Shown in pieces: positions 1-64,000 of a stretch of DNA of 64,000 bases; the stretch's first letter is position 1; each line of letters begins with the position of its first letter. Under the pieces are notes generated by a model that ran no database searches, was not told the DNA's origin, and saw nothing but the letters and a program-made list of their open reading frames with translations. The stretch comes from Pseudomonas sp. SST3 (GTDB lineage: Bacteria; Pseudomonadota; Gammaproteobacteria; Pseudomonadales; Pseudomonadaceae): NCBI RefSeq assembly GCF_003325755.1, contig NZ_QORI02000012.1, positions 1 to 64,000 of the forward strand, given 5' to 3'. The position numbers and the translations under genes were made by a program.

Positions 1-1
1 G

Positions 2-748
2 GCGCTGTACGAGACCACAATCTTGCGCCAGTTTGCCGGGCTGAACCTAGAGCGTATTCCCGACGAAACCACCATCCTCAATTTCCGTCGCCTGCTGGAG
101 AAGCACGAGTTGGCGGCCGGGATTCTGGCGGTGATCAATGGTTACCTGGGCGATCGGGGCCTGTCGCTGCGCCAGGGCACCATCGTCGATGCCACGCTGA
201 TCCATGCGCCGAGTTCGACCAAGAACAAGGACGGTAAGCGTGACCCGGAAATGCACCAGACCAAGAAGGGCAATCAGTATTACTTCGGCATGAAGGCCCA
301 CATCGGCGCGGATGCCGAGTCTGGCCTGGTGCACAGCGTGGTGGGGACGGCAGCCAACGTTGCTGACGTTACCCAGGTCGACAAACTGCTGCATGGAAAG
401 GAAAACATGGTCGCGCGCGACGCGGGTTACACCGGCGTAGAGAAACGCCCGGAACATGAAGGCCGGGAGGTGATCTGGCAGATTGCGGCCCGCCGCAGTA
501 CGTACAAGAAGCTGAGTAAGCGCAGTGCGCTGTACAAAGCCAAGCGCAAGATCGAGAAATCCAAGGCCCAGATGCGCGCCAAAGTCGAGCACCCGTTCCG
601 GGTGATCAAGCGCCAATTCGGCTACGTGAAGACACGCTTCCGTGGCCTGGCGAAGAACACCGCGCAGTTGGTGACACTGTTCGCGCTGTCGAACCTGTGG
701 ATGGCGCGCCGACATTTGCTGACGAATGCAGGAGAGGTGCGTCTGTAA
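2..748 (+). CDS. IS5-family transposase, 5' end outside the window
   Basis: DDE transposase of the IS5 family. The open frame runs back to base 2 with no convincing start (a TTG at 23 is internal), so the N-terminus lies upstream of the window; family members are about 320 residues and some 248 are visible here. The DDE pattern can be read: the first Asp in TIVDATLI, the second in ARDAGYTG, and the Glu in KVEHPFRVIKRQFGY, which fits the IS5 Y-R-E-K signature region. The frame is intact to the TAA at 746-748, so the element may still be active. The right terminal inverted repeat could not be placed because the left end is not in the window. Confidence 0.9.
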   Translation, partial: ALYETTILRQFAGLNLERIPDETTILNFRRLLEKHELAAGILAVINGYLGDRGLSLRQGTIVDATLIHAPSSTKNKDGKRDPEMHQTKKGNQYYFGMKAHIGADAESGLVHSVVGTAANVADVTQVDKLLHGKENMVARDAGYTGVEKRPEHEGREVIWQIAARRSTYKKLSKRSALYKAKRKIEKSKAQMRAKVEHPFRVIKRQFGYVKTRFRGLAKNTAQLVTLFALSNLWMARRHLLTNAGEVRL

Positions 749-759
749 TGCGGGAAATG

Positions 760-784
760 GCCGGCGCGAGGTGCTCGCGCCGGC
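760..784 (+). terminator. stem-loop after the transposase
   Basis: An 11-bp perfect stem (GCCGGCGCGAG and its complement) with a GTG loop starts 12 bases after the transposase stop. There is no strong T run, so it may be a structural part of the IS end and not a true intrinsic terminator. Confidence 0.4.
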
Positions 785-1690
785 TATAAATCCGGAAAGA
801 GGGGATGATTTGATCGTTTTTTAGCCGAATCACCGTTTTGAAATCGGCAAGGGCTGGAGTCAGCCAGAAATACCTGGCTACTTCAGACCATCCTTAGAAA
901 GTTGGCAATGCAGGAACTTCCCTTCGCCCACATTTCCCTGGCTATTATCTTATGCGCTTCGGTATCAACGCTACGGAAAATAGTATCCACGGTGTACCCC
1001 GATTTCAGATATTTGCAGAGGCGGTCATTAGGGGTTGTATAAGCGCGAAAGGAGTAATGCTCGCTCACTTATTCTGGGTTTAATTATCCACTATATAGTT
1101 GCCAGGTGATGCAGGCCTGATTATTTGAAGAACCCTTTCGTTAGGCAATGCTACCGCCACTGGCCAGTCCTGGCGCCAACCCTGGCAACTTCGTGAAGAA
1201 CTTGTTCCGGCTAAATCTCGAATGTTCATCGCCTTTAGGCAAAGCTACCGCACTCGGCTGTAATACGAGATAAGCATAAAAAGTTGGGATTGGCACTTAA
1301 CTGCAATACAAACGTGCATCCCTGCTTACGGCTCGGCTGCAAAACCCGATGTCTATTGGCTGCGGCTCAGGAAACGTCCTGTCTGAATTTTCTGAGACGT
1401 AGTTATCATTCAGAACGTGATGCTCGTCAAGATGGAGGGACACATTTTTTTACGCGTTTTTTGTTTGCGTTCCGTAATCCGCTGATAGTCAACGGAAATG
1501 AAAGGTTAGTTCGGATCGCCCAGGCTGGTAATGCTTTTATAATCTATCCATCTCATGTACTAAGCCGTTAGATCTAGCAAAAGCCTATATGAAAGGGAAC
1601 GTATATTTGCGACTGGCGCGAACCGTTAACTACTTTGAGCGATGGGGTGAAGAAGCGACGCAGAATGCTTTTGAGAGAGCACCTAGGGAA
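785..1690. other. gene-poor, AT-rich stretch between IS and tRNA genes
   Basis: About 0.9 kb with no convincing gene. Short frames exist on both strands but have no ribosome-binding site, family resemblance or typical codon use. Two 60-base lines counted by eye (1261-1320, 1441-1500) are about 37% and 40% G+C, far below the neighbouring core genes. Its position between an IS and the 3' end of a tRNA gene suggests a decayed remnant of acquired DNA. Confidence 0.5.
1141..1251. repeat. pair of 17-bp near-identical direct repeats
   Basis: TTAGGCAATGCTACCGC at 1141-1157 and TTAGGCAAAGCTACCGC at 1235-1251 differ at one base and are offset by 94 bp. Function unknown. The first is preceded by G, giving GTTAGGC, which fits the integron attC core GTTRRRY, but no partner core was found. 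Confidence 0.35.
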
Positions 1691-1693
1691 ACG

Positions 1694-1723
1694 AAAAAAG
1701 GCCACTCCTGAGAGTGGCCTTTT
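1694..1723 (-). terminator. terminator of first tRNA-fMet
   Basis: An 8-bp perfect stem GGCCACTC with a CTGA loop, flanked by six A on the plus strand (the U tract for leftward transcription) and by TTT on the other side. It lies just beyond the CCA end of the minus-strand tRNA. Confidence 0.8.
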
Positions 1724-1730
1724 CCGTATT

Positions 1731-1807
<77 letters not shown>

Positions 1808-1820
1808 TCTGTGAGGCGGC

Positions 1821-1848
1821 ATTCTACAGCCTGAGCTGCGTCTGTCAA
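1821..1848 (-). promoter_or_regulatory. sigma-70 promoter of first tRNA-fMet
   Basis: On the minus strand, TTGACA (1843-1848), 16 bases, then TAGAAT (1821-1826), about 14 bases before the tRNA 5' end. The -35 hexamer lies outside the duplicated block and is consensus, unlike that of copy 2. Confidence 0.75.
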
Positions 1849-1944
1849 CCGCAGGCTGCCAAGAAAGCTTTTTTATTCAGATGCTTAGCGGGGCGACTCA
1901 TCAATGGTGTCGTGGCGTATCGCATTGCCAGGGGCGCTGAAACG

Positions 1945-1974
1945 AAAAAAGGCCACTCCTGAGAGTGGCCTTTT
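1945..1974 (-). terminator. terminator of second tRNA-fMet
   Basis: Same GGCCACTC stem-loop and A/T tract as at 1694-1723, downstream of the second tRNA on the minus strand. Confidence 0.8.
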
Positions 1975-1981
1975 CCGTATT

Positions 1982-2058
<77 letters not shown>

Positions 2059-2071
2059 TCTGTGAGGCGGC

Positions 2072-2099
2072 ATTCTACAGCTTTCGGCCGTCCTGTCAC
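2072..2099 (-). promoter_or_regulatory. sigma-70 promoter of second tRNA-fMet
   Basis: On the minus strand, GTGACA (2094-2099), 16 bases, TAGAAT (2072-2077). The -35 carries one mismatch from consensus because the duplication ends between the two hexamers, so this copy may be expressed more weakly. Confidence 0.65.
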
Positions 2100-2127
2100 G
2101 GCTTAATTGCGCAAAGCTTCTTTTTCT

Positions 2128-2313
2128 TCAAGCGCTTAGCGAAACGCTGATGCCTGGGGTCGTCTTCGCGGTTGGCCGCTGCCGGCAGTGAGGGGCTTCC
2201 GGGGTGGGCTTGTGATGATAACGCGCGATCCGCAACATTCCCCACAACATCGCGAAGGCTGCGGCGCCCCAGCCGATAACGATCAAGAGAATTACCAGTG
2301 CCGGTGTGATCAT
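2128..2313 (-). CDS. small single-span membrane protein, hypothetical
   Basis: A 61-residue protein. The frame is open further upstream, but ATG at 2313 is preferred because an AAAGGAA ribosome-binding sequence sits about seven bases before it and the protein then begins directly with a hydrophobic segment (about residues 3-27, rich in Ile, Leu, Val, Ala and Trp). A basic, His- and Pro-rich cytoplasmic tail follows. No family recognised. It is monocistronic, between the tRNA unit and two secreted-protein genes on the other strand. Confidence 0.55.
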   Translation of the reverse strand: MITPALVILLIVIGWGAAAFAMLWGMLRIARYHHKPTPEAPHCRQRPTAKTTPGISVSLSA

Positions 2314-2478
2314 TGTTGGATTCCTTTCTAACCTGACAATCAACTGCTCTCTGCCAAGATGGGACCCCGGCCTTTGGTCAAGGGTTCCGCTTGCCATTGG
2401 TCGGCGACCAGGATCGACAGTGCACGGCTGGAGCGTCCAGCTGCCTAAAGACTGTCGCGACCCTGTAAAGGAGGAGGT

Positions 2479-2802
2479 ATGCGGACTTATCTACTGATCG
2501 CGCTTGGATCCGTGGCCGGGCTCTTCGCGGTGACAGGCGTAGCTGCCGAGCCCATTGATCCTGCAGTTTCCAATGGCACTCAGTTGGCGCAGAACACTGG
2601 CGCCGCCGATCGCACCCTGGGCAATAGCTCCATGGGCCTGGGTGAAGGGATCAAACGGCTGCCCGAACGGCCCGACACGGATCGCGAGGAAGGCGAGGAC
2701 CGGCGAACGCATAAGACCTATGACGAATCGGGTCACGGCGACAACGACACGGATATGGAGCATCGCCCGCGTCGGACCCTGAATGATCGAAACGACGATT
2801 GA
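2479..2802 (+). CDS. small acidic/basic-charged exported protein, hypothetical
   Basis: A 107-residue protein with a clear signal peptide (residues 1-23, ending GVAA before EPIDP), so probably periplasmic. The mature part has no recognised domain; its second half is very rich in Asp, Glu, Arg and His, which suggests a disordered chain. The start is supported by an unusually strong AAAGGAGGAGGT immediately upstream of the ATG. It is followed after 27 bp by a second exported protein of similar size; the two probably form one transcript. Confidence 0.65.
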   Translation: MRTYLLIALGSVAGLFAVTGVAAEPIDPAVSNGTQLAQNTGAADRTLGNSSMGLGEGIKRLPERPDTDREEGEDRRTHKTYDESGHGDNDTDMEHRPRRTLNDRNDD

Positions 2803-2829
2803 TCGACTCGATAAGAGCGGAGGAACGTG

Positions 2830-3132
2830 ATGAACAGAATCCTGTTGTTGGGTGCTGGGCTGGTGTTCGTATCTGGTATCGCTGTGGCGGACGCTGATGG
2901 TGACCTGACCAATCCATCTACCACCGGTACCGAGGCAATGGAACAGCCAGCACCGCCGATTGAGGATGCGGGGCTGGACGAGCGAGACGATATGAACGAC
3001 CGACCCGGCGAGGCGGGTGATGAGTCCGGGCTCGGTACGATGGGCACCGGAGCCACCGGCACCACAGGCGGCATGGGCGCAACGACCGGAACCGACACCA
3101 TCGGAGACCGCGACGCCGAGACGGACCAGTAG
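2830..3132 (+). CDS. small Gly/Thr-rich exported protein, hypothetical
   Basis: A 100-residue protein with a signal peptide (residues 1-20, MNRILLLGAGLVF to AVA) and a low-complexity mature chain: a Pro/Glu/Asp stretch, then a Gly-Thr-Met repeat-like segment (GTGATGTTGG region), then an acidic end. ATG at 2830 is preferred over GTG at 2827 because of its spacing from GGAGGAA. It probably shares a transcript with the gene at 2479-2802. No family recognised. Confidence 0.6.
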   Translation: MNRILLLGAGLVFVSGIAVADADGDLTNPSTTGTEAMEQPAPPIEDAGLDERDDMNDRPGEAGDESGLGTMGTGATGTTGGMGATTGTDTIGDRDAETDQ

Positions 3133-3215
3133 CCCGCCAGGTGGCATGAACCGGGGCGTTCCTAAGCGCCCCTCGGCTCCGTACAATGCGGTCCTTTTTC
3201 GCTTGGGCCGTTCAT

Positions 3216-4190
3216 ATGCAGATTGCTTTGGCGCCGATGGAAGGGCTTGTGGATGAGATCCTTCGCGACGTCCTGACCGGAGTCGGTGGAGTCGATTGGT
3301 GCGTGACCGAGTTCATTCGCGTCTCGGATCGATTGCTGCCAGCGTCCAGCTTCCATAAGCTCGCGCCGGAACTCGATAGCGGCGCCGTGACTCGTGCCGG
3401 CACGCCGTTGCGTGTGCAGTTGTTGGGTTCTGATCCGCTTTGCCTGGCCGATAATGCCGCTTTCGCCTGTACGCTCGGTGCGCCCGCCATTGACCTCAAC
3501 TTCGGTTGTCCGGCGAAAACCGTCAACAAGTCGCGTGGTGGTGCTGTGCTGCTCCGGGAACCCGAGCTGCTGCATTCGATTCTGCGGGAAGTGCGCAAGG
3601 CGGTACCCGCGCATATTCCGGTTACGGCCAAAATGCGGTTGGGTTTTGACAGTCCAGATGGCGCGCTCGACTGTGCCCGCGCACTGGTCGACGGTGGTGC
3701 CGAGCAGCTGGTGGTGCACGCGCGGACCAAGGTGGATGGCTACAAGCCCCCCGCGCATTGGGAATGGATCGCCAAGGTCCAGGACGTGGTCACGGTACCC
3801 GTGTTTGCCAACGGCGATATCTGGTCGCTGGAAGACTGGCGTCGGTGCCGCGAAATCAGTGGTGTCGAGGACATCATGTTAGGTCGCGGATTGGTCTGCC
3901 GGCCGGATCTGGCCCGTCAGATCAGTGCAGCGAAAAGCGGTGCAGCCGTCGAGCCGATGAGCTGGGAAGAGTTGCAGCCGTTGCTGGCCGACTTCTGGCT
4001 ACAGGCGCGCCGCAAGATTTCTCCGCGCTATGCTCCGGGCCGTCTCAAACAGTGGCTGTCCATGCTCACCCGCAGCTACCCGCAAGCGGTTTCGCTGTTC
4101 GCCCTGTTACGGCGGGAGAACAATTGCGAGCGACTCGACGCACTGTTGGGCATCGACAGCAAGACGCCGGGTTTCGACGCGGCCATCTAG
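3216..4190 (+). CDS. dusC: tRNA-dihydrouridine(16) synthase DusC
   Basis: FMN-dependent reduction of a uridine in the tRNA D-loop (U16) to dihydrouridine. 324 residues from the ATG at 3216, which gives the family-typical start [13 protein letters not shown]; an ATG at 3186 in frame would add ten atypical residues. The TIM-barrel signature [15 protein letters not shown] is intact, with the catalytic Cys at 98, the same number as in E. coli DusC. It overlaps the convergent SDR gene by 4 bp at the stop codons. The DusC subfamily assignment rests on the N-terminal sequence and length; DusA and DusB motifs differ. Confidence 0.93.
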
Positions 4191-4933
4191 CGCCCGCCAC
4201 TGACATCCAACAGAGCGCCGCTGATGTAACTGGCCTTTTCGCTGGCGAGCCAGAGAATCGCTTCAGCCACTTCTTCGGCCTCACCACCACGGCCCATGGG
4301 GACGCTGGCCTTGACGCGTTCAACGCGCCCGGGCTCACCCCCGCTGGCATGGATCTCGGTGCGGATCACCCCAGGCCGCACGGCGTTGACCCGAATACTT
4401 TCGGCAGCCACCTCCTTGGCCAGGCCAAGGGTCATGCTGTCGATCGCGCCTTTGGCGGCTGCGTAATCGATGTATTCGTTGGGTGCGCCGAGTTTCGCTG
4501 CGATCGACGAGACGTTGATGATAGCCCCGCCGTCTCCGCCGTAGCGGGTCGACATGCGTTTCACTGCCTCACGCGCACAGAGAAAACTGCCGGTCACGTT
4601 GACTGCGAACACCCGCGCCAGCCGCGCCGCATCCATTTCGTCCAGACGCATCTGGCGCTCCAGCATGCCGGCATTGTTGACCAGCACGTCGAGCCTGCCG
4701 AACTCGCCATCGATCGCGGCGAATAGGCTCGCGACTTGCGCCTCGTCAGCAACGTCGGCGGCGATCGCGATGGCTCGGGTGCCGTTACGTTGAAGCTCTT
4801 CGAGCAGTTGCTGTGCGGCGTCCTGGCGGTGGTGGTAATTCAGACACAGCGCATAGCCTTCGCTCGCTGCAAGCCTGGCAGTGGCGGCGCCTATTCCTCG
4901 GCTGGCACCCGTGATCAGCATGACTCTGGACAT
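4187..4933 (-). CDS. SDR-family NAD(P)-dependent oxidoreductase
   Basis: Classical short-chain dehydrogenase of 248 residues. Cofactor motif TGASRGIG at 8-15, NNAG at 86-89, a catalytic Ser near 142, and the Tyr157/Lys161 pair in YAAAK. The C-terminus [12 protein letters not shown] is typical of the FabG/glucose-dehydrogenase-like group, but the substrate cannot be predicted. It is transcribed away from the heat-shock gene, with about 115 bp between the two starts. Confidence 0.85.
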
Positions 4934-4953
4934 AGAAAACTCCGACGAACGGT

Positions 4954-4981
4954 CTTGAAAATCAACGGGCGGTTCCTATTT
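4954..4981 (+). promoter_or_regulatory. sigma-32 (heat-shock) type promoter of ibpA
   Basis: CTTGAAA at 4954-4960, then about 14 bases, then CCTATTTA at 4975-4982. This fits the RpoH pattern CTTGAAA-N13-17-CCCCATNT and leaves a 5' leader of about 60 bases before the small heat-shock gene. Confidence 0.7.
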
Positions 4982-4983
4982 AG

Positions 4984-5048
4984 GGCATCACAGGATGCCG
5001 AATTCGGGTCCTGGATGAACCACTCGCTGAATATCAGGAGATAGCAAG
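4984..5048 (+). promoter_or_regulatory. ROSE-type RNA thermometer in the ibpA leader
   Basis: The 3' hairpin pairs CTCGCTG (5023-5029) with the ribosome-binding sequence CAGGAG (5035-5040) across an AATAT loop: six pairs with one bulged G. The anti-Shine-Dalgarno element contains UCGCU, matching the conserved U(U/C)GCU with its central G that defines ROSE thermometers of small heat-shock genes. A second small hairpin (GCATC...GATGC, 4985-4997) lies upstream. At low temperature the ribosome site would be masked; warming would open it. Confidence 0.75.
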
Positions 5049-5495
5049 ATGACTAGTTTTTCGATGGCTCCGCTGTTTCGCCAGTCCATTGGCTTCGATC
5101 GTTTCAATGATCTGTTCGAGTCGGCTCTGCGCAACGATGCGAGCAGCTCGTTTCCACCTTACAACGTGGAAAAGCACGGCGATGATCAGTACCGCATCAT
5201 CGTAGCAGCCGCCGGCTTCCAGGAATCCGATCTGGACTTACAGGTTGAACGTGGCGTACTGACCATCAGTGGCGGCAAGCGCGAGAACGGTAGTGACAAT
5301 GTCACCTACCTGCACCAGGGCATTGCCCAGCGTGCCTTCAAGCTGTCGTTCCGCCTCGCCGACCATATAGAGGTCAAAGGCGCGGCGCTCAACAACGGCC
5401 TGTTGAGTATCGCACTCGAACGCGTCGTGCCGGAGGAGGCCAAGCCCAAGCGCATCCCGATCAACGGTGAGCAGCTGGCGCTGGAAAAGGCCTGA
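5049..5495 (+). CDS. ibpA: small heat-shock protein, Hsp20/IbpA type
   Basis: ATP-independent holdase that binds unfolding proteins in the cytoplasm for later refolding by DnaK/ClpB. 148 residues with an alpha-crystallin domain from about 38 to 130; IbpA features include the N-terminal phenylalanine-rich FDRFNDLFES segment, GFQESDLDLQVERGVLTISG, and the C-terminal KRIPI motif (an IxI-type oligomer contact). A sigma-32-type promoter and a ROSE thermometer lie upstream, so both transcription and translation should respond to heat. It is monogenic, ending at a strong terminator. Confidence 0.93.
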   Translation: MTSFSMAPLFRQSIGFDRFNDLFESALRNDASSSFPPYNVEKHGDDQYRIIVAAAGFQESDLDLQVERGVLTISGGKRENGSDNVTYLHQGIAQRAFKLSFRLADHIEVKGAALNNGLLSIALERVVPEEAKPKRIPINGEQLALEKA

Positions 5496-5537
5496 TCTGC
5501 CTAGTGGGGCGTCGTAAGGCGCCCTCCGCTGATGACG

Positions 5538-5567
5538 AACCCCGCTACCCGGCGGGGTTTCGTTTTT
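5538..5567 (+). terminator. terminator between ibpA and the GGDEF/EAL gene
   Basis: An 8-bp stem AACCCCGC/GCGGGGTT with a six-base loop, then TTCGTTTTT. It overlaps the stop codon of the convergent minus-strand gene. Confidence 0.8.
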
Positions 5568-8481
5568 CAGGTTCAGTCATTGCTGAGCGGTCGTCTGTAT
5601 GGCGTCTCAGGAGGTGAGTGAACTCGGTCAACGGCAGCGGACGGCTGAATAGATAGCCCTGATACAAATGGCATCCCTGCAGCTTCAGTAGTTCGAGCTG
5701 CGCCTGTTGCTCGACACCTTCGGCGATCACCTCCAGCCCGAGGCTCCGGGCCATCGCAACGATTGCACGAATGATCTCGACGTCATTGGGGTCATCCAGC
5801 GCGTCTCGAACGAAAGACTGGTCGATCTTCAGCAGATTGATCGGCAGGCGCTTCAGATAGGTGAGTGAGGAGTAGCCAGTGCCGAAATCGTCCATCGCAA
5901 AGCTCACCCCGTGTCGGCAGAGGCGGCGCATTTTGGCGATGGTGTCGTCCAGGTTCTGAATCACGATGCCTTCGGTGATTTCCAGCTTGATCATCTTGTA
6001 TGGAAGCCCGGCGGACTTCAGCGCCTCCAGGATGCGTTCGACAAATTCGTTCTGACGGAACTGGCGCGGGCTGATGTTGACGCAGAGGCTGAAGGTGTCG
6101 GGATGTACAAGCCCGCCGGCTAATAGCGAAGCCCCGATTCGGCAGGCTTCCTTTATCACCCAGTCGCCGACTTCGACGATGAGGCCGCTTTCTTCCAGTA
6201 CATCGATGAACTGGGCAGGCGAACGCATGCCATGTTCCGGGTGCTGCCAACGCAGGAGGGCCTCGGCCCCAATCACTGCACCCGAACGCGCGTCTACCTG
6301 GGGTTGAAGATGCAGTTCCAACTCGTTGCGCTGCAGCGCCAGGCGTAGTTCGCTCTCCAGCATCAGGCGCGCACTAGCGGCCTCCTGCATCGTCGTACGA
6401 AACAGCTGGATGGCGTTGCGTCCGGCATCCTTGGCCCGGTACAGCGCAATGTCGGCCCGCTTCAACAGGTCGGCCGGGGTGTCGCCGTGGTCCGGCATCA
6501 AGGCAATGCCGATGCTTGGGGTGACCTGCAGTCGGTTGCCCTCGAAGACCATGGGCTCGGCGAGCAGGGTACGCAACTTTTCAGCGACCTGACGAACATG
6601 GCGTGTCACCTCCGAGCGCTTGCCGGTCAGCCCGGTCAACAGCACGACGAACTCATCGCCACCGAGGCGGGCGACGGTGTCCTCTTGGCGGGTGCTGGCT
6701 TCGAGGCGGGCGGTGATCATCTTCAGCACGGCATCGCCGACAGGGTGTCCGAGCGAGTCGTTGATGTGCTTGAAGTGGTCAAGATCGAGAAACAGCAAGG
6801 CGCCACGCAAATCGTGACGTTTGTGTAGCGCAGTCTGCTGGGTCAAACGATCCATCAGCAGTGCACGGTTGGGTAGGTTGGTCAGTGGGTCGTGATAGGC
6901 CAAGTGTTGAATCTGCGCGTGAGCGGCCTTCAGCTGGCTGATATCTCGTGCTGACAACAGCAGGCAATCAACGTTGTTGAGCTCAATCGGCTCGACCGAC
7001 ACTTCTATGTGCTTGGGTCTGCCATATCGATCCTGGCCAACCATCTCCCAGTTGACTACGCGACCATCGCGCTCCAACAGTGCGAGCAGCTCCTCGCGTT
7101 GCGCGCCGGGCCAGACGCCCAGTTCGGCGGAAGTCCGACCGATGGCCTCCTCTGGACGGTAGCCGGAGAGGCGGTGGAAGCCCTCGTTGACCTCGATGAA
7201 ACGCCCCGTGCTGCGCTCGCTGATGATGATGGCGTCGGGGCTGGAGTGAAATGCTGTCGCGAACTTGGCTTCGCTGACTCGCAGCGCCGCCTCGGCCTGC
7301 TGCCGCTGGGTGATGTCGCGAAAGGTCGTGACGATGCACAGTTGCCGATCGATTCGGATGAAACGGCTTGAGATCACGCAGCTGACGCACTGACCGCTCT
7401 TGGTGCGAAACTGCGCCTCAGCGTTTTCCAGGCGTTGATCGCGAGTCAGCTGCTGATAGAGCGCCTGTCGCTGTGCCTCGTCGCGCCAGATTCCCACTTC
7501 GGGGGCTGAGCGACCTGCAATTTCACTGCCCTGCCAGCCGAACACGGCGCTGAAGCTCGGGTTGATGTCGATGAAAACGCCATCGCGAATGCGCGACAGC
7601 GAGATGGGATCGGGGCTGCCCTGGAACAACGCCGAGAATTTGGCTTCGGATGCGGCAAGGTGTTGTTCGCGAACAACCCGCTCGGTGGCGTCGATGATGA
7701 TGCCGGCCATCCGCAGCGGCTCGCCGTGTTCATCACGGTACAGTTTGGCGGTGCTTTCGAGATGCCGTGCCGTGCCGTTTGGATGCGCCGCCTGGTAAGT
7801 AGCCTGGTAGCTCTGGCGTCGCCCCGCGAGCAGGTCGCTGTAGGCGTCGCGCATGGTCTGCCGGTTGTCGGCCGCGACACTGCGGAAAAACTCGCGAAAC
7901 GATCCGTCGAAAGGTCCGTCGACCATGCCATGCAGTTCAGAAGCCCGAGCCGAGGCATAGAGTCGATCGTCGGGGATATGCCACTCCCAGTGGCCCAGTT
8001 CGGCCGAAGCCAGCGCCAGTTCCAGACGCTCCTGGCTGTCCTCAAGGGCTTGGGCCTGGACGCATTGCTCGGTGATGTCGCGAACGATGCCTACCCATAT
8101 CGAGGGTTCGATGTCGCTGTTCTGCTGCTGGCCTTCAACCTCTAGCCAGCGCTCGCTCGAGTCCGGCCAGCGTACGCGGTGGCGAAAGCGTAAACGAGGC
8201 TCGCCGCCCTTGGTCGTGGAGCGGACGATGGCCTCGATCAAGGGGCGGTCTTCCGCCGCGATGAGGCTCAGGTAAAAATCCTCGGTAACTTCGACGAGTG
8301 GCTCGGTGAGTCCGAAAAGCCGGCCGGTGCCGAGGGACCAATGCACGACGCCGCATTGAGGATTCCAGGACCAGACGCCGAGTCCGGCATCGTCGAGTAC
8401 CGACAGCAGGCGGGCGGCATCCTGCCAGGGCGTCGCTGCTTCGTAGGCACTGGCGTCGTGTGGCGGCTCAGGAGGTAGCAT
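5545..8481 (-). CDS. PAS-PAS-PAS-PAS-GGDEF-EAL cyclic-di-GMP protein
   Basis: Cytoplasmic signalling protein of 978 residues with no membrane segment. Four PAS/PAC units (about 25-140, 150-275, 285-395 and 405-525) precede a GGDEF domain (about 540-695, motif GGDEF near 607) and an EAL domain (about 715-965, EALLRWQ near 737). The GGDEF motif is intact, and the EAL domain keeps the EALLRW, NIS, KLEITEG, DDFGTGYSS and EGVE blocks, so both diguanylate cyclase and c-di-GMP phosphodiesterase activity are possible; which dominates cannot be told. The start is ATG with GAGG upstream. It stands alone and ends in the ibpA terminator. Confidence 0.92.
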   Translation of the reverse strand: MLPPEPPHDASAYEAATPWQDAARLLSVLDDAGLGVWSWNPQCGVVHWSLGTGRLFGLTEPLVEVTEDFYLSLIAAEDRPLIEAIVRSTTKGGEPRLRFRHRVRWPDSSERWLEVEGQQQNSDIEPSIWVGIVRDITEQCVQAQALEDSQERLELALASAELGHWEWHIPDDRLYASARASELHGMVDGPFDGSFREFFRSVAADNRQTMRDAYSDLLAGRRQSYQATYQAAHPNGTARHLESTAKLYRDEHGEPLRMAGIIIDATERVVREQHLAASEAKFSALFQGSPDPISLSRIRDGVFIDINPSFSAVFGWQGSEIAGRSAPEVGIWRDEAQRQALYQQLTRDQRLENAEAQFRTKSGQCVSCVISSRFIRIDRQLCIVTTFRDITQRQQAEAALRVSEAKFATAFHSSPDAIIISERSTGRFIEVNEGFHRLSGYRPEEAIGRTSAELGVWPGAQREELLALLERDGRVVNWEMVGQDRYGRPKHIEVSVEPIELNNVDCLLLSARDISQLKAAHAQIQHLAYHDPLTNLPNRALLMDRLTQQTALHKRHDLRGALLFLDLDHFKHINDSLGHPVGDAVLKMITARLEASTRQEDTVARLGGDEFVVLLTGLTGKRSEVTRHVRQVAEKLRTLLAEPMVFEGNRLQVTPSIGIALMPDHGDTPADLLKRADIALYRAKDAGRNAIQLFRTTMQEAASARLMLESELRLALQRNELELHLQPQVDARSGAVIGAEALLRWQHPEHGMRSPAQFIDVLEESGLIVEVGDWVIKEACRIGASLLAGGLVHPDTFSLCVNISPRQFRQNEFVERILEALKSAGLPYKMIKLEITEGIVIQNLDDTIAKMRRLCRHGVSFAMDDFGTGYSSLTYLKRLPINLLKIDQSFVRDALDDPNDVEIIRAIVAMARSLGLEVIAEGVEQQAQLELLKLQGCHLYQGYLFSRPLPLTEFTHLLRRHTDDRSAMTEPEKRNPAG

Positions 8482-8595
8482 GAGCGGCCTCGATCAGGTA
8501 GATCAACAAAGCGCGGATTGATCGCATGGGATTTTGGATGACCTTATTGTTATATCCCGAACTTATCCGTTGCTAATGGCGAAGTGCAAGTGCGG

Positions 8596-9462
8596 TTAGT
8601 CGGCGTCCAGCAGGGACATGAAAGCCTTGGCCGCATTCGATAGGGTGCGTTCGGTATGCGTGATGTAACCGAGCTCCCTTGACAGTTGGATTCCCGGCAG
8701 GGGTAGGCGCACCACCTGTTCGTCGAGCATGGTGCGGGGCAGCACGCTCCAGGCGATGCCGATGGATACCATCATTTTGATCGTCTCCATGTAATTGGTG
8801 CTCATCGTGATATTCGGCGTAAGGCCCTCGCGCTCGAACAGCCGATGAGCGATGTGGTGGGTGAAGGTGTTACCGCCGGGGAATACCGCAGGATAGCCGG
8901 CAATGTCCGCCAGACTGATACCGGCCTTTTGCGCCAATGGATGTTCAGGCGCCACGACGAAATCCAGCGGATCGTCCCATACCTTGCTGGCACGCACCGG
9001 CGCCGCCGTTTGCGGTGCCAAGGTGATCACTGCGAGTTCGGCGCGGCCATGCAGAATTTCTTCGTAGGCGATTTCCGAATCAAGAAAGCGGATATCTAGA
9101 TTCACGCCCGGGTAGGCGCGGGTGAACGCTCTCAGTAATGGCGGCAGGCGATGCAAGCCGATGTGGTGGCTGGTCGCCAGGCACAACCGCCCGCTGACGT
9201 CACCGTTGAGGTTGGTCAGCGCGCGACGAGTGTCGTCCAGTACATTGAGTATCTGGTAAGCGCGGGGTAGCAGCGCTCTGCCAGCTTCCGTCAAGCTGAT
9301 CTCGCGCCCCAGGCGGTCGAATAGCCGAACATTCAGCTGTGATTCCAGCGTCGCCAGCCGTTTGCTTACAGCAGGCTGAGTCAGGTGAAGCCGCTCGGCA
9401 GCGAGAGAGAAGCTGCCCATCTCGGCGATGGCGATAAAGGCGTTGAGGCTGGCGAGGTCCAT
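8596..9462 (-). CDS. LysR-family transcriptional regulator next to leuC
   Basis: LysR-type regulator of 288 residues. N-terminal helix-turn-helix at about 1-60 (FSLAAERLHLTQPAVSKRLATLE) and a substrate-binding domain to the end. The frame extends 22 codons upstream, but ATG at 9462 is chosen because it gives the usual family start (MDLASLNAFIAIAE) and leaves a 17-bp palindrome at 9526-9542 in the promoter region. It is divergent from leuCD, so control of the leucine genes is likely but not shown; the inducer is unknown. Confidence 0.88.
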   Translation of the reverse strand: MDLASLNAFIAIAEMGSFSLAAERLHLTQPAVSKRLATLESQLNVRLFDRLGREISLTEAGRALLPRAYQILNVLDDTRRALTNLNGDVSGRLCLATSHHIGLHRLPPLLRAFTRAYPGVNLDIRFLDSEIAYEEILHGRAELAVITLAPQTAAPVRASKVWDDPLDFVVAPEHPLAQKAGISLADIAGYPAVFPGGNTFTHHIAHRLFEREGLTPNITMSTNYMETIKMMVSIGIAWSVLPRTMLDEQVVRLPLPGIQLSRELGYITHTERTLSNAAKAFMSLLDAD

Positions 9463-9525
9463 CGGCTTGGCTCCGGGCGGGTCGGTTTGGCGCAGGTTTG
9501 CGATCAAGCCTGAACAGAATAAATC

Positions 9526-9542
9526 CATTCCATTATGGAATG
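9526..9542. promoter_or_regulatory. palindromic LysR-type operator between lysR and leuC
   Basis: Perfect 17-bp palindrome (CATTCCAT, central T, ATGGAATG) in the 183-bp divergent region; it contains the T-N11-A core expected for LysR-type regulators. Confidence 0.6.
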
Positions 9543-9645
9543 CATCGAATGAAAAATATGAATTTGAGTAATTCGACGCGAGCCCATAGGATCAACCTCA
9601 TAAGCAAAAGGGCTATTGCCCAACGTACTGATGAGGAAACGTCCG

Positions 9646-11073
9646 ATGGCCGGCAAAACGCTCTACGACAAGCTTTGGGAAATGCATGAGGTCAAACGTC
9701 GCGATGATGGCTCATCGCTGATCTATATCGATCGTCATATTCTCCACGAAGTGACCTCACCCCAGGCGTTCGAGGGGCTGCGGCTGGCGGGTCGGAAGCC
9801 ATGGCGCGTCGATGCAAACATCGCGACCCCGGATCACAACGTGCCGACTACCAAGGGCGAGCGTCAAGGTGGCCTGGAAGCCATCGCCGACGAGGTCTCG
9901 CGTATCCAGGTGCAGACACTGGACGAGAACTGCGATGACTTCGGCATTCTCGAATTCAAGATGAACGACGTTCGCCAAGGCATCGTTCATGTCATTGGGC
10001 CGGAGCAGGGCGCGACCTTGCCGGGAATGACGGTGGTCTGTGGTGACTCGCATACCTCGACCCACGGCGCATTCGCCGCGCTGGCCCACGGCATCGGTAC
10101 CTCCGAAGTCGAGCATGTGCTCGCCACCCAGTGCCTGGTCGCCAAGAAAATGAAGAACATGCAGGTGCGCGTCGAGGGCAAGCTGCCGTTCGGCGTCACC
10201 GCCAAGGACATCGTGCTGGCTGTGATCGGCAAGATCGGCACCGCCGGTGGTAACGGCCATGCGCTGGAGTTCGCCGGCAGCGCTATTCGCGATCTGTCCA
10301 TGGAAGGGCGCATGACCATCTGCAACATGTCCATCGAGGCCGGCGCACGCGTGGGTATGGTGGCGGCCGACGAGAAGACCATCGCCTATGTCGAGGGACG
10401 CCCCTATGCACCCAAGGGGGCCGACTGGGAGCATGCGGCGGCGGTCTGGAAGGACCTGGTTTCCGATGAGGATGCGGTATTCGATACCGTTGTCGAACTG
10501 AAGGCCGAAGAGATCAAGCCGCAAGTGAGCTGGGGCACCTCTCCAGAGATGGTCCTGGCAGTCGATCAGAGCGTGCCGGATCCGGCCGTCGAGGCTGACC
10601 CGGTCAAGCGCGACTCCATCACCCGTGCGCTGAAGTACATGGGCCTGAGCGCCAACCAGCCGATCACCGACATTCAGCTCGATCGCGTTTTCATCGGCTC
10701 CTGCACCAATTCGCGCATCGAAGATCTACGCGCTGCCGCCGAGGTGGCCAAGGGGCGCAAGGTCGCCGCTACAGTCAAACAGGCGATGGTCGTACCGGGC
10801 TCGGGGCTGGTAAAACAGCAGGCGGAGGCGGAAGGGCTGGACAAGATATTCCTCGAAGCCGGTTTCGAATGGCGCGAGCCGGGTTGCTCCATGTGTTTGG
10901 CGATGAATCCGGACAAGCTGGGCAGTGGCGAGCATTGCGCCTCCACCTCCAACCGCAACTTCGAAGGCCGCCAGGGAGCTGGTGGCAGAACGCATCTGGT
11001 GAGCCCTGCGATGGCTGCCGCCGCTGCCGTAACCGGCCGTTTCATCGACGTACGTGAACTGATCCAGGCCTGA
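9646..11073 (+). CDS. leuC: 3-isopropylmalate dehydratase large subunit
   Basis: Isomerises 2- to 3-isopropylmalate in leucine biosynthesis together with LeuD. 475 residues; the start [12 protein letters not shown] at 9646 follows GAGGAAAC, and the upstream in-frame TTG/ATG codons are rejected. The three [4Fe-4S] cysteines are visible at about 353 (GSCTNSR) and 414 and 417 (GCSMC). leuD begins 10 bp after the stop, so the two subunits are co-transcribed. Confidence 0.97.
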
Positions 11074-11083
11074 GGAGACCGAC

Positions 11084-11731
11084 ATGAAAGCATTCACCCA
11101 GCACACCGGTCTCGTCGCGCCGCTCGATCGCGCCAACGTCGATACCGATCAAATCATTCCGAAGCAGTTTCTCAAGTCGATCAAGCGCACCGGCTTTGGT
11201 CAGAACCTGTTCGATGAATGGCGTTATCTGGACGTCGGGCAGCCCAATCAGGACTGCTCGAACCGTCCTCTGAACCAAGAGTTTGTGTTGAATTTCCCGC
11301 GCTACCAGGGCGCCAGCGTGCTGCTTGCCCGCGAAAACTTCGGTTGTGGTTCGTCCCGCGAACACGCGCCCTGGGCTCTCGAGGAGTACGGCTTTCGTAC
11401 GATCATCGCGCCGAGTTTTGCCGATATCTTCTATAACAACAGCTTCAAGAATGGCTTGCTGCCGATCGTGCTGAAGGAGGACGAGGTCGACGAGCTGTTC
11501 GAGCAGGCCGAGGTGAGCGAGGGTTATCAGCTCACCGTGGATCTGGCAGCGCAGACCGTTACCCGTCCGGACGGCAAACGGTACGGCTTCGAGGTCGATG
11601 CGTTCCGCAAACACTGCTTGCTCAACGGCTTGGATGATATCGGCCTTACGCTGCAGGACGCCGACGCGATCAAAGCGTTCGAGACCCGTCACCAGCAGAG
11701 CCAGCCGTGGCTGTTCGGCGCGATCAAGTAG
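11084..11731 (+). CDS. leuD: 3-isopropylmalate dehydratase small subunit
   Basis: Swivel domain partner of LeuC, 215 residues. Typical motifs are the N-terminal [14 protein letters not shown] and [14 protein letters not shown]. The start has GGAGACC upstream. It is followed by a repeat-bearing gap of 121 bp before leuB. Confidence 0.97.
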
Positions 11732-11745
11732 GCTGAAATTACCAA

Positions 11746-11808
11746 GTAGGGTGGGCTTCAGCCCACCGGCATGGCTCGGAGCTACTGGTGGGTTGAAGCC
11801 CATCCTAC
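11746..11808. repeat. inverted pair of REP-like units between leuD and leuB
   Basis: A 22-bp unit beginning GTAGGGTGGGCTTCAGCCC (11746-11767) and its inverted, slightly diverged copy (11787-11808), separated by 19 bp. Each unit has an internal palindrome TGGGCTTCAGCCCA. The same unit occurs as a pair at 54359-54445. Confidence 0.8.
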
Positions 11809-11852
11809 GAAACGCCCCGGCCGCGATGTGATTCCCCTATAAGGAATAAGAG

Positions 11853-12935
11853 ATGTCCAAACAGATTCTAATTCTCCCCGGTGACGGTATCGGCCCGGAG
11901 ATCATGGCCGAAGCGGTCAAGGTACTGCAGCTGGCCAATGACAAGTTCCAGCTGGACTTCGAACTAAGCTACGACGAGCTGGGCGGGGCGGCGATCGATA
12001 AGTACGGCGTGCCGCTGGCCGATGAAACGCTGGAGCGCGCCCGCGCCGCGGATGCCATCCTGTTAGGCGCGGTCGGCGGGCCGAAGTGGGACACCATAGA
12101 CCCGGCCATCCGCCCAGAGCGCGGTCTGCTGAAGATCCGTTCGCAGCTGGGGTTGTTCGGCAACCTGCGCCCGGCGCTGCTGTATCCGCAGCTGGCTGAC
12201 GCCTCCAGCCTGAAGCCGGAAATCGTGTCGGGTCTGGATATCCTTATTGTTCGTGAGCTGACCGGCGGCATCTATTTCGGCCAGCCGCGCGAAAGCAAGG
12301 TGCTGGAGAACGGCGAGCGGATGGCGTACGACACGCTGCCATACAGTGAAAGCGAGATCCGCCGGATTGCCAAAGTCGGTTTCGATATGGCCCGCGTCCG
12401 TAACAGGAAGCTTTGTTCGGTGGACAAGGCCAACGTACTGGCGTCCAGCCAATTGTGGCGCGCAGTGGTGGAGGAGGTCGGCAAGGACTATCCGGATGTC
12501 GAACTCAGCCACATGTACGTCGACAATGCGGCGATGCAGCTGGTGCGCGCACCGAAACAGTTCGACGTGATTGTTACCGACAACATGTTTGGCGACATCC
12601 TGTCGGATGAGGCTTCCATGTTGACCGGTTCCATCGGCATGCTGCCGTCCGCGTCCCTCGATTCCAACAGCAAGGGTATGTACGAGCCTTGCCATGGGTC
12701 GGCTCCGGACATCGCGGGCAAGGGCATCGCCAATCCACTGGCGACGATCCTCTCGGTTTCGATGATGCTTCGCTACAGCTTCAACCAGATCGCTGCCGCC
12801 AATGCGATCGAGCAGGCGGTCAGCAACGTGCTCGACCAAGGGCTGCGCACCGGTGATATCTGGTCCGAAGGCTGCCAGAAGGCCAATACCCAGGCGATGG
12901 GCGACGCAGTAGTCGCGGCGCTCTCGAAGTTGTAA
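11853..12935 (+). CDS. leuB: 3-isopropylmalate dehydrogenase
   Basis: NAD-dependent oxidative decarboxylation of 3-isopropylmalate to 2-oxoisocaproate, the third step of leucine synthesis. 360 residues. Motifs: [11 protein letters not shown] at the N-terminus, the substrate-binding run [13 protein letters not shown], the metal-binding [17 protein letters not shown], and the nucleotide-binding [16 protein letters not shown]. The start ATG follows AAGGAATAAGAG. It probably belongs with leuCD despite the repeat in the gap. Confidence 0.97.
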
Positions 12936-13111
12936 TCTCTCTGGCCCCGGTGCACCGGCCGTTGATAGAGCTTGCGGGGCGACGGCTAGGCGGAAACGTC
13001 GAGTGAGGCGAGGCGTAGCTGGCTAAGCAGCATGCTCTCGCTCTCGAACCCGAAAGCGTATCTTGTTATCGACGGCCTGCCAGGCGGGCCACATATATAG
13101 GTGTAGTTGCG

Positions 13112-14224
13112 ATGAAACGTGTAGGTCTGATCGGATGGCGCGGCATGGTTGGTTCCGTGCTCATGCAGCGGATGCTGGAAGAGCGGGATTTCGACCTGAT
13201 CGAGCCGGTATTCTTTACCACTTCCAACGTCGGCGGTCAGGGCCCTTCCATCGGCAAGGACATTGCTCCGCTGAAGGATGCTTACAGCGTCGATGAACTG
13301 AAAGCCCTGGACGTGATTCTCACCTGCCAGGGTGGCGATTACACCAGTGAGGTCTTCCCCAAGCTGCGTGAAGCGGGCTGGAAAGGCTACTGGATCGATG
13401 CGGCATCAACGCTACGCATGGCCGACGATGCCGTCATCGTGCTCGACCCGGTCAATCGCAAGGTCATCGACCATCAGCTGGACGCGGGTATCCGCAACTA
13501 TATCGGCGGTAACTGCACTGTCAGCCTGATGCTTATGGGCTTGGGCGGTCTATTCGAGAACGGCTTGGTCGATTGGATGAGCGCCATGACCTACCAGGCT
13601 GCCTCCGGTGCCGGCGCGCAGAATATGCGCGAGCTGATCAAGCAGATGGGTAGCATTAATGCGTCGGTTGCCGATGAGCTTGCAGACCCGGCCAGCGCTA
13701 TTCTGGAAATCGATCGCAAGGTCGCTGAATGCCAGCGCTCCGAAACCTTCCCGGCCGATAATTTCGGTGTTCCGCTGGCTGGCAGCCTGATCCCTTACAT
13801 CGACAAGGAGCTGCCGAACGGGCAGAGCCGTGAAGAGTGGAAAGCTCAGGCGGAGACCAACAAGATTCTCGGCCGATTCAAGAGCCCAATTCCGGTCGAT
13901 GGGATCTGCGTGCGCGTCGGCGCGATGCGCTGCCATAGCCAGGCACTAACCATCAAGCTGAACAAGGATGTGCCCATTTCGGATATCGAAGGCATGATCA
14001 GTCAGCACAACCCCTGGGTGAAACTCGTCCCGAATCATCGTGACGTGAGCATGCAGGAGCTGAGTCCGACCTCGGTAACAGGTACCTTGAGTGTTCCGGT
14101 GGGCCGACTGCGCAAGCTGAACATGGGCTCGCATTACCTCGGTGCGTTCACGGTGGGCGACCAGTTGCTCTGGGGTGCTGCCGAACCGTTGCGTCGTATG
14201 CTGCGCATCCTTCTGGAACGATAA
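13112..14224 (+). CDS. asd: aspartate-semialdehyde dehydrogenase
   Basis: NADPH-dependent reduction of aspartyl phosphate, the branch point to lysine/diaminopimelate, threonine and methionine. 370 residues. N-terminal [13 protein letters not shown] nucleotide-binding loop; catalytic Cys135 in [11 protein letters not shown]; a conserved [11 protein letters not shown] region near the C-terminus. Separated by 176 bp from leuB and followed by a terminator, so it may be its own unit. Confidence 0.97.
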
Positions 14225-14241
14225 ATCCGCAGGACACTTGG

Positions 14242-14274
14242 AAAGCGCCCCGGCAACGCCGCGGCGCTTTTTTT
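14242..14274 (+). terminator. asd terminator
   Basis: AAAGCGCC/GGCGCTTT stem with a GC-rich loop, then a run of T to 14274, starting 18 bp after the asd stop. Confidence 0.85.
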
Positions 14275-14879
14275 ACGGCCGTCGGAAAGCTCTCGGCTGG
14301 CAAAGTCACGATGCGGCGAAAGGAGGCTCTTGTGTCGCGCGCCTCGTCGGGTTAAGCCTTAATTGCTCTTCCGGGCGAACGGTTTCGGCTACAGTGTCAG
14401 CCTTTCGGTTGCCGGCGATCCATCCAGCGTTCGATTGTTTATAGGCTCGCGTTTGTTGTGCTGCTATGGCGTCGTCCAGTTGCTCGCGAGTGGCGGGATT
14501 TCGTTCGCTGCCGACAGCGCGCTGGCTTGGCGGAAGGGTTTCGACTTGGGTGCTGGCTTCGTCCAGCGAGCCTTTTTGACAACAATCTTGCATCAGGCTG
14601 CTCGACGACCGCGCTACGCCTTGCCCGGAGCGGGGCGAACGTAATTTGTGGATTGTGTCTGATAACTGCGAAAAGGCGCGGTGGGCAATGCCGCGCGGTC
14701 GGGTGAGTTGTTGATAAAACACTATCTGTAAAAGATACTTACTGGAAATTCGAAGAACTATTCTAGCTGACAACGCTGTTTAGGCTTATCGCTGACGGGG
14801 GACCGCCATCTGGCGGGCGCAGGCAGTGACTATAAGACCCTCTCGAAGATCCGAGAAAAGTTAAACAAGGGATTACATA
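14275..14879. other. 605-bp stretch without a recognised gene
   Basis: Short overlapping frames on both strands have no ribosome-binding site or family resemblance. The last 170 bases before fimV turn AT-rich (around 14705-14775) and probably carry its promoter, but I cannot place the hexamers with confidence. Confidence 0.5.
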
Positions 14880-17606
14880 ATGGTTCGGGTTCGCAATCTG
14901 GTGCTGGCAATCGCGGCTGCTACCGCGCTGACTTCCGAAATGGCTTACGCGCTGGGGCTGGGAGAGGTCACGCTGAAATCCGCATTGAATCAACCATTGG
15001 TGGCGGAAATCGAATTGCTGGACGCGAAGACACTGGCGCCCGGTGAAGTGGTCCCGGTCCTGGCATCCGCGGAAGACTTCAATCGGGCGGGGGTAGATCG
15101 CCAGTACTTTCTGACGGATCTCACCTTTACCCCTGTTTTGCGACCTGACGGAAAAAGCGTCATTCGGGTGTCATCGACCAAGCCGGTTCGAGAGCCCTAT
15201 CTGAATTTCCTCATCGAGGTGCTCTGGCCCAGCGGGCGCCTCCTGCGCGAATACACGTTGCTGCTCGATCCGCCGCTTTATTCTCCGCAGATCGCGGCAT
15301 CTGTTGCGCCTCAACTTCCAGTCTCAGCCCCAGTTTCTCGTCCTGCCTCGGCGCCTCGTCAGGCGGCCCGGCCGGCATCGGTGTCGCCTGGCGCCTCTGC
15401 ACAACAAGGCGAGCAATACAAAGTCACACCCAATGACACGCTCTGGGAGATTGCCGAGCGAGCGCGTCAGGGCGGAACCGTGCATCAGGCCATGCTGGCG
15501 ATCCAGGACCTGAATCCGGACGCGTTCATCGGCGGCAATATCAACCGCATGATGAACGGCCAAGTGCTTCGCTTGCCGAACGCCGAACAGATTGGCCGTC
15601 GATCCCAGGCGGAAGCGATTCAGCAGGTCGCACAGCAGAACGCTAGTTGGCGCAAAGCTACTGGCTCTGCGGCGACAGGTGTCCGTCAGCTCGACGCCAC
15701 CCAGCGTGGTTCGGCCGGGGCGGCACCTTCCCGTAGCGAATCGGGTGACAGTCTCCGCTTGGTTGCGCCCGAAACTGGAGAGTCCACCACTGGTAGCGAC
15801 ACCGGGACGGTGAATGACGCGAACGCGTTGCGTGACAAGCTAGCGGTTACGGAGGAAAGCCTCGACTCCAGCCGTCGTGAGAACCTCGATCTCAAGGATC
15901 GTCTAAATGACCTGCAGGGCCAGTTGGACAAGCTGCAGCGCATCATGCAACTCAAAGATGACCAGCTTGCCAAGTTGCAAGCTCAGCTTGCGGCAGGGGC
16001 AGAAGCGAGTGCAGACACTGGCGCGCCGGTAAGTCCCTCGGGCGAAGGGGTTGGCTCAAGCACATCGGCGGCACCGGAGGTCACCGAAACCGCACCGGAA
16101 ACAAACGTTGATACGGAAGCAACTGCGGCAGAAACCGCGGCTGCGCCGGAGGAAGCGGTAGAAGCCCCCAAGCCAGCCGCCCAAGCGCCCGCAGCTCCCC
16201 CAGCCGTAGCGCCAGCCGCTGCTGCGCAAGAACCGGAGAGCGATAGCTACGTCGACGAAGTCCTGGCCAATCCCGTACTGCTTGGTGTCCTGGGTGGCAG
16301 TGCGCTGCTGCTGTTGTTGGTCGGGTTGATGGCGTTGTCTCGCCGCAATGCCATAAAAGAGGCCGAACTACAGGAAAGTCTGTTGGCTGACAGTACGCCG
16401 GACACCTTCTACGTGGCGCAACAGGACCTTGATCCATCCGTTGATCAAGGCGTTGGGCTGGGTGCCGATGAGCATTCCCCCGAGCTGCCTGCCGGGACTG
16501 GCAACGATCCGCTTGCCGAGGCGGACATTTATATCGCGTACGGTCGTTTCAATCAGGCCGCTGACTTGCTGCAGAACGCGTTGAATGATGAGCCGCAGCG
16601 CAGTGACTTGCGTCTGAAACTCATGGAGGTTTACGCCGAGCTCGGTGATCGTGATGGGTTCGCTCGGCAGGAAGCTGAGCTACGTGAAATTGGTGGTTCC
16701 TCGGCTGCCATCGAGCAGACGAAGGCTAGATATCCCGCGATGGCCATCGCGGCAGGTGCTGGTGCTGCCGCGGCAGCTTCGACAGGCGATGATGATTTCG
16801 AGAGCTTTAACCTGGACGATTTGAAGCTTGACGAGCCTGCCCCTGCTGCGGTGCAAGATAGCAACGATTCCTTTGATCTGAGTCTGGACGATCTGGATCT
16901 GGATGAGGCGCTGGCTGACAATGCCCAATCGCCGGCTGGCGAGGCCGAATCGAATGAGTTCAACTTCGATGAGTTCAATCTCGACGCCGCAGCCCAGGAG
17001 CAGGCCAGCGATGACTTCTCTTTCGATCTGGATGAGTCATCCAAGGCGAATGAAGTCTCTCTTGAGGACGAACTGGCTGGCTTCTCGCTAGACCTGGACG
17101 ATCAGCCGGCTAGCTCTACCCCGGATGACGAATTGCTTCTGAGTCTTGAAGACGGGCCGGCGAGGCCTGCCGCCATTGAGCCGGCCGATGATTTCGATTT
17201 CGATCTCTCCGAGCCCGTGCAGCCGGCTAGCATGCCGGATGAATTCGACCTGTCGTTGGAAGGCGAAACGAGTGAGGTAGAGGCCCCGGCAAGCCTCGCC
17301 TCGGAACTGGATGAAGTCGAAGCTGAACTTGACGATTTGGTGCGAGACCTGGAAGAGCCTGCCAGTCAGCCGGAAGCGGCGCCAGTGGCTGCTATCGATC
17401 CTGTAGATTCCTCCTCCGAGGCGCTGGATGATGACTTCGATTTCTTCTCGGATACTGATGAAACCACTACCAAGCTGGATCTCGCTCGCGCCTATATCGA
17501 TATGGGCGATGCGGAAGGTGCTCGCGATATCCTCGATGAAGTGATGAGCGAGGGTAGCGATACTCAACAGCAAGAGGCGCGCGAGATGATCGCCAAACTA
17601 GCCTAA
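14880..17606 (+). CDS. fimV: FimV-type peptidoglycan-binding hub protein
   Basis: Inner-membrane polar organiser needed for type IV pili and twitching in Pseudomonas. 908 residues: signal peptide 1-24 (cleaved after MAYA), the conserved FimV N-terminal region to about 130 (LGLGEVTLKSALNQPLVAEIELLDA), a LysM peptidoglycan-binding domain at about 179-236, a coiled coil at about 315-370, a Pro/Ala/Glu linker, a single transmembrane helix at about 465-485, and a very acidic cytoplasmic part ending in the conserved FimV C-terminal TPR-like domain (LDLARAYIDMGD). truA starts 2 bp after the stop. Confidence 0.95.
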   Translation: MVRVRNLVLAIAAATALTSEMAYALGLGEVTLKSALNQPLVAEIELLDAKTLAPGEVVPVLASAEDFNRAGVDRQYFLTDLTFTPVLRPDGKSVIRVSSTKPVREPYLNFLIEVLWPSGRLLREYTLLLDPPLYSPQIAASVAPQLPVSAPVSRPASAPRQAARPASVSPGASAQQGEQYKVTPNDTLWEIAERARQGGTVHQAMLAIQDLNPDAFIGGNINRMMNGQVLRLPNAEQIGRRSQAEAIQQVAQQNASWRKATGSAATGVRQLDATQRGSAGAAPSRSESGDSLRLVAPETGESTTGSDTGTVNDANALRDKLAVTEESLDSSRRENLDLKDRLNDLQGQLDKLQRIMQLKDDQLAKLQAQLAAGAEASADTGAPVSPSGEGVGSSTSAAPEVTETAPETNVDTEATAAETAAAPEEAVEAPKPAAQAPAAPPAVAPAAAAQEPESDSYVDEVLANPVLLGVLGGSALLLLLVGLMALSRRNAIKEAELQESLLADSTPDTFYVAQQDLDPSVDQGVGLGADEHSPELPAGTGNDPLAEADIYIAYGRFNQAADLLQNALNDEPQRSDLRLKLMEVYAELGDRDGFARQEAELREIGGSSAAIEQTKARYPAMAIAAGAGAAAAASTGDDDFESFNLDDLKLDEPAPAAVQDSNDSFDLSLDDLDLDEALADNAQSPAGEAESNEFNFDEFNLDAAAQEQASDDFSFDLDESSKANEVSLEDELAGFSLDLDDQPASSTPDDELLLSLEDGPARPAAIEPADDFDFDLSEPVQPASMPDEFDLSLEGETSEVEAPASLASELDEVEAELDDLVRDLEEPASQPEAAPVAAIDPVDSSSEALDDDFDFFSDTDETTTKLDLARAYIDMGDAEGARDILDEVMSEGSDTQQQEAREMIAKLA

Positions 17607-17608
17607 CC

Positions 17609-18472
17609 ATGACTGATGCAATACCTGAAGCGGCAGCCCCATCGGCTGCCGCTGACGTTTTTAGAATCGCCCTCGGGGTTGAATACAAGGGCTCTCGCTA
17701 TCGTGGGTTCCAGCGGCAGCGCGATGGAGTGCCGTCTATTCAGCTCTCACTGGAACGCGCATTAAGCACTGTGGCCGGTGGCCATCCAGTCGTGCTGAGT
17801 TGTGCAGGTCGCACCGATGCGCTCGTGCACGCGTGCGCTCAGGTCGTGCACTTCGATACGCCGGTAGCTCGTTCGATGCATGCGTGGGTCATGGGAGCGA
17901 ATATGAATCTACCCGGTGATATCAGCGTGACTTGGGCGAAGGAGATGCCGAAGACCTTCGATGCCCGCTTCAGCGCTATGGCGCGTCGTTATCGCTACGT
18001 TATCTACAACGACCAGATTCGTCCCGCGCACCTCGCCGAGGAGGTGACTTGGAATCATCGCCCGCTGGATATCGCCCGCATGCGCGAAGCGGCCAGGGCC
18101 TTCGTTGGTACGCACGATTTCAGTGCTTTCCGGGCGCGCCAGTGCCAGGCGAAATCGCCGATCAAAACCATCCATCACCTTGAGCTGCTCGAGCATGGGC
18201 GGCTTATTGTGATCGATGTTCGAGCAAATGCCTTTCTGCATCATATGGTGCGTAACTTTGCCGGGGTGCTGATGACCATCGGCGCGGGAGAGCGTCCGGT
18301 GGAGTGGGCGCAGGAGGTGCTGGAGTCACGCATAAGGAGAACTGGCGGAGTAACGGCGCATCCTTACGGGCTGTATCTCGTCCAGGTGGACTACCCGGAC
18401 CAGTTCGCGCTACCTGAACGCTATCTCGGGCCGCACTTTCTATCTGGCCTGCCGGATGTGCGAAACCCCTAG
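17609..18472 (+). CDS. truA: tRNA pseudouridine(38-40) synthase
   Basis: Converts uridines 38-40 of the tRNA anticodon arm to pseudouridine. 287 residues; catalytic Asp70 in GRTDA, with the conserved ANAFLHHMVRNFAG and GGVTAHPYGLYL blocks. The motif usually read as GRTDAGVHA is GRTDALVHA here (Leu72). ATG starts 2 bp after fimV, so it should be co-transcribed and possibly translationally coupled. Confidence 0.95.
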   Translation: MTDAIPEAAAPSAAADVFRIALGVEYKGSRYRGFQRQRDGVPSIQLSLERALSTVAGGHPVVLSCAGRTDALVHACAQVVHFDTPVARSMHAWVMGANMNLPGDISVTWAKEMPKTFDARFSAMARRYRYVIYNDQIRPAHLAEEVTWNHRPLDIARMREAARAFVGTHDFSAFRARQCQAKSPIKTIHHLELLEHGRLIVIDVRANAFLHHMVRNFAGVLMTIGAGERPVEWAQEVLESRIRRTGGVTAHPYGLYLVQVDYPDQFALPERYLGPHFLSGLPDVRNP

Positions 18473-18607
18473 GGCCGACCCCGTGCTCATGGCATGTCAA
18501 TGGGAGTGCAGCTGGCTCATTCGGCTTGCCAGCTGACAGAACGATGCTAGTTGCAGCCTGTGGCGCTTTTGTTACCATCCGGGATCTTTCATCGCAGGTA
18601 CCTGCCG

Positions 18608-19231
18608 TTGCCTATCGTTCGTAGCAAGATATGTGGGATCACCCGCGTTGAGGACGCACTCGTTGCGGCTGAAGCCGGAGCGGACGCGATCGGCTTGGTC
18701 TTTTATGCCAAAAGCCCGCGCGCGGTAAATGTGCAACAGGCGCGCGCCATTATCGCTGCGCTCCCGCCTTTCGTGACTACCGTTGGCTTGTTCGTCAACG
18801 CTTCGCGTTGTGAAATCAATGAAACGCTCGATGCCGTGCCGCTGGATGTGCTGCAGTTTCATGGCGATGAAACACCTGCCGATTGCGAAGGTTTTCATCG
18901 CCCTTGGTACAAGGCACTCAGAGTCAAGGCTGATGAGGATATTCAGGTGCAGGCCGCCCGCTATGCTGGGGCCAGCGCGATTCTTCTCGATGCGTTCGTC
19001 GCCGGCGTTCCCGGTGGGACGGGCGAGGTATTCGACTGGTCGTTGATACCGGCGGATCTGCCCAAGCCGTTGATTTTGGCAGGCGGGCTTAACGCGCAGA
19101 ACATCCAGCAGGCTCTGGCGGAAGTGCGACCCTTCGCCGTCGATGTAAGCGGTGGAGTTGAGGTGAGCAAGGGCATCAAGAATGCCGCAGACATTCGTGA
19201 GTTCGTTCGGTTGGTAAGAGCGGCGATGTGA
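18608..19231 (+). CDS. trpF: phosphoribosylanthranilate isomerase
   Basis: Amadori rearrangement in tryptophan biosynthesis. 207 residues from the TTG at 18608, giving [17 protein letters not shown], the normal family start and length; the TTG at 18551 would add 19 unusual residues. The catalytic Cys in KICGIT, QFHGDET, the Asp in LLDAFV, and the phosphate-binding AGGLNAQN and VDVSGGVE motifs are all present. The ribosome site before the TTG is weak (AGGT). It is a stand-alone trpF away from other trp genes, as is usual in Pseudomonas. Confidence 0.93.
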
Positions 19232-19455
19232 CGAACCGAGGGCAGTTGCCGTCCAGTTACCATTCGCTGGATTGGCGGGGCCCGCCATTGATGTCGTTCA
19301 AGACGGGGCGGTAGGTCTAGTTTCAGCGATGGCGCCCTTTGGGCTATCGCATGCGCGACGCAGTGAGCTCCGACTGGAGACCGGTCGCAACAATGATTTT
19401 TGCCGGTGCGTGCAGGTGTTACGCGCGGGACTGACAAGCTGTGGAGAATAAAAGC

Positions 19456-20349
19456 ATGAGCAACTGGCTGGTAGACAAGCTGATCCCTTCGATCATGCGC
19501 TCGGAAACGCAGAAAAGCTCAGTGCCCGAAGGCCTGTGGCACAAGTGTCCGTCATGCGAGGCGGTGCTGTATCGTCCGGAGCTGGAGAAAACGCTGGATG
19601 TCTGCCCGAAATGCCAGCACCACATGCGTATCGATGCGCGCGCGCGTCTGGATATCTTTCTCGACAAGGAAGGGCGCGAAGAAATTGGCGCCGACCTCGA
19701 GCCTGTCGACCGTCTGAAGTTTCGTGATAGTAAAAAGTACAAGGATCGCCTCTCCGCGGCACAAAAGCAGACCGGTGAAAAGGATGCGCTGATCGCGATG
19801 CGCGGGACCCTGATGCACATGCCCGTCGTGGCCTGTGCGTTCGAGTTCTCCTTCATGGGCGGCTCCATGGGCGCGATCGTCGGCGAGCGCTTCGTTCGTG
19901 CTGCCAATGCTGCGCTTGAGCAGCGCTGCCCGCTGGTCTGTTTCGCCGCTTCCGGCGGTGCCCGGATGCAGGAAGCTTTGATCTCTCTCATGCAGATGGC
20001 GAAAACGTCCGCTGTGCTGGCGAGGATGCGTGAAGAAGGGTTGCCCTTCATCTCTGTGCTAACCGACCCGGTATACGGCGGCGTGTCGGCCAGTCTGGCC
20101 ATGCTTGGCGATGTCATCGTCGCGGAGCCCAAGGCACTGATCGGCTTTGCTGGGCCTCGGGTAATCGAGCAGACCGTGCGTGAGAAGCTTCCGGAAGGGT
20201 TCCAGCGCAGTGAGTTCCTGCTTGATCATGGTGCTATCGATCTGATAATTCCGCGCGCCGAGCTGCGCGCTCGTCTATCTCGTCTTCTGGCGCAGATGCA
20301 GCAGCTGCCGACCCCTGCGGAACCTGCTCGGGTGACGGCTGACGCATGA
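19456..20349 (+). CDS. accD: acetyl-CoA carboxylase, carboxyltransferase subunit beta
   Basis: Transfers CO2 from carboxybiotin to acetyl-CoA with AccA, the first step of fatty-acid synthesis. 297 residues. The N-terminal zinc finger is intact: Cys31, Cys34, Cys50, Cys53 (CPSC...CPKC). The crotonase-like core contains [12 protein letters not shown] and [11 protein letters not shown] at 19456 ([12 protein letters not shown]) follows GGAG; a GTG 15 bases earlier is less likely. It overlaps folC by 4 bp (ATGA). Confidence 0.97.
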
Positions 20350-21650
20350 TCCGGCGGAGCCTGCAGGATTGGCTTGATTACCTCGAGCAGCTGCATCCTA
20401 CCGCGATCGATATGGGCCTTGATCGCTGCCGTATGGTGGCGACGAGGCTCGGGCTTACCCGTCCGGCTCCTCAGGTCGTAACCGTCACTGGAACCAACGG
20501 CAAGGGCTCAACCTGCGCTTTTATCGCGCAGATGCTGGCCGGGCAGGGCAAAACCGTGGGCGTTTACAGCTCACCGCATCTGCTGCGCTACAACGAACGC
20601 GTGCGTCTCAACGGGACCGATGCCAGCGACGATGCGCTGTGCGAGGCGTTCGATGCGGTTGAACGCGCCCGCGGCTCCATTTCCCTGACCTATTTCGAAA
20701 TGGGTACGCTGGCCGCCTTCTGGCTCTTCGAGCGTGAGGCGCTGGACGCCGTGGTGCTGGAGGTCGGCCTCGGCGGGCGTCTCGATGCGGTAAACCTGGT
20801 CGATGCGGATGTGGCGGTGGTCACCAATATCGGTCTGGATCACGCCGAATGGCTTGGCACCACGCGCGAGAGCGTGGCGTTCGAAAAAGCCGGAATATTT
20901 CGTTCAGCAAAGCCTGCCGTATGCGGTGACCCCGCCCCGCCGGCTACCATGTTGGACTATGCAACGCAGTCGGCTGCCCCCTTGCTCGTGCGTGGGCGCG
21001 ATTTCGATCTTGAGAAAGACGCCGGCTGTTGGCACTGGCACGGAAAGAACGGGGCCGGTGATCCGTTGGCGCTCAGTAATCTGCCGATGCTCGCGTTGCC
21101 GCTGGAAAACGCGGCGCTGGCGTTGCAGGCATTTGCACTACTCGAATCATTCTGGCAGCCGGATCGATTAATCGATGCGTTGCAGAATACTCGGGTTACG
21201 GGGCGGCTGGACCGCCGAGCGATCCGTTGGAGGGGCCATGATCTGTCGATACTGCTCGACGTCGGGCACAATCCGCACGCCGCCGCCTATCTGGCCCGGC
21301 AACTCCAGTTGCAGGCGAAGCCTGGACGCAGGCTCGCGGTGTTCGGTCTACTGGCAGACAAGGATCTGACTGGCGTGCTCGATGAAATGCTGCCGGTTGT
21401 GGACGCCTGGGCGGTTGCCCCACTGCAAACGCCTCGCTCGCGCACTGCGGGTGAGCTGAGTTCGGTATTGATGGAGAGGGGCGCGGAGGTCACTATCTAT
21501 CCGGGGATAGCTCGGGCGCTTGAGCAGCAGTGCGATCAGGCTGTTGAGGGCGACGAGATAGTTCTGTTCGGATCTTTTTATTGCGTGGCTGAAGCGCTGG
21601 CCTGGCTTGATCTGCACGCAGCGAATGGAGGGCATGGTCTTGGTGGATAA
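20346..21650 (+). CDS. folC: bifunctional folylpolyglutamate/dihydrofolate synthase
   Basis: Adds glutamate to folates and, in bacteria, makes dihydrofolate from dihydropteroate. 434 residues. P-loop GTNGKGS at 49-55, the metal-binding ligase motifs around [12 protein letters not shown] and [12 protein letters not shown], and the C-terminal Mur-ligase domain with DVGHNPHAA. Its start overlaps the accD stop, and its end overlaps the SPOR gene start by 17 bp, so the three are one tightly packed operon. Confidence 0.96.
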
Positions 21651-22260
21651 GGGATTGATGCAGCGTATCGTCGGCGCGCTTGTGCTTGTTGCGCTGGCCG
21701 TAATATTCGTTCCGATGCTTTTCAACCGTGAAGATGCTAGCCCGCGGGTTGCTGTGGATGCACCGGCCATGCCCGAAACGCCGGCTGCGCCGGCGATCGA
21801 GCTGCAGCCTGTCGAAGTGCCCGAGCCTGAGGTTGAGCCTGTCCCCGAAGAGTTCGAGATCGTGGAGGAGGGACCGGTAGCCGAGCCTGATGCGGCCCCT
21901 GCACCCATCGATCCTGCTCCGGTCCTCGTCGAGCCAGAGTCCGGTGCTAAACCGGCTACTGCCCAGGCGCAGCCGGTCACTCCGGAAGCGACGGAAGAAA
22001 AACGACTGGACACGGCGAACCTACCAGTCAGCTGGTCGGTTCAGCTGGCAAGTCTGTCCAATCGCGAGAACGCCGAAAAGCTGCAGAAGACGCTGCGCTC
22101 TCAGGGCTATAACGCTTATATCCGCACTGCAGACGGGATGAATCGTGTCTTCGTTGGGCCGTTGGTGGAGCGGGCGGAAGCCAATCGCCTTCGTGATCAG
22201 TTGCAGCGACAGCAGAAACTGGACGGCTTCGTCGTGCGCTTTAAACCTGAGTCGGGCTGA
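21634..22260 (+). CDS. SPOR-domain inner-membrane protein
   Basis: 208 residues: a short cytoplasmic N-terminus, one transmembrane helix at about 10-28 (GALVLVALAVIFVPMLF), a long Pro/Glu/Ala-rich periplasmic linker, and a C-terminal SPOR domain (about 132-206) that in this family binds denuded septal peptidoglycan. ATG at 21634 ([11 protein letters not shown]) with GGAG is chosen; it lies inside the end of folC. The SPOR domain is 41/76 identical to the C-terminal domain of the GspD at 25872-28145. Confidence 0.9.
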   Translation: MVLVDKGLMQRIVGALVLVALAVIFVPMLFNREDASPRVAVDAPAMPETPAAPAIELQPVEVPEPEVEPVPEEFEIVEEGPVAEPDAAPAPIDPAPVLVEPESGAKPATAQAQPVTPEATEEKRLDTANLPVSWSVQLASLSNRENAEKLQKTLRSQGYNAYIRTADGMNRVFVGPLVERAEANRLRDQLQRQQKLDGFVVRFKPESG

Positions 22261-22391
22261 GTCTTTCCTAGCCGTCCAGGCTGGTTTCAGTCTCATCGCG
22301 CCCACCTGCCAGCAAGAGCAAGTTCGCGATGCTTACGCCCTGGCAGGTGCTCTGCTAAAATGCCCCGCCTTTCTCATGTGCAGGAAACCCT

Positions 22392-22904
22392 GTGACATTC
22401 ACCTGGGTCGATTGGGCGTTTATCGCCGTTGTGGTCATTTCCAGCCTGATCAGTCTGAAGCGCGGTTTCGTCAAAGAGGCGCTTTCCCTGCTTACCTGGA
22501 TCATTGCGGGCGTCGTCGCCTGGATGTTCGGTGGCGCGCTGTCTCACCATCTTGCCGAGTTCATCAGTACGCCTTCGTTTCAAGTCATCGCGGCATGCGC
22601 AATTCTTTTCATCGTGACGTTGCTGGTCGGCGCGCTGGTCAACTTTCTCATCGGAGAGCTGGTTCGGGTAACCGGTCTGTCTGGCACGGATCGCTTTCTC
22701 GGAATGGTGTTTGGTGCGGCTCGAGGTGGGTTGCTGATCGTGGTGTTGGTTGGTCTGCTTAGCCTCGCTCCTGTCCAGCAGGACCCCTGGTGGCGTGAAT
22801 CGACACTGCTGCCGCATTTTTTGTTGGTTGCCGATTGGTCAAAGAACCTGATCCTCGGGTTTGGAAGCCAATGGGTCGCCGGCTCGCTCGACGCTTCCAG
22901 CTGA
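22392..22904 (+). CDS. cvpA: CvpA-family membrane protein
   Basis: Colicin V production protein homologue: a small inner-membrane protein of 170 residues with about four transmembrane helices (near 5-25, 32-50, 65-88 and 103-125). The characteristic SLKRGFVKEALSLLTWI and GLSGTDRFLGMVFGAARG loops are present. It starts with GTG. In Proteobacteria it lies upstream of purF, as here (87 bp away). Its biochemical role is not firmly known. Confidence 0.93.
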   Translation: MTFTWVDWAFIAVVVISSLISLKRGFVKEALSLLTWIIAGVVAWMFGGALSHHLAEFISTPSFQVIAACAILFIVTLLVGALVNFLIGELVRVTGLSGTDRFLGMVFGAARGGLLIVVLVGLLSLAPVQQDPWWRESTLLPHFLLVADWSKNLILGFGSQWVAGSLDASS

Positions 22905-22991
22905 GACGAGCTTTCTTACAACGGACGTGCCGAGGGCCTTCCAGCCTGTCCCATGTCCGGATCAGCCTGTAACAACTGAGAGGTTCCTTGC

Positions 22992-24497
22992 ATGTGTGGC
23001 ATTGTCGGCATCGTCGGTAAGTCGAACGTCAATCAGGCGTTGTATGACGCGCTTACCGTACTGCAACACCGTGGGCAGGATGCAGCCGGAATCGTGACCA
23101 GCGACGGCGGCAAGCTGTTCCTGCGCAAGGATAACGGGCTGGTCCGCGACGTTTTTCAGCAGCGTCACATGCAGCGTCTGGTCGGCAACATGGGGATTGG
23201 TCATGTGCGCTATCCCACCGCGGGCAGCTCCAGCTCGGCGGAGGCGCAGCCGTTCTATGTGAACTCCCCGTATGGCATCACCCTGGCGCATAACGGCAAC
23301 CTGACCAACGTTGATCAACTGACCAAAGAGATCTACGAATCCGACCTGCGCCATGTGAACACCAATTCCGATTCGGAGGTGCTGCTCAACGTATTCGCGC
23401 ACGAGCTGGCGGTGCGCGGCAAGCTGCAGCCCACCGAGGAAGATGTATTCGCGGCGGTGGCAAAGGTGCATGAGCGGTGTGTGGGTGGCTACGCGGTTGT
23501 CGCCATGGTGACCGGTTATGGCATTGTTGGCTTCCGCGATCCGCATGCAATTCGCCCGATCGTGTTCGGCCAGCGCCATACTGAACAGGGCGTCGAATAT
23601 ATGATTGCGTCCGAGAGCGTTGCCCTGGACGTGCTGGGCTTCTCGCTGATCCGCGATCTGGCGCCGGGCGAAGCGGTCTACATCACTTCGGACGGCAAGT
23701 TGCACACCCGCCAGTGCGCATCCAGCCCTCATTACGCGCCCTGCATCTTCGAGCATGTCTATCTGGCGCGTTCCGACTCCCTGATGGACGGCGTTTCGGT
23801 GTACAAGGCGCGTCTGCGGATGGGCGAGAAGCTGGCGGACAAGATTCTCCGTGAGCGCCCTGATCACGATATCGATGTCGTCATCCCGATCCCCGACACA
23901 AGCCGCACGGCAGCGCTGGAACTGGCCAACCGCTTAGGCGTGAAGTTCCGTGAAGGCTTCGTCAAGAACCGCTATATCGGTCGGACCTTCATCATGCCGG
24001 GTCAGGCGGCACGCAAGAAATCGGTTCGGCAGAAGCTCAACGCCATCGATCTCGAATTCCGCGGCAAGAACGTCATGCTGGTGGACGACTCTATCGTGCG
24101 CGGTACCACCTGTAAGCAGATCATTCAGATGGCCCGCGAGGCGGGTGCGAAGAATGTCTATTTCTGTTCCGCTGCGCCGGCAGTCCGTTACCCGAACGTC
24201 TATGGTATCGACATGCCCAGCGCGCATGAGCTCATTGCCCATGACCGCAGCACTGAAGAAGTCGCCGAGTTGATCGGCGCCGACTGGCTGGTCTATCAGG
24301 ATCTTCCAGACCTTATCGATGCGGTCGGTGGCGGTAAGGTGAAGATCGAGAACTTCGATTGCGCGGTATTCGATGGCAAATATGTGACCGGCGATATCGA
24401 TGATGCCTACCTGCATAAAATCGAGCAGGCACGTAACGATCTGAGTAAGAACCAGGGCGTTGCGAGCAACGCCATTATCGACCTGTACAACAACTGA
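22992..24497 (+). CDS. purF: amidophosphoribosyltransferase
   Basis: First committed step of purine synthesis: PRPP plus glutamine to phosphoribosylamine. 501 residues. The N-terminal glutamine amidotransferase domain has the nucleophile Cys2 (MCGIVGIVG), exposed after Met removal, then HVRYPTAG and the HNGNLTN block; the C-terminal phosphoribosyltransferase domain carries the PRPP loop [13 protein letters not shown]. No cysteine cluster for an Fe-S centre is apparent, as in the E. coli-type enzyme. Confidence 0.97.
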
Positions 24498-24544
24498 TCG
24501 ACAACCCGGCGGCGTTGCCGCCCTGGCTCAGGATGCGAACGACT

Positions 24545-25756
24545 ATGACAACCGACTGGGACGCTGGCCGGCTGGACAGTGATTTGTCCGGCGTAGGCAT
24601 GGATACATTGGCTGTGCGTGCGGGCCAGCATCGCTCACCCGAGGCTGAGCACGGCGAACCGCTTTTCTTCACGTCTAGCTATGTGTTTCGTAGCGCCGCC
24701 GATGCCGCAGCACGTTTTGCCGGCGAAGTGCCGGGAAATGTCTACTCGCGCTATACCAACCCCACCGTGCGCGCATTCGAAGAACGTATCGCTGCCATGG
24801 AGGGCGCCGAGCAGGCCGTGGCGACTGCCTCTGGCATGGCCGCGATCCTGGCAACGGTGATGAGTCTGTGCTCGGCCGGTGATCATGTGTTGGTTTCGCG
24901 GAGCGTCTTCGGTGCAACAGTTTCGCTGTTCGAAAAATACCTGAAGCGCTTCGGTCTGGAAGTCGACTACGTTCCGCTCACCGAGGTCGGCGTTTGGGAG
25001 CCCGCATTCAAGCCCAACACCCGCCTGGTCTTTGTCGAATCTCCGTCCAATCCGCTCGCTGAGTTGGTTGACATCGAGGCCTTGGCATCGCTCTGTCACG
25101 CCAAAGGCGCCATGCTGGCGGTGGACAACTGCTTTTGTACGCCGGTGTTGCAACAGCCGCTGGCGCTCGGGGCCGATATTGTCATCCACTCGGCGACCAA
25201 ATACATCGACGGTCAGGGTCGTTGCCTGGGTGGCGTGGTTGCCGGCCGAGCCGAGCAGATGAAGGAGGTCGTGGGTTTCCTGCGCACAGCGGGTCCTACG
25301 CTGAGTCCGTTCAACGCCTGGGTATTTCTCAAAGGGCTGGAAACGCTGCGGCTGCGCATACAAGCCCATTGCGCCAGTGCGCAGGCATTGGCCGAGTGGC
25401 TTGAGCAGCAACCGGGTGTGGAGAAGGTCTACTACGCCGGGCTGCCCAGCCACCCGCAACATGAGCTGGCCAAGCGGCAACAGAAAGGCTTCGGTGCGGT
25501 GCTGAGCTTCGAAGTGGCGGGGGGCAAGGAGGGGGCCTGGCGTTTCATCGATGCGACTCGATTGATTTCCATCACCGCCAATCTGGGTGACAGCAAGTCC
25601 ACTATCACCCATCCGGGCTCGACCACTCATGGACGGCTCTCGCCGGAAGACCGTGCGAACGCGGGTATTCGTGACAGCCTGATCCGCGTGGCGGTGGGCC
25701 TGGAGGACGTAGCCGATCTGAAGGCTGATCTTGCTCGAGGGCTGGCGGCGCTCTGA
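24545..25756 (+). CDS. metZ: O-succinylhomoserine sulfhydrylase
   Basis: PLP enzyme making homocysteine directly from O-succinylhomoserine and sulfide in methionine synthesis. 403 residues. Cys/Met-metabolism family motifs: YSRYTNPTV, SGMAAILA, the PLP-binding Lys219 in HSATKYIDGQGR, and the C-terminal ITHPGSTTHGRL. ATG at 24545 gives MTTDWDAGRLD; upstream in-frame starts are rejected. It is 47 bp after purF, the same adjacency seen in P. aeruginosa. Confidence 0.93.
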   Translation: MTTDWDAGRLDSDLSGVGMDTLAVRAGQHRSPEAEHGEPLFFTSSYVFRSAADAAARFAGEVPGNVYSRYTNPTVRAFEERIAAMEGAEQAVATASGMAAILATVMSLCSAGDHVLVSRSVFGATVSLFEKYLKRFGLEVDYVPLTEVGVWEPAFKPNTRLVFVESPSNPLAELVDIEALASLCHAKGAMLAVDNCFCTPVLQQPLALGADIVIHSATKYIDGQGRCLGGVVAGRAEQMKEVVGFLRTAGPTLSPFNAWVFLKGLETLRLRIQAHCASAQALAEWLEQQPGVEKVYYAGLPSHPQHELAKRQQKGFGAVLSFEVAGGKEGAWRFIDATRLISITANLGDSKSTITHPGSTTHGRLSPEDRANAGIRDSLIRVAVGLEDVADLKADLARGLAAL

Positions 25757-25767
25757 TGCTGGTTCGA

Positions 25768-25786
25768 GTGGCCCGCGAAGGGCCAC
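25768..25786. terminator. hairpin between convergent metZ and gspD
   Basis: GTGGCCC/GGGCCAC stem with a GCGAA loop, 11 bp after metZ. No T run follows, so termination strength is doubtful. Confidence 0.4.
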
Positions 25787-25871
25787 CGTGAATTAGCGGC
25801 ACCCAGCTATCCCACGGGGTGGTGCTCTTACCCTCAGCTCAGGTTCTTGAGCTGCCTGCCTCGCAGAGCCA

Positions 25872-28145
25872 TCAATTATCCGCGCCTTCGAAGTTCACTA
25901 CGAAGCCGTCCAGGCGTTGTTCTTCGGAAAGCTGCTCGCGGAGTCGGTTGGCTTCCTGTCGCTGGTCAGTGGGCCCTACGAAAACGCGGTGAGTACGGCC
26001 CGTGGTTCTGATATAGGCATCGAAGCCTTCAGCGCCGAGTTTCTCCTGCAACGCCTCGGCGCTATTGCGGTCCTGCAGACTGGCGACCTGTACTGCCCAG
26101 CCCGAACGTAACGATGTCTGCTCGCGGGATTGTTGCGCCTGTGGCGCGTAAGTGTCCGGTGCGCGTCGAGTTGCCGGAGCGTCGGGGACGGCACGTCGCT
26201 GAGCCGGTTCGTTGGAGCGGAGATCAATGGCCGGCGCCGGTTGACCCTGACCGTCGAACAAACGTTCGGGCGTGGCGGGGAGGATACTCGGGCTATTCGA
26301 CCCGGTTTCGATAACCCGGATGTCGCTGTATTTCTTGCCGGAAAGCGCCGCCAGGCCCGCCCGATCCCGGATGACGGTCGGGCGGAGGAACACCATGAGG
26401 TTGCGTTTGACATGGGTTTCCTGGGTGGAGCGGAACAGCGCGCCGAGCCAGGGTATGTCTCCCAGCAGCGGTACCTTCGAGTCGGTCCGGGTCACGTCAT
26501 CCTGAATGAGGCCGCCCAGCACGATTACCTGGCCATCCTCCGCAAGAATGGTGCTCTTGATCGAACGCTTGTTGGTCACCAGGTCGACGGCCTGCGCCGA
26601 CAGGCTTGCCGATGGAGCGATCGATGAGATTTCCTGCTCGATTTCCAGGCGCAGCGTTGCGCCATCGTTGATATGCGGCACCACTTTGAGCGTTACGCCG
26701 ATATCCTCCCGCTCGATAGTCGTGAACGGGTTGTTGGCCCCGGACGAATCGGTCGTGTAGCTGCCAGTCTGAAACGGAACGTTCTGCCCGACGAGAATTT
26801 CTGCTTCTTGGTTGTCCAGTGTCAGCAGGCTTGGGGTCGATAGCAGGTTGCTCTTGCTGTTAGCGGAAAGGGCGGTGATCAACGCGCCGAAGCTACGTGT
26901 GCCCAGACCAATGATGGCGCCGTCGGGCAGTTCGTTGGGAATATCATCCTCTCTGATTGCATTGAGCACGCTACCGACGGAAATACCGGTATTGCCGAAG
27001 CTGACCCCGCCAGCACCACCGGTGCTGCCACGAGCGTCTACCGCCCATTGCACGCCGAGCGCGTCAGTGATATCGCCGGAGACTTCGACAATGGCAGCCT
27101 CCACCATCACCTGCGCGCGGGGAATATCGAGCTGGCGCACTATGGATTCAAGCGTGCCGATCAGCTCGGGTTCGGCGAGCATGACCAGCGCATTGAGGCT
27201 CTCGTCTGCGCGAATGAGTATGTCCTGCTGCCGCCCCCCCTGAGTTTCGCCATCGGCAGGTGCTGCGAGGCCCTCGGAAATGTCGCCAAGGGTCTCAGCC
27301 AGCGACTTGGCGTCGTTGTGGCGCAGGCGAATGACTCGCGTGTTGGCCGAGCGTGTGCTCGGCGTATCGAGTGTTTTTGCCAGGCTGGCGAGCTTCTGCC
27401 GCGCCTGTTCCGGACCAGTGAAAATAAGCCGGTTGGTGCGCGAATCGGCGATGATCTGTGCACCTGCCGTGTCTCGCGCTTCGCCACGAGCCAGGGTGTT
27501 GCGCAGCACCTCAGCAATGTCCACGGCCCAGCCATATTGCAGGTTGACCACGCTGTGGTCGTCGGTCTGGGCTTGGTCCAGCTGGCGAACCAGATCCTCG
27601 ATGCGAGCGATGTTGGCGCTGCGGTCGCTGATGATCAATGCATTGGCTGAGCCGACGGCGGCGAGATGGCCATATTGCGGCACGAGTGGGCGAATCAGTG
27701 GAATCAGCTCGGTGGCCGAGGTGTGCTGAACCTGGATCACCCGGGTTTCCAGCAGGTCACCGCCCGTTGGCCCGCCACCGGCCTCCGATTTCGCTTCGGC
27801 GTTAGGCACGATTCGCGCAACTTCCCCTTGCGTCAGCACGCTGTAGCCGTGGGTCGCCATGACGGACAGGAACAGCTGATATACCTCGGATAGCGAAAGG
27901 GTCGTCGACGACACGACGCTGACCTGCCCTTTCACGCGCGGGTCGACGATGAAGGTCTGCCCGGTCAGCTGGCTGATCTGATCGACGAAGGCCCGAATAT
28001 CGGCGTCCTTGAGATTGATCGTCCAACCGTCCTGTTGGGTTTCGCTCGGCTCAATTCCGGGATCCGCCGCCAACAGGGGCAGGGGAGCGGCAAGCAGACC
28101 GGCGGTGAGCAACGCAATGAGCGGGCGGGAGGAAAAAGGCAGCAT
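25872..28145 (-). CDS. gspD: type II secretion secretin GspD with C-terminal SPOR domain
   Basis: Outer-membrane secretin of the general secretion pathway (XcpQ type). 757 residues against about 650-660 for P. aeruginosa XcpQ. Signal peptide 1-26 (cleaved after LLAA), N0 domain about 40-110, N1-N3 about 120-370, and the secretin core to about 600 (VPFQTGSY, VTLKVVPHIN, IVLGGLIQDD). A Pro/Gln/Arg-rich linker then leads to a complete SPOR domain at about 681-753 (WAVQVASLQDRNSAEAL to LDGFVVNF). SPOR domains bind septal peptidoglycan; on a secretin, in place of the usual short C-terminal pilotin segment, this is unusual. It lies 3 bp after gspC and is encoded away from any other gsp gene. Confidence 0.93.
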   Translation of the reverse strand: MLPFSSRPLIALLTAGLLAAPLPLLAADPGIEPSETQQDGWTINLKDADIRAFVDQISQLTGQTFIVDPRVKGQVSVVSSTTLSLSEVYQLFLSVMATHGYSVLTQGEVARIVPNAEAKSEAGGGPTGGDLLETRVIQVQHTSATELIPLIRPLVPQYGHLAAVGSANALIISDRSANIARIEDLVRQLDQAQTDDHSVVNLQYGWAVDIAEVLRNTLARGEARDTAGAQIIADSRTNRLIFTGPEQARQKLASLAKTLDTPSTRSANTRVIRLRHNDAKSLAETLGDISEGLAAPADGETQGGRQQDILIRADESLNALVMLAEPELIGTLESIVRQLDIPRAQVMVEAAIVEVSGDITDALGVQWAVDARGSTGGAGGVSFGNTGISVGSVLNAIREDDIPNELPDGAIIGLGTRSFGALITALSANSKSNLLSTPSLLTLDNQEAEILVGQNVPFQTGSYTTDSSGANNPFTTIEREDIGVTLKVVPHINDGATLRLEIEQEISSIAPSASLSAQAVDLVTNKRSIKSTILAEDGQVIVLGGLIQDDVTRTDSKVPLLGDIPWLGALFRSTQETHVKRNLMVFLRPTVIRDRAGLAALSGKKYSDIRVIETGSNSPSILPATPERLFDGQGQPAPAIDLRSNEPAQRRAVPDAPATRRAPDTYAPQAQQSREQTSLRSGWAVQVASLQDRNSAEALQEKLGAEGFDAYIRTTGRTHRVFVGPTDQRQEANRLREQLSEEQRLDGFVVNFEGADN

Positions 28146-28148
28146 CAG

Positions 28149-28793
28149 TCAGTTGTCTTCCGTGGGCTGTTCGTCGGTGGGCATGGATTCTGGCGGGCTG
28201 GCTGCCCCTTCCATCTGTTGGCGGAGGGCTTCCATCTGTTGTTGAAGCATCTCCGCTTGCGGATCGAGTGGCCCCGTTTCCGCTGGTTCACTGTAGTCCG
28301 GGAGGTTGTCGGGTACAGCCGTCGCGGAGCGAACACTCGGAAAATACAGGCTTTCGAGGCGACCGCCGCGCATTACTTCGACTCGGTCCGGATGGACACT
28401 GTGCAAGCTCACACCCGGTTCCAGTTCCTCTTCGACCCGATAGAGCTGTGGAGGTTGGCCGCTCAGCTGGATGATCGCCGTTGACCGAGATGGATCGGCA
28501 TGAACGAAGCTGCCCAACAAGGTTAGATCAGAACTCGACGCATCGGGTGCATAGCTTTGGCCGGACGAGGCAGCTGTACCGAACAGACTCTCCATGCGCT
28601 GCAGATCAGGAGCGACGCCAGCGGGTTGGCCGCTGTCCGTGACGGCCGCAGGGGGTGTCCGGGTAAGCTGCAACCAATCGCTGATCTGGCCGGCAAGATA
28701 GAGCCCGAAGAGCACGACGATGGCGACGCTTGCAATCAATGGCGCATGCTGGCGAACTTTCTGCACTGCTGCGGGTGAAGCCAAGCGAGGCAC
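28149..28793 (-). CDS. gspC: type II secretion inner-membrane protein GspC
   Basis: XcpP-type connector between the inner-membrane platform and the secretin. 214 residues: one transmembrane helix at about 18-36, a linker, and the GspC homology region (about 85-165: LTLLGSFVHADPSRSTAIIQLSGQPPQLYRVEEELEPGVSL...VEVMRGGRLESLYFP). There is no PDZ domain; the C-terminus is a Gln/Glu/Met-rich coiled-coil-like stretch (about 188-205), as in Xcp-type proteins. The start is GTG at 28793, poorly supported because GGAG is too close; the true start may differ by a few codons. gspE-M would normally be divergent here but are absent. Confidence 0.88.
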   Translation of the reverse strand: MPRLASPAAVQKVRQHAPLIASVAIVVLFGLYLAGQISDWLQLTRTPPAAVTDSGQPAGVAPDLQRMESLFGTAASSGQSYAPDASSSDLTLLGSFVHADPSRSTAIIQLSGQPPQLYRVEEELEPGVSLHSVHPDRVEVMRGGRLESLYFPSVRSATAVPDNLPDYSEPAETGPLDPQAEMLQQQMEALRQQMEGAASPPESMPTDEQPTEDN

Positions 28794-28980
28794 TCCGTGA
28801 AACTGATGATGATGGCCGTGATCGCAAGCGCGGCATCAGCCGCCTGCGAACCATTGTGCGTCCCGGCAGTCTAGACCGGGTCCATGACAAAGAAGCACCT
28901 GAGTATGCCAGTGCAACTGACTGTTTTTCAGGCAAAAGGTGCCCGGCATGTCGTCATTTCCAAGCGTGATTGCAATTGGC

Positions 28981-29005
28981 CGTTTTTTTTTTGACAAAAA
29001 AAACG
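28981..29005. repeat. poly-T/poly-A hairpin
   Basis: CG, ten T, GAC, eight A, CG: a near-perfect AT-only stem upstream of the tRNA-Asp promoter. It could act as an UP element, a bidirectional U-tract terminator remnant, or simply bent DNA. Confidence 0.5.
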
Positions 29006-29015
29006 TAGCGTGCGG

Positions 29016-29044
29016 TTGACTTGATCCCTGGGGGTGCGTAAATT
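29016..29044 (+). promoter_or_regulatory. sigma-70 promoter of tRNA-Asp
   Basis: TTGACT (29016-29021), 17-base spacer, TAAATT (29039-29044), followed by a GCGCGC discriminator typical of stringently controlled stable-RNA promoters. Confidence 0.75.
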
Positions 29045-29133
29045 GCGCGCCTCGCAAGGTGATCAGCCAGCTGGCTTCTCGGTAGAGAGCTACGATGCAG
29101 GCTTTGCGAATCGGACGAAAGTCCGGCCGACGC

Positions 29134-29210
29134 GCAGCGGTAGTTCAGTCGGTTAGAATACCGGCCTGTCACGCCGGGGGTCGCGGGTTCGAGTCCCGTC
29201 CGCTGCGCCA
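29134..29210 (+). tRNA. tRNA-Asp (GTC)
   Basis: 77 nt with encoded CCA. The 7-bp acceptor stem GCAGCGG/CCGCTGC, anticodon GTC in CCTGTCACG, and T-loop GGTTCGAGTCC closely match bacterial tRNA-Asp. It stands alone, with its own promoter and terminator. Confidence 0.96.
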
Positions 29211-29251
29211 CATATTTCTTCCAGGCAACTGAACGCCAGGAAGTCTCGCTG

Positions 29252-29276
29252 AAAGCGGCCTTAGGGCCGCTTTTTT
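29252..29276 (+). terminator. tRNA-Asp terminator
   Basis: AAAGCGGCC stem with its complement GGCCGCTTT around a short TTAG loop, then TTT. Confidence 0.85.
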
Positions 29277-29642
29277 CGTTTCTATATCTCCGTTTGCCAC
29301 CGCTCAATTTTCCAGGCTGTGCTGACGACCTTGCCTGATTTTCTTTTCCCGTCCGGAAGGTGGCTCAGCCGCCTGCATCGCTTCGAATCTCGAAAAATTT
29401 ACCCGCGATCAATCGCCTCTTCGTTCTCGAATCGCTACGGCAGCACACCCGCCAACGCTGCCCCGCCTATGTTTCATGGGGGCTTCTTCGCATTCGCGAA
29501 AGCATGGCTGACTCTCTTCGTTTAGCAGGTTGCGGCGAGCGGTCACGGTGATCAGAGCGCACCCTTGTGCTTTCCTGCTGTCCTTAATGCGTGACGACAT
29601 CAATACGCCAGGGGCACGCGGCTAACTGACGAGGGGTCTTTA
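29277..29642. other. 366-bp upstream region of the cytochrome bd operon
   Basis: No gene supported; short frames lack ribosome sites. It presumably carries the promoter of the oxidase operon. I looked for an Anr/Fnr box (TTGAT-N4-ATCAA) and did not find a good one. Confidence 0.45.
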
Positions 29643-31082
29643 ATGTTCGGTTTGGAAGCTCTCGAGCTTGCGCGGATCCAATTCGCTTTCACTATTTCTT
29701 TCCACATCATCTTTCCGGCGATCACCATCGGACTGGCCAGTTTTCTAGCCGTACTGGAAGGGTTGTGGCTGAAGACCAAACGTCAGGTCTATCGCGACCT
29801 CTACCATTTCTGGATGAAGATCTTCGCCGTCAACTTCGGGATGGGCGTGGTTTCCGGCATCGTCATGGCCTACCAGTTTGGTACCAATTGGAGCGCTTTT
29901 TCGGAGTTTGCCGGCAGCGTCACTGGGCCTTTGCTGGCTTATGAGGTGCTCACCGCGTTTTTCCTTGAGGCTGGATTTCTCGGCGTCATGCTGTTTGGCT
30001 GGAACCGCGTCGGTCCTGGGCTGCACTTCTTTTCAACGCTTATGGTGGCCGTCGGCACGCTAATTTCCACATTCTGGATTCTCGCTTCGAACAGCTGGAT
30101 GCACACCCCTCAGGGCCACGAGATTATCGATGGCATTGTGGTGCCGGTGGACTGGTTCGCTATCGTGTTCAACCCGTCGTTCCCTTATCGGTTGACGCAT
30201 ATGGCGATTGCGGCGTTCCTGGCTACGGCATTCATGGTTGGTGCTTCGGCGGCCTGGCATTTACTGCGTGGGCGAGACAATCCCGCGGTCCGCAAGATGT
30301 TTTCCATGGCGATGTGGATGGCACTGATAGTCGCGCCGATCCAGGCCGTGGTTGGCGATTTTCATGGTCTGAATACGCTTGAACACCAACCCGCAAAAAT
30401 CGCCGCGATGGAAGGGCACTGGGACAATTCCTCCGGCGAGCCGACGCCGCTGTTGCTGTTTGGCTGGCCGGACATGGAGCGTGAGGAAACTCGCTTCAAG
30501 GTTGAAATTCCCTACCTGGGCAGCCTGATTCTCAAGCACAGCCTGACCGAGCCGATTCCGGCGCTAAAGGATTTCCCTCCGGAGGACCGGCCCAACTCGA
30601 CAATCGTGTTCTGGACCTTCCGTGTGATGGTCGCGCTGGGCTTTTTGATGATTTTTACCGGGCTGTGGAGTCTGTGGCTTCGCCGCAGCGGCAGGCTTTA
30701 CCTGTCTCGCCCATTCCTGCGTCTGACGCTGTGTATGGGACCCTCCGGGCTAATCGCCATTCTGGCGGGCTGGTTCACCACCGAGATTGGCCGTCAGCCC
30801 TGGGTGGTCTACGGCGTGATGCGCACCGCAGACGCGGTCTCCAACCATGGCGCTGAACAGCTCGGCCTGACCCTGGCGATGTTCGTGTTGATCTACTTTG
30901 CAGTGTTCGGCATCGGCTTCGTCTATGTGCTGCGGCTGATTGCGAAGGGACCGGTGATAAACGAGGGCAACGAGAAGGGCGCCGGCGGGCCCGGTGAAAA
31001 GCGCACGCCGATGCGGCCACTATCCGCCGCTGACGAGGCGATTCCCCACGAACATGGCGATCAACTGGGCGAGAGGAATTGA
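29643..31082 (+). CDS. cioA: cytochrome bd ubiquinol oxidase subunit I, CIO type
   Basis: Quinol-oxidising, heme-bearing subunit of the cyanide-insensitive terminal oxidase in the inner membrane. 479 residues with about nine transmembrane helices. Conserved features: the first heme-ligand His in FTISFHIIFPAITIG, the QFGTNW segment with GSVTGPLLAYEVLTAFFLEAGFLG, the short Q-loop around GDFHGLNTLEHQPAKIAAMEGHW (short loop = CIO-type), and GWFTTEIGRQPWVVYG. Start ATG. It overlaps the region just before cioB; the operon continues with cioB and the DUF2474 gene. Confidence 0.94.
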   Translation: MFGLEALELARIQFAFTISFHIIFPAITIGLASFLAVLEGLWLKTKRQVYRDLYHFWMKIFAVNFGMGVVSGIVMAYQFGTNWSAFSEFAGSVTGPLLAYEVLTAFFLEAGFLGVMLFGWNRVGPGLHFFSTLMVAVGTLISTFWILASNSWMHTPQGHEIIDGIVVPVDWFAIVFNPSFPYRLTHMAIAAFLATAFMVGASAAWHLLRGRDNPAVRKMFSMAMWMALIVAPIQAVVGDFHGLNTLEHQPAKIAAMEGHWDNSSGEPTPLLLFGWPDMEREETRFKVEIPYLGSLILKHSLTEPIPALKDFPPEDRPNSTIVFWTFRVMVALGFLMIFTGLWSLWLRRSGRLYLSRPFLRLTLCMGPSGLIAILAGWFTTEIGRQPWVVYGVMRTADAVSNHGAEQLGLTLAMFVLIYFAVFGIGFVYVLRLIAKGPVINEGNEKGAGGPGEKRTPMRPLSAADEAIPHEHGDQLGERN

Positions 31083-31084
31083 AT

Positions 31085-32092
31085 ATGGGTGTCGATCTTT
31101 CGCTGATCTGGGCCGTCATCATCATCTTCGGCATCATGATGTACGTGGTGATGGATGGCTTCGATCTGGGTATTGGAATTCTTTTCCCGTTTCTTGCCGA
31201 CAGTTCCGAACGCGACGTGGCGATGAATACGGTGGCGCCGATCTGGGACGGCAACGAAACCTGGTTGGTGCTGGGTGGAGCCGGATTGTTCGCCGCCTTT
31301 CCGCTGGCCTACTCGGTGGTGCTTTCCGCGTTGTATCTACCGATCATCTTCATGTTGATGGGGCTGATTTTTCGTGGAGTCGCCTTCGAGTTCCGCTTCA
31401 AGGCCAGCGCCGCGCGCCAGCACATCTGGGACAAGGCGTTTATCGGTGGCTCACTGGCGGCGACCTTTTTTCAAGGTGTCGCGCTAGGCGCTTTCATCCA
31501 CGGGTTCCCGGTGGTTGACCGCGCCTATGCTGGCGGCCCACTGGATTGGTTGACACCCTTTTCAGTGTTTTGCGGCGTAGCCCTGATCGCCGCCTACGCC
31601 CTGTTGGGCTGCACCTGGCTAATCATGAAAACGGGCGGTGCATTGCAGAGACGTATGCATGATATTGGCGTCCCGTTGGTCTGGGCGGTGCTGGCGGTGA
31701 CCGGGATCGTAAGTATCTGGACCCCGTTGACGCATCCGGACATCGCCGAGCGCTGGTTCAGCACGCCGAATCTGTTCCTCTTCATGCCAGTACCAATTCT
31801 GGTGTTGCTGTGCACCTTCGGGCTGCTACGGTCGATCGCACGCTACGCTCACTATTCGCCGTTCCTGTTCACACTCGCCCTCATTTTCCTGGGCTACAGC
31901 GGCCTGGGTATCAGCCTCTGGCCAAACATCATTCCGCCATCGGTCAGCATTTGGGACGCCGCCTCGCCACCGCAGAGTCAGGGTTTCACCCTCGTCGGGG
32001 CACTGCTGATCATCCCGCTGATCCTCATGTACACCGCATGGAGCTACTACGTGTTCCGCGGCAAGGTCAGCGCTGAAGATGGCTACCACTGA
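31085..32092 (+). CDS. cioB: cytochrome bd ubiquinol oxidase subunit II
   Basis: Second subunit of the CIO/bd oxidase. 335 residues with about eight to nine transmembrane helices. Family motifs: VMDGFDLGIGILFPF near the N-terminus, WDGNETWLVLGGAGLFAAFPLAY, and the C-terminal GFTLVGALLIIPLILMYTAWSYYVFRGKV. ATG at 31085 is chosen over a TTG two codons earlier because of spacing from GAGAGGAA. It begins 2 bp after cioA. Confidence 0.94.
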   Translation: MGVDLSLIWAVIIIFGIMMYVVMDGFDLGIGILFPFLADSSERDVAMNTVAPIWDGNETWLVLGGAGLFAAFPLAYSVVLSALYLPIIFMLMGLIFRGVAFEFRFKASAARQHIWDKAFIGGSLAATFFQGVALGAFIHGFPVVDRAYAGGPLDWLTPFSVFCGVALIAAYALLGCTWLIMKTGGALQRRMHDIGVPLVWAVLAVTGIVSIWTPLTHPDIAERWFSTPNLFLFMPVPILVLLCTFGLLRSIARYAHYSPFLFTLALIFLGYSGLGISLWPNIIPPSVSIWDAASPPQSQGFTLVGALLIIPLILMYTAWSYYVFRGKVSAEDGYH

Positions 32093-32104
32093 GCCGGTCT
32101 CGTT

Positions 32105-32275
32105 ATGGAGCGTTTTATGCGGAAGAAGCACGAAAGTGGTGCGTCAGCGCAAAAGCCACTATGGAAGCGCATGACCTGGCTCGTGCTGATCTGGTCCGCT
32201 AGCGTGCTGGCGCTTGGCATCGTAGCCTGGCTGCTGCGTCAGTTCATGACGGCTGCCGGTTTGGCGGCGCCGTGA
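32105..32275 (+). CDS. DUF2474-type small membrane protein of the bd oxidase
   Basis: A 56-residue protein starting 12 bp after cioB. It has a basic N-terminus (MERFMRKKHE) and one transmembrane helix at about 25-45 (WLVLIWSASVLALGIVAWLLR), as in DUF2474 proteins that accompany CIO-type oxidases and resemble CydX in size and placement. Probably a structural or stabilising subunit. An internal ATG at codon 5 is an alternative start. Confidence 0.8.
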   Translation: MERFMRKKHESGASAQKPLWKRMTWLVLIWSASVLALGIVAWLLRQFMTAAGLAAP

Positions 32276-32468
32276 GCCGGGCTGGAGGCCCTAGAACACA
32301 GGTTGCAGCACATGCGGCGATTGGGCGCGTTGAGGTGGTCAAGGGTTCGGGTTATTCAGTCCCCGACGCCAGCGTAACTCGGTTCATGGTTTCGTAATGA
32401 ACCCGCGTTAGCTTGGCTGGCATGGACTTTGTTAGCCCCTGTAGACCCCAGCAAGAGGAGCCTTCCCT

Positions 32469-32555
32469 ATGGATGACTACCAGGACGAGATACTTGAATG
32501 GCATGCCGCGGAGCAGGACGGTCCCGAGCCGGCCGAAGACGCCTTCGAGCTCTAG
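32469..32555 (+). CDS. very small acidic protein, hypothetical
   Basis: A 28-codon frame, MDDYQDEILEW...EDAFEL, with a good ribosome site (AGAGGAG, about 8 bases upstream). It is rich in Asp and Glu. It is too short for family recognition, and coding is supported only by the ribosome site, the composition and its exact fit between the bd operon and the convergent AraC gene (5 bp apart). An imperfect operator-like inverted repeat (GGTTCAT...ATGAACC, 32381-32403) lies upstream. Confidence 0.5.
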   Translation: MDDYQDEILEWHAAEQDGPEPAEDAFEL

Positions 32556-32559
32556 GCGA

Positions 32560-33597
32560 TCATTCGGCGTGCCGCTGGGCGCGTCGGTATTCCCCTGGCG
32601 TTTGCCCGCTCCAGCGCTTGAAGGCGCGCTGAAACGCCTCCGCCGAAGAGAAACCCAGCAGCCAGGCGATCTCACCGAAAGCCGATTCGGTATCACGAAT
32701 GTAGGCCATGGCCAGATCACGTCGTGTGTCGTTGAGGATGGCGCGGTAGCTGGTGCGCTCTTCTTCCAACTTGCGGCGCAATGTCCAGGGCGGCAGTTGC
32801 AGACGGCTGGCGATCTGCTGCAAGTCCGGCTCCTGCCCTTTGAGCATCGGCCCCAGCAGTTGTGTGACCCGCTCGCGAAGGCTTCGCGTGCGAGTGCGCT
32901 GTTCCAGTTCTGCCTCGCAGAGCTCCAACAGCTGGCGCCAGGTGCTGGGACAATGTTCTGGGTTGCGCAGTGCCAGTGCAGCCTTGTCCAGTCGCAACTG
33001 ATTGTGTTCGGCTAAAAATTCAACTGGCTTCGCTAGCAACGTCTCGTAGCGCGCTGCGTACTCGGGTCGATCGAACTCGATGTGAACCGCGACGGGCACC
33101 AGTGGACATGCTGCAACCGCGCTCAGCTGCGTTATCCAGCTGGCCAGTACGGTATCCACGACGAACCGGTTGTAGCTGTTGTAGGGGCTGATCGAATAGA
33201 ACCGCAACCAGGCGCCACCAGCATCCTCATGAAACGTTGATGCGCCACGGTAGTTGGACGCATACAGCGGCTCGTAGCGAATCAACGCACGTGCCGCTTC
33301 GCGTACCGTCGGTGCCTGAGCGGATGTCACACCCACTAGCCCAAGGTGGCCGGCCTTGCGCAGTCGTCCCATCTCCAAGCCTAGGCTTGGGTCACCGGTC
33401 AGCTGAATGGCTGCATGACCCAGGCGCATGTAACGTGGAATCGAAAGGCGCGCGCGTGGTTCGGACAGGCGTGCCAGGTCCAGCCCGTAGGCATCCAGCA
33501 GCGGCTGCGGATCGATCTGTTTTTCCTGCAAGGCACTGCTCAGGCTGTGCACGAAGCCGACCGAGAGATCACCGAGTCGCACCCGTTGACGGTTCAT
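32560..33597 (-). CDS. AraC-family transcriptional regulator
   Basis: 345 residues: an N-terminal ligand/arabinose-binding-like domain of the OruR type (about 20-205) and a C-terminal double helix-turn-helix (about 240-340, ending IAWLLGFSSAEAFQRAFKRWSGQTPGEYRR). Its ATG overlaps the stop of the nitrilase-like gene (ATGA), so the two are co-transcribed and the regulator may control, or respond to the product of, that enzyme. Confidence 0.9.
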   Translation of the reverse strand: MNRQRVRLGDLSVGFVHSLSSALQEKQIDPQPLLDAYGLDLARLSEPRARLSIPRYMRLGHAAIQLTGDPSLGLEMGRLRKAGHLGLVGVTSAQAPTVREAARALIRYEPLYASNYRGASTFHEDAGGAWLRFYSISPYNSYNRFVVDTVLASWITQLSAVAACPLVPVAVHIEFDRPEYAARYETLLAKPVEFLAEHNQLRLDKAALALRNPEHCPSTWRQLLELCEAELEQRTRTRSLRERVTQLLGPMLKGQEPDLQQIASRLQLPPWTLRRKLEEERTSYRAILNDTRRDLAMAYIRDTESAFGEIAWLLGFSSAEAFQRAFKRWSGQTPGEYRRAQRHAE

Positions 33598-34598
33598 GGG
33601 CGCTCCGGCAGCCAGAGGTTATTCAGTTGTACCGGCTCGCTGTGATGTGGCGCAGGTCTGCGGGGTGATCCGACGAGATTCCAGGGCAACCCAAAGGTGC
33701 GTACCTCCATGCGCGGCAGTGCCGTTTCCGGCTGGGTATCAACCGCGCAGCTTGTGGGCGGATCGTGCCGTGCCCCCGGTATGGCGAGAAGTTCGGCATC
33801 GGCTGGTGGCGATTGGACATACGCATCGCAGCCGATCAGTACGGCGAGGCGTCCGGCGGGGGTCGGCAGCGTGGCTGCAGACGCGTCTGAGGCCTCGCTG
33901 TAGCGGCGCTCATAGCGGCTGAGCGTGTTCTTGTACTGTAAGGGGCCGATCGGCTGCCCGTTCGAGGCGAAGCTCAAACTGACCTGCCGGAGTGGGCCAT
34001 TGCCGGTTAGCAGGCGACCGTTCTCGAGCCGCGGTTCGGGCAGCACGATAGACCCGGCCACCATGGTCACCCCATACGTCTTCGCCAGGCCACCGAAGAT
34101 GAGCTGATAGTCATCGGCCATCTGCCTTCCCTTGATCCTTAGAACGGCCTCGGTACGACGGTCGTCGCTCTCATTGCTCAGCAGTGCCCGCAAGTAATCC
34201 CAGGGATTGCTCAGGGCCATCCACTGCATGGCGTCGCGCAGCGTGCGTGCCTGTTGAACCTCGGGTTTCTCGCCGAGAGCAAATAGTCCGGTGCCGACAT
34301 GCTCTGGCAGCACCACAACCGTGCGTGAGCCCAACAGACCGGCAGTGCGCGCCTGGTTCAGGTAGGTGGTGAATTTCAACTGCAGCCGTTCCCGGCTCTG
34401 GTAGTCGGCCGGCATCAATCGGGCTTCCATGCCGAGCAGGTTGCCGGCTGTTCCCGGTTGCCCCTGGCTGTTGATTGGCAGCGTTCGTAGATCGGACAGA
34501 AGGGGACCGCTACGCCGGTCAACGGCCCAATTCAGGTAGATGATGAGTGCGGCGACGGCGAGCGCTGTCAGACTGAGCAATTTGCTGTAAGTACGCAT
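33594..34598 (-). CDS. membrane-anchored nitrilase-superfamily (CN hydrolase) protein
   Basis: 334 residues from ATG at 34598. An N-terminal signal-anchor helix (about 7-23) precedes a carbon-nitrogen hydrolase-like domain with a readable Glu-Lys-Cys triad: Glu99 (VVVLPEHVGTG), Lys223 (LQYKNTL) and Cys257 (LIGCDAY). Substrate unknown; the anchor suggests that it acts in the periplasm, unlike soluble nitrilases. The frame continues far upstream without a good start and that part is not counted. It is operonic with the AraC regulator downstream. Confidence 0.75.
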   Translation of the reverse strand: MRTYSKLLSLTALAVAALIIYLNWAVDRRSGPLLSDLRTLPINSQGQPGTAGNLLGMEARLMPADYQSRERLQLKFTTYLNQARTAGLLGSRTVVVLPEHVGTGLFALGEKPEVQQARTLRDAMQWMALSNPWDYLRALLSNESDDRRTEAVLRIKGRQMADDYQLIFGGLAKTYGVTMVAGSIVLPEPRLENGRLLTGNGPLRQVSLSFASNGQPIGPLQYKNTLSRYERRYSEASDASAATLPTPAGRLAVLIGCDAYVQSPPADAELLAIPGARHDPPTSCAVDTQPETALPRMEVRTFGLPWNLVGSPRRPAPHHSEPVQLNNLWLPERP

Positions 34599-34737
34599 GG
34601 ATGAAGTTGCCGGCAAGTGTGCGAAGAGACTAGGCGCAGAGTCATTGGTTGCCAAGCTTTTTTGAGCGATAAGGTCAGGCAGTTGTAAGTTTCGATCATT
34701 GAGCGAGCCTCTGCGCCTGTTTATCTTCGCTGCATAG

Positions 34738-36846
<2,109 letters not shown>

Positions 36847-36852
36847 GCACCC

Positions 36853-36878
36853 AAGCCCCGCTTCGAGCGGGGCTTTTT
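36853..36878 (+). terminator. fadH terminator
   Basis: AAGCCCCGC/GCGGGGCTT stem, TTCGA loop, then TTT, 6 bp after the stop. Confidence 0.9.
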
Positions 36879-36899
36879 CCTGTTGCAATGGAGTTCCGC

Positions 36900-37334
36900 A
36901 TGAATGTTTCTCTCTCGCTGCAGCCGGCGGCTGCCTCCACGCTGCAGCGTTGGCATCGAATGATTGAATCCGAGGATCTCAACCAGCTGCCGGAACTGCT
37001 GCACCCGCAGGCAGTATTTCGCTCGCCGATGGCCTTCAAGCCCTACGAGGGAGCGGCTGCCGTCAATCTGATCCTCAACACCGTGGTGACGGTGTTCGAA
37101 GACTTTGCTTACCACCGGGAATTGGCCAGCGCCGACGGCTCCAACGTCGTGCTGGAGTTCAGTGCACGCGTGGGGGATCGGCAGCTCAAAGGCATCGATT
37201 TGATTTGCTTCGACGAAGCTGGCCTGATCACCGATTTCGAAGTCATGGTGCGCCCGATGAGCGGACTGCAGGCACTCGGTGAGGAGATGGGTAAGCGCCT
37301 TGCACCTCAGCTTGCCGCGCTGAAGCCTTCATAG
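36900..37334 (+). CDS. SnoaL/NTF2-like fold protein
   Basis: 144 residues with the pattern of a nuclear-transport-factor-2-like cone fold: LQRWHRMIESEDLNQLPELLHPQAVFRSP, then alternating strands ending DFEVMVRPMSGLQALGEEM. Such proteins are small ligand-binding domains or isomerase-like enzymes; the ligand is unknown. ATG at 36900 has GGAG seven bases upstream and is preferred over ATG at 36888. It follows the fadH terminator. Confidence 0.75.
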   Translation: MNVSLSLQPAAASTLQRWHRMIESEDLNQLPELLHPQAVFRSPMAFKPYEGAAAVNLILNTVVTVFEDFAYHRELASADGSNVVLEFSARVGDRQLKGIDLICFDEAGLITDFEVMVRPMSGLQALGEEMGKRLAPQLAALKPS

Positions 37335-37525
37335 GTTTTCCAACTCCGTCACAGTTTTTCGGCTGTGCGTCTGTGCGGTAATCAATGCCGAACTCGCTGC
37401 CAACCCAGTCACATCGCCGGTTTCGGTTTTTCCCCTAAACTTGAGTCGACCAATGGGATAGCGGCCTCGGCGCGGTCGCTGTTCAGAAACATTCGCTGGC
37501 CGATCAAGCCGTTGAGGGTGCGAGC

Positions 37526-38887
37526 ATGCAGATCAAACCGCAGACGGTCGAAGCCGTGCTGTTCTTCAATGATGGCGGCGTCTGCAAGGAAATGCTCTAT
37601 CCGGAATTCGAGGCCGTGCTCGATGGCATGGTGAGCATGCCGGAGTTCGCCGACCAGCAGATGCGCGTTGCTTATGTATTGATCAATACCCGCCTGCAGA
37701 TTCGTGCGGCGGTGTTCTTCTACCTCGATTTCAACGAAGACGGTTCAGCTGACAGTGGCTGGAACATTCCGCTCCGGAGCCTGGCCGAACGCACCGGACG
37801 CGGCCCGGATCTAGGCGCCGGACCGATTCGCCTGGCCTGTCGCAGCCAGTGCCCGGTGTCCTGGCATCAGATGCACCTCTGGGATCCGGAACTGACGCAG
37901 GGCACGAATCACCTGGTCATGTTGCGCGACCGGATCAAACGCAACCAGCTCGGCCTGCTGGTTGAAGAGGATGTTCCTCAGGCAGTACCGGCCGAGCGGC
38001 TGCAGATGGTGGCTGAGGACACCTGGTACGCGGCCGATCCTGCCAAGCAGATCGCTACCCGGCGCGCTGAGAAGCTTGAGCAAGAGCAGCGACTCAAAGC
38101 CGCGCAACTGATCAAACAGCAGCGTCTGCGCATCGCCAGTCTTGAGCAGCAGCGCGAAACCGATATCAACAGACTCCGCGAGTTGGCGGCGCAGCAGCAG
38201 TCGAAATTGCAGGACGAGATCGCTCAGCTGCGTCACGAACTGCTTCAAAAGGAGCAGCTCACTGCAGAGCTGCGCTCGCAGCTCAACGCTCAGGCCGAGG
38301 GATTCCAGAAAACGCGCGAGGAAATGAGCCGGCAGCTGAGGGCGCTGGAGCAGAACAGCCGCGCCGAAGCGCAAGCCTCGCGCGCGCAGTTCGATGAAGA
38401 ACTGAAGATACAGATTGCAGCGGCGGTGGCGGAGTACAAGGAACAGGTATCCATCCGTGACGTAGAGCTGGCGTACCGCAACGAGCTGGATAGCCAGCTG
38501 CAGGAGGAAATCGAGCAGCTCCAGAAGCAGCGTGACACACTTGCCGAGCACAGTGGTGACCGCGTGCTTGAGCGTCTTTCAGCGCTTGGCGTTACATTCA
38601 TGGCCTATCATCCTGGCGCAGGTCATCTGACCATCCCGCTATCGGACATGGCACGCTATCAACAAAACCCACTTGCCTATGCCGCAGCCAAATGCGCCGT
38701 CTCCGAAGAGCAGTACGGTCAATGGGTCCTGCATTACCAGCAGCCCACCTGCATCGCCACGCTGACCAGTGGAGAACGCTGCAATATGCCGCTGGACAAG
38801 GTGGACGCACCCGGACGCTTCCTTATCGGTGAATCCAATTGCTGCGCAAGGCATAGATCGCAGGAACGGCTGCGCACGGGTAGCTGA
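37526..38887 (+). CDS. coiled-coil protein of unknown function
   Basis: 453 residues. The N-terminal 160 form a globular domain (PQTVEAVLFFNDGGVCKEMLYPEFEAVLDGM); about 175-365 is a long Gln/Glu/Leu/Arg coiled coil; the C-terminal 80 residues form a second small domain with several cysteines (CAVSEEQYGQWVLHYQQPTC...CNM...CC). Relatives in Pseudomonas are often labelled chromosome-partitioning-like because of the coiled coil, which is weak evidence. No ATP-binding motif is seen. Probably cytoplasmic. Confidence 0.75.
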   Translation: MQIKPQTVEAVLFFNDGGVCKEMLYPEFEAVLDGMVSMPEFADQQMRVAYVLINTRLQIRAAVFFYLDFNEDGSADSGWNIPLRSLAERTGRGPDLGAGPIRLACRSQCPVSWHQMHLWDPELTQGTNHLVMLRDRIKRNQLGLLVEEDVPQAVPAERLQMVAEDTWYAADPAKQIATRRAEKLEQEQRLKAAQLIKQQRLRIASLEQQRETDINRLRELAAQQQSKLQDEIAQLRHELLQKEQLTAELRSQLNAQAEGFQKTREEMSRQLRALEQNSRAEAQASRAQFDEELKIQIAAAVAEYKEQVSIRDVELAYRNELDSQLQEEIEQLQKQRDTLAEHSGDRVLERLSALGVTFMAYHPGAGHLTIPLSDMARYQQNPLAYAAAKCAVSEEQYGQWVLHYQQPTCIATLTSGERCNMPLDKVDAPGRFLIGESNCCARHRSQERLRTGS

Positions 38888-38891
38888 CAAC

Positions 38892-39845
38892 TTGCCTGGA
38901 TTTCCACCCTTTCGGCTTGGGCTACAAGCAGCTCCGTTGCAGCTCCTCGACCTGGCCTGGCTGCAACAGGCGCGCGTGCAACTCGCGGTACTGCGTCTGG
39001 ATCTGGTCGACCCCGAGTTATCCGGAAACAAATGGTTCAAGCTCACCCACCATCTGCAAGCCGCACAGAACGCCGGCGCGGCAGGCCTCATCAGTCTCGG
39101 TGGTCCGCATTCCAATCATCTTCACGCGCTGGCGGCTGCGGCCAAGCGGCTCGGCCTCGCTAGTGTCGGCTTGCTGCGAGGTCATCCACAGCAGACCGCG
39201 ACTGTGGAGGATCTGCAGCGCTTCGGCATGCGCCTGCACTGGTTGGGTTACGGCGGTTACCGGGAGCGGCATCAGCCGGATTTTTTCGACGCTTGGCGCA
39301 AGCGCTATCCAGACCACTACTGCATACCTGAAGGCGGTGGCGGCCTTGCCGGTGCAATGGGTTGTGTACCTTTGGTCGCACAGGTACGGAAACAGCTTGG
39401 TGCGCTTGGTTGGGACGATCATGACGGTTGGTGGCTGGCGGCCGGTACCGGTACGACGCTCGCCGGGTTGGTGATCGGTGAAGCGGAGCAGGGCGGCCGA
39501 CGGGTCTATGGGGCCTTGGCTGGGCCACCGTCCCATGGCGTAGCGCAACAAGTCGACAGATTGCTGGGCGAGTCCGGAATCGACAGTACTAACTACCAGC
39601 TGATCGATGCGAGTCGGGGCGGTTTCGGCCGGTTTGACGAGCGGCTTGCCCGTTTTATGTTCGAAACCGAGCGAGAGGCCGAACTACCGCTGGATCCGAT
39701 CTATACAGCGAAAGCGATGATGGCCTTATGTCATCTGGTCGGCGGCGGTTATTTTAGTAAGGGCACGCGGCTCATATTCGTCCACACCGGTGGCCTGCAA
39801 GGTCGGCGGGATGCCCAGGCACAGCTGGACAAGCTGTTGCGCTGA
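38892..39845 (+). CDS. PLP-dependent ACC-deaminase/D-cysteine desulfhydrase family enzyme
   Basis: Fold type II PLP enzyme. The PLP lysine lies in LSGNKWFKL and the phosphate-binding turn in GTGTTLAG; SLGGPHSNHLHALAAAA is also typical. 317 residues if the TTG at 38892 (4 bp after the upstream stop) is used. ATG at 38769 would overlap the previous gene by 119 bp, and TTG at 38937 would start right at the conserved core, so the start is uncertain. Substrate cannot be chosen between D-cysteine, ACC and other amino acids. Confidence 0.8.
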   Translation: MPGFPPFRLGLQAAPLQLLDLAWLQQARVQLAVLRLDLVDPELSGNKWFKLTHHLQAAQNAGAAGLISLGGPHSNHLHALAAAAKRLGLASVGLLRGHPQQTATVEDLQRFGMRLHWLGYGGYRERHQPDFFDAWRKRYPDHYCIPEGGGGLAGAMGCVPLVAQVRKQLGALGWDDHDGWWLAAGTGTTLAGLVIGEAEQGGRRVYGALAGPPSHGVAQQVDRLLGESGIDSTNYQLIDASRGGFGRFDERLARFMFETEREAELPLDPIYTAKAMMALCHLVGGGYFSKGTRLIFVHTGGLQGRRDAQAQLDKLLR

Positions 39846-39866
39846 CCTACGTATTGGAATTCATGG

Positions 39867-40973
39867 ATGAACAAGCCGTTGCTTCCCTACCAGCTAAGCA
39901 GTCTGATTCCGCTCAACGCGCTTTCGCCTCGTCGTCTCCAGATGCTCCGTGAGCAGCTGGTCCCTCGACACTTGCTCGCTGGTCAGCTTCTGTTCGAGGG
40001 CAGGGCCGGCGCCAGCTCGAGCTATTTTCTGCTCACCGGCACGTTGTCCATGCAAGGGGCGGATGGCGCGCAATGGCAAATGACCGGCGGTTCCTCTGAA
40101 AGCTGCTATGCATTCAGCGCCAGTGGCCGACTGGATCGGGTGTGGGCGCTGGAAGATTCCAGTGTGTTGGTGCTCGACAGCGTCTTGCTGGATGGATTGC
40201 TGTCCTGGCAACAGGCTCATGCTGATCTGCTATTGGAGCTGGTTACCGCTGGCGAACTGACCGATTGGCTTGAGGAACTGCTGGAAAACCCGTTGTTCGC
40301 CAAGGTGCCGCCGGAAAATGTGCGGAACATGTTGCGCAAGCTCGAACCGCTCGAGCTGCCCGCCGGGCACGTACTGCTGCGTGAAGGTGAAGCCGGTGAC
40401 TGCTGCTATTTTCTCAAGAGCGGTCGCGCGGAGGTCATGATCGGCTTGGGTCGAGACGAGCAGGTGGTCGCCGAGTTGGGCGTCGGTAGCTGCTTTGGTG
40501 AAGAAGCCCTGCTGACCGAGCATGCGCGCAACGCCACCGTGACAACGCTCGAAGACGCCTGCGTATTGCGTCTGGCGCGGCAGGACTTCATCACCTTGCT
40601 GAGTGCGCCGGTGATCGACGAGCTAGACCTTGCGCAGGCGAATGGGTTGCTCGCCCAAGGCGCGCAATGGCTGGATGTCCGCTTGATCGACGAATACCAG
40701 CGTGGCCATGCGTTGCAGGCGCTGAACATGCCATTGCATTTGTTGCGGCTGAAGACGCGGCTGCTAAAACAGGATCGGGTCTATCTGTGTTACTGCGACA
40801 GCGGCAAGCGTAGCGCCAGCGCAGTCTTTCTGTTGACCCAGCTGGGCTTCACTGCCTACCCGCTACGCGGTGGCCTCGATGCCCTGTCGGCCGAGGAATA
40901 CGCGACCCTGCTCTGTGAGCAGGGCAGCGGCTACCTTGCCCGCTCCGGTGGCCGTACCGAGCGTAGCGGCTGA
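39867..40973 (+). CDS. cyclic-nucleotide-binding and rhodanese domain protein
   Basis: 368 residues with two Crp-type cyclic-nucleotide-binding domains in tandem (about 15-125, degenerate; about 140-250, with GHVLLREGEAGDCCYFLKSGRAEV and FGEEALLTEHARNATV) and a C-terminal rhodanese domain (about 260-355) with the active-site Cys in YLCYCDSGKRSASA. There is no DNA-binding domain and no membrane helix, so it is probably a cytoplasmic sensor-effector for a nucleotide signal with sulfurtransferase-like output. It is 21 bp after the PLP enzyme, which could be a sulfide-releasing desulfhydrase; a functional link is possible but unproven. Confidence 0.85.
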   Translation: MNKPLLPYQLSSLIPLNALSPRRLQMLREQLVPRHLLAGQLLFEGRAGASSSYFLLTGTLSMQGADGAQWQMTGGSSESCYAFSASGRLDRVWALEDSSVLVLDSVLLDGLLSWQQAHADLLLELVTAGELTDWLEELLENPLFAKVPPENVRNMLRKLEPLELPAGHVLLREGEAGDCCYFLKSGRAEVMIGLGRDEQVVAELGVGSCFGEEALLTEHARNATVTTLEDACVLRLARQDFITLLSAPVIDELDLAQANGLLAQGAQWLDVRLIDEYQRGHALQALNMPLHLLRLKTRLLKQDRVYLCYCDSGKRSASAVFLLTQLGFTAYPLRGGLDALSAEEYATLLCEQGSGYLARSGGRTERSG

Positions 40974-40994
40974 TCGTACCCTGGCACGACGCAG

Positions 40995-42215
40995 TCAATA
41001 GAGCGCAGCGAGTGCCCAGCCTGCAATGCCCCCTGCCAACACCACCAGCCAAGGCGACAGCTTCCAGACCAACAATGCGACCAGCGCGATCAGCGCCAGA
41101 GCAAAATCGCCGCTGCTGAAGATGGCGCTGGTCCAGACCGGATCGTAAAGCGCCGCCAGCAGCAGGCCGACCACCCCTGCATTCACGCCCGCCAGCGCCG
41201 CCTGTACATGACGGTTGGCACGTAGCCGATCCCAGAACGGCATGACGCCGAACACCAGCAGAAACGAAGGGGTGAATATCGCGACGAGACATACCGCTGC
41301 ACTTATCAGACTGGTGATCCCGCTGTTCATCGATCCGCCGAGAAACGCGGAAAAGGTAAACAGTGGCCCCGGCACCGCTTGGGCGGCGCCGTAGCCAGCG
41401 AGAAAGGTGTCGTTGCTGACCCAGCCATTGGGTACGACCTCGGCTTGCAGCAATGGCAACACCACATGACCACCACCGAAGACCAGCGCGCCGGCTCGAT
41501 AGAACGAATCGAGCAACGCCAGCAGCTGGTTCGTCGAGGTGGCGGCCAGTGCTGGCAACACCACCAGCAGAACGAAGAACAGCAGCAGAAACAGGCTGGC
41601 AGCCGATTGGCCTCCGGGCGGCTGACCGGGCGCGGTTGAAGTGTTAGTAGTCGGGCGAAACAACATCAGCCCGATCAAGCCTGCCAGTGCAATGATCCCA
41701 AGCTGTGCCCAGGCGCTGGGTAGAACCAGTACCCCACAAGCGGCAAGCAACGCGATGGTTGTGCGCATTCCGTCGGTACATAGGTTTCGCGCCATGCCCC
41801 ATACGGCCTGGGCCACGACCGCCACCGCGACGATCTTCAGACCATGCAGGAACCCCTCCGGAACGGCGTCTCCCCAACTGGCGATGCCCAGGGCGAACAG
41901 TGTCAGCGCGATTGCTGAGGGCAAGGTAAAACCGGCCCAGGCGGCTAGCGAGCCGCGGTAACCGCCACGCAGCAATCCAACGGCGATTCCGACCTGGCTG
42001 CTGGCCGGCCCCGGCAGGAACTGGCAGAGCGCAACCAGATCGGCATAGCGCGTTTCATCCAACCAGCGGCGGCGGCTGACGAATTCTTCGCGAAAATAAC
42101 CGAGATGGGCGACCGGGCCGCCAAAGGAGGTCAATCCCAGGCGCAGGAATACCAGGAAGATGGACCATGTGCTCGAACGCTGTGGGGGGGCAGAATCGGA
42201 GGGTGTAGAGGACAT
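40995..42215 (-). CDS. chrA: chromate efflux transporter ChrA
   Basis: CHR-family membrane transporter that expels chromate. 406 residues, bidomain form: two homologous halves, each starting with the signature (FLRLGLTSFGGPVAHLGYFREEF; FYRAGALVFGGGHVVLPLLQ) and containing QFLPGPASSQ or AVPGPLFTFSAFLGG, with about 10-12 helices. It is monocistronic, with no chrB regulator adjacent. Confidence 0.93.
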   Translation of the reverse strand: MSSTPSDSAPPQRSSTWSIFLVFLRLGLTSFGGPVAHLGYFREEFVSRRRWLDETRYADLVALCQFLPGPASSQVGIAVGLLRGGYRGSLAAWAGFTLPSAIALTLFALGIASWGDAVPEGFLHGLKIVAVAVVAQAVWGMARNLCTDGMRTTIALLAACGVLVLPSAWAQLGIIALAGLIGLMLFRPTTNTSTAPGQPPGGQSAASLFLLLFFVLLVVLPALAATSTNQLLALLDSFYRAGALVFGGGHVVLPLLQAEVVPNGWVSNDTFLAGYGAAQAVPGPLFTFSAFLGGSMNSGITSLISAAVCLVAIFTPSFLLVFGVMPFWDRLRANRHVQAALAGVNAGVVGLLLAALYDPVWTSAIFSSGDFALALIALVALLVWKLSPWLVVLAGGIAGWALAALY

Positions 42216-42308
42216 CTGTAGGCCGTTTCGGTTGCCGTAGGATCAGTTCAGCTGACACGATAGTGTGCATCAGGAAGATGACAGTTCAATGAGCCAAGGC
42301 GGCGCTGC

Positions 42309-43238
42309 TCACTTTGGCCAGCTGTCAGGTACCACGAATAAGCGTGCGCTCTCGACCCAGCGACCCTTGGTATCGGGTTCGAGGCGCGCCAAAAGCCTTG
42401 CCTGCTTGCCGTCGGCTCCGGCAACCCAACGCTCGACGTCCTCGGCTGGCCAGATCTGGCTATCGTTCAGGTGCGCCGGGGCCAGCCAGGCTTGGCGAGG
42501 TAGAGGCTGCCAGCGCACAGCGCCACCGGCGATAGCCGAGTGTGCCCAATCACGTTGCCGCAGCCAGCGCCCGCAAAGGTGCAGCGGATTGGCGCCGGCG
42601 GGAGGCTCGCAACCGGTCTGCTCGGGCTGAAACAGGTAGCCGCCGAGCCAGAGCGCGCTGTTTATTTCACCGCAGGTCAGCTCGGCAAGGAGCGCCTTCG
42701 CGTGTGCGCTTGATGAAAGCTGGAGCTGATGTTCACAGAGGCGTCGTAGTTTTATATCCAGCCGATCATGGCTGCCCGGTCCCAGCCAGTGATCGTGCCG
42801 GCTGCGATCGCCGGTCTCGAGGCCCAAGTAGAATTTCACTGCCAACTCAAGGTGATGCACGCCTTCGGCGTCGTGCAGAATCAGATCCAGCTCGCCGAGA
42901 GTATGACCCTCGTGACGGATCGGTAGATTGGACACCAGCAGCTCGACATCCGGAGCCTGGCCCAGCGCGAACTGCCACAGACGTTCGTAATACAGGCCTA
43001 ACCGGCGAACGCTGTGTTGTGCCAGCCAGGCCTGGAGCACGGTCGGCTGGCCATCATGCGACAGCAGCCAGTCGGCCAGTTCGCCGGGTTGAGAAGCCCA
43101 GCGGCTGGCCGCGAGTGGGTGACGCTGGGGCGCGAGCGCATCGCTCAATAGCGGCGGCGACAGTAACGCCCAAGCGAGATCCCGCACCTGAGGGTGCACT
43201 AACCTGGGCATCAGTTCGGCAAGGCAGGGAAGGTTCAT
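42309..43238 (-). CDS. DUF1853-family protein
   Basis: 309 residues. It contains GELDLILHDAEGVHHLELAVKFYLG, which resembles a PD-(D/E)xK nuclease core (Asp, then E-x-x-K at LELAVKF), so a nuclease-like fold is plausible; activity is not established. There is no signal peptide. The plus-strand open frame over the same bases (42542-43447) is an artefact that extends nadK upstream. Confidence 0.8.
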   Translation of the reverse strand: MNLPCLAELMPRLVHPQVRDLAWALLSPPLLSDALAPQRHPLAASRWASQPGELADWLLSHDGQPTVLQAWLAQHSVRRLGLYYERLWQFALGQAPDVELLVSNLPIRHEGHTLGELDLILHDAEGVHHLELAVKFYLGLETGDRSRHDHWLGPGSHDRLDIKLRRLCEHQLQLSSSAHAKALLAELTCGEINSALWLGGYLFQPEQTGCEPPAGANPLHLCGRWLRQRDWAHSAIAGGAVRWQPLPRQAWLAPAHLNDSQIWPAEDVERWVAGADGKQARLLARLEPDTKGRWVESARLFVVPDSWPK

Positions 43239-43447
43239 GCATCAAGCATAGACGGGTTGGTTTGCTGCCACTTCCCGGTTTCGCCCATAATCGCTGCGCC
43301 GCACGGCAACGGTACTCCGGGCCAAGCGCGGCGTTGAACTCAAACATGCCCGCGCGACACCAACCTAGTGCCTGTTACGCTCCGGCCGGCCCGCGACCCC
43401 TCGACGCTTGTCTGCCCGTTACCAGTCACGCCTATCAGGGAGCTTCA

Positions 43448-44335
43448 ATGGATCAGTTCCGCAATATCGGCATCATCGGTCGCCTGGGCAGTTCCCAGGT
43501 GCTGGATACCATCCGCCGGTTGAAAAGATTCCTCGTAGCGCGTCATTTGCATGTCATTCTCGAAGAGAACATCGCCGAGGTGCTGCCGGGCCATGGCATG
43601 CAGACCTCGTCACGGCAAAGGCTGGGCGAGTCTTGCGATCTGGTGATCGTAGTGGGCGGTGATGGCAGTCTGCTCGGTGCTGCGCGGGCGATGGCCAGGC
43701 ATCGTGTGCCGGTGCTGGGGATCAACCGTGGCAGCCTGGGCTTCCTCACCGACATCCGCCCGGATGAGCTGGAGGAGAAGGTCGCCGAGGTACTCAGTGG
43801 CCAGTACACGCTGGAGAATCGCTTCCTGCTCGAAGCGCAGGTACGGCGTTTCGAGGAGTCCATCGGGGAAGGCGATGCGCTCAACGACGTAGTGCTGCAT
43901 CCGGGGAAGTCGACGCGGATGATCGAGTTCGAGCTGTATATCGACGGCCAGTTCGTCTGCAGTCAGAAAGCCGACGGGCTGATCGTGGCGACGCCGACAG
44001 GCTCCACGGCCTACTCGCTTTCCGCCGGCGGGCCGATCATGCATCCGCGTCTGGATGCCCTCGTCATCGTGCCAATGTATCCCCATACCTTGTCCAGCCG
44101 GCCGATCGTGGTGGATGGCAATAGCGAACTGAAAATCGTGGTCTCGCCGAACATGCAGATCTATCCGCAAGTCTCGTGTGACGGCCAGAATCATTTCACC
44201 TGTGCGCCGGGCGATACCGTCACGGTGCGCAAGAAGCCACAGAAGCTGCACCTGATCCACCCACTCGACCACAATTATTACGAGGTCTGCCGTACCAAGC
44301 TTGGCTGGGGTAGTCGCCTCGGTGGAGGGGAATAG
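43448..44335 (+). CDS. nadK: NAD kinase
   Basis: ATP- or polyphosphate-dependent phosphorylation of NAD to NADP. 295 residues from the ATG at 43448 (MDQFRNIGIIGRLGS) with GGGAG upstream. GGDG at 70-73, NRGSLGFLTDI, the NDVVLHPGKST segment and GLIVATPTGSTAYSLSAGGPIM are intact. The reading frame is open for 900 bp upstream, but that part lies antisense to the DUF1853 gene. The following gene begins at its last base (TAGTG). Confidence 0.96.
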   Translation: MDQFRNIGIIGRLGSSQVLDTIRRLKRFLVARHLHVILEENIAEVLPGHGMQTSSRQRLGESCDLVIVVGGDGSLLGAARAMARHRVPVLGINRGSLGFLTDIRPDELEEKVAEVLSGQYTLENRFLLEAQVRRFEESIGEGDALNDVVLHPGKSTRMIEFELYIDGQFVCSQKADGLIVATPTGSTAYSLSAGGPIMHPRLDALVIVPMYPHTLSSRPIVVDGNSELKIVVSPNMQIYPQVSCDGQNHFTCAPGDTVTVRKKPQKLHLIHPLDHNYYEVCRTKLGWGSRLGGGE

Positions 44336-45294
44336 TGATCGTTGATCCGGAGCGCAGCTACGATCTCATCGGAGACGTGCACGGTTGCGCCCTTACCCTG
44401 GTACGCCTGCTCGACCAGCTCGGCTATCGCCAGCGAAACGGCGTCTGGCAGCACGCTCGGCGGCAGGTGATCTTTCTCGGCGACATCATCGACCGCGGTC
44501 CGCGCATCCGCGAAGCGCTGCATCTGGTGCACGACATGGTCGAGGCGAACCAGGCCTACTGCATCATGGGCAATCATGAATTCAATGCGCTGGGCTGGTA
44601 CACGCCAGCCCCACCAGAGAGCGGCAAGACCTTTGTCCGCGAACACACACCGCGCTATGAAATGCTGCTGCAGCAGACCTTCCAACAGTTCGAGCACTAT
44701 CCGGCTGAATGGCAGGCGTTCCGCGAGTGGTTCATGGAGCTGCCGCTGTTTCTGCAGAATGAGCGTTTCCGCGTGGTGCATGCCTGTTGGGACAACGCCG
44801 TGATTGACCAGCTGCGCCAGCGCTTGAACCAGGGGCGGGTTGATCCGGAATTTCTTTGTGACGCGGCGTTTTCCGAAGGGTTTGCTGCCAAGGCGCTGGA
44901 TCGTCTCCTGCGTGGCACAGACATGCCGCTGCCGGAGGGCCTGACACTGACGAGCGCCGAGGGATTTACCCGCAGCTTCTTCCGCACCAAGTTCTGGGAA
45001 GAGAACCCCAAGACTTACGGCGATATCGTGTTTCAGCCCGACGGTCTGCCAGAAAAAGCGGCGCGTCTGCCGCTCAGCGATAGTCAGAAGAGTCGCCTGT
45101 TCCTCTATGGCCCTGACGACCCGTTGTTGTTCGTCGGGCATTACTGGCGTAGCGGTGAACCCGCACCGATACGCCACAACCTGGCCTGCCTGGATTACAG
45201 TGCGGTGAAGTTCGGCAAGCTGGTTGCTTACCGGCTCGACCAGGAAACCCGACTCGACCCGGCGAAGTTCGTCTGGGTGAATGTGGAGCGTTAG
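44335..45294 (+). CDS. calcineurin-like metallophosphoesterase
   Basis: 319 residues with a complete metallophosphatase signature: GDVHG near 13, GDIIDRG near 49, GNHE near 80, VVHACWD near 145 and GHYW near 268. It resembles PP1-like/diadenosine tetraphosphatase-type enzymes, but the substrate is open. GTG start overlapping the nadK stop by one base indicates translational coupling; the rhomboid gene starts directly after its stop. Confidence 0.88.
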   Translation: MIVDPERSYDLIGDVHGCALTLVRLLDQLGYRQRNGVWQHARRQVIFLGDIIDRGPRIREALHLVHDMVEANQAYCIMGNHEFNALGWYTPAPPESGKTFVREHTPRYEMLLQQTFQQFEHYPAEWQAFREWFMELPLFLQNERFRVVHACWDNAVIDQLRQRLNQGRVDPEFLCDAAFSEGFAAKALDRLLRGTDMPLPEGLTLTSAEGFTRSFFRTKFWEENPKTYGDIVFQPDGLPEKAARLPLSDSQKSRLFLYGPDDPLLFVGHYWRSGEPAPIRHNLACLDYSAVKFGKLVAYRLDQETRLDPAKFVWVNVER

Positions 45295-46152
45295 ATGGCC
45301 GTAGTAGAGGCGTTGCGCCTGCCATTGTCAGAGGATCTGAGCGGTTTCATCGCGTTGCTGCAGCGCCTGCGGGTGCCTTGTCGGGTATCCGAGGAGGCGG
45401 GTCAGCAGGTGCTGCGTGTGCCAGAGGAGACGGCCGAGCAGGTGCGCGAGCTCTATCAGCGCTACCCGCAAGGGGACGGGGCGGTGATAGCCGAGCAACC
45501 AGCACGTCGCGGCGCGGGGTTCGTAGCGAGCCTGCGCCGCAGTCCGCTGACCGCGGCGGTATTGCTGCTGACGCTGGTAGCCGCTGCGATCACCATGCTT
45601 GGCGAGAATTTCGACACCATCCGCTGGTTCAGCTTCAGCGACTTCCGCATCGACGGCGAGTATGCCTATTTCGCGACCCTCGAACAGACCCTGGCAGAAG
45701 GGCAGTGGTGGCGGTTGATCACACCGATCTTCGTCCACTTCGGTTTTCTTCATCTGGCAATGAATTCAATGTGGTACTGGGAGCTTGGTCGGCGCATCGA
45801 GTATCGCCAGGGCGCCTTGATGCTGCTCGGATTCACATTGCTTTTCGGCGCGGTCTCCAACCTGTCGCAATACATCTTCGGTGGGCCTGGCATCTTCGGT
45901 GGCCTGTCCGGCGTACTCTATGGGCTGCTGGGTCATTGCTGGTTGTTTCAGAAGCTGTCGCCGGACGAGGCTTACCGCCTCCCGCCCGGAGTGGTGGTGC
46001 TGATGCTGATCTGGTTGGTGGTGTGTCTGACTGGCGTGATCGAGGTGCTCAGTTTCGGCGCTCTTGCTATCGCCAACGCCGCCCATGTCGGTGGACTGAT
46101 CGCTGGCTGCGTCACTGGCATCATCGGTGGGCTACTGGCGAGAAGGGGCTAG
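45295..46152 (+). CDS. rhomboid-family intramembrane serine protease, GlpG-like
   Basis: 285 residues: a cytoplasmic N-terminal domain of about 75 residues, then six to seven transmembrane helices. Catalytic dyad Ser205 (FGGLSGVLYGLLG) and His264 (ANAAHVGGLIAG), plus the HFGFLHLAMNSMWYW helix with its oxyanion Asn/His region. It should cleave membrane proteins within the bilayer. It begins immediately after the phosphoesterase stop (0 bp), so nadK-phosphoesterase-rhomboid form one operon. Confidence 0.92.
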   Translation: MAVVEALRLPLSEDLSGFIALLQRLRVPCRVSEEAGQQVLRVPEETAEQVRELYQRYPQGDGAVIAEQPARRGAGFVASLRRSPLTAAVLLLTLVAAAITMLGENFDTIRWFSFSDFRIDGEYAYFATLEQTLAEGQWWRLITPIFVHFGFLHLAMNSMWYWELGRRIEYRQGALMLLGFTLLFGAVSNLSQYIFGGPGIFGGLSGVLYGLLGHCWLFQKLSPDEAYRLPPGVVVLMLIWLVVCLTGVIEVLSFGALAIANAAHVGGLIAGCVTGIIGGLLARRG

Positions 46153-46284
46153 AGCCAGGCGTCGAACCGCAAGCGACAGCACGCCGCCTTTACGGAAGAC
46201 CTCAGGGCTTTTCTTGCAATTGAAGCTTGCGGCTTATAGCGGCGTCTTCCGTTAGAATGCGCGCTTGTTCACCGGGAGCCGGCC

Positions 46285-46560
46285 ATGTCGTCCTTTATCG
46301 AAGCCATCGAAAACATCACCCCCGAAATCTACGAAAACCTGAAAACCGCCGTCGAACTGGGCAAGTGGAGCGACGGTCGCAAGCTGACCCCCGAGCAGAA
46401 GGAAATCTGCCTCGGTGCGATGATCGCCTGGGAAATCCAGAACCTGCCGGAAGAGGAGCGCACCGGCTACATGGGCGGTCAGGAATGCGCCTCCAAAAGC
46501 AAAAACAAGGCGCCTATCGATACCAGCCTGTTCGCACCGGCTTCCGGAACGCGGCACTAA
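46285..46560 (+). CDS. yeaC: DUF1315 (YeaC-family) protein
   Basis: 91-residue cytoplasmic protein with the YeaC pattern ITPEIYENLKTAVELGKWSDGRKLTPEQKEICLGAMIAWE. Function unknown. Its TAA stop is part of the 3-bp duplication flanking the MITE-like element that follows. Before that insertion, stop and start would have formed TAATG with the DUF2797 gene, so the two were probably a coupled pair. Confidence 0.88.
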   Translation: MSSFIEAIENITPEIYENLKTAVELGKWSDGRKLTPEQKEICLGAMIAWEIQNLPEEERTGYMGGQECASKSKNKAPIDTSLFAPASGTRH

Positions 46561-46825
46561 GGGTCTGCTCCCGTTTCGTTCGCGGCCGCGCCGGAGCCAG
46601 TTTTTGCGCGGGGCAAGGCATGAGGAGAGAAGTTTGGTTATTTCAAATAAACGACGAATAACGCAGCACCACGCAAAAACTGGCCCGGCCCTGCGGGTTG
46701 CGCGTCAAATCGCGCCATGCGGCGTTGCGGGACTTGGCAAGGGAGTGACCATTACCTGCGTCCCGCGCCTTGCCTGGCGCAATTTGACGCTGCAACGCGG
46801 CTCGCGACGAAGCGGGAGCAGACCC
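46561..46825. mobile_element. 265-bp MITE-like palindromic element
   Basis: Non-coding element with 13-bp perfect terminal inverted repeats GGGTCTGCTCCCG (imperfect to about 29 bp), flanked by TAA on both sides (46558-46560 and 46826-46828), consistent with a 3-bp target duplication. Two further nested inverted repeats lie inside: GCCAGTTTTTGCG (46596-46608 with 46672-46684, perfect 13 bp) and GCGTCAAATCGCGCCA (46702-46717 with 46775-46790, 15 of 16). There is no transposase gene. TNA-type 3-bp duplications are known for some IS5-family subgroups, a possible but unproven helper. Confidence 0.8.
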
Positions 46826-46827
46826 TA

Positions 46828-47661
46828 ATGCTTGAACTAGGACGCGGCGCCCTGAGCAAAATGTCGATTCAGCTAGGCGAGCAGGCACAGTATTCATTCC
46901 GTCTGAATGACCAGCTGGTGCCGGTCAATCCACTGATCGGCAAGACGCTGCGGCTGGAATACCTTGGCGCCATCCATTGCAGCCACTGCGGTCGCAAGAC
47001 CAACAAGAGCTTCAGTCAGGGCTATTGCTACCCCTGCTTCAAGAAGCTGCCGCAATGCGACATCTGCATCATGAGTCCCGAGAAGTGCCACCACGATTTC
47101 GGCACCTGTCGGGACCCGCAGTGGGGTATGGACTTCTGCATGACCGATCATGTGGTCTACCTGGCCAACTCGTCGGGCATCAAAGTGGGCATCACCCGCG
47201 CGACGCAATTGCCGACTCGCTGGCTCGATCAGGGCGCGAGCCAGGCGTTGCCTATCATGCGCGTCGCCACCCGCCAGCAGTCGGGTATGGTCGAAGACCT
47301 GTTGCGCAGCCAGGTGGCCGACCGGACCAATTGGCGCGCTTTGCTGAAGGGCGATGCCGAACCGCTTGATCTGATCGAGATACGCGAGAAAATCTTCGAT
47401 GCCTGTGCCGATGGGCTGCATGCCTTGCAACACCGCTACGGGTTGCAAGCAATTCAGCCAGTGGCGGACACCGAAGTGCTGGAGATTCGTTATCCGGTCG
47501 ATGCCTATCCAACCAAGATCGTCAGCCTCGATCTGGAAAAGACGCCGGTGGTCGAAGGCACCCTGCGCGGCATCAAGGGTCAATACCTGATCCTCGATAC
47601 GGGCGTGATCAACATCCGCAAGTTCACGTCTTACCAAATTGCCGCAAGCAGCACGCCATAA
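46828..47661 (+). CDS. DUF2797-family cysteine-rich protein
   Basis: 277 residues. Many paired cysteines between about 50 and 110 (CSHCGRKT, GYCYPCFKKLPQCDICIM, CHHDFGTC, DFC) suggest zinc binding; the part VYLANSSGIKVGITRATQLPTRWLDQGA looks like the GIY-YIG-type core seen in DUF2797. Activity unknown. ATG at 46828 is the first codon after the element, and its first A belongs to the duplicated TAA. The ribosome site is now element DNA (GGGAGCAG), so its translation signal was supplied or altered by the insertion. Confidence 0.82.
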   Translation: MLELGRGALSKMSIQLGEQAQYSFRLNDQLVPVNPLIGKTLRLEYLGAIHCSHCGRKTNKSFSQGYCYPCFKKLPQCDICIMSPEKCHHDFGTCRDPQWGMDFCMTDHVVYLANSSGIKVGITRATQLPTRWLDQGASQALPIMRVATRQQSGMVEDLLRSQVADRTNWRALLKGDAEPLDLIEIREKIFDACADGLHALQHRYGLQAIQPVADTEVLEIRYPVDAYPTKIVSLDLEKTPVVEGTLRGIKGQYLILDTGVINIRKFTSYQIAASSTP

Positions 47662-47706
47662 GCTTCAGGCGTGTCGCCATTGGGGGTAGGGTGGATCACG
47701 CTTAAT

Positions 47707-47810
47707 GATCATTCCCACGCTCCGCGCGGTAACGCAGCGCGAGACGCTCAGCGTCTCAAGGACGCAGAGTGTCCAGTAATGGGTTCCCACGCGGGAGCGT
47801 AGGAACCATC
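47707..47810. repeat. structured intergenic repeat, about 104 bp
   Basis: Imperfect inverted ends (GATCATTCCCACGCTCCGCG at 47707-47726 against 47790-47810) enclosing a perfect 17-nt hairpin GAGACGCTCAGCGTCTC (47741-47757) and GGACGCAGAGTGTCC (47760-47774). It resembles the abundant TTCCCACGCTC-type repeat found between genes in many Pseudomonas genomes. Confidence 0.7.
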
Positions 47811-47867
47811 GGAATTCACCTGCAGCTTCAAGCTCGCTGCTTGAGCTGCCGCGAAGAGGCCTACCAG

Positions 47868-50525
47868 ATGCGTACAGAACAACCGAAAGTCATTCATCTC
47901 AAGGACTACCAGGCGCCTGAGTACCTGATCGATGAAACCCATCTGACCTTCGAACTCTACGAGGACCGCACGCTGGTCCATGCGCAACTGGTGATGCGCC
48001 GCAACCCGGACGCTGGCGCCGGGCTGCCACCGCTCGAATTGCATGGTCAGGATCTGGAGCTGCTGTCGCTGTCGCTCAATGACCGGCAGCTCGGCCTTGG
48101 CGATTATGCCGTTGCGGAGGAAAGCCTGACGCTGCAGCCCGACAGCCCCAGCTTTACCCTTGACAGCACCGTGGTCATCCACCCCGAGAGCAATACCGCA
48201 CTGGAGGGCCTGTACAAGTCCGGCAGTATGTTCTGTACCCAGTGCGAGGCCGAGGGCTTCCGCAAGATCACCTATTACCTCGACCGCCCGGACGTGATGA
48301 GCAAGTTCACCACCACGGTCAGCGCCGACAAGCAGGCCTATCCGATCCTGCTGTCCAACGGCAACCCGCTAGCCAGTGGCGAAGAAGACGACGGCCGTCA
48401 CTGGGTGACCTGGGAAGATCCGTTCAAGAAGCCGGCCTATCTTTTCGCGCTGGTGGCGGGCGACCTCTGGTGCGTCGAGGACAGCTTCACCACCATGAGC
48501 GGTCGCGACGTGGCGCTGCGCATTTACGTCGAGCCGGAGAATATCGACAAATGCCAGCACGCCATGGACAGCTTGAAGAAGTCGATGAAGTGGGACGAGC
48601 AAGCCTATGGTCGCGAGTACGACCTGGACATCTTCATGATCGTTGCGGTGAACGACTTCAACATGGGCGCCATGGAGAACAAGGGCCTCAATATTTTCAA
48701 CTCCAGCGCCGTGCTGGCGCGCGCCGAGACCGCAACTGATGCGGCTCATCAGCGCGTCGAGGCGATCGTCGCCCACGAGTATTTTCACAACTGGTCGGGC
48801 AATCGGGTTACCTGCCGCGACTGGTTTCAGCTGTCGTTGAAGGAAGGCTTCACCGTGTTCCGCGACTCGCAGTTCAGCGCCGATATGAACTCGCCGACGG
48901 TCAAACGCATCGAGGACGTATCCTATCTGCGCACCCACCAATTTGCCGAGGATGCCGGCCCGATGGCTCACTCGGTGCGCCCGGAATCCTTTATCGAAAT
49001 CTCCAACTTTTACACCCTGACCGTGTATGAGAAGGGGGCCGAAGTGGTGCGCATGATCCAGACGCTGCTGGGTGAGGAGGGCTTCCGCAAGGGCAGCGAC
49101 CTCTATTTCGAACGGCATGATGGGCAGGCGGTGACCGTCGACGATTTCGTCAAGGCCATGGAAGACGCCAACGGCGCTGACCTGACCCAGTTCAAACGCT
49201 GGTATAGCCAGGCGGGCACGCCGCGCTTGGCTGTCAGTGAGCAGTACGACGCCGCCGCAAAGACCTACAACCTGACATTCCGCCAGAGCTGCCCGCCAAC
49301 GCCGGGGCAAAGCGAGAAGCTGGCGTTCGTCATCCCGGTTTCGCTAGGCCTGCTGGATGGGCAGGGCAACGAAATTGCACTACGCCTGCAGGGTGAGGAC
49401 GCTGCGGTTGGCTCCACGCGCGTGCTGGCCGTTGACCAGCCTGAGCAGACCTTCACCTTTGTCGATGTGCCGGAGCAACCATTGCCTTCGCTGCTGCGTG
49501 GTTTCTCCGCGCCGGTGAAGCTGGACTTCCCCTACAGCCGTGATCAGCTGATGTTCCTGATGCAGCACGATTCCGACGGGTTCAACCGCTGGGAGGCGGG
49601 GCAGCAGCTGTCGGTCCAGGTGTTGCAGGAGATGATTGGCCAGCATCAGCGCGGCGAAGCATTGCAGTTGGATCAACGTCTGCTAGAGGCGCTGCGCAGC
49701 CTGTTGCAGGATGAGTCCCTTGATCCGGCCATGGTTTCGGAGATGCTCGCGCTGCCCAGTGAAGCCTACCTCACTGAAATCAGCAATGTGGCTGATGTCG
49801 ATGCCATCCACGCGGCACGCGATTTTGCCCGAGAGCGCATCGCCACGGAGCTGTTCGATCTGCTCTGGAAGCGTTATCAGGCCAATCGCGACGTTTCCCG
49901 GCAGACGCCTTACGTCGCCGAGGCCGGGCACTTCGCCCGCCGTGCGCTGCAAAATATCGCGCTGTCCTACCTGATGCTCAGCGGCAAGCCGGACGTGGTC
50001 ACCGCCTGCGTCGAACAGTTCGAGCAGGCTGACAACATGACCGAGCGTCTGACGGCGCTGGCCGTGCTGGTTAACTCCGGTTTCGAAGCCGAGCGCGACA
50101 AGGCACTCGAAGCCTTTGCCGAGCATTTCAAGGACAACCCACTGGTGATGGATCAGTGGTTCAGCGTGCAGGCTGGCAATACACAACCGGGCGGGCTGGA
50201 GCGTGTCCAGCACCTGATGCAGCATCCGGCATTCACGCTGAAGAACCCGAACAAGGTGCGCGCATTGATTGGCGCCTTTGCCAACCAGAACCTGATCAAC
50301 TTCCATCGCGCGGACGGTGCTGGCTATCACTTCCTGGCTGATCAGGTGATCGTGCTGAATACCCTCAATCCGCAGATCGCCTCGCGCCTGCTGGCACCGC
50401 TGACCCGCTGGCGAAAGTACGATGCCAGCCGCCAAGGCCTGATGAAGGCTGAGCTGGAGCGGATTCTGGCCTCGGGTGAGCTGTCCAGCGATGTTTACGA
50501 AGTGGTTAGCAAAAGCCTGGCCTAA
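47868..50525 (+). CDS. pepN: aminopeptidase N
   Basis: Zinc aminopeptidase of the M1 family (gamma-proteobacterial PepN type), a major cytosolic exopeptidase. 885 residues from ATG at 47868 (MRTEQPKVIHLKDYQAPEYLI) with GAGG upstream. GAMEN at 267-271, zinc ligands His303 and His307 with catalytic Glu304 (HEYFHNW), and the third ligand Glu in LKEGFTVFRD. A C-terminal helical ARM-like domain follows. It ends at a strong terminator. Confidence 0.96.
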   Translation: MRTEQPKVIHLKDYQAPEYLIDETHLTFELYEDRTLVHAQLVMRRNPDAGAGLPPLELHGQDLELLSLSLNDRQLGLGDYAVAEESLTLQPDSPSFTLDSTVVIHPESNTALEGLYKSGSMFCTQCEAEGFRKITYYLDRPDVMSKFTTTVSADKQAYPILLSNGNPLASGEEDDGRHWVTWEDPFKKPAYLFALVAGDLWCVEDSFTTMSGRDVALRIYVEPENIDKCQHAMDSLKKSMKWDEQAYGREYDLDIFMIVAVNDFNMGAMENKGLNIFNSSAVLARAETATDAAHQRVEAIVAHEYFHNWSGNRVTCRDWFQLSLKEGFTVFRDSQFSADMNSPTVKRIEDVSYLRTHQFAEDAGPMAHSVRPESFIEISNFYTLTVYEKGAEVVRMIQTLLGEEGFRKGSDLYFERHDGQAVTVDDFVKAMEDANGADLTQFKRWYSQAGTPRLAVSEQYDAAAKTYNLTFRQSCPPTPGQSEKLAFVIPVSLGLLDGQGNEIALRLQGEDAAVGSTRVLAVDQPEQTFTFVDVPEQPLPSLLRGFSAPVKLDFPYSRDQLMFLMQHDSDGFNRWEAGQQLSVQVLQEMIGQHQRGEALQLDQRLLEALRSLLQDESLDPAMVSEMLALPSEAYLTEISNVADVDAIHAARDFARERIATELFDLLWKRYQANRDVSRQTPYVAEAGHFARRALQNIALSYLMLSGKPDVVTACVEQFEQADNMTERLTALAVLVNSGFEAERDKALEAFAEHFKDNPLVMDQWFSVQAGNTQPGGLERVQHLMQHPAFTLKNPNKVRALIGAFANQNLINFHRADGAGYHFLADQVIVLNTLNPQIASRLLAPLTRWRKYDASRQGLMKAELERILASGELSSDVYEVVSKSLA

Positions 50526-50567
50526 CCTTCGATTCGCTTTTCAACCCGGCCAATCGGCCCCAAACAA

Positions 50568-50599
50568 TTCCCGCGCCCAGCCGCGGGAACTGTTTTTTT
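50568..50599 (+). terminator. pepN terminator
   Basis: TTCCCGCG/CGCGGGAA stem with a six-base loop, then TG and seven T. Confidence 0.9.
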
Positions 50600-50807
50600 G
50601 GCGTACTGGCCGATGACGGGCTTTTCAGGGCTACCAACGGTGCTCCGAAGTGCTATGCCATAAGGCCTGTTTATGGCCTGACATCAGTCGACGCGGCTTA
50701 ACAAAACATAACGTCCCGCTAATTGCGGCCGCTTTCGAAAGCCCTATAGCATGGCCCAGCCTGGTACCAAACGCAGGCCTTACCTAATAAGAATAAAGGG
50801 GGTATGT

Positions 50808-51896
50808 ATGAGTGAGCCCGTCATGTGGCGCACCCGATTCGGCTGTGCGGTCAAAACGCTCCGCAAGCCGAGATTCAGCCATTCGCCACTGGCCAGAACG
50901 CTCTCGCTCTGCAGTGTTCTCTCCATCCTGTTGCTCGCTGTTGCTCCCGCTCATGCCCAAAGCGCTGGCGAGCCAGCTATCCGCTATTCGATTGAATCGA
51001 ACAAGGCCGCATCCACGCTCATGCTCGACGTCGCGCATGCTGGCAAGCGCCTGGTCGTGGTTGGGGATCGCGGACATATCCTTTACTCCGATGATGACGG
51101 CAATACCTGGGTTCAGGCCAAGGTACCGACTCGCCAGTTGCTTACTGCCGTGTATTTCGTCGATGACAAACATGGCTGGGCGGTTGGTCACGACGCACTG
51201 ATCCTGGCCACGGACGACGGCGGCGAGACCTGGACACGGCAGTACGAAAATCGCGAAGGCGAAGTACCGTTGCTCGACGTCTGGTTCGAGAATCCGCAGC
51301 ATGGCTTCGCCACCGGCGCCTACGGGGTGCTGTTGGAAACCACTGACGGGCAGAACTGGGAAGACGTTGCTGATCGACTCGACAACGAAGACGGCTCCCA
51401 CCTGAACGCCATCGCCGAGATCAAAGGCTCCGGCCTGTTTGTCGTCGGCGAGATGGGCGGCATGTTCCGTTCCGCCGACATGGGCGAAACCTGGGAGCGA
51501 GTCGAATCGCCCTATCAAGGATCGTTCTTCGGCGTTGTGGGTGGCAGCGAACCCGGCGTCGTGGTGGCGTTCGGCCTGCGTGGCAACCTGTTCCGCTCCA
51601 CCGATTTCGGCGACAGCTGGCAGCCGATCGAGCTGCTCGACGATGGCGACGCCCTCGAAACGGGTCTGGCTGATGGCAGCCTGCTACCGGATGGTCGCAT
51701 CGTCGTGGTCGGCCATGGCGGTACCGTGCTCAGCAGCGACGACAAGGGGCGGAGTTTCAAACTGTTCAGCCGCCCGGATCGGCGCTCGCTTTCCGGCGTC
51801 GTCGCCAACCAGGACGGCAATCTGGTACTGGTCGGACAGAGCGGCGTCAGGGTCGTTTCGCCGAGCGGCGCGAACCTGCCTGTAAAACAACAATAA
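50808..51896 (+). CDS. YCF48-type beta-propeller exported protein
   Basis: 362 residues. A long N-terminal region ends in a signal peptide (hydrophobic 31-48, cleavage after AHA near 51); the mature part is a seven-bladed propeller-like set of repeats (VGDRGHILYSDDDGNTW, DALILATDDGGETW, GVLLETTDGQNW, GGMFRSADMGETW, GNLFRSTDFGDSW, GTVLSSDDKGRSF). The YCF48/HCF136 type assists membrane-complex assembly in plastids. ATG at 50808 follows AAAGGGGGT. It is 12 bp upstream of an RND transporter; the pair is a known bacterial combination. Confidence 0.85.
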   Translation: MSEPVMWRTRFGCAVKTLRKPRFSHSPLARTLSLCSVLSILLLAVAPAHAQSAGEPAIRYSIESNKAASTLMLDVAHAGKRLVVVGDRGHILYSDDDGNTWVQAKVPTRQLLTAVYFVDDKHGWAVGHDALILATDDGGETWTRQYENREGEVPLLDVWFENPQHGFATGAYGVLLETTDGQNWEDVADRLDNEDGSHLNAIAEIKGSGLFVVGEMGGMFRSADMGETWERVESPYQGSFFGVVGGSEPGVVVAFGLRGNLFRSTDFGDSWQPIELLDDGDALETGLADGSLLPDGRIVVVGHGGTVLSSDDKGRSFKLFSRPDRRSLSGVVANQDGNLVLVGQSGVRVVSPSGANLPVKQQ

Positions 51897-51908
51897 GCCG
51901 GAGCCAAC

Positions 51909-54263
51909 ATGAGCAAGCATCAACAGAAACCGGCGTCCTTCCTTGAGCGCCTGATATTCAATAATCGACCGGCAGTGATCCTCCTCTGCCTGTTGATCAG
52001 CGTATTTCTCTTCTACCAGGCTGCCCAGGTTCGTCCTTCGACCAGTTTCGAAAAGATGATCCCGCTGGGGCACCCTTACATTCAGAACATGCTCGAGCAC
52101 CGTGACGACCTTGCCAACCTGGGCAACACGGTGCGGATCTCCGTGGCGGCGAAGGATGGCGACATCTTCTCCAAGGAGTACATGGAAACGCTGCGTCAGA
52201 TCCATGACGAGGTGTTCTACATCCAGGGCGTCGACCGCTCCAACATGAAGTCGCTGTGGAGCCCAAGCGTCCGCTGGACCGAGGTGACGGAGCAGGGCTT
52301 CGCCGGCGGTGAGGTGATTCCGCAGACCTATGACGGGTCGCCAGAAAGCCTCGACGATCTGCGTAGCAATATCCTCAAGTCCGGCCAGATCGGGCGTCTG
52401 GTCGCGAACGATTTCAAGTCGAGCATCATCGATGTGCCGCTGATGGAGTCCTATTCGGACCCGGACGATCGCAGCAAGCAGGTCAAGCTCGACTACCAGC
52501 AGTTCTCCCACGAGCTGGAAGAAAAGATTCGCGACAAGTACGAGGCCCAGAACCCGAATGTGGAGATCCACATCATCGGCTTCGCCAAGAAAGTCGGTGA
52601 CCTGATCGATGGCCTGGTCGGGGTTGCGCTGTTCTTCTTCGTCGCCATTGGCATCACCCTGGCGCTGCTGCTGTGGTTCACACGCTGCTTCAAAAGCACC
52701 ATCGCGGTGGTGGTCACCACGCTAATCGCCGTTGCCTGGCAGCTCGGTCTGTTGCATACCCTGGGCTTCGGCCTCGACCCTTATTCGATGCTGGTGCCGT
52801 TCCTGGTGTTCGCCATCGGCATTTCCCACGGCGTGCAGAAGATCAATGGCATCGCCATGGCCTCGGGCGAAACCGATGATCCGCTGGCGGCGGCGCGCAT
52901 GGCGTTCCGTCAGCTGTTCATCCCCGGCATGGTGGCGCTGGCCTCTGACGCGGTCGGTTTCGTGACCCTGCTGCTGATCGATATCGGGGTGATCCGTGAG
53001 CTGGCCATCGGCGCGTCGTTGGGCGTGGCGGTGATCATCCTGACCAACCTGATTCTGCTGCCGGTGGCGATTTCCTATATGGGTATCAGCCAGCGCGCGA
53101 TCAAGCAGGCCCGCGAAGAAGCGGCTCGCAACCATCCGTTCTGGCGCCTGCTGTCTAACTTCGCCAATCCGGTGGTCGCACCGATCTCCATCGTCATCGC
53201 GTTGCTGGCGGTGGGTGGTGGCCTCTGGTACGGCCAGAATCTGAAGATCGGCGATCTCGATCAGGGCGCTCCAGAACTCCATCCGGACTCGCGCTACAAC
53301 CTCGACAACGATTTCGTGATCCGCAACTACTCAACCAGCTCCGACGTGCTGGTGGTGATGGTCAAGACCGCGCCTGAAGGTTGTGCCCACTACGACACGC
53401 TCGCCGCCATGGACGAGCTGATGTGGAAGATGGAAAACACCGAGGGCGTGCAATCGGCGGTTTCGATGGTCACCGTCGCCCGCCAGAGCATCAAGGGCAT
53501 GAACGAGGGCAGTCTGAAGTGGGAAACGCTGTCGCGTAACCAGTTCGTGCTCAACAGCTCCATTGCCCGTGCCGAAGGCATGTACAACAGTGATTGCTCG
53601 CTGGCACCTGTGCTCGTGTTCCTTAACGATCACAAGGCCGAGACGCTGGAGCATGTCGTTTCCGCGGCGCGTGAGTTCGCCGAGGAAAATAACCGCGAAG
53701 GGCTGGAATTCGTATTGGCCGCCGGTAATGCTGGTATCGAAGCGGCGACCAACGAAGTCATCGGTGCGTCCGAAACCACCATGCTGATTGCGGTCTATGC
53801 CGCGGTGAGTTTCATGTGCCTGCTGACCTTCCGCTCCGTCGCGGCGACGCTCTGCGTGATCCTGCCGCTGGTACTGACGTCCATCCTTGGCAACGCGTTG
53901 ATGGCCTTCATGGGCATCGGCGTGAAAGTGGCGACGCTGCCGGTGATCGCATTGGGAGTGGGCATCGGTGTCGATTACGGCATCTACATCTATAGCCGTC
54001 TGGAATCCTTCCTGCGCCAGGGGCTGACGCTGCAGGAAGCCTATTACCAGACCCTGAAGACGACCGGCAAGGCCGTGATCTTCACCGGTGTCTGCCTGGC
54101 GATCGGCGTGTTCACCTGGGTGTTCTCGGCGATCAAGTTCCAAGCCGACATGGGCCTTATGCTGACCTTCATGTTCCTCTGGAACATGGTGGGCGCGATC
54201 TGGCTGCTGCCGGCTCTGGCTCGCTTCCTGATCAAGCCGGAGAAGCTGCGGCAGAAGGCGTGA
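51909..54263 (+). CDS. RND/MMPL-superfamily membrane transporter
   Basis: 784 residues, two repeated halves with about 12 transmembrane helices: helix 1 at about 22-40, a large periplasmic loop, a helix bundle at about 235-400; then helix 7 at about 420, a second loop, and a final bundle at about 620-775. Hopanoid/lipid-type RND proteins (MMPL, HpnN-like) share this layout and act without a classical MFP partner. GHGVQKINGIAMA and GVGIGVDYGIYIYSRL sit at the proton-relay positions. Substrate unknown, possibly a lipid or envelope compound. Co-transcribed with the YCF48 gene. Confidence 0.87.
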   Translation: MSKHQQKPASFLERLIFNNRPAVILLCLLISVFLFYQAAQVRPSTSFEKMIPLGHPYIQNMLEHRDDLANLGNTVRISVAAKDGDIFSKEYMETLRQIHDEVFYIQGVDRSNMKSLWSPSVRWTEVTEQGFAGGEVIPQTYDGSPESLDDLRSNILKSGQIGRLVANDFKSSIIDVPLMESYSDPDDRSKQVKLDYQQFSHELEEKIRDKYEAQNPNVEIHIIGFAKKVGDLIDGLVGVALFFFVAIGITLALLLWFTRCFKSTIAVVVTTLIAVAWQLGLLHTLGFGLDPYSMLVPFLVFAIGISHGVQKINGIAMASGETDDPLAAARMAFRQLFIPGMVALASDAVGFVTLLLIDIGVIRELAIGASLGVAVIILTNLILLPVAISYMGISQRAIKQAREEAARNHPFWRLLSNFANPVVAPISIVIALLAVGGGLWYGQNLKIGDLDQGAPELHPDSRYNLDNDFVIRNYSTSSDVLVVMVKTAPEGCAHYDTLAAMDELMWKMENTEGVQSAVSMVTVARQSIKGMNEGSLKWETLSRNQFVLNSSIARAEGMYNSDCSLAPVLVFLNDHKAETLEHVVSAAREFAEENNREGLEFVLAAGNAGIEAATNEVIGASETTMLIAVYAAVSFMCLLTFRSVAATLCVILPLVLTSILGNALMAFMGIGVKVATLPVIALGVGIGVDYGIYIYSRLESFLRQGLTLQEAYYQTLKTTGKAVIFTGVCLAIGVFTWVFSAIKFQADMGLMLTFMFLWNMVGAIWLLPALARFLIKPEKLRQKA

Positions 54264-54282
54264 CACAGCCAAGCGCTAAACT

Positions 54283-54305
54283 AAAACCCTGCAAAGCGGG
54301 GTTTT
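54283..54305 (+). terminator. terminator of the YCF48-RND operon
   Basis: AAAACCCTGC/GCGGGGTTTT stem with an AAA loop, one G:T pair. AGCGCTA (54272-54278) and TAGCGCT (54313-54319) extend the structure outward. Confidence 0.75.
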
Positions 54306-54358
54306 AGTAGCTAGCGCTGGGGCGGAGTCTGCTATCACGTCGTCACCTCGGGCTGTCT

Positions 54359-54445
54359 GGTGGGCTGAAGCCCACCCTACCTTTGGGTCACGCCTGCTGG
54401 GCATTCGCGACTGGAACCTCAGAGTAGGGTGGGCTTCAGCCCACC
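54359..54445. repeat. inverted pair of REP-like units before cobA
   Basis: The 22-bp unit of 11746-11808 occurs here twice in opposite orientation (54359-54380 and 54424-54445), both perfect matches to unit 1 at 11746, spaced by 43 bp and facing the other way around from the leuD pair. Confidence 0.8.
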
Positions 54446-54539
54446 GTTCCCCGGTAGGACTGTTCGGTGATATGAGCCCCTACGTGCTGAATGTCAGCGT
54501 CAGCTTCGACTATCTGGCTAACGTATCAGCTCCTACCTA

Positions 54540-55277
54540 TCACGCAATCTGGCTCAGCACCTGCGTAACGGTTTGCGCCGCCACTTCACCAATCACCAGA
54601 ATCGCCGGGCTCTTGAGCTTGAATGTAACGGCGGCTTCGCGCATGACGCCCAGGGCCGAGCGGCATTCGCGCTGTTGCGGCAGCGAGGCGTTCTCGATCA
54701 TCGCCACCGGAGTGCTCGCCGACAGGCCACCCTCGATCAGCCCGGTCTGAACCTGCTGCAGGCTGCTAACCCCCATGTAAACGACCAGCGTGGTGCCGGT
54801 TTTAGCCAACGAGCGCCACTCGGGGCCGCTACCATCGAGCGTATGCGCGGTAACCAGGGTCACGCCGCGGGCGACGCCGCGCTGGGTCAGTGAAATACCG
54901 CACTGGGTGGCGCCGGCCAGGCCTGCGGTGATGCCGTTGACCATTTCCACCTCGATACCGCGATCGGTGAGCCATTCAGCCTCTTCGCCGCCGCGGCCGA
55001 AGATGCATGGGTCGCCTCCCTTCAGGCGTACCACGCACTTGCGCTGACGCGCGTAGCGCAGCATCAGGCGGTGGATGAAGGCTTGCGGGGTGGAACGGCA
55101 GCCGCCGCGCTTGCCCACCGGAATCACCCGCGCGTTTGGGCAGTGTTCGAGCACGGCGGGATTGACCAGATCGTCGATCAGCACCACCTGTGCCTCGCCC
55201 AGGGCGCGCACGGCCTTGAGCGTAAGCAACTCCGGGTCGCCAGGGCCCGCGCCTACCAGCCAGACTTTTGCGCTCAT
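54540..55277 (-). CDS. cobA: uroporphyrinogen-III C-methyltransferase
   Basis: SAM-dependent double methylation of uroporphyrinogen III to precorrin-2, the first step to siroheme and cobalamin. 245 residues from ATG at 55277 with GAGGGG upstream. Motifs: VGAGPGDPELLTLKA, the VRLKGGDPCIFGRGGEE segment and GITAGLAGA. It is last in the nitrate reductase operon, in line with siroheme supply for a nitrite reductase encoded elsewhere. Confidence 0.94.
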   Translation of the reverse strand: MSAKVWLVGAGPGDPELLTLKAVRALGEAQVVLIDDLVNPAVLEHCPNARVIPVGKRGGCRSTPQAFIHRLMLRYARQRKCVVRLKGGDPCIFGRGGEEAEWLTDRGIEVEMVNGITAGLAGATQCGISLTQRGVARGVTLVTAHTLDGSGPEWRSLAKTGTTLVVYMGVSSLQQVQTGLIEGGLSASTPVAMIENASLPQQRECRSALGVMREAAVTFKLKSPAILVIGEVAAQTVTQVLSQIA

Positions 55278-55343
55278 GTTTCTACCCCTCGTACTGCGAT
55301 GATCAGGCGGCAATGCGTCGTGCATCGCCTGTCGAATAATTCT

Positions 55344-58049
55344 TCAAGCGACAGCAGGTTGCTTGACCAACAACCGCGTGATTTCCGGCACGCAGGATCC
55401 GCAACTGGTACCGCAGCTCAGCTCCCGCTTCAGTCCAGCCAGGTCGAGACCCCGCTCGATGCCAGCGCAGATCGCGTCCTGGCTAACGTTCATGCAGTTG
55501 CACAGGGTCTTGGCCGCACGCACCTCGCCACCGGGCGGTGTGCTCAGCGGTGCCAGCAACCAGGGGCGCAGTGCCTGATCGGCCTTGCCGTCCTGCCAGA
55601 GCTGCTTGAGCCAGTCACGTGCAGCGGTTTCGCCGGACAGGCTGAGGGCGACGATGCGGCCATCCTCGATCCGCACCCGCTTGCCAACCGCGCGGCGTGG
55701 ATCGTCATAGACCAGAACCGGCCCCTCATCCAGGCCGAGCAGCGCTTCGAGCTGCGCCAGTTGCACCGCATTCGGCGCCTCGTGACAGGCGGCGCGGATA
55801 ACCAGGGCAGGGCGATCGCGTCCGGTCAGGCTGAAGCTGGCGTAGGCGAAGCCTTCGAACAGCGGGCGCAGGGCCTCGAAGCGCTTCTGCACCGAGCCTT
55901 CGACGAGCGCGAAAAACTGCCAGGGCAGATCAACTTTTTCCACTTCGACGCCAGCATGCTTGAGCTCGGGTTGTTTGGAGATCGGGTCGACGGCGGGCAG
56001 CGTAAGGCTGTTCACACCGAGGCCCTTGAGGAACCGATCGCCCCAGTGCATCGGCAGGAAGGCCTGACCCGGCCGCAGGCTGTCATCCTTCTGCACCGGC
56101 AGCAGCAGCTCGCTGCGCCGGCTGCGGACCTTGACCAACTGCCCGTCGAGCAGCCGCCGACGGCGCATGTCGTCGGCGCTCATGCCGAGCAGCGCTTCCT
56201 CGACGTGGCCGAACAGGCGGGCGGCGGTACCGGTGCGGCTCATGCCGTGCCAGTGATCACGCAGGCGACCGGTGTTCAGCGTCAACGGGAAGCGCGCCTC
56301 GCGTTGCTCCTTTGGCGTCTGGTACTGCTCGGCGAGAAAGCGTGCGCGGCCATTGTCGGTGGGGAACACGCCATCGCCGTAGAGCCGCGGCGTGCCTTGC
56401 TGGCTGCCGGCCGGGAAGGGCCATTGCTGCGGGCCGAGGCGGTCGATCAGCGCATGGCTGAGTCCGGACAGGTCCAGGTCGCGCCCCTGGGTCAGCTGCT
56501 TGTATTCCTCGAACAAGTTGGCCGGCGCGTCGAAAGCGAACAGGCTGGGCTGACCCGGGCGCAGACGCTTTTCCAGCCGGCGCGCGAAATCGCAGGTAAT
56601 CGACCAGTCGGCGCGCGCTTCGCCCGGCGCAGCAATGGCCGGGCGCACGTGACTGAGGCGGCGCTCGGAGTTGGTCACGGTACCTTCCTTCTCGCCCCAG
56701 CTGGCGGCTGGCAGCAGTAGGTCGGCGTAGCGACAGGTCTCGGTGGTCGAGAAGGCTTCCTGCACCACCACGAAAGGGCAGGCGGCTAGGGCTTCGTGAA
56801 CCTTTTGCTGATCCGGCATGGACTGCGCAGGATTCGTGCAGGCGATCCACAGCGCCTTGACCTTGCCGTTGCGTACGGCATCGAACAGTTCGATGGCTGA
56901 CAGCCCCGGTGCGTCCGGCAGGGCAGGCACGCCCCAGTAGTCGGCGACTTCGGCGCGGTGGGCTGGGTTGGCCGCCTCGCGGTGGCCAGGCAGCAGGTTG
57001 GACAGGCTGCCGGTTTCGCGCCCACCCATGGCGTTGGGCTGGCCGGTCAGCGAGAAGGGGCCGGCACCAGGCTTGCCGATCTGGCCGGTCGCTAGGTGCA
57101 GGTTGATCAGGGCACTGTTCTTGGCGCTGCCGGCGGTGGACTGGTTGACGCCCATGCACCAGAGCGAGAGGAAACTGTTCGACGTGCCGATGAGGCGGGC
57201 CGTGGTCTGCAATTCATCGACGCCGATGCCGCAGAGGCCCCCCACCATGGCCGGGTTGTAGTCGCGCACCAAGCGCTTGAGCTCGTCGAATCCATCGGTA
57301 TGCGCGTCGATGAAGGCGCGGTCGATCCAGCCTTCCCACAGCAGGATGTGCAGGACGCCGTGGAACAGTGCAACGTCGGTCCCCGGCAGGATCGCCAGGT
57401 GCAGGTCCGCCAGGTCGCAGGTGTCGGTGCGCCGAGGGTCGACAACGATGACCTTCATTTCCGGGCGTTTCGCCTTGGCCTCTTCCAGGCGGCGGAACAG
57501 CACCGGATGGGCGTAGGCCATGTTGCTGCCGACGATCAGCAGGCAGTCGCTCTGCTCGATGTCCTCGTAGCTGCAGGGTGGGGCGTCGGCGCCGAGGCTG
57601 CGCTTGTAACCGACCACGGCGGACGACATGCACAGGCGCGAATTCGAATCGATGTTGTTGGTGCCGACTAGTGCGCGAGCCAGCTTGTTGAATGCGTAGT
57701 AGTCCTCTGTCAGCAACTGGCCGGAAATGTAGAAGGCGACGCTGTCCGGGCCGTGCTCGGCAATGGTGTCGGCGAACACATGGGCGGCATGATCCAGGGC
57801 GCTGTCCCAGTCTGCGCGTGTACGGGCCAACCTTTTGCCTAGGCGCAGCTCGGGATAGAGTGCGCGGGCGTCGAGGTCGCCGGTCAGGTGCAGCGTCGAG
57901 CCCTTGCTGCACAGCTTGCCGAAGTTGGCGGGGTGGTTCGGGTCGCCGGTGACATTGAAGATTCGCTCTCCGTTGTGTTCGATCAGCACGCCGCAGCCGA
58001 CGCCGCAATAACAGCAGATCGAGGCGGTTGTCTGGGTCGCCTGGGTCAT
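55344..58049 (-). CDS. nasA: assimilatory nitrate reductase, molybdopterin catalytic subunit
   Basis: Cytoplasmic reduction of nitrate to nitrite. 901 residues from ATG at 58049. The N-terminal [4Fe-4S] motif uses cysteines near 13, 15, 19 and 47 (CCYCGVGCG...GKLCSKG); the bis-MGD molybdopterin domains follow, with a conserved Cys in WCMGVNQSTAG; at the C-terminus a BFD-like [2Fe-2S] domain (Cys850, Cys852 and Cys879-886: CNCMN...SCGTSCGSC), as in Klebsiella NasA. In P. aeruginosa the corresponding gene is called nasC. ATG overlaps the upstream stop by 4 bp. Confidence 0.94.
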   Translation of the reverse strand: MTQATQTTASICCYCGVGCGVLIEHNGERIFNVTGDPNHPANFGKLCSKGSTLHLTGDLDARALYPELRLGKRLARTRADWDSALDHAAHVFADTIAEHGPDSVAFYISGQLLTEDYYAFNKLARALVGTNNIDSNSRLCMSSAVVGYKRSLGADAPPCSYEDIEQSDCLLIVGSNMAYAHPVLFRRLEEAKAKRPEMKVIVVDPRRTDTCDLADLHLAILPGTDVALFHGVLHILLWEGWIDRAFIDAHTDGFDELKRLVRDYNPAMVGGLCGIGVDELQTTARLIGTSNSFLSLWCMGVNQSTAGSAKNSALINLHLATGQIGKPGAGPFSLTGQPNAMGGRETGSLSNLLPGHREAANPAHRAEVADYWGVPALPDAPGLSAIELFDAVRNGKVKALWIACTNPAQSMPDQQKVHEALAACPFVVVQEAFSTTETCRYADLLLPAASWGEKEGTVTNSERRLSHVRPAIAAPGEARADWSITCDFARRLEKRLRPGQPSLFAFDAPANLFEEYKQLTQGRDLDLSGLSHALIDRLGPQQWPFPAGSQQGTPRLYGDGVFPTDNGRARFLAEQYQTPKEQREARFPLTLNTGRLRDHWHGMSRTGTAARLFGHVEEALLGMSADDMRRRRLLDGQLVKVRSRRSELLLPVQKDDSLRPGQAFLPMHWGDRFLKGLGVNSLTLPAVDPISKQPELKHAGVEVEKVDLPWQFFALVEGSVQKRFEALRPLFEGFAYASFSLTGRDRPALVIRAACHEAPNAVQLAQLEALLGLDEGPVLVYDDPRRAVGKRVRIEDGRIVALSLSGETAARDWLKQLWQDGKADQALRPWLLAPLSTPPGGEVRAAKTLCNCMNVSQDAICAGIERGLDLAGLKRELSCGTSCGSCVPEITRLLVKQPAVA

Positions 58050-59377
58050 GCGGTCGCTCCAGGTTGTGACGTGAATGACGGCCTTCCCATCCAGCTCGCC
58101 GGAGTTGGCAAACGTTGCGCGCTCTTGCCTCGGTGCTGCGGGCCGGCATCGTCGATGGCTGGTTCGCCGTAACTTGCAGGGCCGAACATTAGGTAGTCGC
58201 GAATTCGCGCCACCTCGCGATGCGCGCAAATCTGACGGAAGTACCAGCCGGCGTCGGCCGTGTCGCCGTAGAGGCAGGCGCCGACGAGAATGTCGTCCTT
58301 GATCACCAGTTTCTTGTACACACTGCCGATGGGGTCGGAGAAGGTGATGGTTTCGGTGCCTTCGCCACCCATGAAATCGCCGGCGGAAAACAGATCGATA
58401 CCCGTGACCTTGAGCTTGGTTGAAGTGACCGAACCGAGGTAACGCGAGAAACCGAGCATTGCCAGATGGTTGGCGCAAACCTCGGCCTGTTCGAACAGGG
58501 GGGGCACCAAGCCGTAGGCCGTTCCGCGATGGTTGGCGCACTCACCGACGGCGTAGATGCGCGGGTCGTAGGTCTGCAGCGTATCGTTGACCAGAATGCC
58601 GCGATCACAGGGAATTCCGGCGTTCGCCGCCAGCTCGCTTTTGGGACGAATACCGGCGGCCATAACTACCAGATCGGCGTCGATCGCCTCGTTATCGGCG
58701 AAGCGCACCGCCTGGACCCGGCCCTGATCGTTGCCGATTAGCTCGGCGGTCTGCTTCTGCATTCTGAAGGCGAGCCCGCGCGCTTCCAGCGCCTGCTGCA
58801 GCAAGGTGCCTGCGGTCTTGTCGAGTTGGCGCTCCATCGGCCAATCGCCGATATGCACCACGGTGACCTCCATGCCGCGCAGCTTCAAACCATTGGCCGC
58901 TTCCAGCCCCAACAAGCCGCCACCGATGACCACGGCGTGCTTGTGGGTTCTGGCCGCGTCCATCATCGCCGTGGTGTCGGCGATGTCACGGTAGCCGATC
59001 ACGCCGTCGAGCTGATTGCCCGGTATCGGCAGGATGAACGGATTCGAACCGGTAGCGATGAGCAGGCGGTCGTACTCGGCCTCGCTGCCGTCGGCTGCGA
59101 TCACGCGGCGCTTGGCGCGGTCGATCTCGACGACCTTGCGATTGAGCATCAGGCGGATGTTGTGTTCGGCGTACCAGTCGAGATCGTTCAGCACGATCTC
59201 TTCGAATGTCTGTTCGCCAGCCAACACGGGTGAGAGCAGGATGCGGTTGTAGTTCGGATGGGGTTCGGCGCCGAACACCGTGATGTCGTAAAGCTCGGGG
59301 GCGAGCTTGAGCAGCTCTTCCAGGGTGCGTACCCCGGCCATGCCGTTGCCAATCATCACCAGTTTGAGTTTCTTCAT
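58046..59377 (-). CDS. FAD-dependent NAD(P)H oxidoreductase of the nitrate reductase (NasC/NirB-N type)
   Basis: 443 residues. Rossmann FAD motif VMIGNGMAGVRTLEE, second nucleotide motif VVIGGGLLGLEAANGLKLRG, and the ATG motif YDRLLIATGSNPF. It matches only the FAD half of NirB: no BFD cysteines and no siroheme domain follow. Klebsiella NasC (electron-transfer partner of NasA) has this length, so it probably feeds NADH electrons to the nitrate reductase. ATG at 59377 has GGAG upstream; the reading frame beyond it is leader DNA. First gene of the operon. Confidence 0.88.
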   Translation of the reverse strand: MKKLKLVMIGNGMAGVRTLEELLKLAPELYDITVFGAEPHPNYNRILLSPVLAGEQTFEEIVLNDLDWYAEHNIRLMLNRKVVEIDRAKRRVIAADGSEAEYDRLLIATGSNPFILPIPGNQLDGVIGYRDIADTTAMMDAARTHKHAVVIGGGLLGLEAANGLKLRGMEVTVVHIGDWPMERQLDKTAGTLLQQALEARGLAFRMQKQTAELIGNDQGRVQAVRFADNEAIDADLVVMAAGIRPKSELAANAGIPCDRGILVNDTLQTYDPRIYAVGECANHRGTAYGLVPPLFEQAEVCANHLAMLGFSRYLGSVTSTKLKVTGIDLFSAGDFMGGEGTETITFSDPIGSVYKKLVIKDDILVGACLYGDTADAGWYFRQICAHREVARIRDYLMFGPASYGEPAIDDAGPQHRGKSAQRLPTPASWMGRPSFTSQPGATA

Positions 59378-59444
59378 GCCGTTCTCCGCGCCGGGCCGGC
59401 TTGCTGAACGCTGCCTGGCCATGCCCTTGAAAGATCCAACAACG

Positions 59445-59483
59445 AAAAAGGCGTCCCACTGATCTCCCAGTGAGGACGCCTTT
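59445..59483 (-). terminator. leader terminator hairpin (P2) of the nitrate reductase operon
   Basis: On the minus strand, a 10-bp perfect stem AAAGGCGUCC/GGACGCCUUU topped, after a bulged U, by CACUG/CAGUG and a six-base loop GGAGAU, then a run of U. It lies 68 bp before the FAD gene, so transcription would stop there unless antiterminated. Confidence 0.85.
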
Positions 59484-59504
59484 GTCCTTGCCTTCCGTAT
59501 TCGG

Positions 59505-59534
59505 AGCCCGGCCCTCCACGTTGAAGGCCCGGCT
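59505..59534 (-). promoter_or_regulatory. ANTAR-type hexaloop hairpin (P1) in the nitrate reductase leader
   Basis: On the minus strand, a 12-position stem AGCCGGGCCUUC/GAGGGCCGGGCU (one G-G mismatch) with the hexaloop AACGUG. A at loop position 1 and G at position 4 are the residues conserved in RNA targets of ANTAR antiterminators (NasR/NasT, EutV). Confidence 0.7.
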
Positions 59535-59551
59535 TGATGTAAGCCTGACAA

Positions 59552-59568
59552 TGCAGAGGCTGTGCCAA
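59552..59568 (-). promoter_or_regulatory. sigma-54 promoter of the nitrate reductase operon
   Basis: On the minus strand, TTGGCACAGCCTCTGCA: the GG and GC of the -24/-12 elements are exactly 10 bases apart. Predicted start near 59541, giving a leader of about 160 nt. Confidence 0.85.
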
Positions 59569-59696
59569 ACACGAAGCCCTTTGTTTTCAGTCGTTTACAA
59601 GAGGCAGCAGCGTCTGATGAGACTGTTTATGCACCCATATGAAGCGCGCCGCGCTGCGCTGGTGCAATTGAGGGCATGAGTCGCTCGAATTGGGCG

Positions 59697-59726
59697 TTGA
59701 CAGGTCCTGTGCCGCTTTTCTATTGT
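59697..59726 (+). promoter_or_regulatory. sigma-70-like promoter, plus strand
   Basis: TTGACA (59697-59702), 18 bases, TATTGT (59721-59726), about 130 bp upstream of the small methyltransferase-like gene. Confidence 0.5.
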
Positions 59727-59860
59727 TTCGCCCATGCGCCGATTTAGTCAGCTACTTGCGGGGCGCCTGGAGCCGAAGGCTTCGAAATACCGCTAAAGCG
59801 CTGGTTCGGTGCCGCCTCCCACCGCTGCCCAGCGGAATCCTCGAGGCGGGACTTTTCCCA

Positions 59861-60172
59861 ATGAATGCACTGCAACGCGCTCCTTTACGCCTGGCCCCGA
59901 TCACCAGTGGCCTGGTTCGCAGCAATCCGAAAATCCTCCTTGGCGGCAGCCATCAACCGTCCCTGTTGCGCTATCTGGACGGTTGGCCGAAGCGCTGGGG
60001 CAAGCCGCGGGCGTTTCTCGTTCAGTTCACCGGTGCCGATGAATCGCTGGCGCATTTCGCAGCGGACAGTTTCGACCTGGCGGTGATCCAGGCGCCCAGC
60101 CGCGAACGCCTCGATGACTGCGTGCGCGAGCTGACACGGGTCGCGCGCCAGGGGCTGATCGTTCGGCCCTGA
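59861..60172 (+). CDS. short methyltransferase-like protein, hypothetical
   Basis: 103 residues from ATG at 59861. The C-terminal half (SFDLAVIQAPSRERLDDCVRELTRVARQGLIVRP) resembles the end of a class I SAM-methyltransferase sheet (FDLV...LxEhxRVlkpgG), but the SAM-binding GxGxG part is missing, so it is a remnant or a diverged small protein. It lies head to head with the nitrate reductase operon and tail to tail with the phosphatase/kinase gene (13 bp between stops), in the middle of the nitrate region. Confidence 0.55.
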   Translation: MNALQRAPLRLAPITSGLVRSNPKILLGGSHQPSLLRYLDGWPKRWGKPRAFLVQFTGADESLAHFAADSFDLAVIQAPSRERLDDCVRELTRVARQGLIVRP

Positions 60173-60185
60173 TGGTTGCCATCCG

Positions 60186-61859
60186 CTAGCTGCCTCTGGC
60201 CAGCCAAACCAGCAGCACGAGATTCAGTAGCAGCGACAGCAGCGCGAGGCCGCGCCAGACCTTCAGCGGCTCGCGTTCAAGCAGCGGCAGCCGGGGCGCG
60301 CTGCTGGCCAGACGCTCGCCCTGTTCCAAGGTCAGCAGCCATTCTTCCGCAGTTTCGAAGCGCTGCGCCGGATCGCCCGCGACGACGCGCTTGAGCATTT
60401 CATCCAGCCACGGGGGCAGGTCTGGCCGATAACGGCTGGCCGGCACCGGTGTGCCGAAACGGGGCCGCTGAAAGGCCTCGACCTCGCCGTAGGGGTAGTG
60501 GCCAGTGAGCAGGTAGTACAGCGTGACGCCCGCTGCGTAGAGATCCTGCTCACGGCTCGGCGCTGCACCGCTAAAGGCTTCGGGTGCGATATAGCTGGGC
60601 GTACCTGGAAGATGGTGCGGCAGATCTCTGGACAAGCCCGGGCAGTAGGCGAGACCGAAATCCAGCAGGCGCAGCTCGCCGTCATCGCCCTGATGGAGAT
60701 TCTCCGGCTTGATGTCGCGGTGCAGGATGTTGCGCCGATGCAGCATGCCCAGCGCCCGGATCAGGCATGGGGCCAGCTGCAGCCAGTCGGTCAGTGCCAT
60801 CGGGCCCTGCTGGCTGTATTGCTGCGCAAGGGTTTGGCCGTGGTATTCCCGCTGGACGTAATACAGGTGCTGTCGCTGCGGCAGGCCATGGGTCTCGGGA
60901 AAATGGCGACCGGCGACGCGGCGCAGAAACCATTCTTCTTGCAACAAGGCCGGCCCGGCTTCAGGTTCATCGTCGCGGCTGGCGGACAATGTTTTGAGCA
61001 GCCAGGGCTGATCCGATTGGTCACGCACGCGGTAGACCAGTGATTGGCGCGACTCGGCCAGCAGCGCTTCAACGGTCCAGCCTTCGAATACCTGGCCGGG
61101 GCGCAACTTGGGTGGTAACGGCCAATCCGCCAGTTGCGCGAGGGAGTCGGCCAGCGCCGTTTCCGGTAGTTCCTCGACCCGCAGCAGGAGGGCGCTGGCA
61201 TTGTCCTGGCTGCCGGTCTGATGCGCGAGGTGGACCAACGCACGGGCGGCGTTGGACAGATAGGGCTCGGCACGCAGGATGTTCTGAATGTCGCCTTCGG
61301 TAATGCTGGTCCAGACGCCGTCGCTGAGCAGCAGGAAGCTTTCGCCGAGGCGCAGCTCGCCGTCGAGGTAGTCCACCACCAGATGCTGGTCCAGGCCCAT
61401 GGCACGTTTGAGCACGTGCTGCATGTTCGGTTGTTCCCAGACGTGGTCTTCGCTGAGCCGCTGCAGCTCGCCGTCGAACCAGCGGTAGGCACGACAGTCG
61501 CCGACATGGGCAAGCGTGAAGCGGCGGCCGCGCAGCACCAGCGCCGTAAGGGTGGTCAGCAGCGGCTGCCCGCCACCATTGGCCTGCAGCCAGCGATTGT
61601 GCGCCACCAGCAGCCGATCCAGTGATTGCGCGACGGTCCAGGTCTCAGGCGTGGCGTAGTAGTCGGTGGCCAAAGCCTGCAGGGTCGCCCGTGCCGCGAG
61701 GCCGCCATCGGCGCACTGGCTGACGCCGTCGGCAATGGCAAACAATGCGCCCTTGCTCGCCGCAAGCCCCGGTGTCGGGGTGACGATCCGCAGCGCGTCC
61801 TGATTTTCTTCCCGGGGGCCGGTTGCGGTGGCTTCGCCAAACGACAGCTGCAGAGGCAT
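60186..61859 (-). CDS. PP2C phosphatase-Ser/Thr kinase fusion protein
   Basis: 557 residues: a PP2C-type phosphatase domain at 1-235 (SFGEATATGPREENQDAL, ADGVSQCADGG, AHVGDCRAYR, LLSDGVW, QDNASALLLR), a Hanks-type kinase at about 255-515 (HRDIKPENL, DFGLAYCPG, GTPSYIAPEA; a degenerate glycine loop near 270), and a C-terminal membrane helix (about 537-555), which tethers the enzyme inside the cell. An equivalent gene lies at the same place in the P. aeruginosa nitrate cluster, so a conserved regulatory role in nitrate uptake or assimilation is likely. It is 87 bp after the transporter gene and probably in its transcript. Confidence 0.92.
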   Translation of the reverse strand: MPLQLSFGEATATGPREENQDALRIVTPTPGLAASKGALFAIADGVSQCADGGLAARATLQALATDYYATPETWTVAQSLDRLLVAHNRWLQANGGGQPLLTTLTALVLRGRRFTLAHVGDCRAYRWFDGELQRLSEDHVWEQPNMQHVLKRAMGLDQHLVVDYLDGELRLGESFLLLSDGVWTSITEGDIQNILRAEPYLSNAARALVHLAHQTGSQDNASALLLRVEELPETALADSLAQLADWPLPPKLRPGQVFEGWTVEALLAESRQSLVYRVRDQSDQPWLLKTLSASRDDEPEAGPALLQEEWFLRRVAGRHFPETHGLPQRQHLYYVQREYHGQTLAQQYSQQGPMALTDWLQLAPCLIRALGMLHRRNILHRDIKPENLHQGDDGELRLLDFGLAYCPGLSRDLPHHLPGTPSYIAPEAFSGAAPSREQDLYAAGVTLYYLLTGHYPYGEVEAFQRPRFGTPVPASRYRPDLPPWLDEMLKRVVAGDPAQRFETAEEWLLTLEQGERLASSAPRLPLLEREPLKVWRGLALLSLLLNLVLLVWLARGS

Positions 61860-61946
61860 GAAGGCAACACTCCGGATAGCGCGATAGGGTGATTGAACGG
61901 CAAAGGCAGGCCTGATGGCCTGCTTTCCTGGCTAACGTATTCGAAC

Positions 61947-63158
61947 TCAGACGCGTGCGGCGGTCATCGCCGCGGAGCCCCAGGTGGTTCTCCAGCGACG
62001 CTTGACACCATAGAGGCCGAACCAGGCCAGCGCACCCAGGCTGGCGAACAGCCAGAGGCCCATCTGGTAATCGCCGGTGGCTTGCTTGACGGCACCCAGG
62101 CCTGCGGTCAGCAGGAAACCGCCAATGCCGCCGGCCATGCCGACCAGCCCAGTCATCACGCCGATCTCCTTGCTGAAGCGTTGTGGCACCAGCTGGAAGA
62201 CCGCGCCGTTGCCCGCACCCAGGCTGAGCATGGCGACGACGAACAGCGCCAGTGCGGCCGTCGAGCTCGACAGGTTGAAGCCAACCACGAACAGGCAGGC
62301 GGCCGCGACCGTATACATCACCAGCAGTGAACGGATTCCACCGATGCGGTCGGCCAGCGCGCCGCCGAGCGGCCGTAGCAGACTGCCGGCGAACACGCAC
62401 GCGGCGGTGTAATAGCCGGCCTTGACCGGGTCGAAGGCGTACTGGTCGTGGAAGTAGCCGGGCAGGGTGCTGGCCAGCCCGAGGAAACCGCCGAAGGTCA
62501 CGCTGTAGAAGAACATGAACCACCAGCTGTCACGATCACCTAGGGCTTTCATGTAGTCGGCGAAGGATTTCGGGGCAGGGCGGTTGGGGGCGTTCTTGGC
62601 GAAGGTGGCGAAGATGATCAGCGTCAGCATCAGCGGGATCAGCGCCAGGCCGAACACATTGCTCCAGCCGAACATGGTGGCCAGCACCGGTGCGAAGAGT
62701 GCCGCGAACACGGTGCCCGAGTTGCCCGCGCCGGCGATCCCCATGGCCTTGCCCTGATGCTGCGGCGGATACCACTGCGAAGCCAGCGGCAGCGCCACGG
62801 CGAAGGAGGCGCCGGCCATGCCGAGGAACAGGCCGAGCAGCAGCGCCTGCTCATAGCTGTGCACGCCGTGCAGCCAGGCGACGAACAACGCGGCGATCAC
62901 CACGATCTGGCCGAGCAGCCCAGCCGTTTTCGGCGAGGTGCGATCGGCGAGCATGCCCAGCACCAGGCGCAGCACTGCGCCGGACAGAATGGGTGTGGCG
63001 ACCATGAAGGCACGCTGTTGTGTGGTCAGACCCAGGTCTGCGGCGATCTGAACGCCCATGGGGCCGAGCACATACCAGACCATGAAACTCAGATCGAAAT
63101 AGAGAAAGGCGGAGAACAGCGTCGGCGTATGGCCGGATTTCCAGAAACTCGTATGCAT
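61947..63158 (-). CDS. nitrate/nitrite MFS transporter (NarK/NasA type)
   Basis: 403 residues, about 12 transmembrane helices. Nitrate-porter signatures are present: GMAGASFAVALPLASQWYPPQHQGKAMGIAGAGNSG in helix 5 and GAGNGAVFQLVPQRFSKEIGVMTGLVGMAGGIGG in helix 11. ATG at 63158 has GAGGTGTCC upstream; the open frame beyond is leader DNA. It is called nasA in P. aeruginosa. Expression should depend on a sigma-54 promoter and a leader terminator. Confidence 0.93.
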   Translation of the reverse strand: MHTSFWKSGHTPTLFSAFLYFDLSFMVWYVLGPMGVQIAADLGLTTQQRAFMVATPILSGAVLRLVLGMLADRTSPKTAGLLGQIVVIAALFVAWLHGVHSYEQALLLGLFLGMAGASFAVALPLASQWYPPQHQGKAMGIAGAGNSGTVFAALFAPVLATMFGWSNVFGLALIPLMLTLIIFATFAKNAPNRPAPKSFADYMKALGDRDSWWFMFFYSVTFGGFLGLASTLPGYFHDQYAFDPVKAGYYTAACVFAGSLLRPLGGALADRIGGIRSLLVMYTVAAACLFVVGFNLSSSTAALALFVVAMLSLGAGNGAVFQLVPQRFSKEIGVMTGLVGMAGGIGGFLLTAGLGAVKQATGDYQMGLWLFASLGALAWFGLYGVKRRWRTTWGSAAMTAARV

Positions 63159-63243
63159 GGACACCTCACTGACAGCGCATCCGGCGCACGAGGTTGAGCG
63201 ACGGAGCATGCGGTGACCGCCAACCGGTTCGGTGTGGCGGGGC

Positions 63244-63299
63244 AAAAAAAAAGCGCCGCGAAGCCACCGCCATTTCGAGCGGGGCAACGCGACGCCTTT
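63244..63299 (-). terminator. leader terminator hairpin (P2) of the nitrate transporter gene
   Basis: On the minus strand, AAAGGCGUCGCG pairs with CGCGGCGCUUU, with an inner GCCCCGC-type stem and a six-base loop CGAAAU, then nine U. It begins with the same ACAAAGGCGUC as the reductase leader. Confidence 0.85.
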
Positions 63300-63311
63300 G
63301 TCATGTCTATG

Positions 63312-63331
63312 AGTAACCGCCTTTGGCTACC
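63312..63331 (-). promoter_or_regulatory. ANTAR-type hexaloop hairpin (P1) in the transporter leader
   Basis: On the minus strand, GUAGCC pairs with GGUUAC (one G-U) around hexaloop AAAGGC: A at position 1 and G at position 4, as in the reductase leader, though the sequence is different. Confidence 0.65.
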
Positions 63332-63342
63332 TGTTGTGCACT

Positions 63343-63360
63343 AAGCAGAAGCTGTGCCAA
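63343..63360 (-). promoter_or_regulatory. sigma-54 promoter of the nitrate transporter
   Basis: On the minus strand, TTGGCACAGCTTCTGCTT with GG-N10-GC spacing; nearly the same as the reductase promoter. Predicted start near 63333. Confidence 0.85.
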
Positions 63361-63462
63361 GAGAAGCAACCACGCTGTTCTGCGGCCTTGGCTGATTACC
63401 TGACGTGTTCTGAAGGTAAAAAAGGTGCAGGTCTGGTGCACGGTGCGTCGAATCGGGGCGCC

Positions 63463-63906
63463 TTAAGCGATGCGGTTGACCTTAGGGAACTTCGCGTCGA
63501 ATTCGCCGGGCATCGGCACGACGCGTTTGTCCAGATAGTTGTAGAAAACGAAGCCAGACTTGGCCATGGCTATGAGCGTGTCGTCGGCGGGACGGGTAAT
63601 GCGGAACGTAATGTCGCCACCGTAGCGGTTGAAATCCATTACGCCGACTTCTAACAGCAGCACATCGCGCGCATGGGCTTCGGCTTTGTAGGTGGTCGCC
63701 AGATCAGTGACGATGATCCCCCTGCCGTCCTTACTGGTCTCGGCGATGCCGTAGGCAAACAGAAAGCGCGCGCGGGCTTCGGAAATCATCGAGATCATCG
63801 AGTCGTTGGCCAGATGATTGCCGGCGTTGATATCGGTAATGCGCACGGTGAGCTGGGTGGTGAAGCAGAACTGGTTTTCGGGAAACTGCAGGGTCAGGCG
63901 GGCCAT
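63463..63906 (-). CDS. hotdog-fold acyl-CoA thioesterase
   Basis: 147 residues from ATG at 63906 (MARLTLQFPENQFCFTTQLTVRITDINAGNHLANDSM). The 4-hydroxybenzoyl-CoA thioesterase/FadM-like pattern is seen: an Asp followed by GNHLANDSMISMISEARARFL, then TTYKAEAHARDVLLLEVGV and DITFRITRPADDTLIAMAKSGFVFYN. It probably hydrolyses medium- or long-chain acyl-CoA; the substrate is not determined. It lies upstream of the transporter promoter and is probably an independent unit. Confidence 0.85.
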   Translation of the reverse strand: MARLTLQFPENQFCFTTQLTVRITDINAGNHLANDSMISMISEARARFLFAYGIAETSKDGRGIIVTDLATTYKAEAHARDVLLLEVGVMDFNRYGGDITFRITRPADDTLIAMAKSGFVFYNYLDKRVVPMPGEFDAKFPKVNRIA

Positions 63907-64000
63907 GGTGCTCTCGTTACTGGGCGTGTACTGGGCGCTGGTTGCGGCGCGATGGGCGGGCGCGGATTCTACGTGCCCACCGGCCAGGCCCAAACAAGAT

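Follow-up and report, generated by a model that had tools for sequence, protein, structure and literature searches.

A C-terminal DedD-type SPOR domain on a type II secretion secretin suggests a tie to the cell wall in Stutzerimonas

Introduction

How a 15-mer secretin crosses the peptidoglycan and comes to be attached to it, and what determines the location of type II secretion systems (T2SSs), are unsettled questions. A gspD gene in a 64,000-nucleotide stretch of Pseudomonas sp. SST3 (contig NZ_QORI02000012.1; the whole stretch analyzed is called the window here) raises both of them again: its secretin ends in a SPOR domain, and a second SPOR gene lies 3.6 kb away in the opposite orientation. 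Where did this domain come from, and what would it do on an outer-membrane channel? According to passages of PMC9239104, secretins elsewhere are linked to the wall through GspA/GspB, or through the AMIN domains of PilQ together with TsaP in the case of type IV pili, and a section of PMC5285504 describes the recruitment of type IV pilus machinery to future division sites. In parts of PMC9239104 and PMC6617341, the T2SS secretin LspD of Legionella is described as having SPOR at its N-terminus, and in 2022 a passage of PMC9239104 called it the only T2SS secretin known with SPOR. Here we describe the architecture, conservation, predicted fold, domain kinship, and insertion point of the SPOR domain in the window GspD.

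Results

The coding features of the locus are collected in Table 1. Along the 757-residue GspD, Pfam placed N0 (43-112), three Secretin_N domains, Secretin (425-593), and SPOR (681-750). The SPOR model (PF05036) scored 61.7 bits (cut-off 21, E 8e-17) and the GspD equivalog TIGR02517 of NCBIfam scored 535.7 bits (cut-off 351.35), so that secretin and SPOR models both lay above their cut-offs on this protein. The first-pass annotation, made from the letters of the DNA, had called a complete SPOR domain at the end of a T2SS secretin with about 100 extra residues; both calls are borne out, the extra residues numbering 114. Short relatives of the window GspD have the C-terminus ...AIDLRQ, i.e., ...FDGQGEPAPAIDLRQ or a close variant, followed by a stop, so the 114 residues behind AIDLR (linker, SPOR domain, and short tail) form an extension of the ancestral C-terminus. 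The SPOR domain was added directly behind this end, which is intact. A frame error or assembly joint behind the fusion was ruled out by one open frame in 31 distinct sequences. A liposecretin of the HxcQ type also was rejected: none of the 757 residues is a cysteine, hence there is no lipobox cysteine and lipid self-piloting is excluded.

Table 1. Features of the window around gspD and the neighboring SPOR gene.
Feature	Position	Strand	Evidence or remark
gspD with C-terminal SPOR, xcpQ type; 757 aa, coordinates include the stop	25872..28145	-	single open frame, Pfam, NCBIfam
SPOR domain (residues 681-750; positions calculated from residue numbers)	25896..26105	-	Pfam, predicted fold, Foldseek
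Linker rich in Pro/Ala/Gln, residues 644-679	26109..26216	-	sequence, dN/dS 0.48
Ancestral C-terminus AIDLR, residues 639-643	26217..26231	-	stop of short relatives one to a few codons on
gspC, upstream partner of gspD	28149..28793	-	Pfam T2SSC (PF11356) 67.7 bits
SPOR protein of DedD type (208 aa), flanked by folC and the cvpA-like gene	21634..22260	+	Pfam SPOR 2.7e-19
folC	20346..21650	+	NCBIfam
cvpA-like	22392..22904	+	NCBIfam PRK10845 124 bits, below cut-off 264
purF	22992..24497	+	NCBIfam
metZ (O-succinylhomoserine sulfhydrylase)	24515..25756	+	convergent with gspD, 115 bp between stops

In the stretch 28149-32092, cydAB-like genes lie beyond gspC. The close relative G001 gave eight matches to PF00437 (T2SSE), none of them on the gspD contig, so the T2SS genes seem to be split in Stutzerimonas; in G008 one T2SSE match lies 2.5 kb from a secretin-domain match.

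Structure prediction for the whole protein was poor (mean pLDDT 47.9) and confident only over the SPOR domain, so it does not predict the place of this domain relative to the channel; the low values of the linker (pLDDT <40) carry little meaning, as residues 405-678 are mostly as poor. The SPOR domain itself was predicted as beta-alpha-beta-beta-alpha-beta, both in the whole-protein model (pLDDT 84-89) and when folded alone with 18 rows. Three Foldseek matches in the PDB lay below E 0.001, to the SPOR domains of CwlC (7e-5) and P. aeruginosa RlpA (9e-4), and the RlpA matches included structures with and without denuded glycan. E. coli DedD (6ztg) was matched at E 1.7e-3, and the weak matches to FtsN (0.026) and DamX (0.08) were interspersed with other folds of the ferredoxin-like kind. 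By sequence, the best PDB match of the window GspD was 5wln (915 bits, query 33-634, 15 chains), whose chain we take to be P. aeruginosa XcpQ; the window protein resembles XcpQ over this range, but the match ends before the linker and SPOR domain.

The SPOR protein encoded between folC and the cvpA-like gene is called DedD type here, a name that we gave it from its gene neighborhood. Its best NCBIfam scores (ftsN 40.6, RlpA 39.8, and DedD 37.3 bits) all fell below the cut-offs of the respective models, that of the DedD equivalog PRK11633 being 150 bits, and the DedD-type protein L082 of genome G001 showed the same pattern. BLASTP aligned GspD with the neighbor at 48 identical positions of 99 (E 3e-26), and the two SPOR domains were 57.7% identical over 71 columns, which gives the same 41 shared positions that had been counted by eye at the outset. 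Their local alignment score of 215 is far above those of 500 shuffles (mean 25, maximum 47), so the likeness is not due to chance. Four SPOR-type profiles were built in this analysis, and the window domain scored 93.1 bits with the DedD type versus 15.7 with RlpA, 12.7 with FtsN, and 2.1 with DamX. Mean pair scores were 205.7 for the DedD type versus 60.8, 45.2, and 30.8 for the RlpA, FtsN, and DamX types, the names of the 17 comparison domains of these last three types having been assigned from sequence and frame length. When seven representatives were compared with NCBIfam, the RlpA domains exceeded a subfamily cut-off (2/2), the two FtsN domains had ftsN as best model and the two DamX domains had DamX as best cell-division model, each below cut-off, and the seventh was L082. 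Judged by these scores, the window GspD SPOR domain is of the DedD type, the kind of its neighbor; an FtsN, RlpA, or DamX type as its source was ruled out by profile and pair scores alike.

From such similarity, it had been proposed that the secretin gained its SPOR domain by duplication of the neighboring gene. The kinship with the SPOR family of the neighbor stands. Descent from the neighbor itself is less well placed, with free trees leaning against it and a topology test compatible with it. Our SPOR trees started from 153 matches and rest on a domain alignment of only 74 columns with long branches. The 107-row tree was built without identical rows, copies of G461, and the distant rows L167-L169 and L171-L173; the 78-row tree was thinned from it by taking out L166, L075, and near-identical rows. 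In both, the Stutzerimonas DedD-type domains held together without the GspD domains (89/75 with 107 rows and 89/86 with 78), which were placed beside them and, in the 107-row tree, beside domains of other genera. One starred branch of the free 78-row tree (95/85) has every DedD-type row on one side and every GspD row on the other. The 30 Stutzerimonas GspD SPOR domains formed one group in 98% of bootstrap trees of the 107-row set, at a branch test of only 45, and in 92% with the thinned set. After the distant FtsN, RlpA, and DamX domains were added, the GspD SPOR domains no longer occupied one side of a branch (three changes), with long branches intruding.

These free trees would fit a domain that stems not from the gene 3.6 kb away but from the DedD-type gene of a different lineage of Pseudomonadaceae, acquired either by transfer or at a time before Stutzerimonas existed. 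The separate grouping of the Stutzerimonas DedD-type rows and the starred branch speak for such an origin, as does G461, a genome on the sister branch of Stutzerimonas that also has a GspD with a DedD-type SPOR domain. Against it, free placement is weak with 74 columns and long branches, and the approximately unbiased (AU) test on the 78-row set did not reject uniting the GspD domains in a single clade with those of the Stutzerimonas DedD type (p 0.71). The tree held to this clade scored 10.6 log units above the free tree, so the free search was not optimal. We give this account of the origin, and of the origin only, slightly less than an even chance; the neighbor gene itself as the source would be compatible with the same data. 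A recent copy from the neighbor is excluded, as the own DedD-type gene is hardly closer to the GspD SPOR domain than those of other genomes (DNA identity 0.600, n = 31, versus 0.590, n = 930), and its rank in closeness varies anywhere from 1 to 28 of 31. The same DNA comparison of 31 sequences gave no sign of continuing gene conversion between the two.

The SPOR form of the window GspD is conserved across much of Stutzerimonas. By frame length and aligned range, 30 of the 56 genomes carry the SPOR form and 22 the short form, and four are uninformative (one partial gene, three without a match at threshold). A database search with residues 640-757 returned 51 proteins including that of the window, all with SPOR and Secretin domains and, where sources were named, from Stutzerimonas, Pseudomonas, or a Pseudomonadota MAG. 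A genome scan found 17 loci with GspD-SPOR and 63 without among 80 kept of 131. In SPOR inventories taken from the genomes of relatives, the window domain had a match in 297 of 298 Pseudomonadaceae genomes. Two matches were present in each of the 30 SPOR-form genomes and, outside the 56 Stutzerimonas, only in G461, G490, G635, and G665. The second match is a GspD with SPOR in G461 (Pfam 1.8e-11) and a small protein in the other three. This G461 GspD (L174:6463-8856, minus strand), outside Stutzerimonas, is a 798-residue frame with a DedD-type C-terminal SPOR domain, and G434 (L175), of the same genus, has a short GspD. The small proteins of G635, G665, and G490 (L171, L172, and L173) are 216-250 aa long with a C-terminal SPOR domain and, by eye, a lipoprotein-like N-terminus.

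More widely, a GspD match was found in 210 of 369 Gammaproteobacteria, and of the matches listed only two, from the Stutzerimonas genomes G001 and G053, have alignments that extend into SPOR. In forty further GspD tails, hand-picked mostly for long frames, E values against the SPOR profiles did not fall below 0.42. One gammaproteobacterial GspD (L207:2-1048, plus strand) has a 189-residue tail that looked AMIN-like by eye, an identity we dropped because Pfam had no match there. G046 and G018 carry second, more distant GspD genes (L142 and L143; 38-40% identity) without a SPOR match.

We followed the history of the two forms with GspD core trees, one of 60 of 81 rows and a best-sampled one of 53 hand-chosen rows, and with a MetZ-PurF tree (48 of 59 rows). 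Both core trees divide the short-form GspD into two groups within Stutzerimonas, which indicates that a T2SS can do without SPOR. The SPOR domain is present in the early-branching L025 and L128, with a linker recognizably common by eye. Counted by hand on the best-sampled tree, one gain and two losses take three steps inside Stutzerimonas versus four for separate gains. The MetZ-PurF tree puts L025 outside Stutzerimonas with P. indica (86/75) and forces three changes, so transfer or a second gain at L025 is possible; for G461, a gain of its own costs the same as a common gain with loss in G434. Allele exchange between species is a further alternative for the pattern, as the short forms terminate at the ancestral stop. 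No convincing SPOR remnant was found downstream of the stop in 14 short-form loci (best tblastn E 3.5). Two short-form genomes gave four SPOR matches (G006) and five, one of them weak at 7e-4 (G007), so we see no clear replacement of the GspD domain in these two.

A different SPOR type occurs on paralogous secretins. Two SPOR-form Stutzerimonas genomes, G044 and G028, encode a second GspD (P0122 and L141) that is 63% identical to that of the window and also ends in SPOR. The P0122 domain (Pfam 1.8e-9) scored 31.2 bits with the DamX profile, 6.3 with FtsN, and 0.1 with the DedD type. A search of 398 Pseudomonadaceae genomes gave 13 matches whose alignment reached at least position 768 of 779, and inspection of 20 regions found a SPOR-like tail in 15 (L178-L192) and none in five (L193-L197). 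Pfam scores for six of the tails were above the SPOR cut-off for L182, L186, L188, and L189 and below it for L185 and L187; for each of the 15, the DamX profile ranked first (14.4-32.5 bits). The P0122 tail retrieved four database proteins, all with SPOR and Secretin domains, the one with a named source being from Stutzerimonas. In the best-sampled core tree, a single branch of low support (61) sets the GspD rows with DamX-type tails apart from the others. With two SPOR types at the same end of GspD, the DedD-type and DamX-type tails are best read as separate captures. As a side observation, the contact Gln discussed below is kept, by eye, in nine of the 17 DamX-type tails (L140 and L141 included) and replaced by K, R, A, or N in the other eight (tails of L140:174-2510 on the minus strand, L141, and L178-L192).

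Selection on the window-type domain was estimated from Nei-Gojobori dN/dS values, computed with our own script for 68 pairs with core dS of 0.1 to 0.9 that share branches and are not independent. The median dN/dS rose from 0.079 in the core to 0.207 in SPOR and 0.48 in the linker, the SPOR value being rough at a median dS of 1.06, near saturation; SPOR evolves faster than the GspD core. Nevertheless, SPOR dN was smaller than dS in 67 of 68 pairs. W683, Q686, G724, and P725 are invariant in all 31 distinct GspD-SPOR sequences, that of the window included, and S689 and R720 are each kept in 29. The phmmer alignment to FtsN (1uta) pairs Q686, S689, and R720 with Gln, Ser, and Arg of the VQCGS and WNRV motifs, and we matched the FtsN numbering to 1uta residues by motif. 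Parts of PMC6895207 link FtsN Q251, S254, and R285 to glycan binding, with RlpA Q270 and R309 corresponding, and report there that septal localization was unaffected in FtsN S254A.

The faster evolution of SPOR than of the core, the loss of R720 in two of the 31 GspD-SPOR sequences, and the absence of SPOR from GspD in 22 of the 56 Stutzerimonas genomes would all suit a domain that is now a passive passenger or stability tag, its glycan binding irrelevant and the secretin being placed by GspC, FimV, or others as in SPOR-less relatives. We consider this unlikely, because Q686 and W683 are unchanged throughout, dN lies below dS in nearly every pair, and a paralogous GspD carries a C-terminal SPOR domain of another type.

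Another function to be weighed is that of the pilotin. In passages of PMC6532946 on other species, pilotins bind the S-domain, which is located after the secretin domain. The window extension starts next to this site and the protein lacks a lipobox, points that would agree with an extension replacing the pilotin: monomers held at the wall near the outer membrane would reach a higher local concentration and insert without a pilot lipoprotein. The AspS-family pilotin (PF16549) was found in none of the 56 Stutzerimonas genomes, with the control found in E. coli. This agrees with replacement too, but AspS is missing from SPOR and short-form genomes alike, so the presence of SPOR does not track an AspS pilotin. 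P. aeruginosa XcpQ, moreover, functions without SPOR. Replacement of the pilotin is improbable in our judgment.

Discussion

Our favored reading, held with somewhat more confidence than doubt, is that an Xcp-type T2SS secretin was extended in Stutzerimonas ancestry by a linker and a DedD-type SPOR domain that would serve as a peptidoglycan anchor and positioning tag on the 15-mer. Each GspD subunit would have its S-domain end at the outer membrane, on the periplasmic side, and a C-terminal extension should be periplasmic given that pilotins bind the S-domain. A 15-mer could then carry as many as 15 SPOR domains, each tethered by ~36 residues. These domains would grip glycan strands lacking stem peptides, and the avidity of many of them would hold the channel to the cell wall. 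Assembly may be favored at the septum and young poles, where peptide-free strands abound. The SPOR-form secretin of Stutzerimonas, as its sequence suggests, may tie itself to the cell wall, and a location at division sites, septum or poles, is plausible. This reading is backed by the retained contact residues, the fold match to RlpA SPOR with denuded glycan, and the SPOR domain of another type on a paralogous GspD; against it weigh the short form in 22 of 56 Stutzerimonas genomes, the faster evolution of SPOR, the loss of R720 in two sequences, and the contact Gln being kept in only nine of 17 DamX-type tails.

DedD is a small inner-membrane protein of cell division. The window domain shares its SPOR type with the neighbor and its predicted fold with E. 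coli DedD, but it hangs on an outer-membrane channel. Legionella LspD and the window protein are both T2SS secretins that carry SPOR in their own chain, a domain that in LspD is thought, by the same passages as above, to link the secretin to peptidoglycan; unlike in LspD, where those passages place SPOR before N0, the window domain follows the end of the S-domain. PilQ AMIN domains, TsaP, and GspA/GspB, as described in the excerpts cited in the Introduction, also tie a secretin channel to peptidoglycan, but by other domains or partner proteins. XphA/XqhA of P. aeruginosa are encoded outside the xcp locus according to a portion of PMC6567927. XqhA, like P0122 and L178-L192, is a second GspD, and it is a guess on our part that the paralogs with a DamX-type domain, which the window protein with its DedD type is not, are XqhA.

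No report of a C-terminal SPOR domain on a secretin was found in the open full-text literature, subscription papers and preprints being outside the scope of the search. Precomputed Pfam lists already mark SPOR in such secretins, and the architecture is therefore annotated but, as far as found, without discussion in the literature. GspD with a C-terminal SPOR domain is a new arrangement of two known modules and modestly novel.

SPOR was probably brought to the secretin C-terminus twice in Pseudomonadaceae. A bolder and rather doubtful proposal, which we put forward tentatively, is that at least two captures of a division SPOR domain onto a T2SS secretin C-terminus in this family (DedD type on Stutzerimonas XcpQ, DamX type on a paralogous GspD) let the channel read peptide-free septal glycan, build at the division site, and inherit young poles without GspAB or a pilotin. 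The two types suggest that domains of division proteins have been reused by secretion machines more than once. With SPOR and short forms in one genus, nature offers matched versions of a single machine that differ in having or lacking a wall-binding tag, and the interest of these secretins lies in a direct test of how secretins meet the cell wall.
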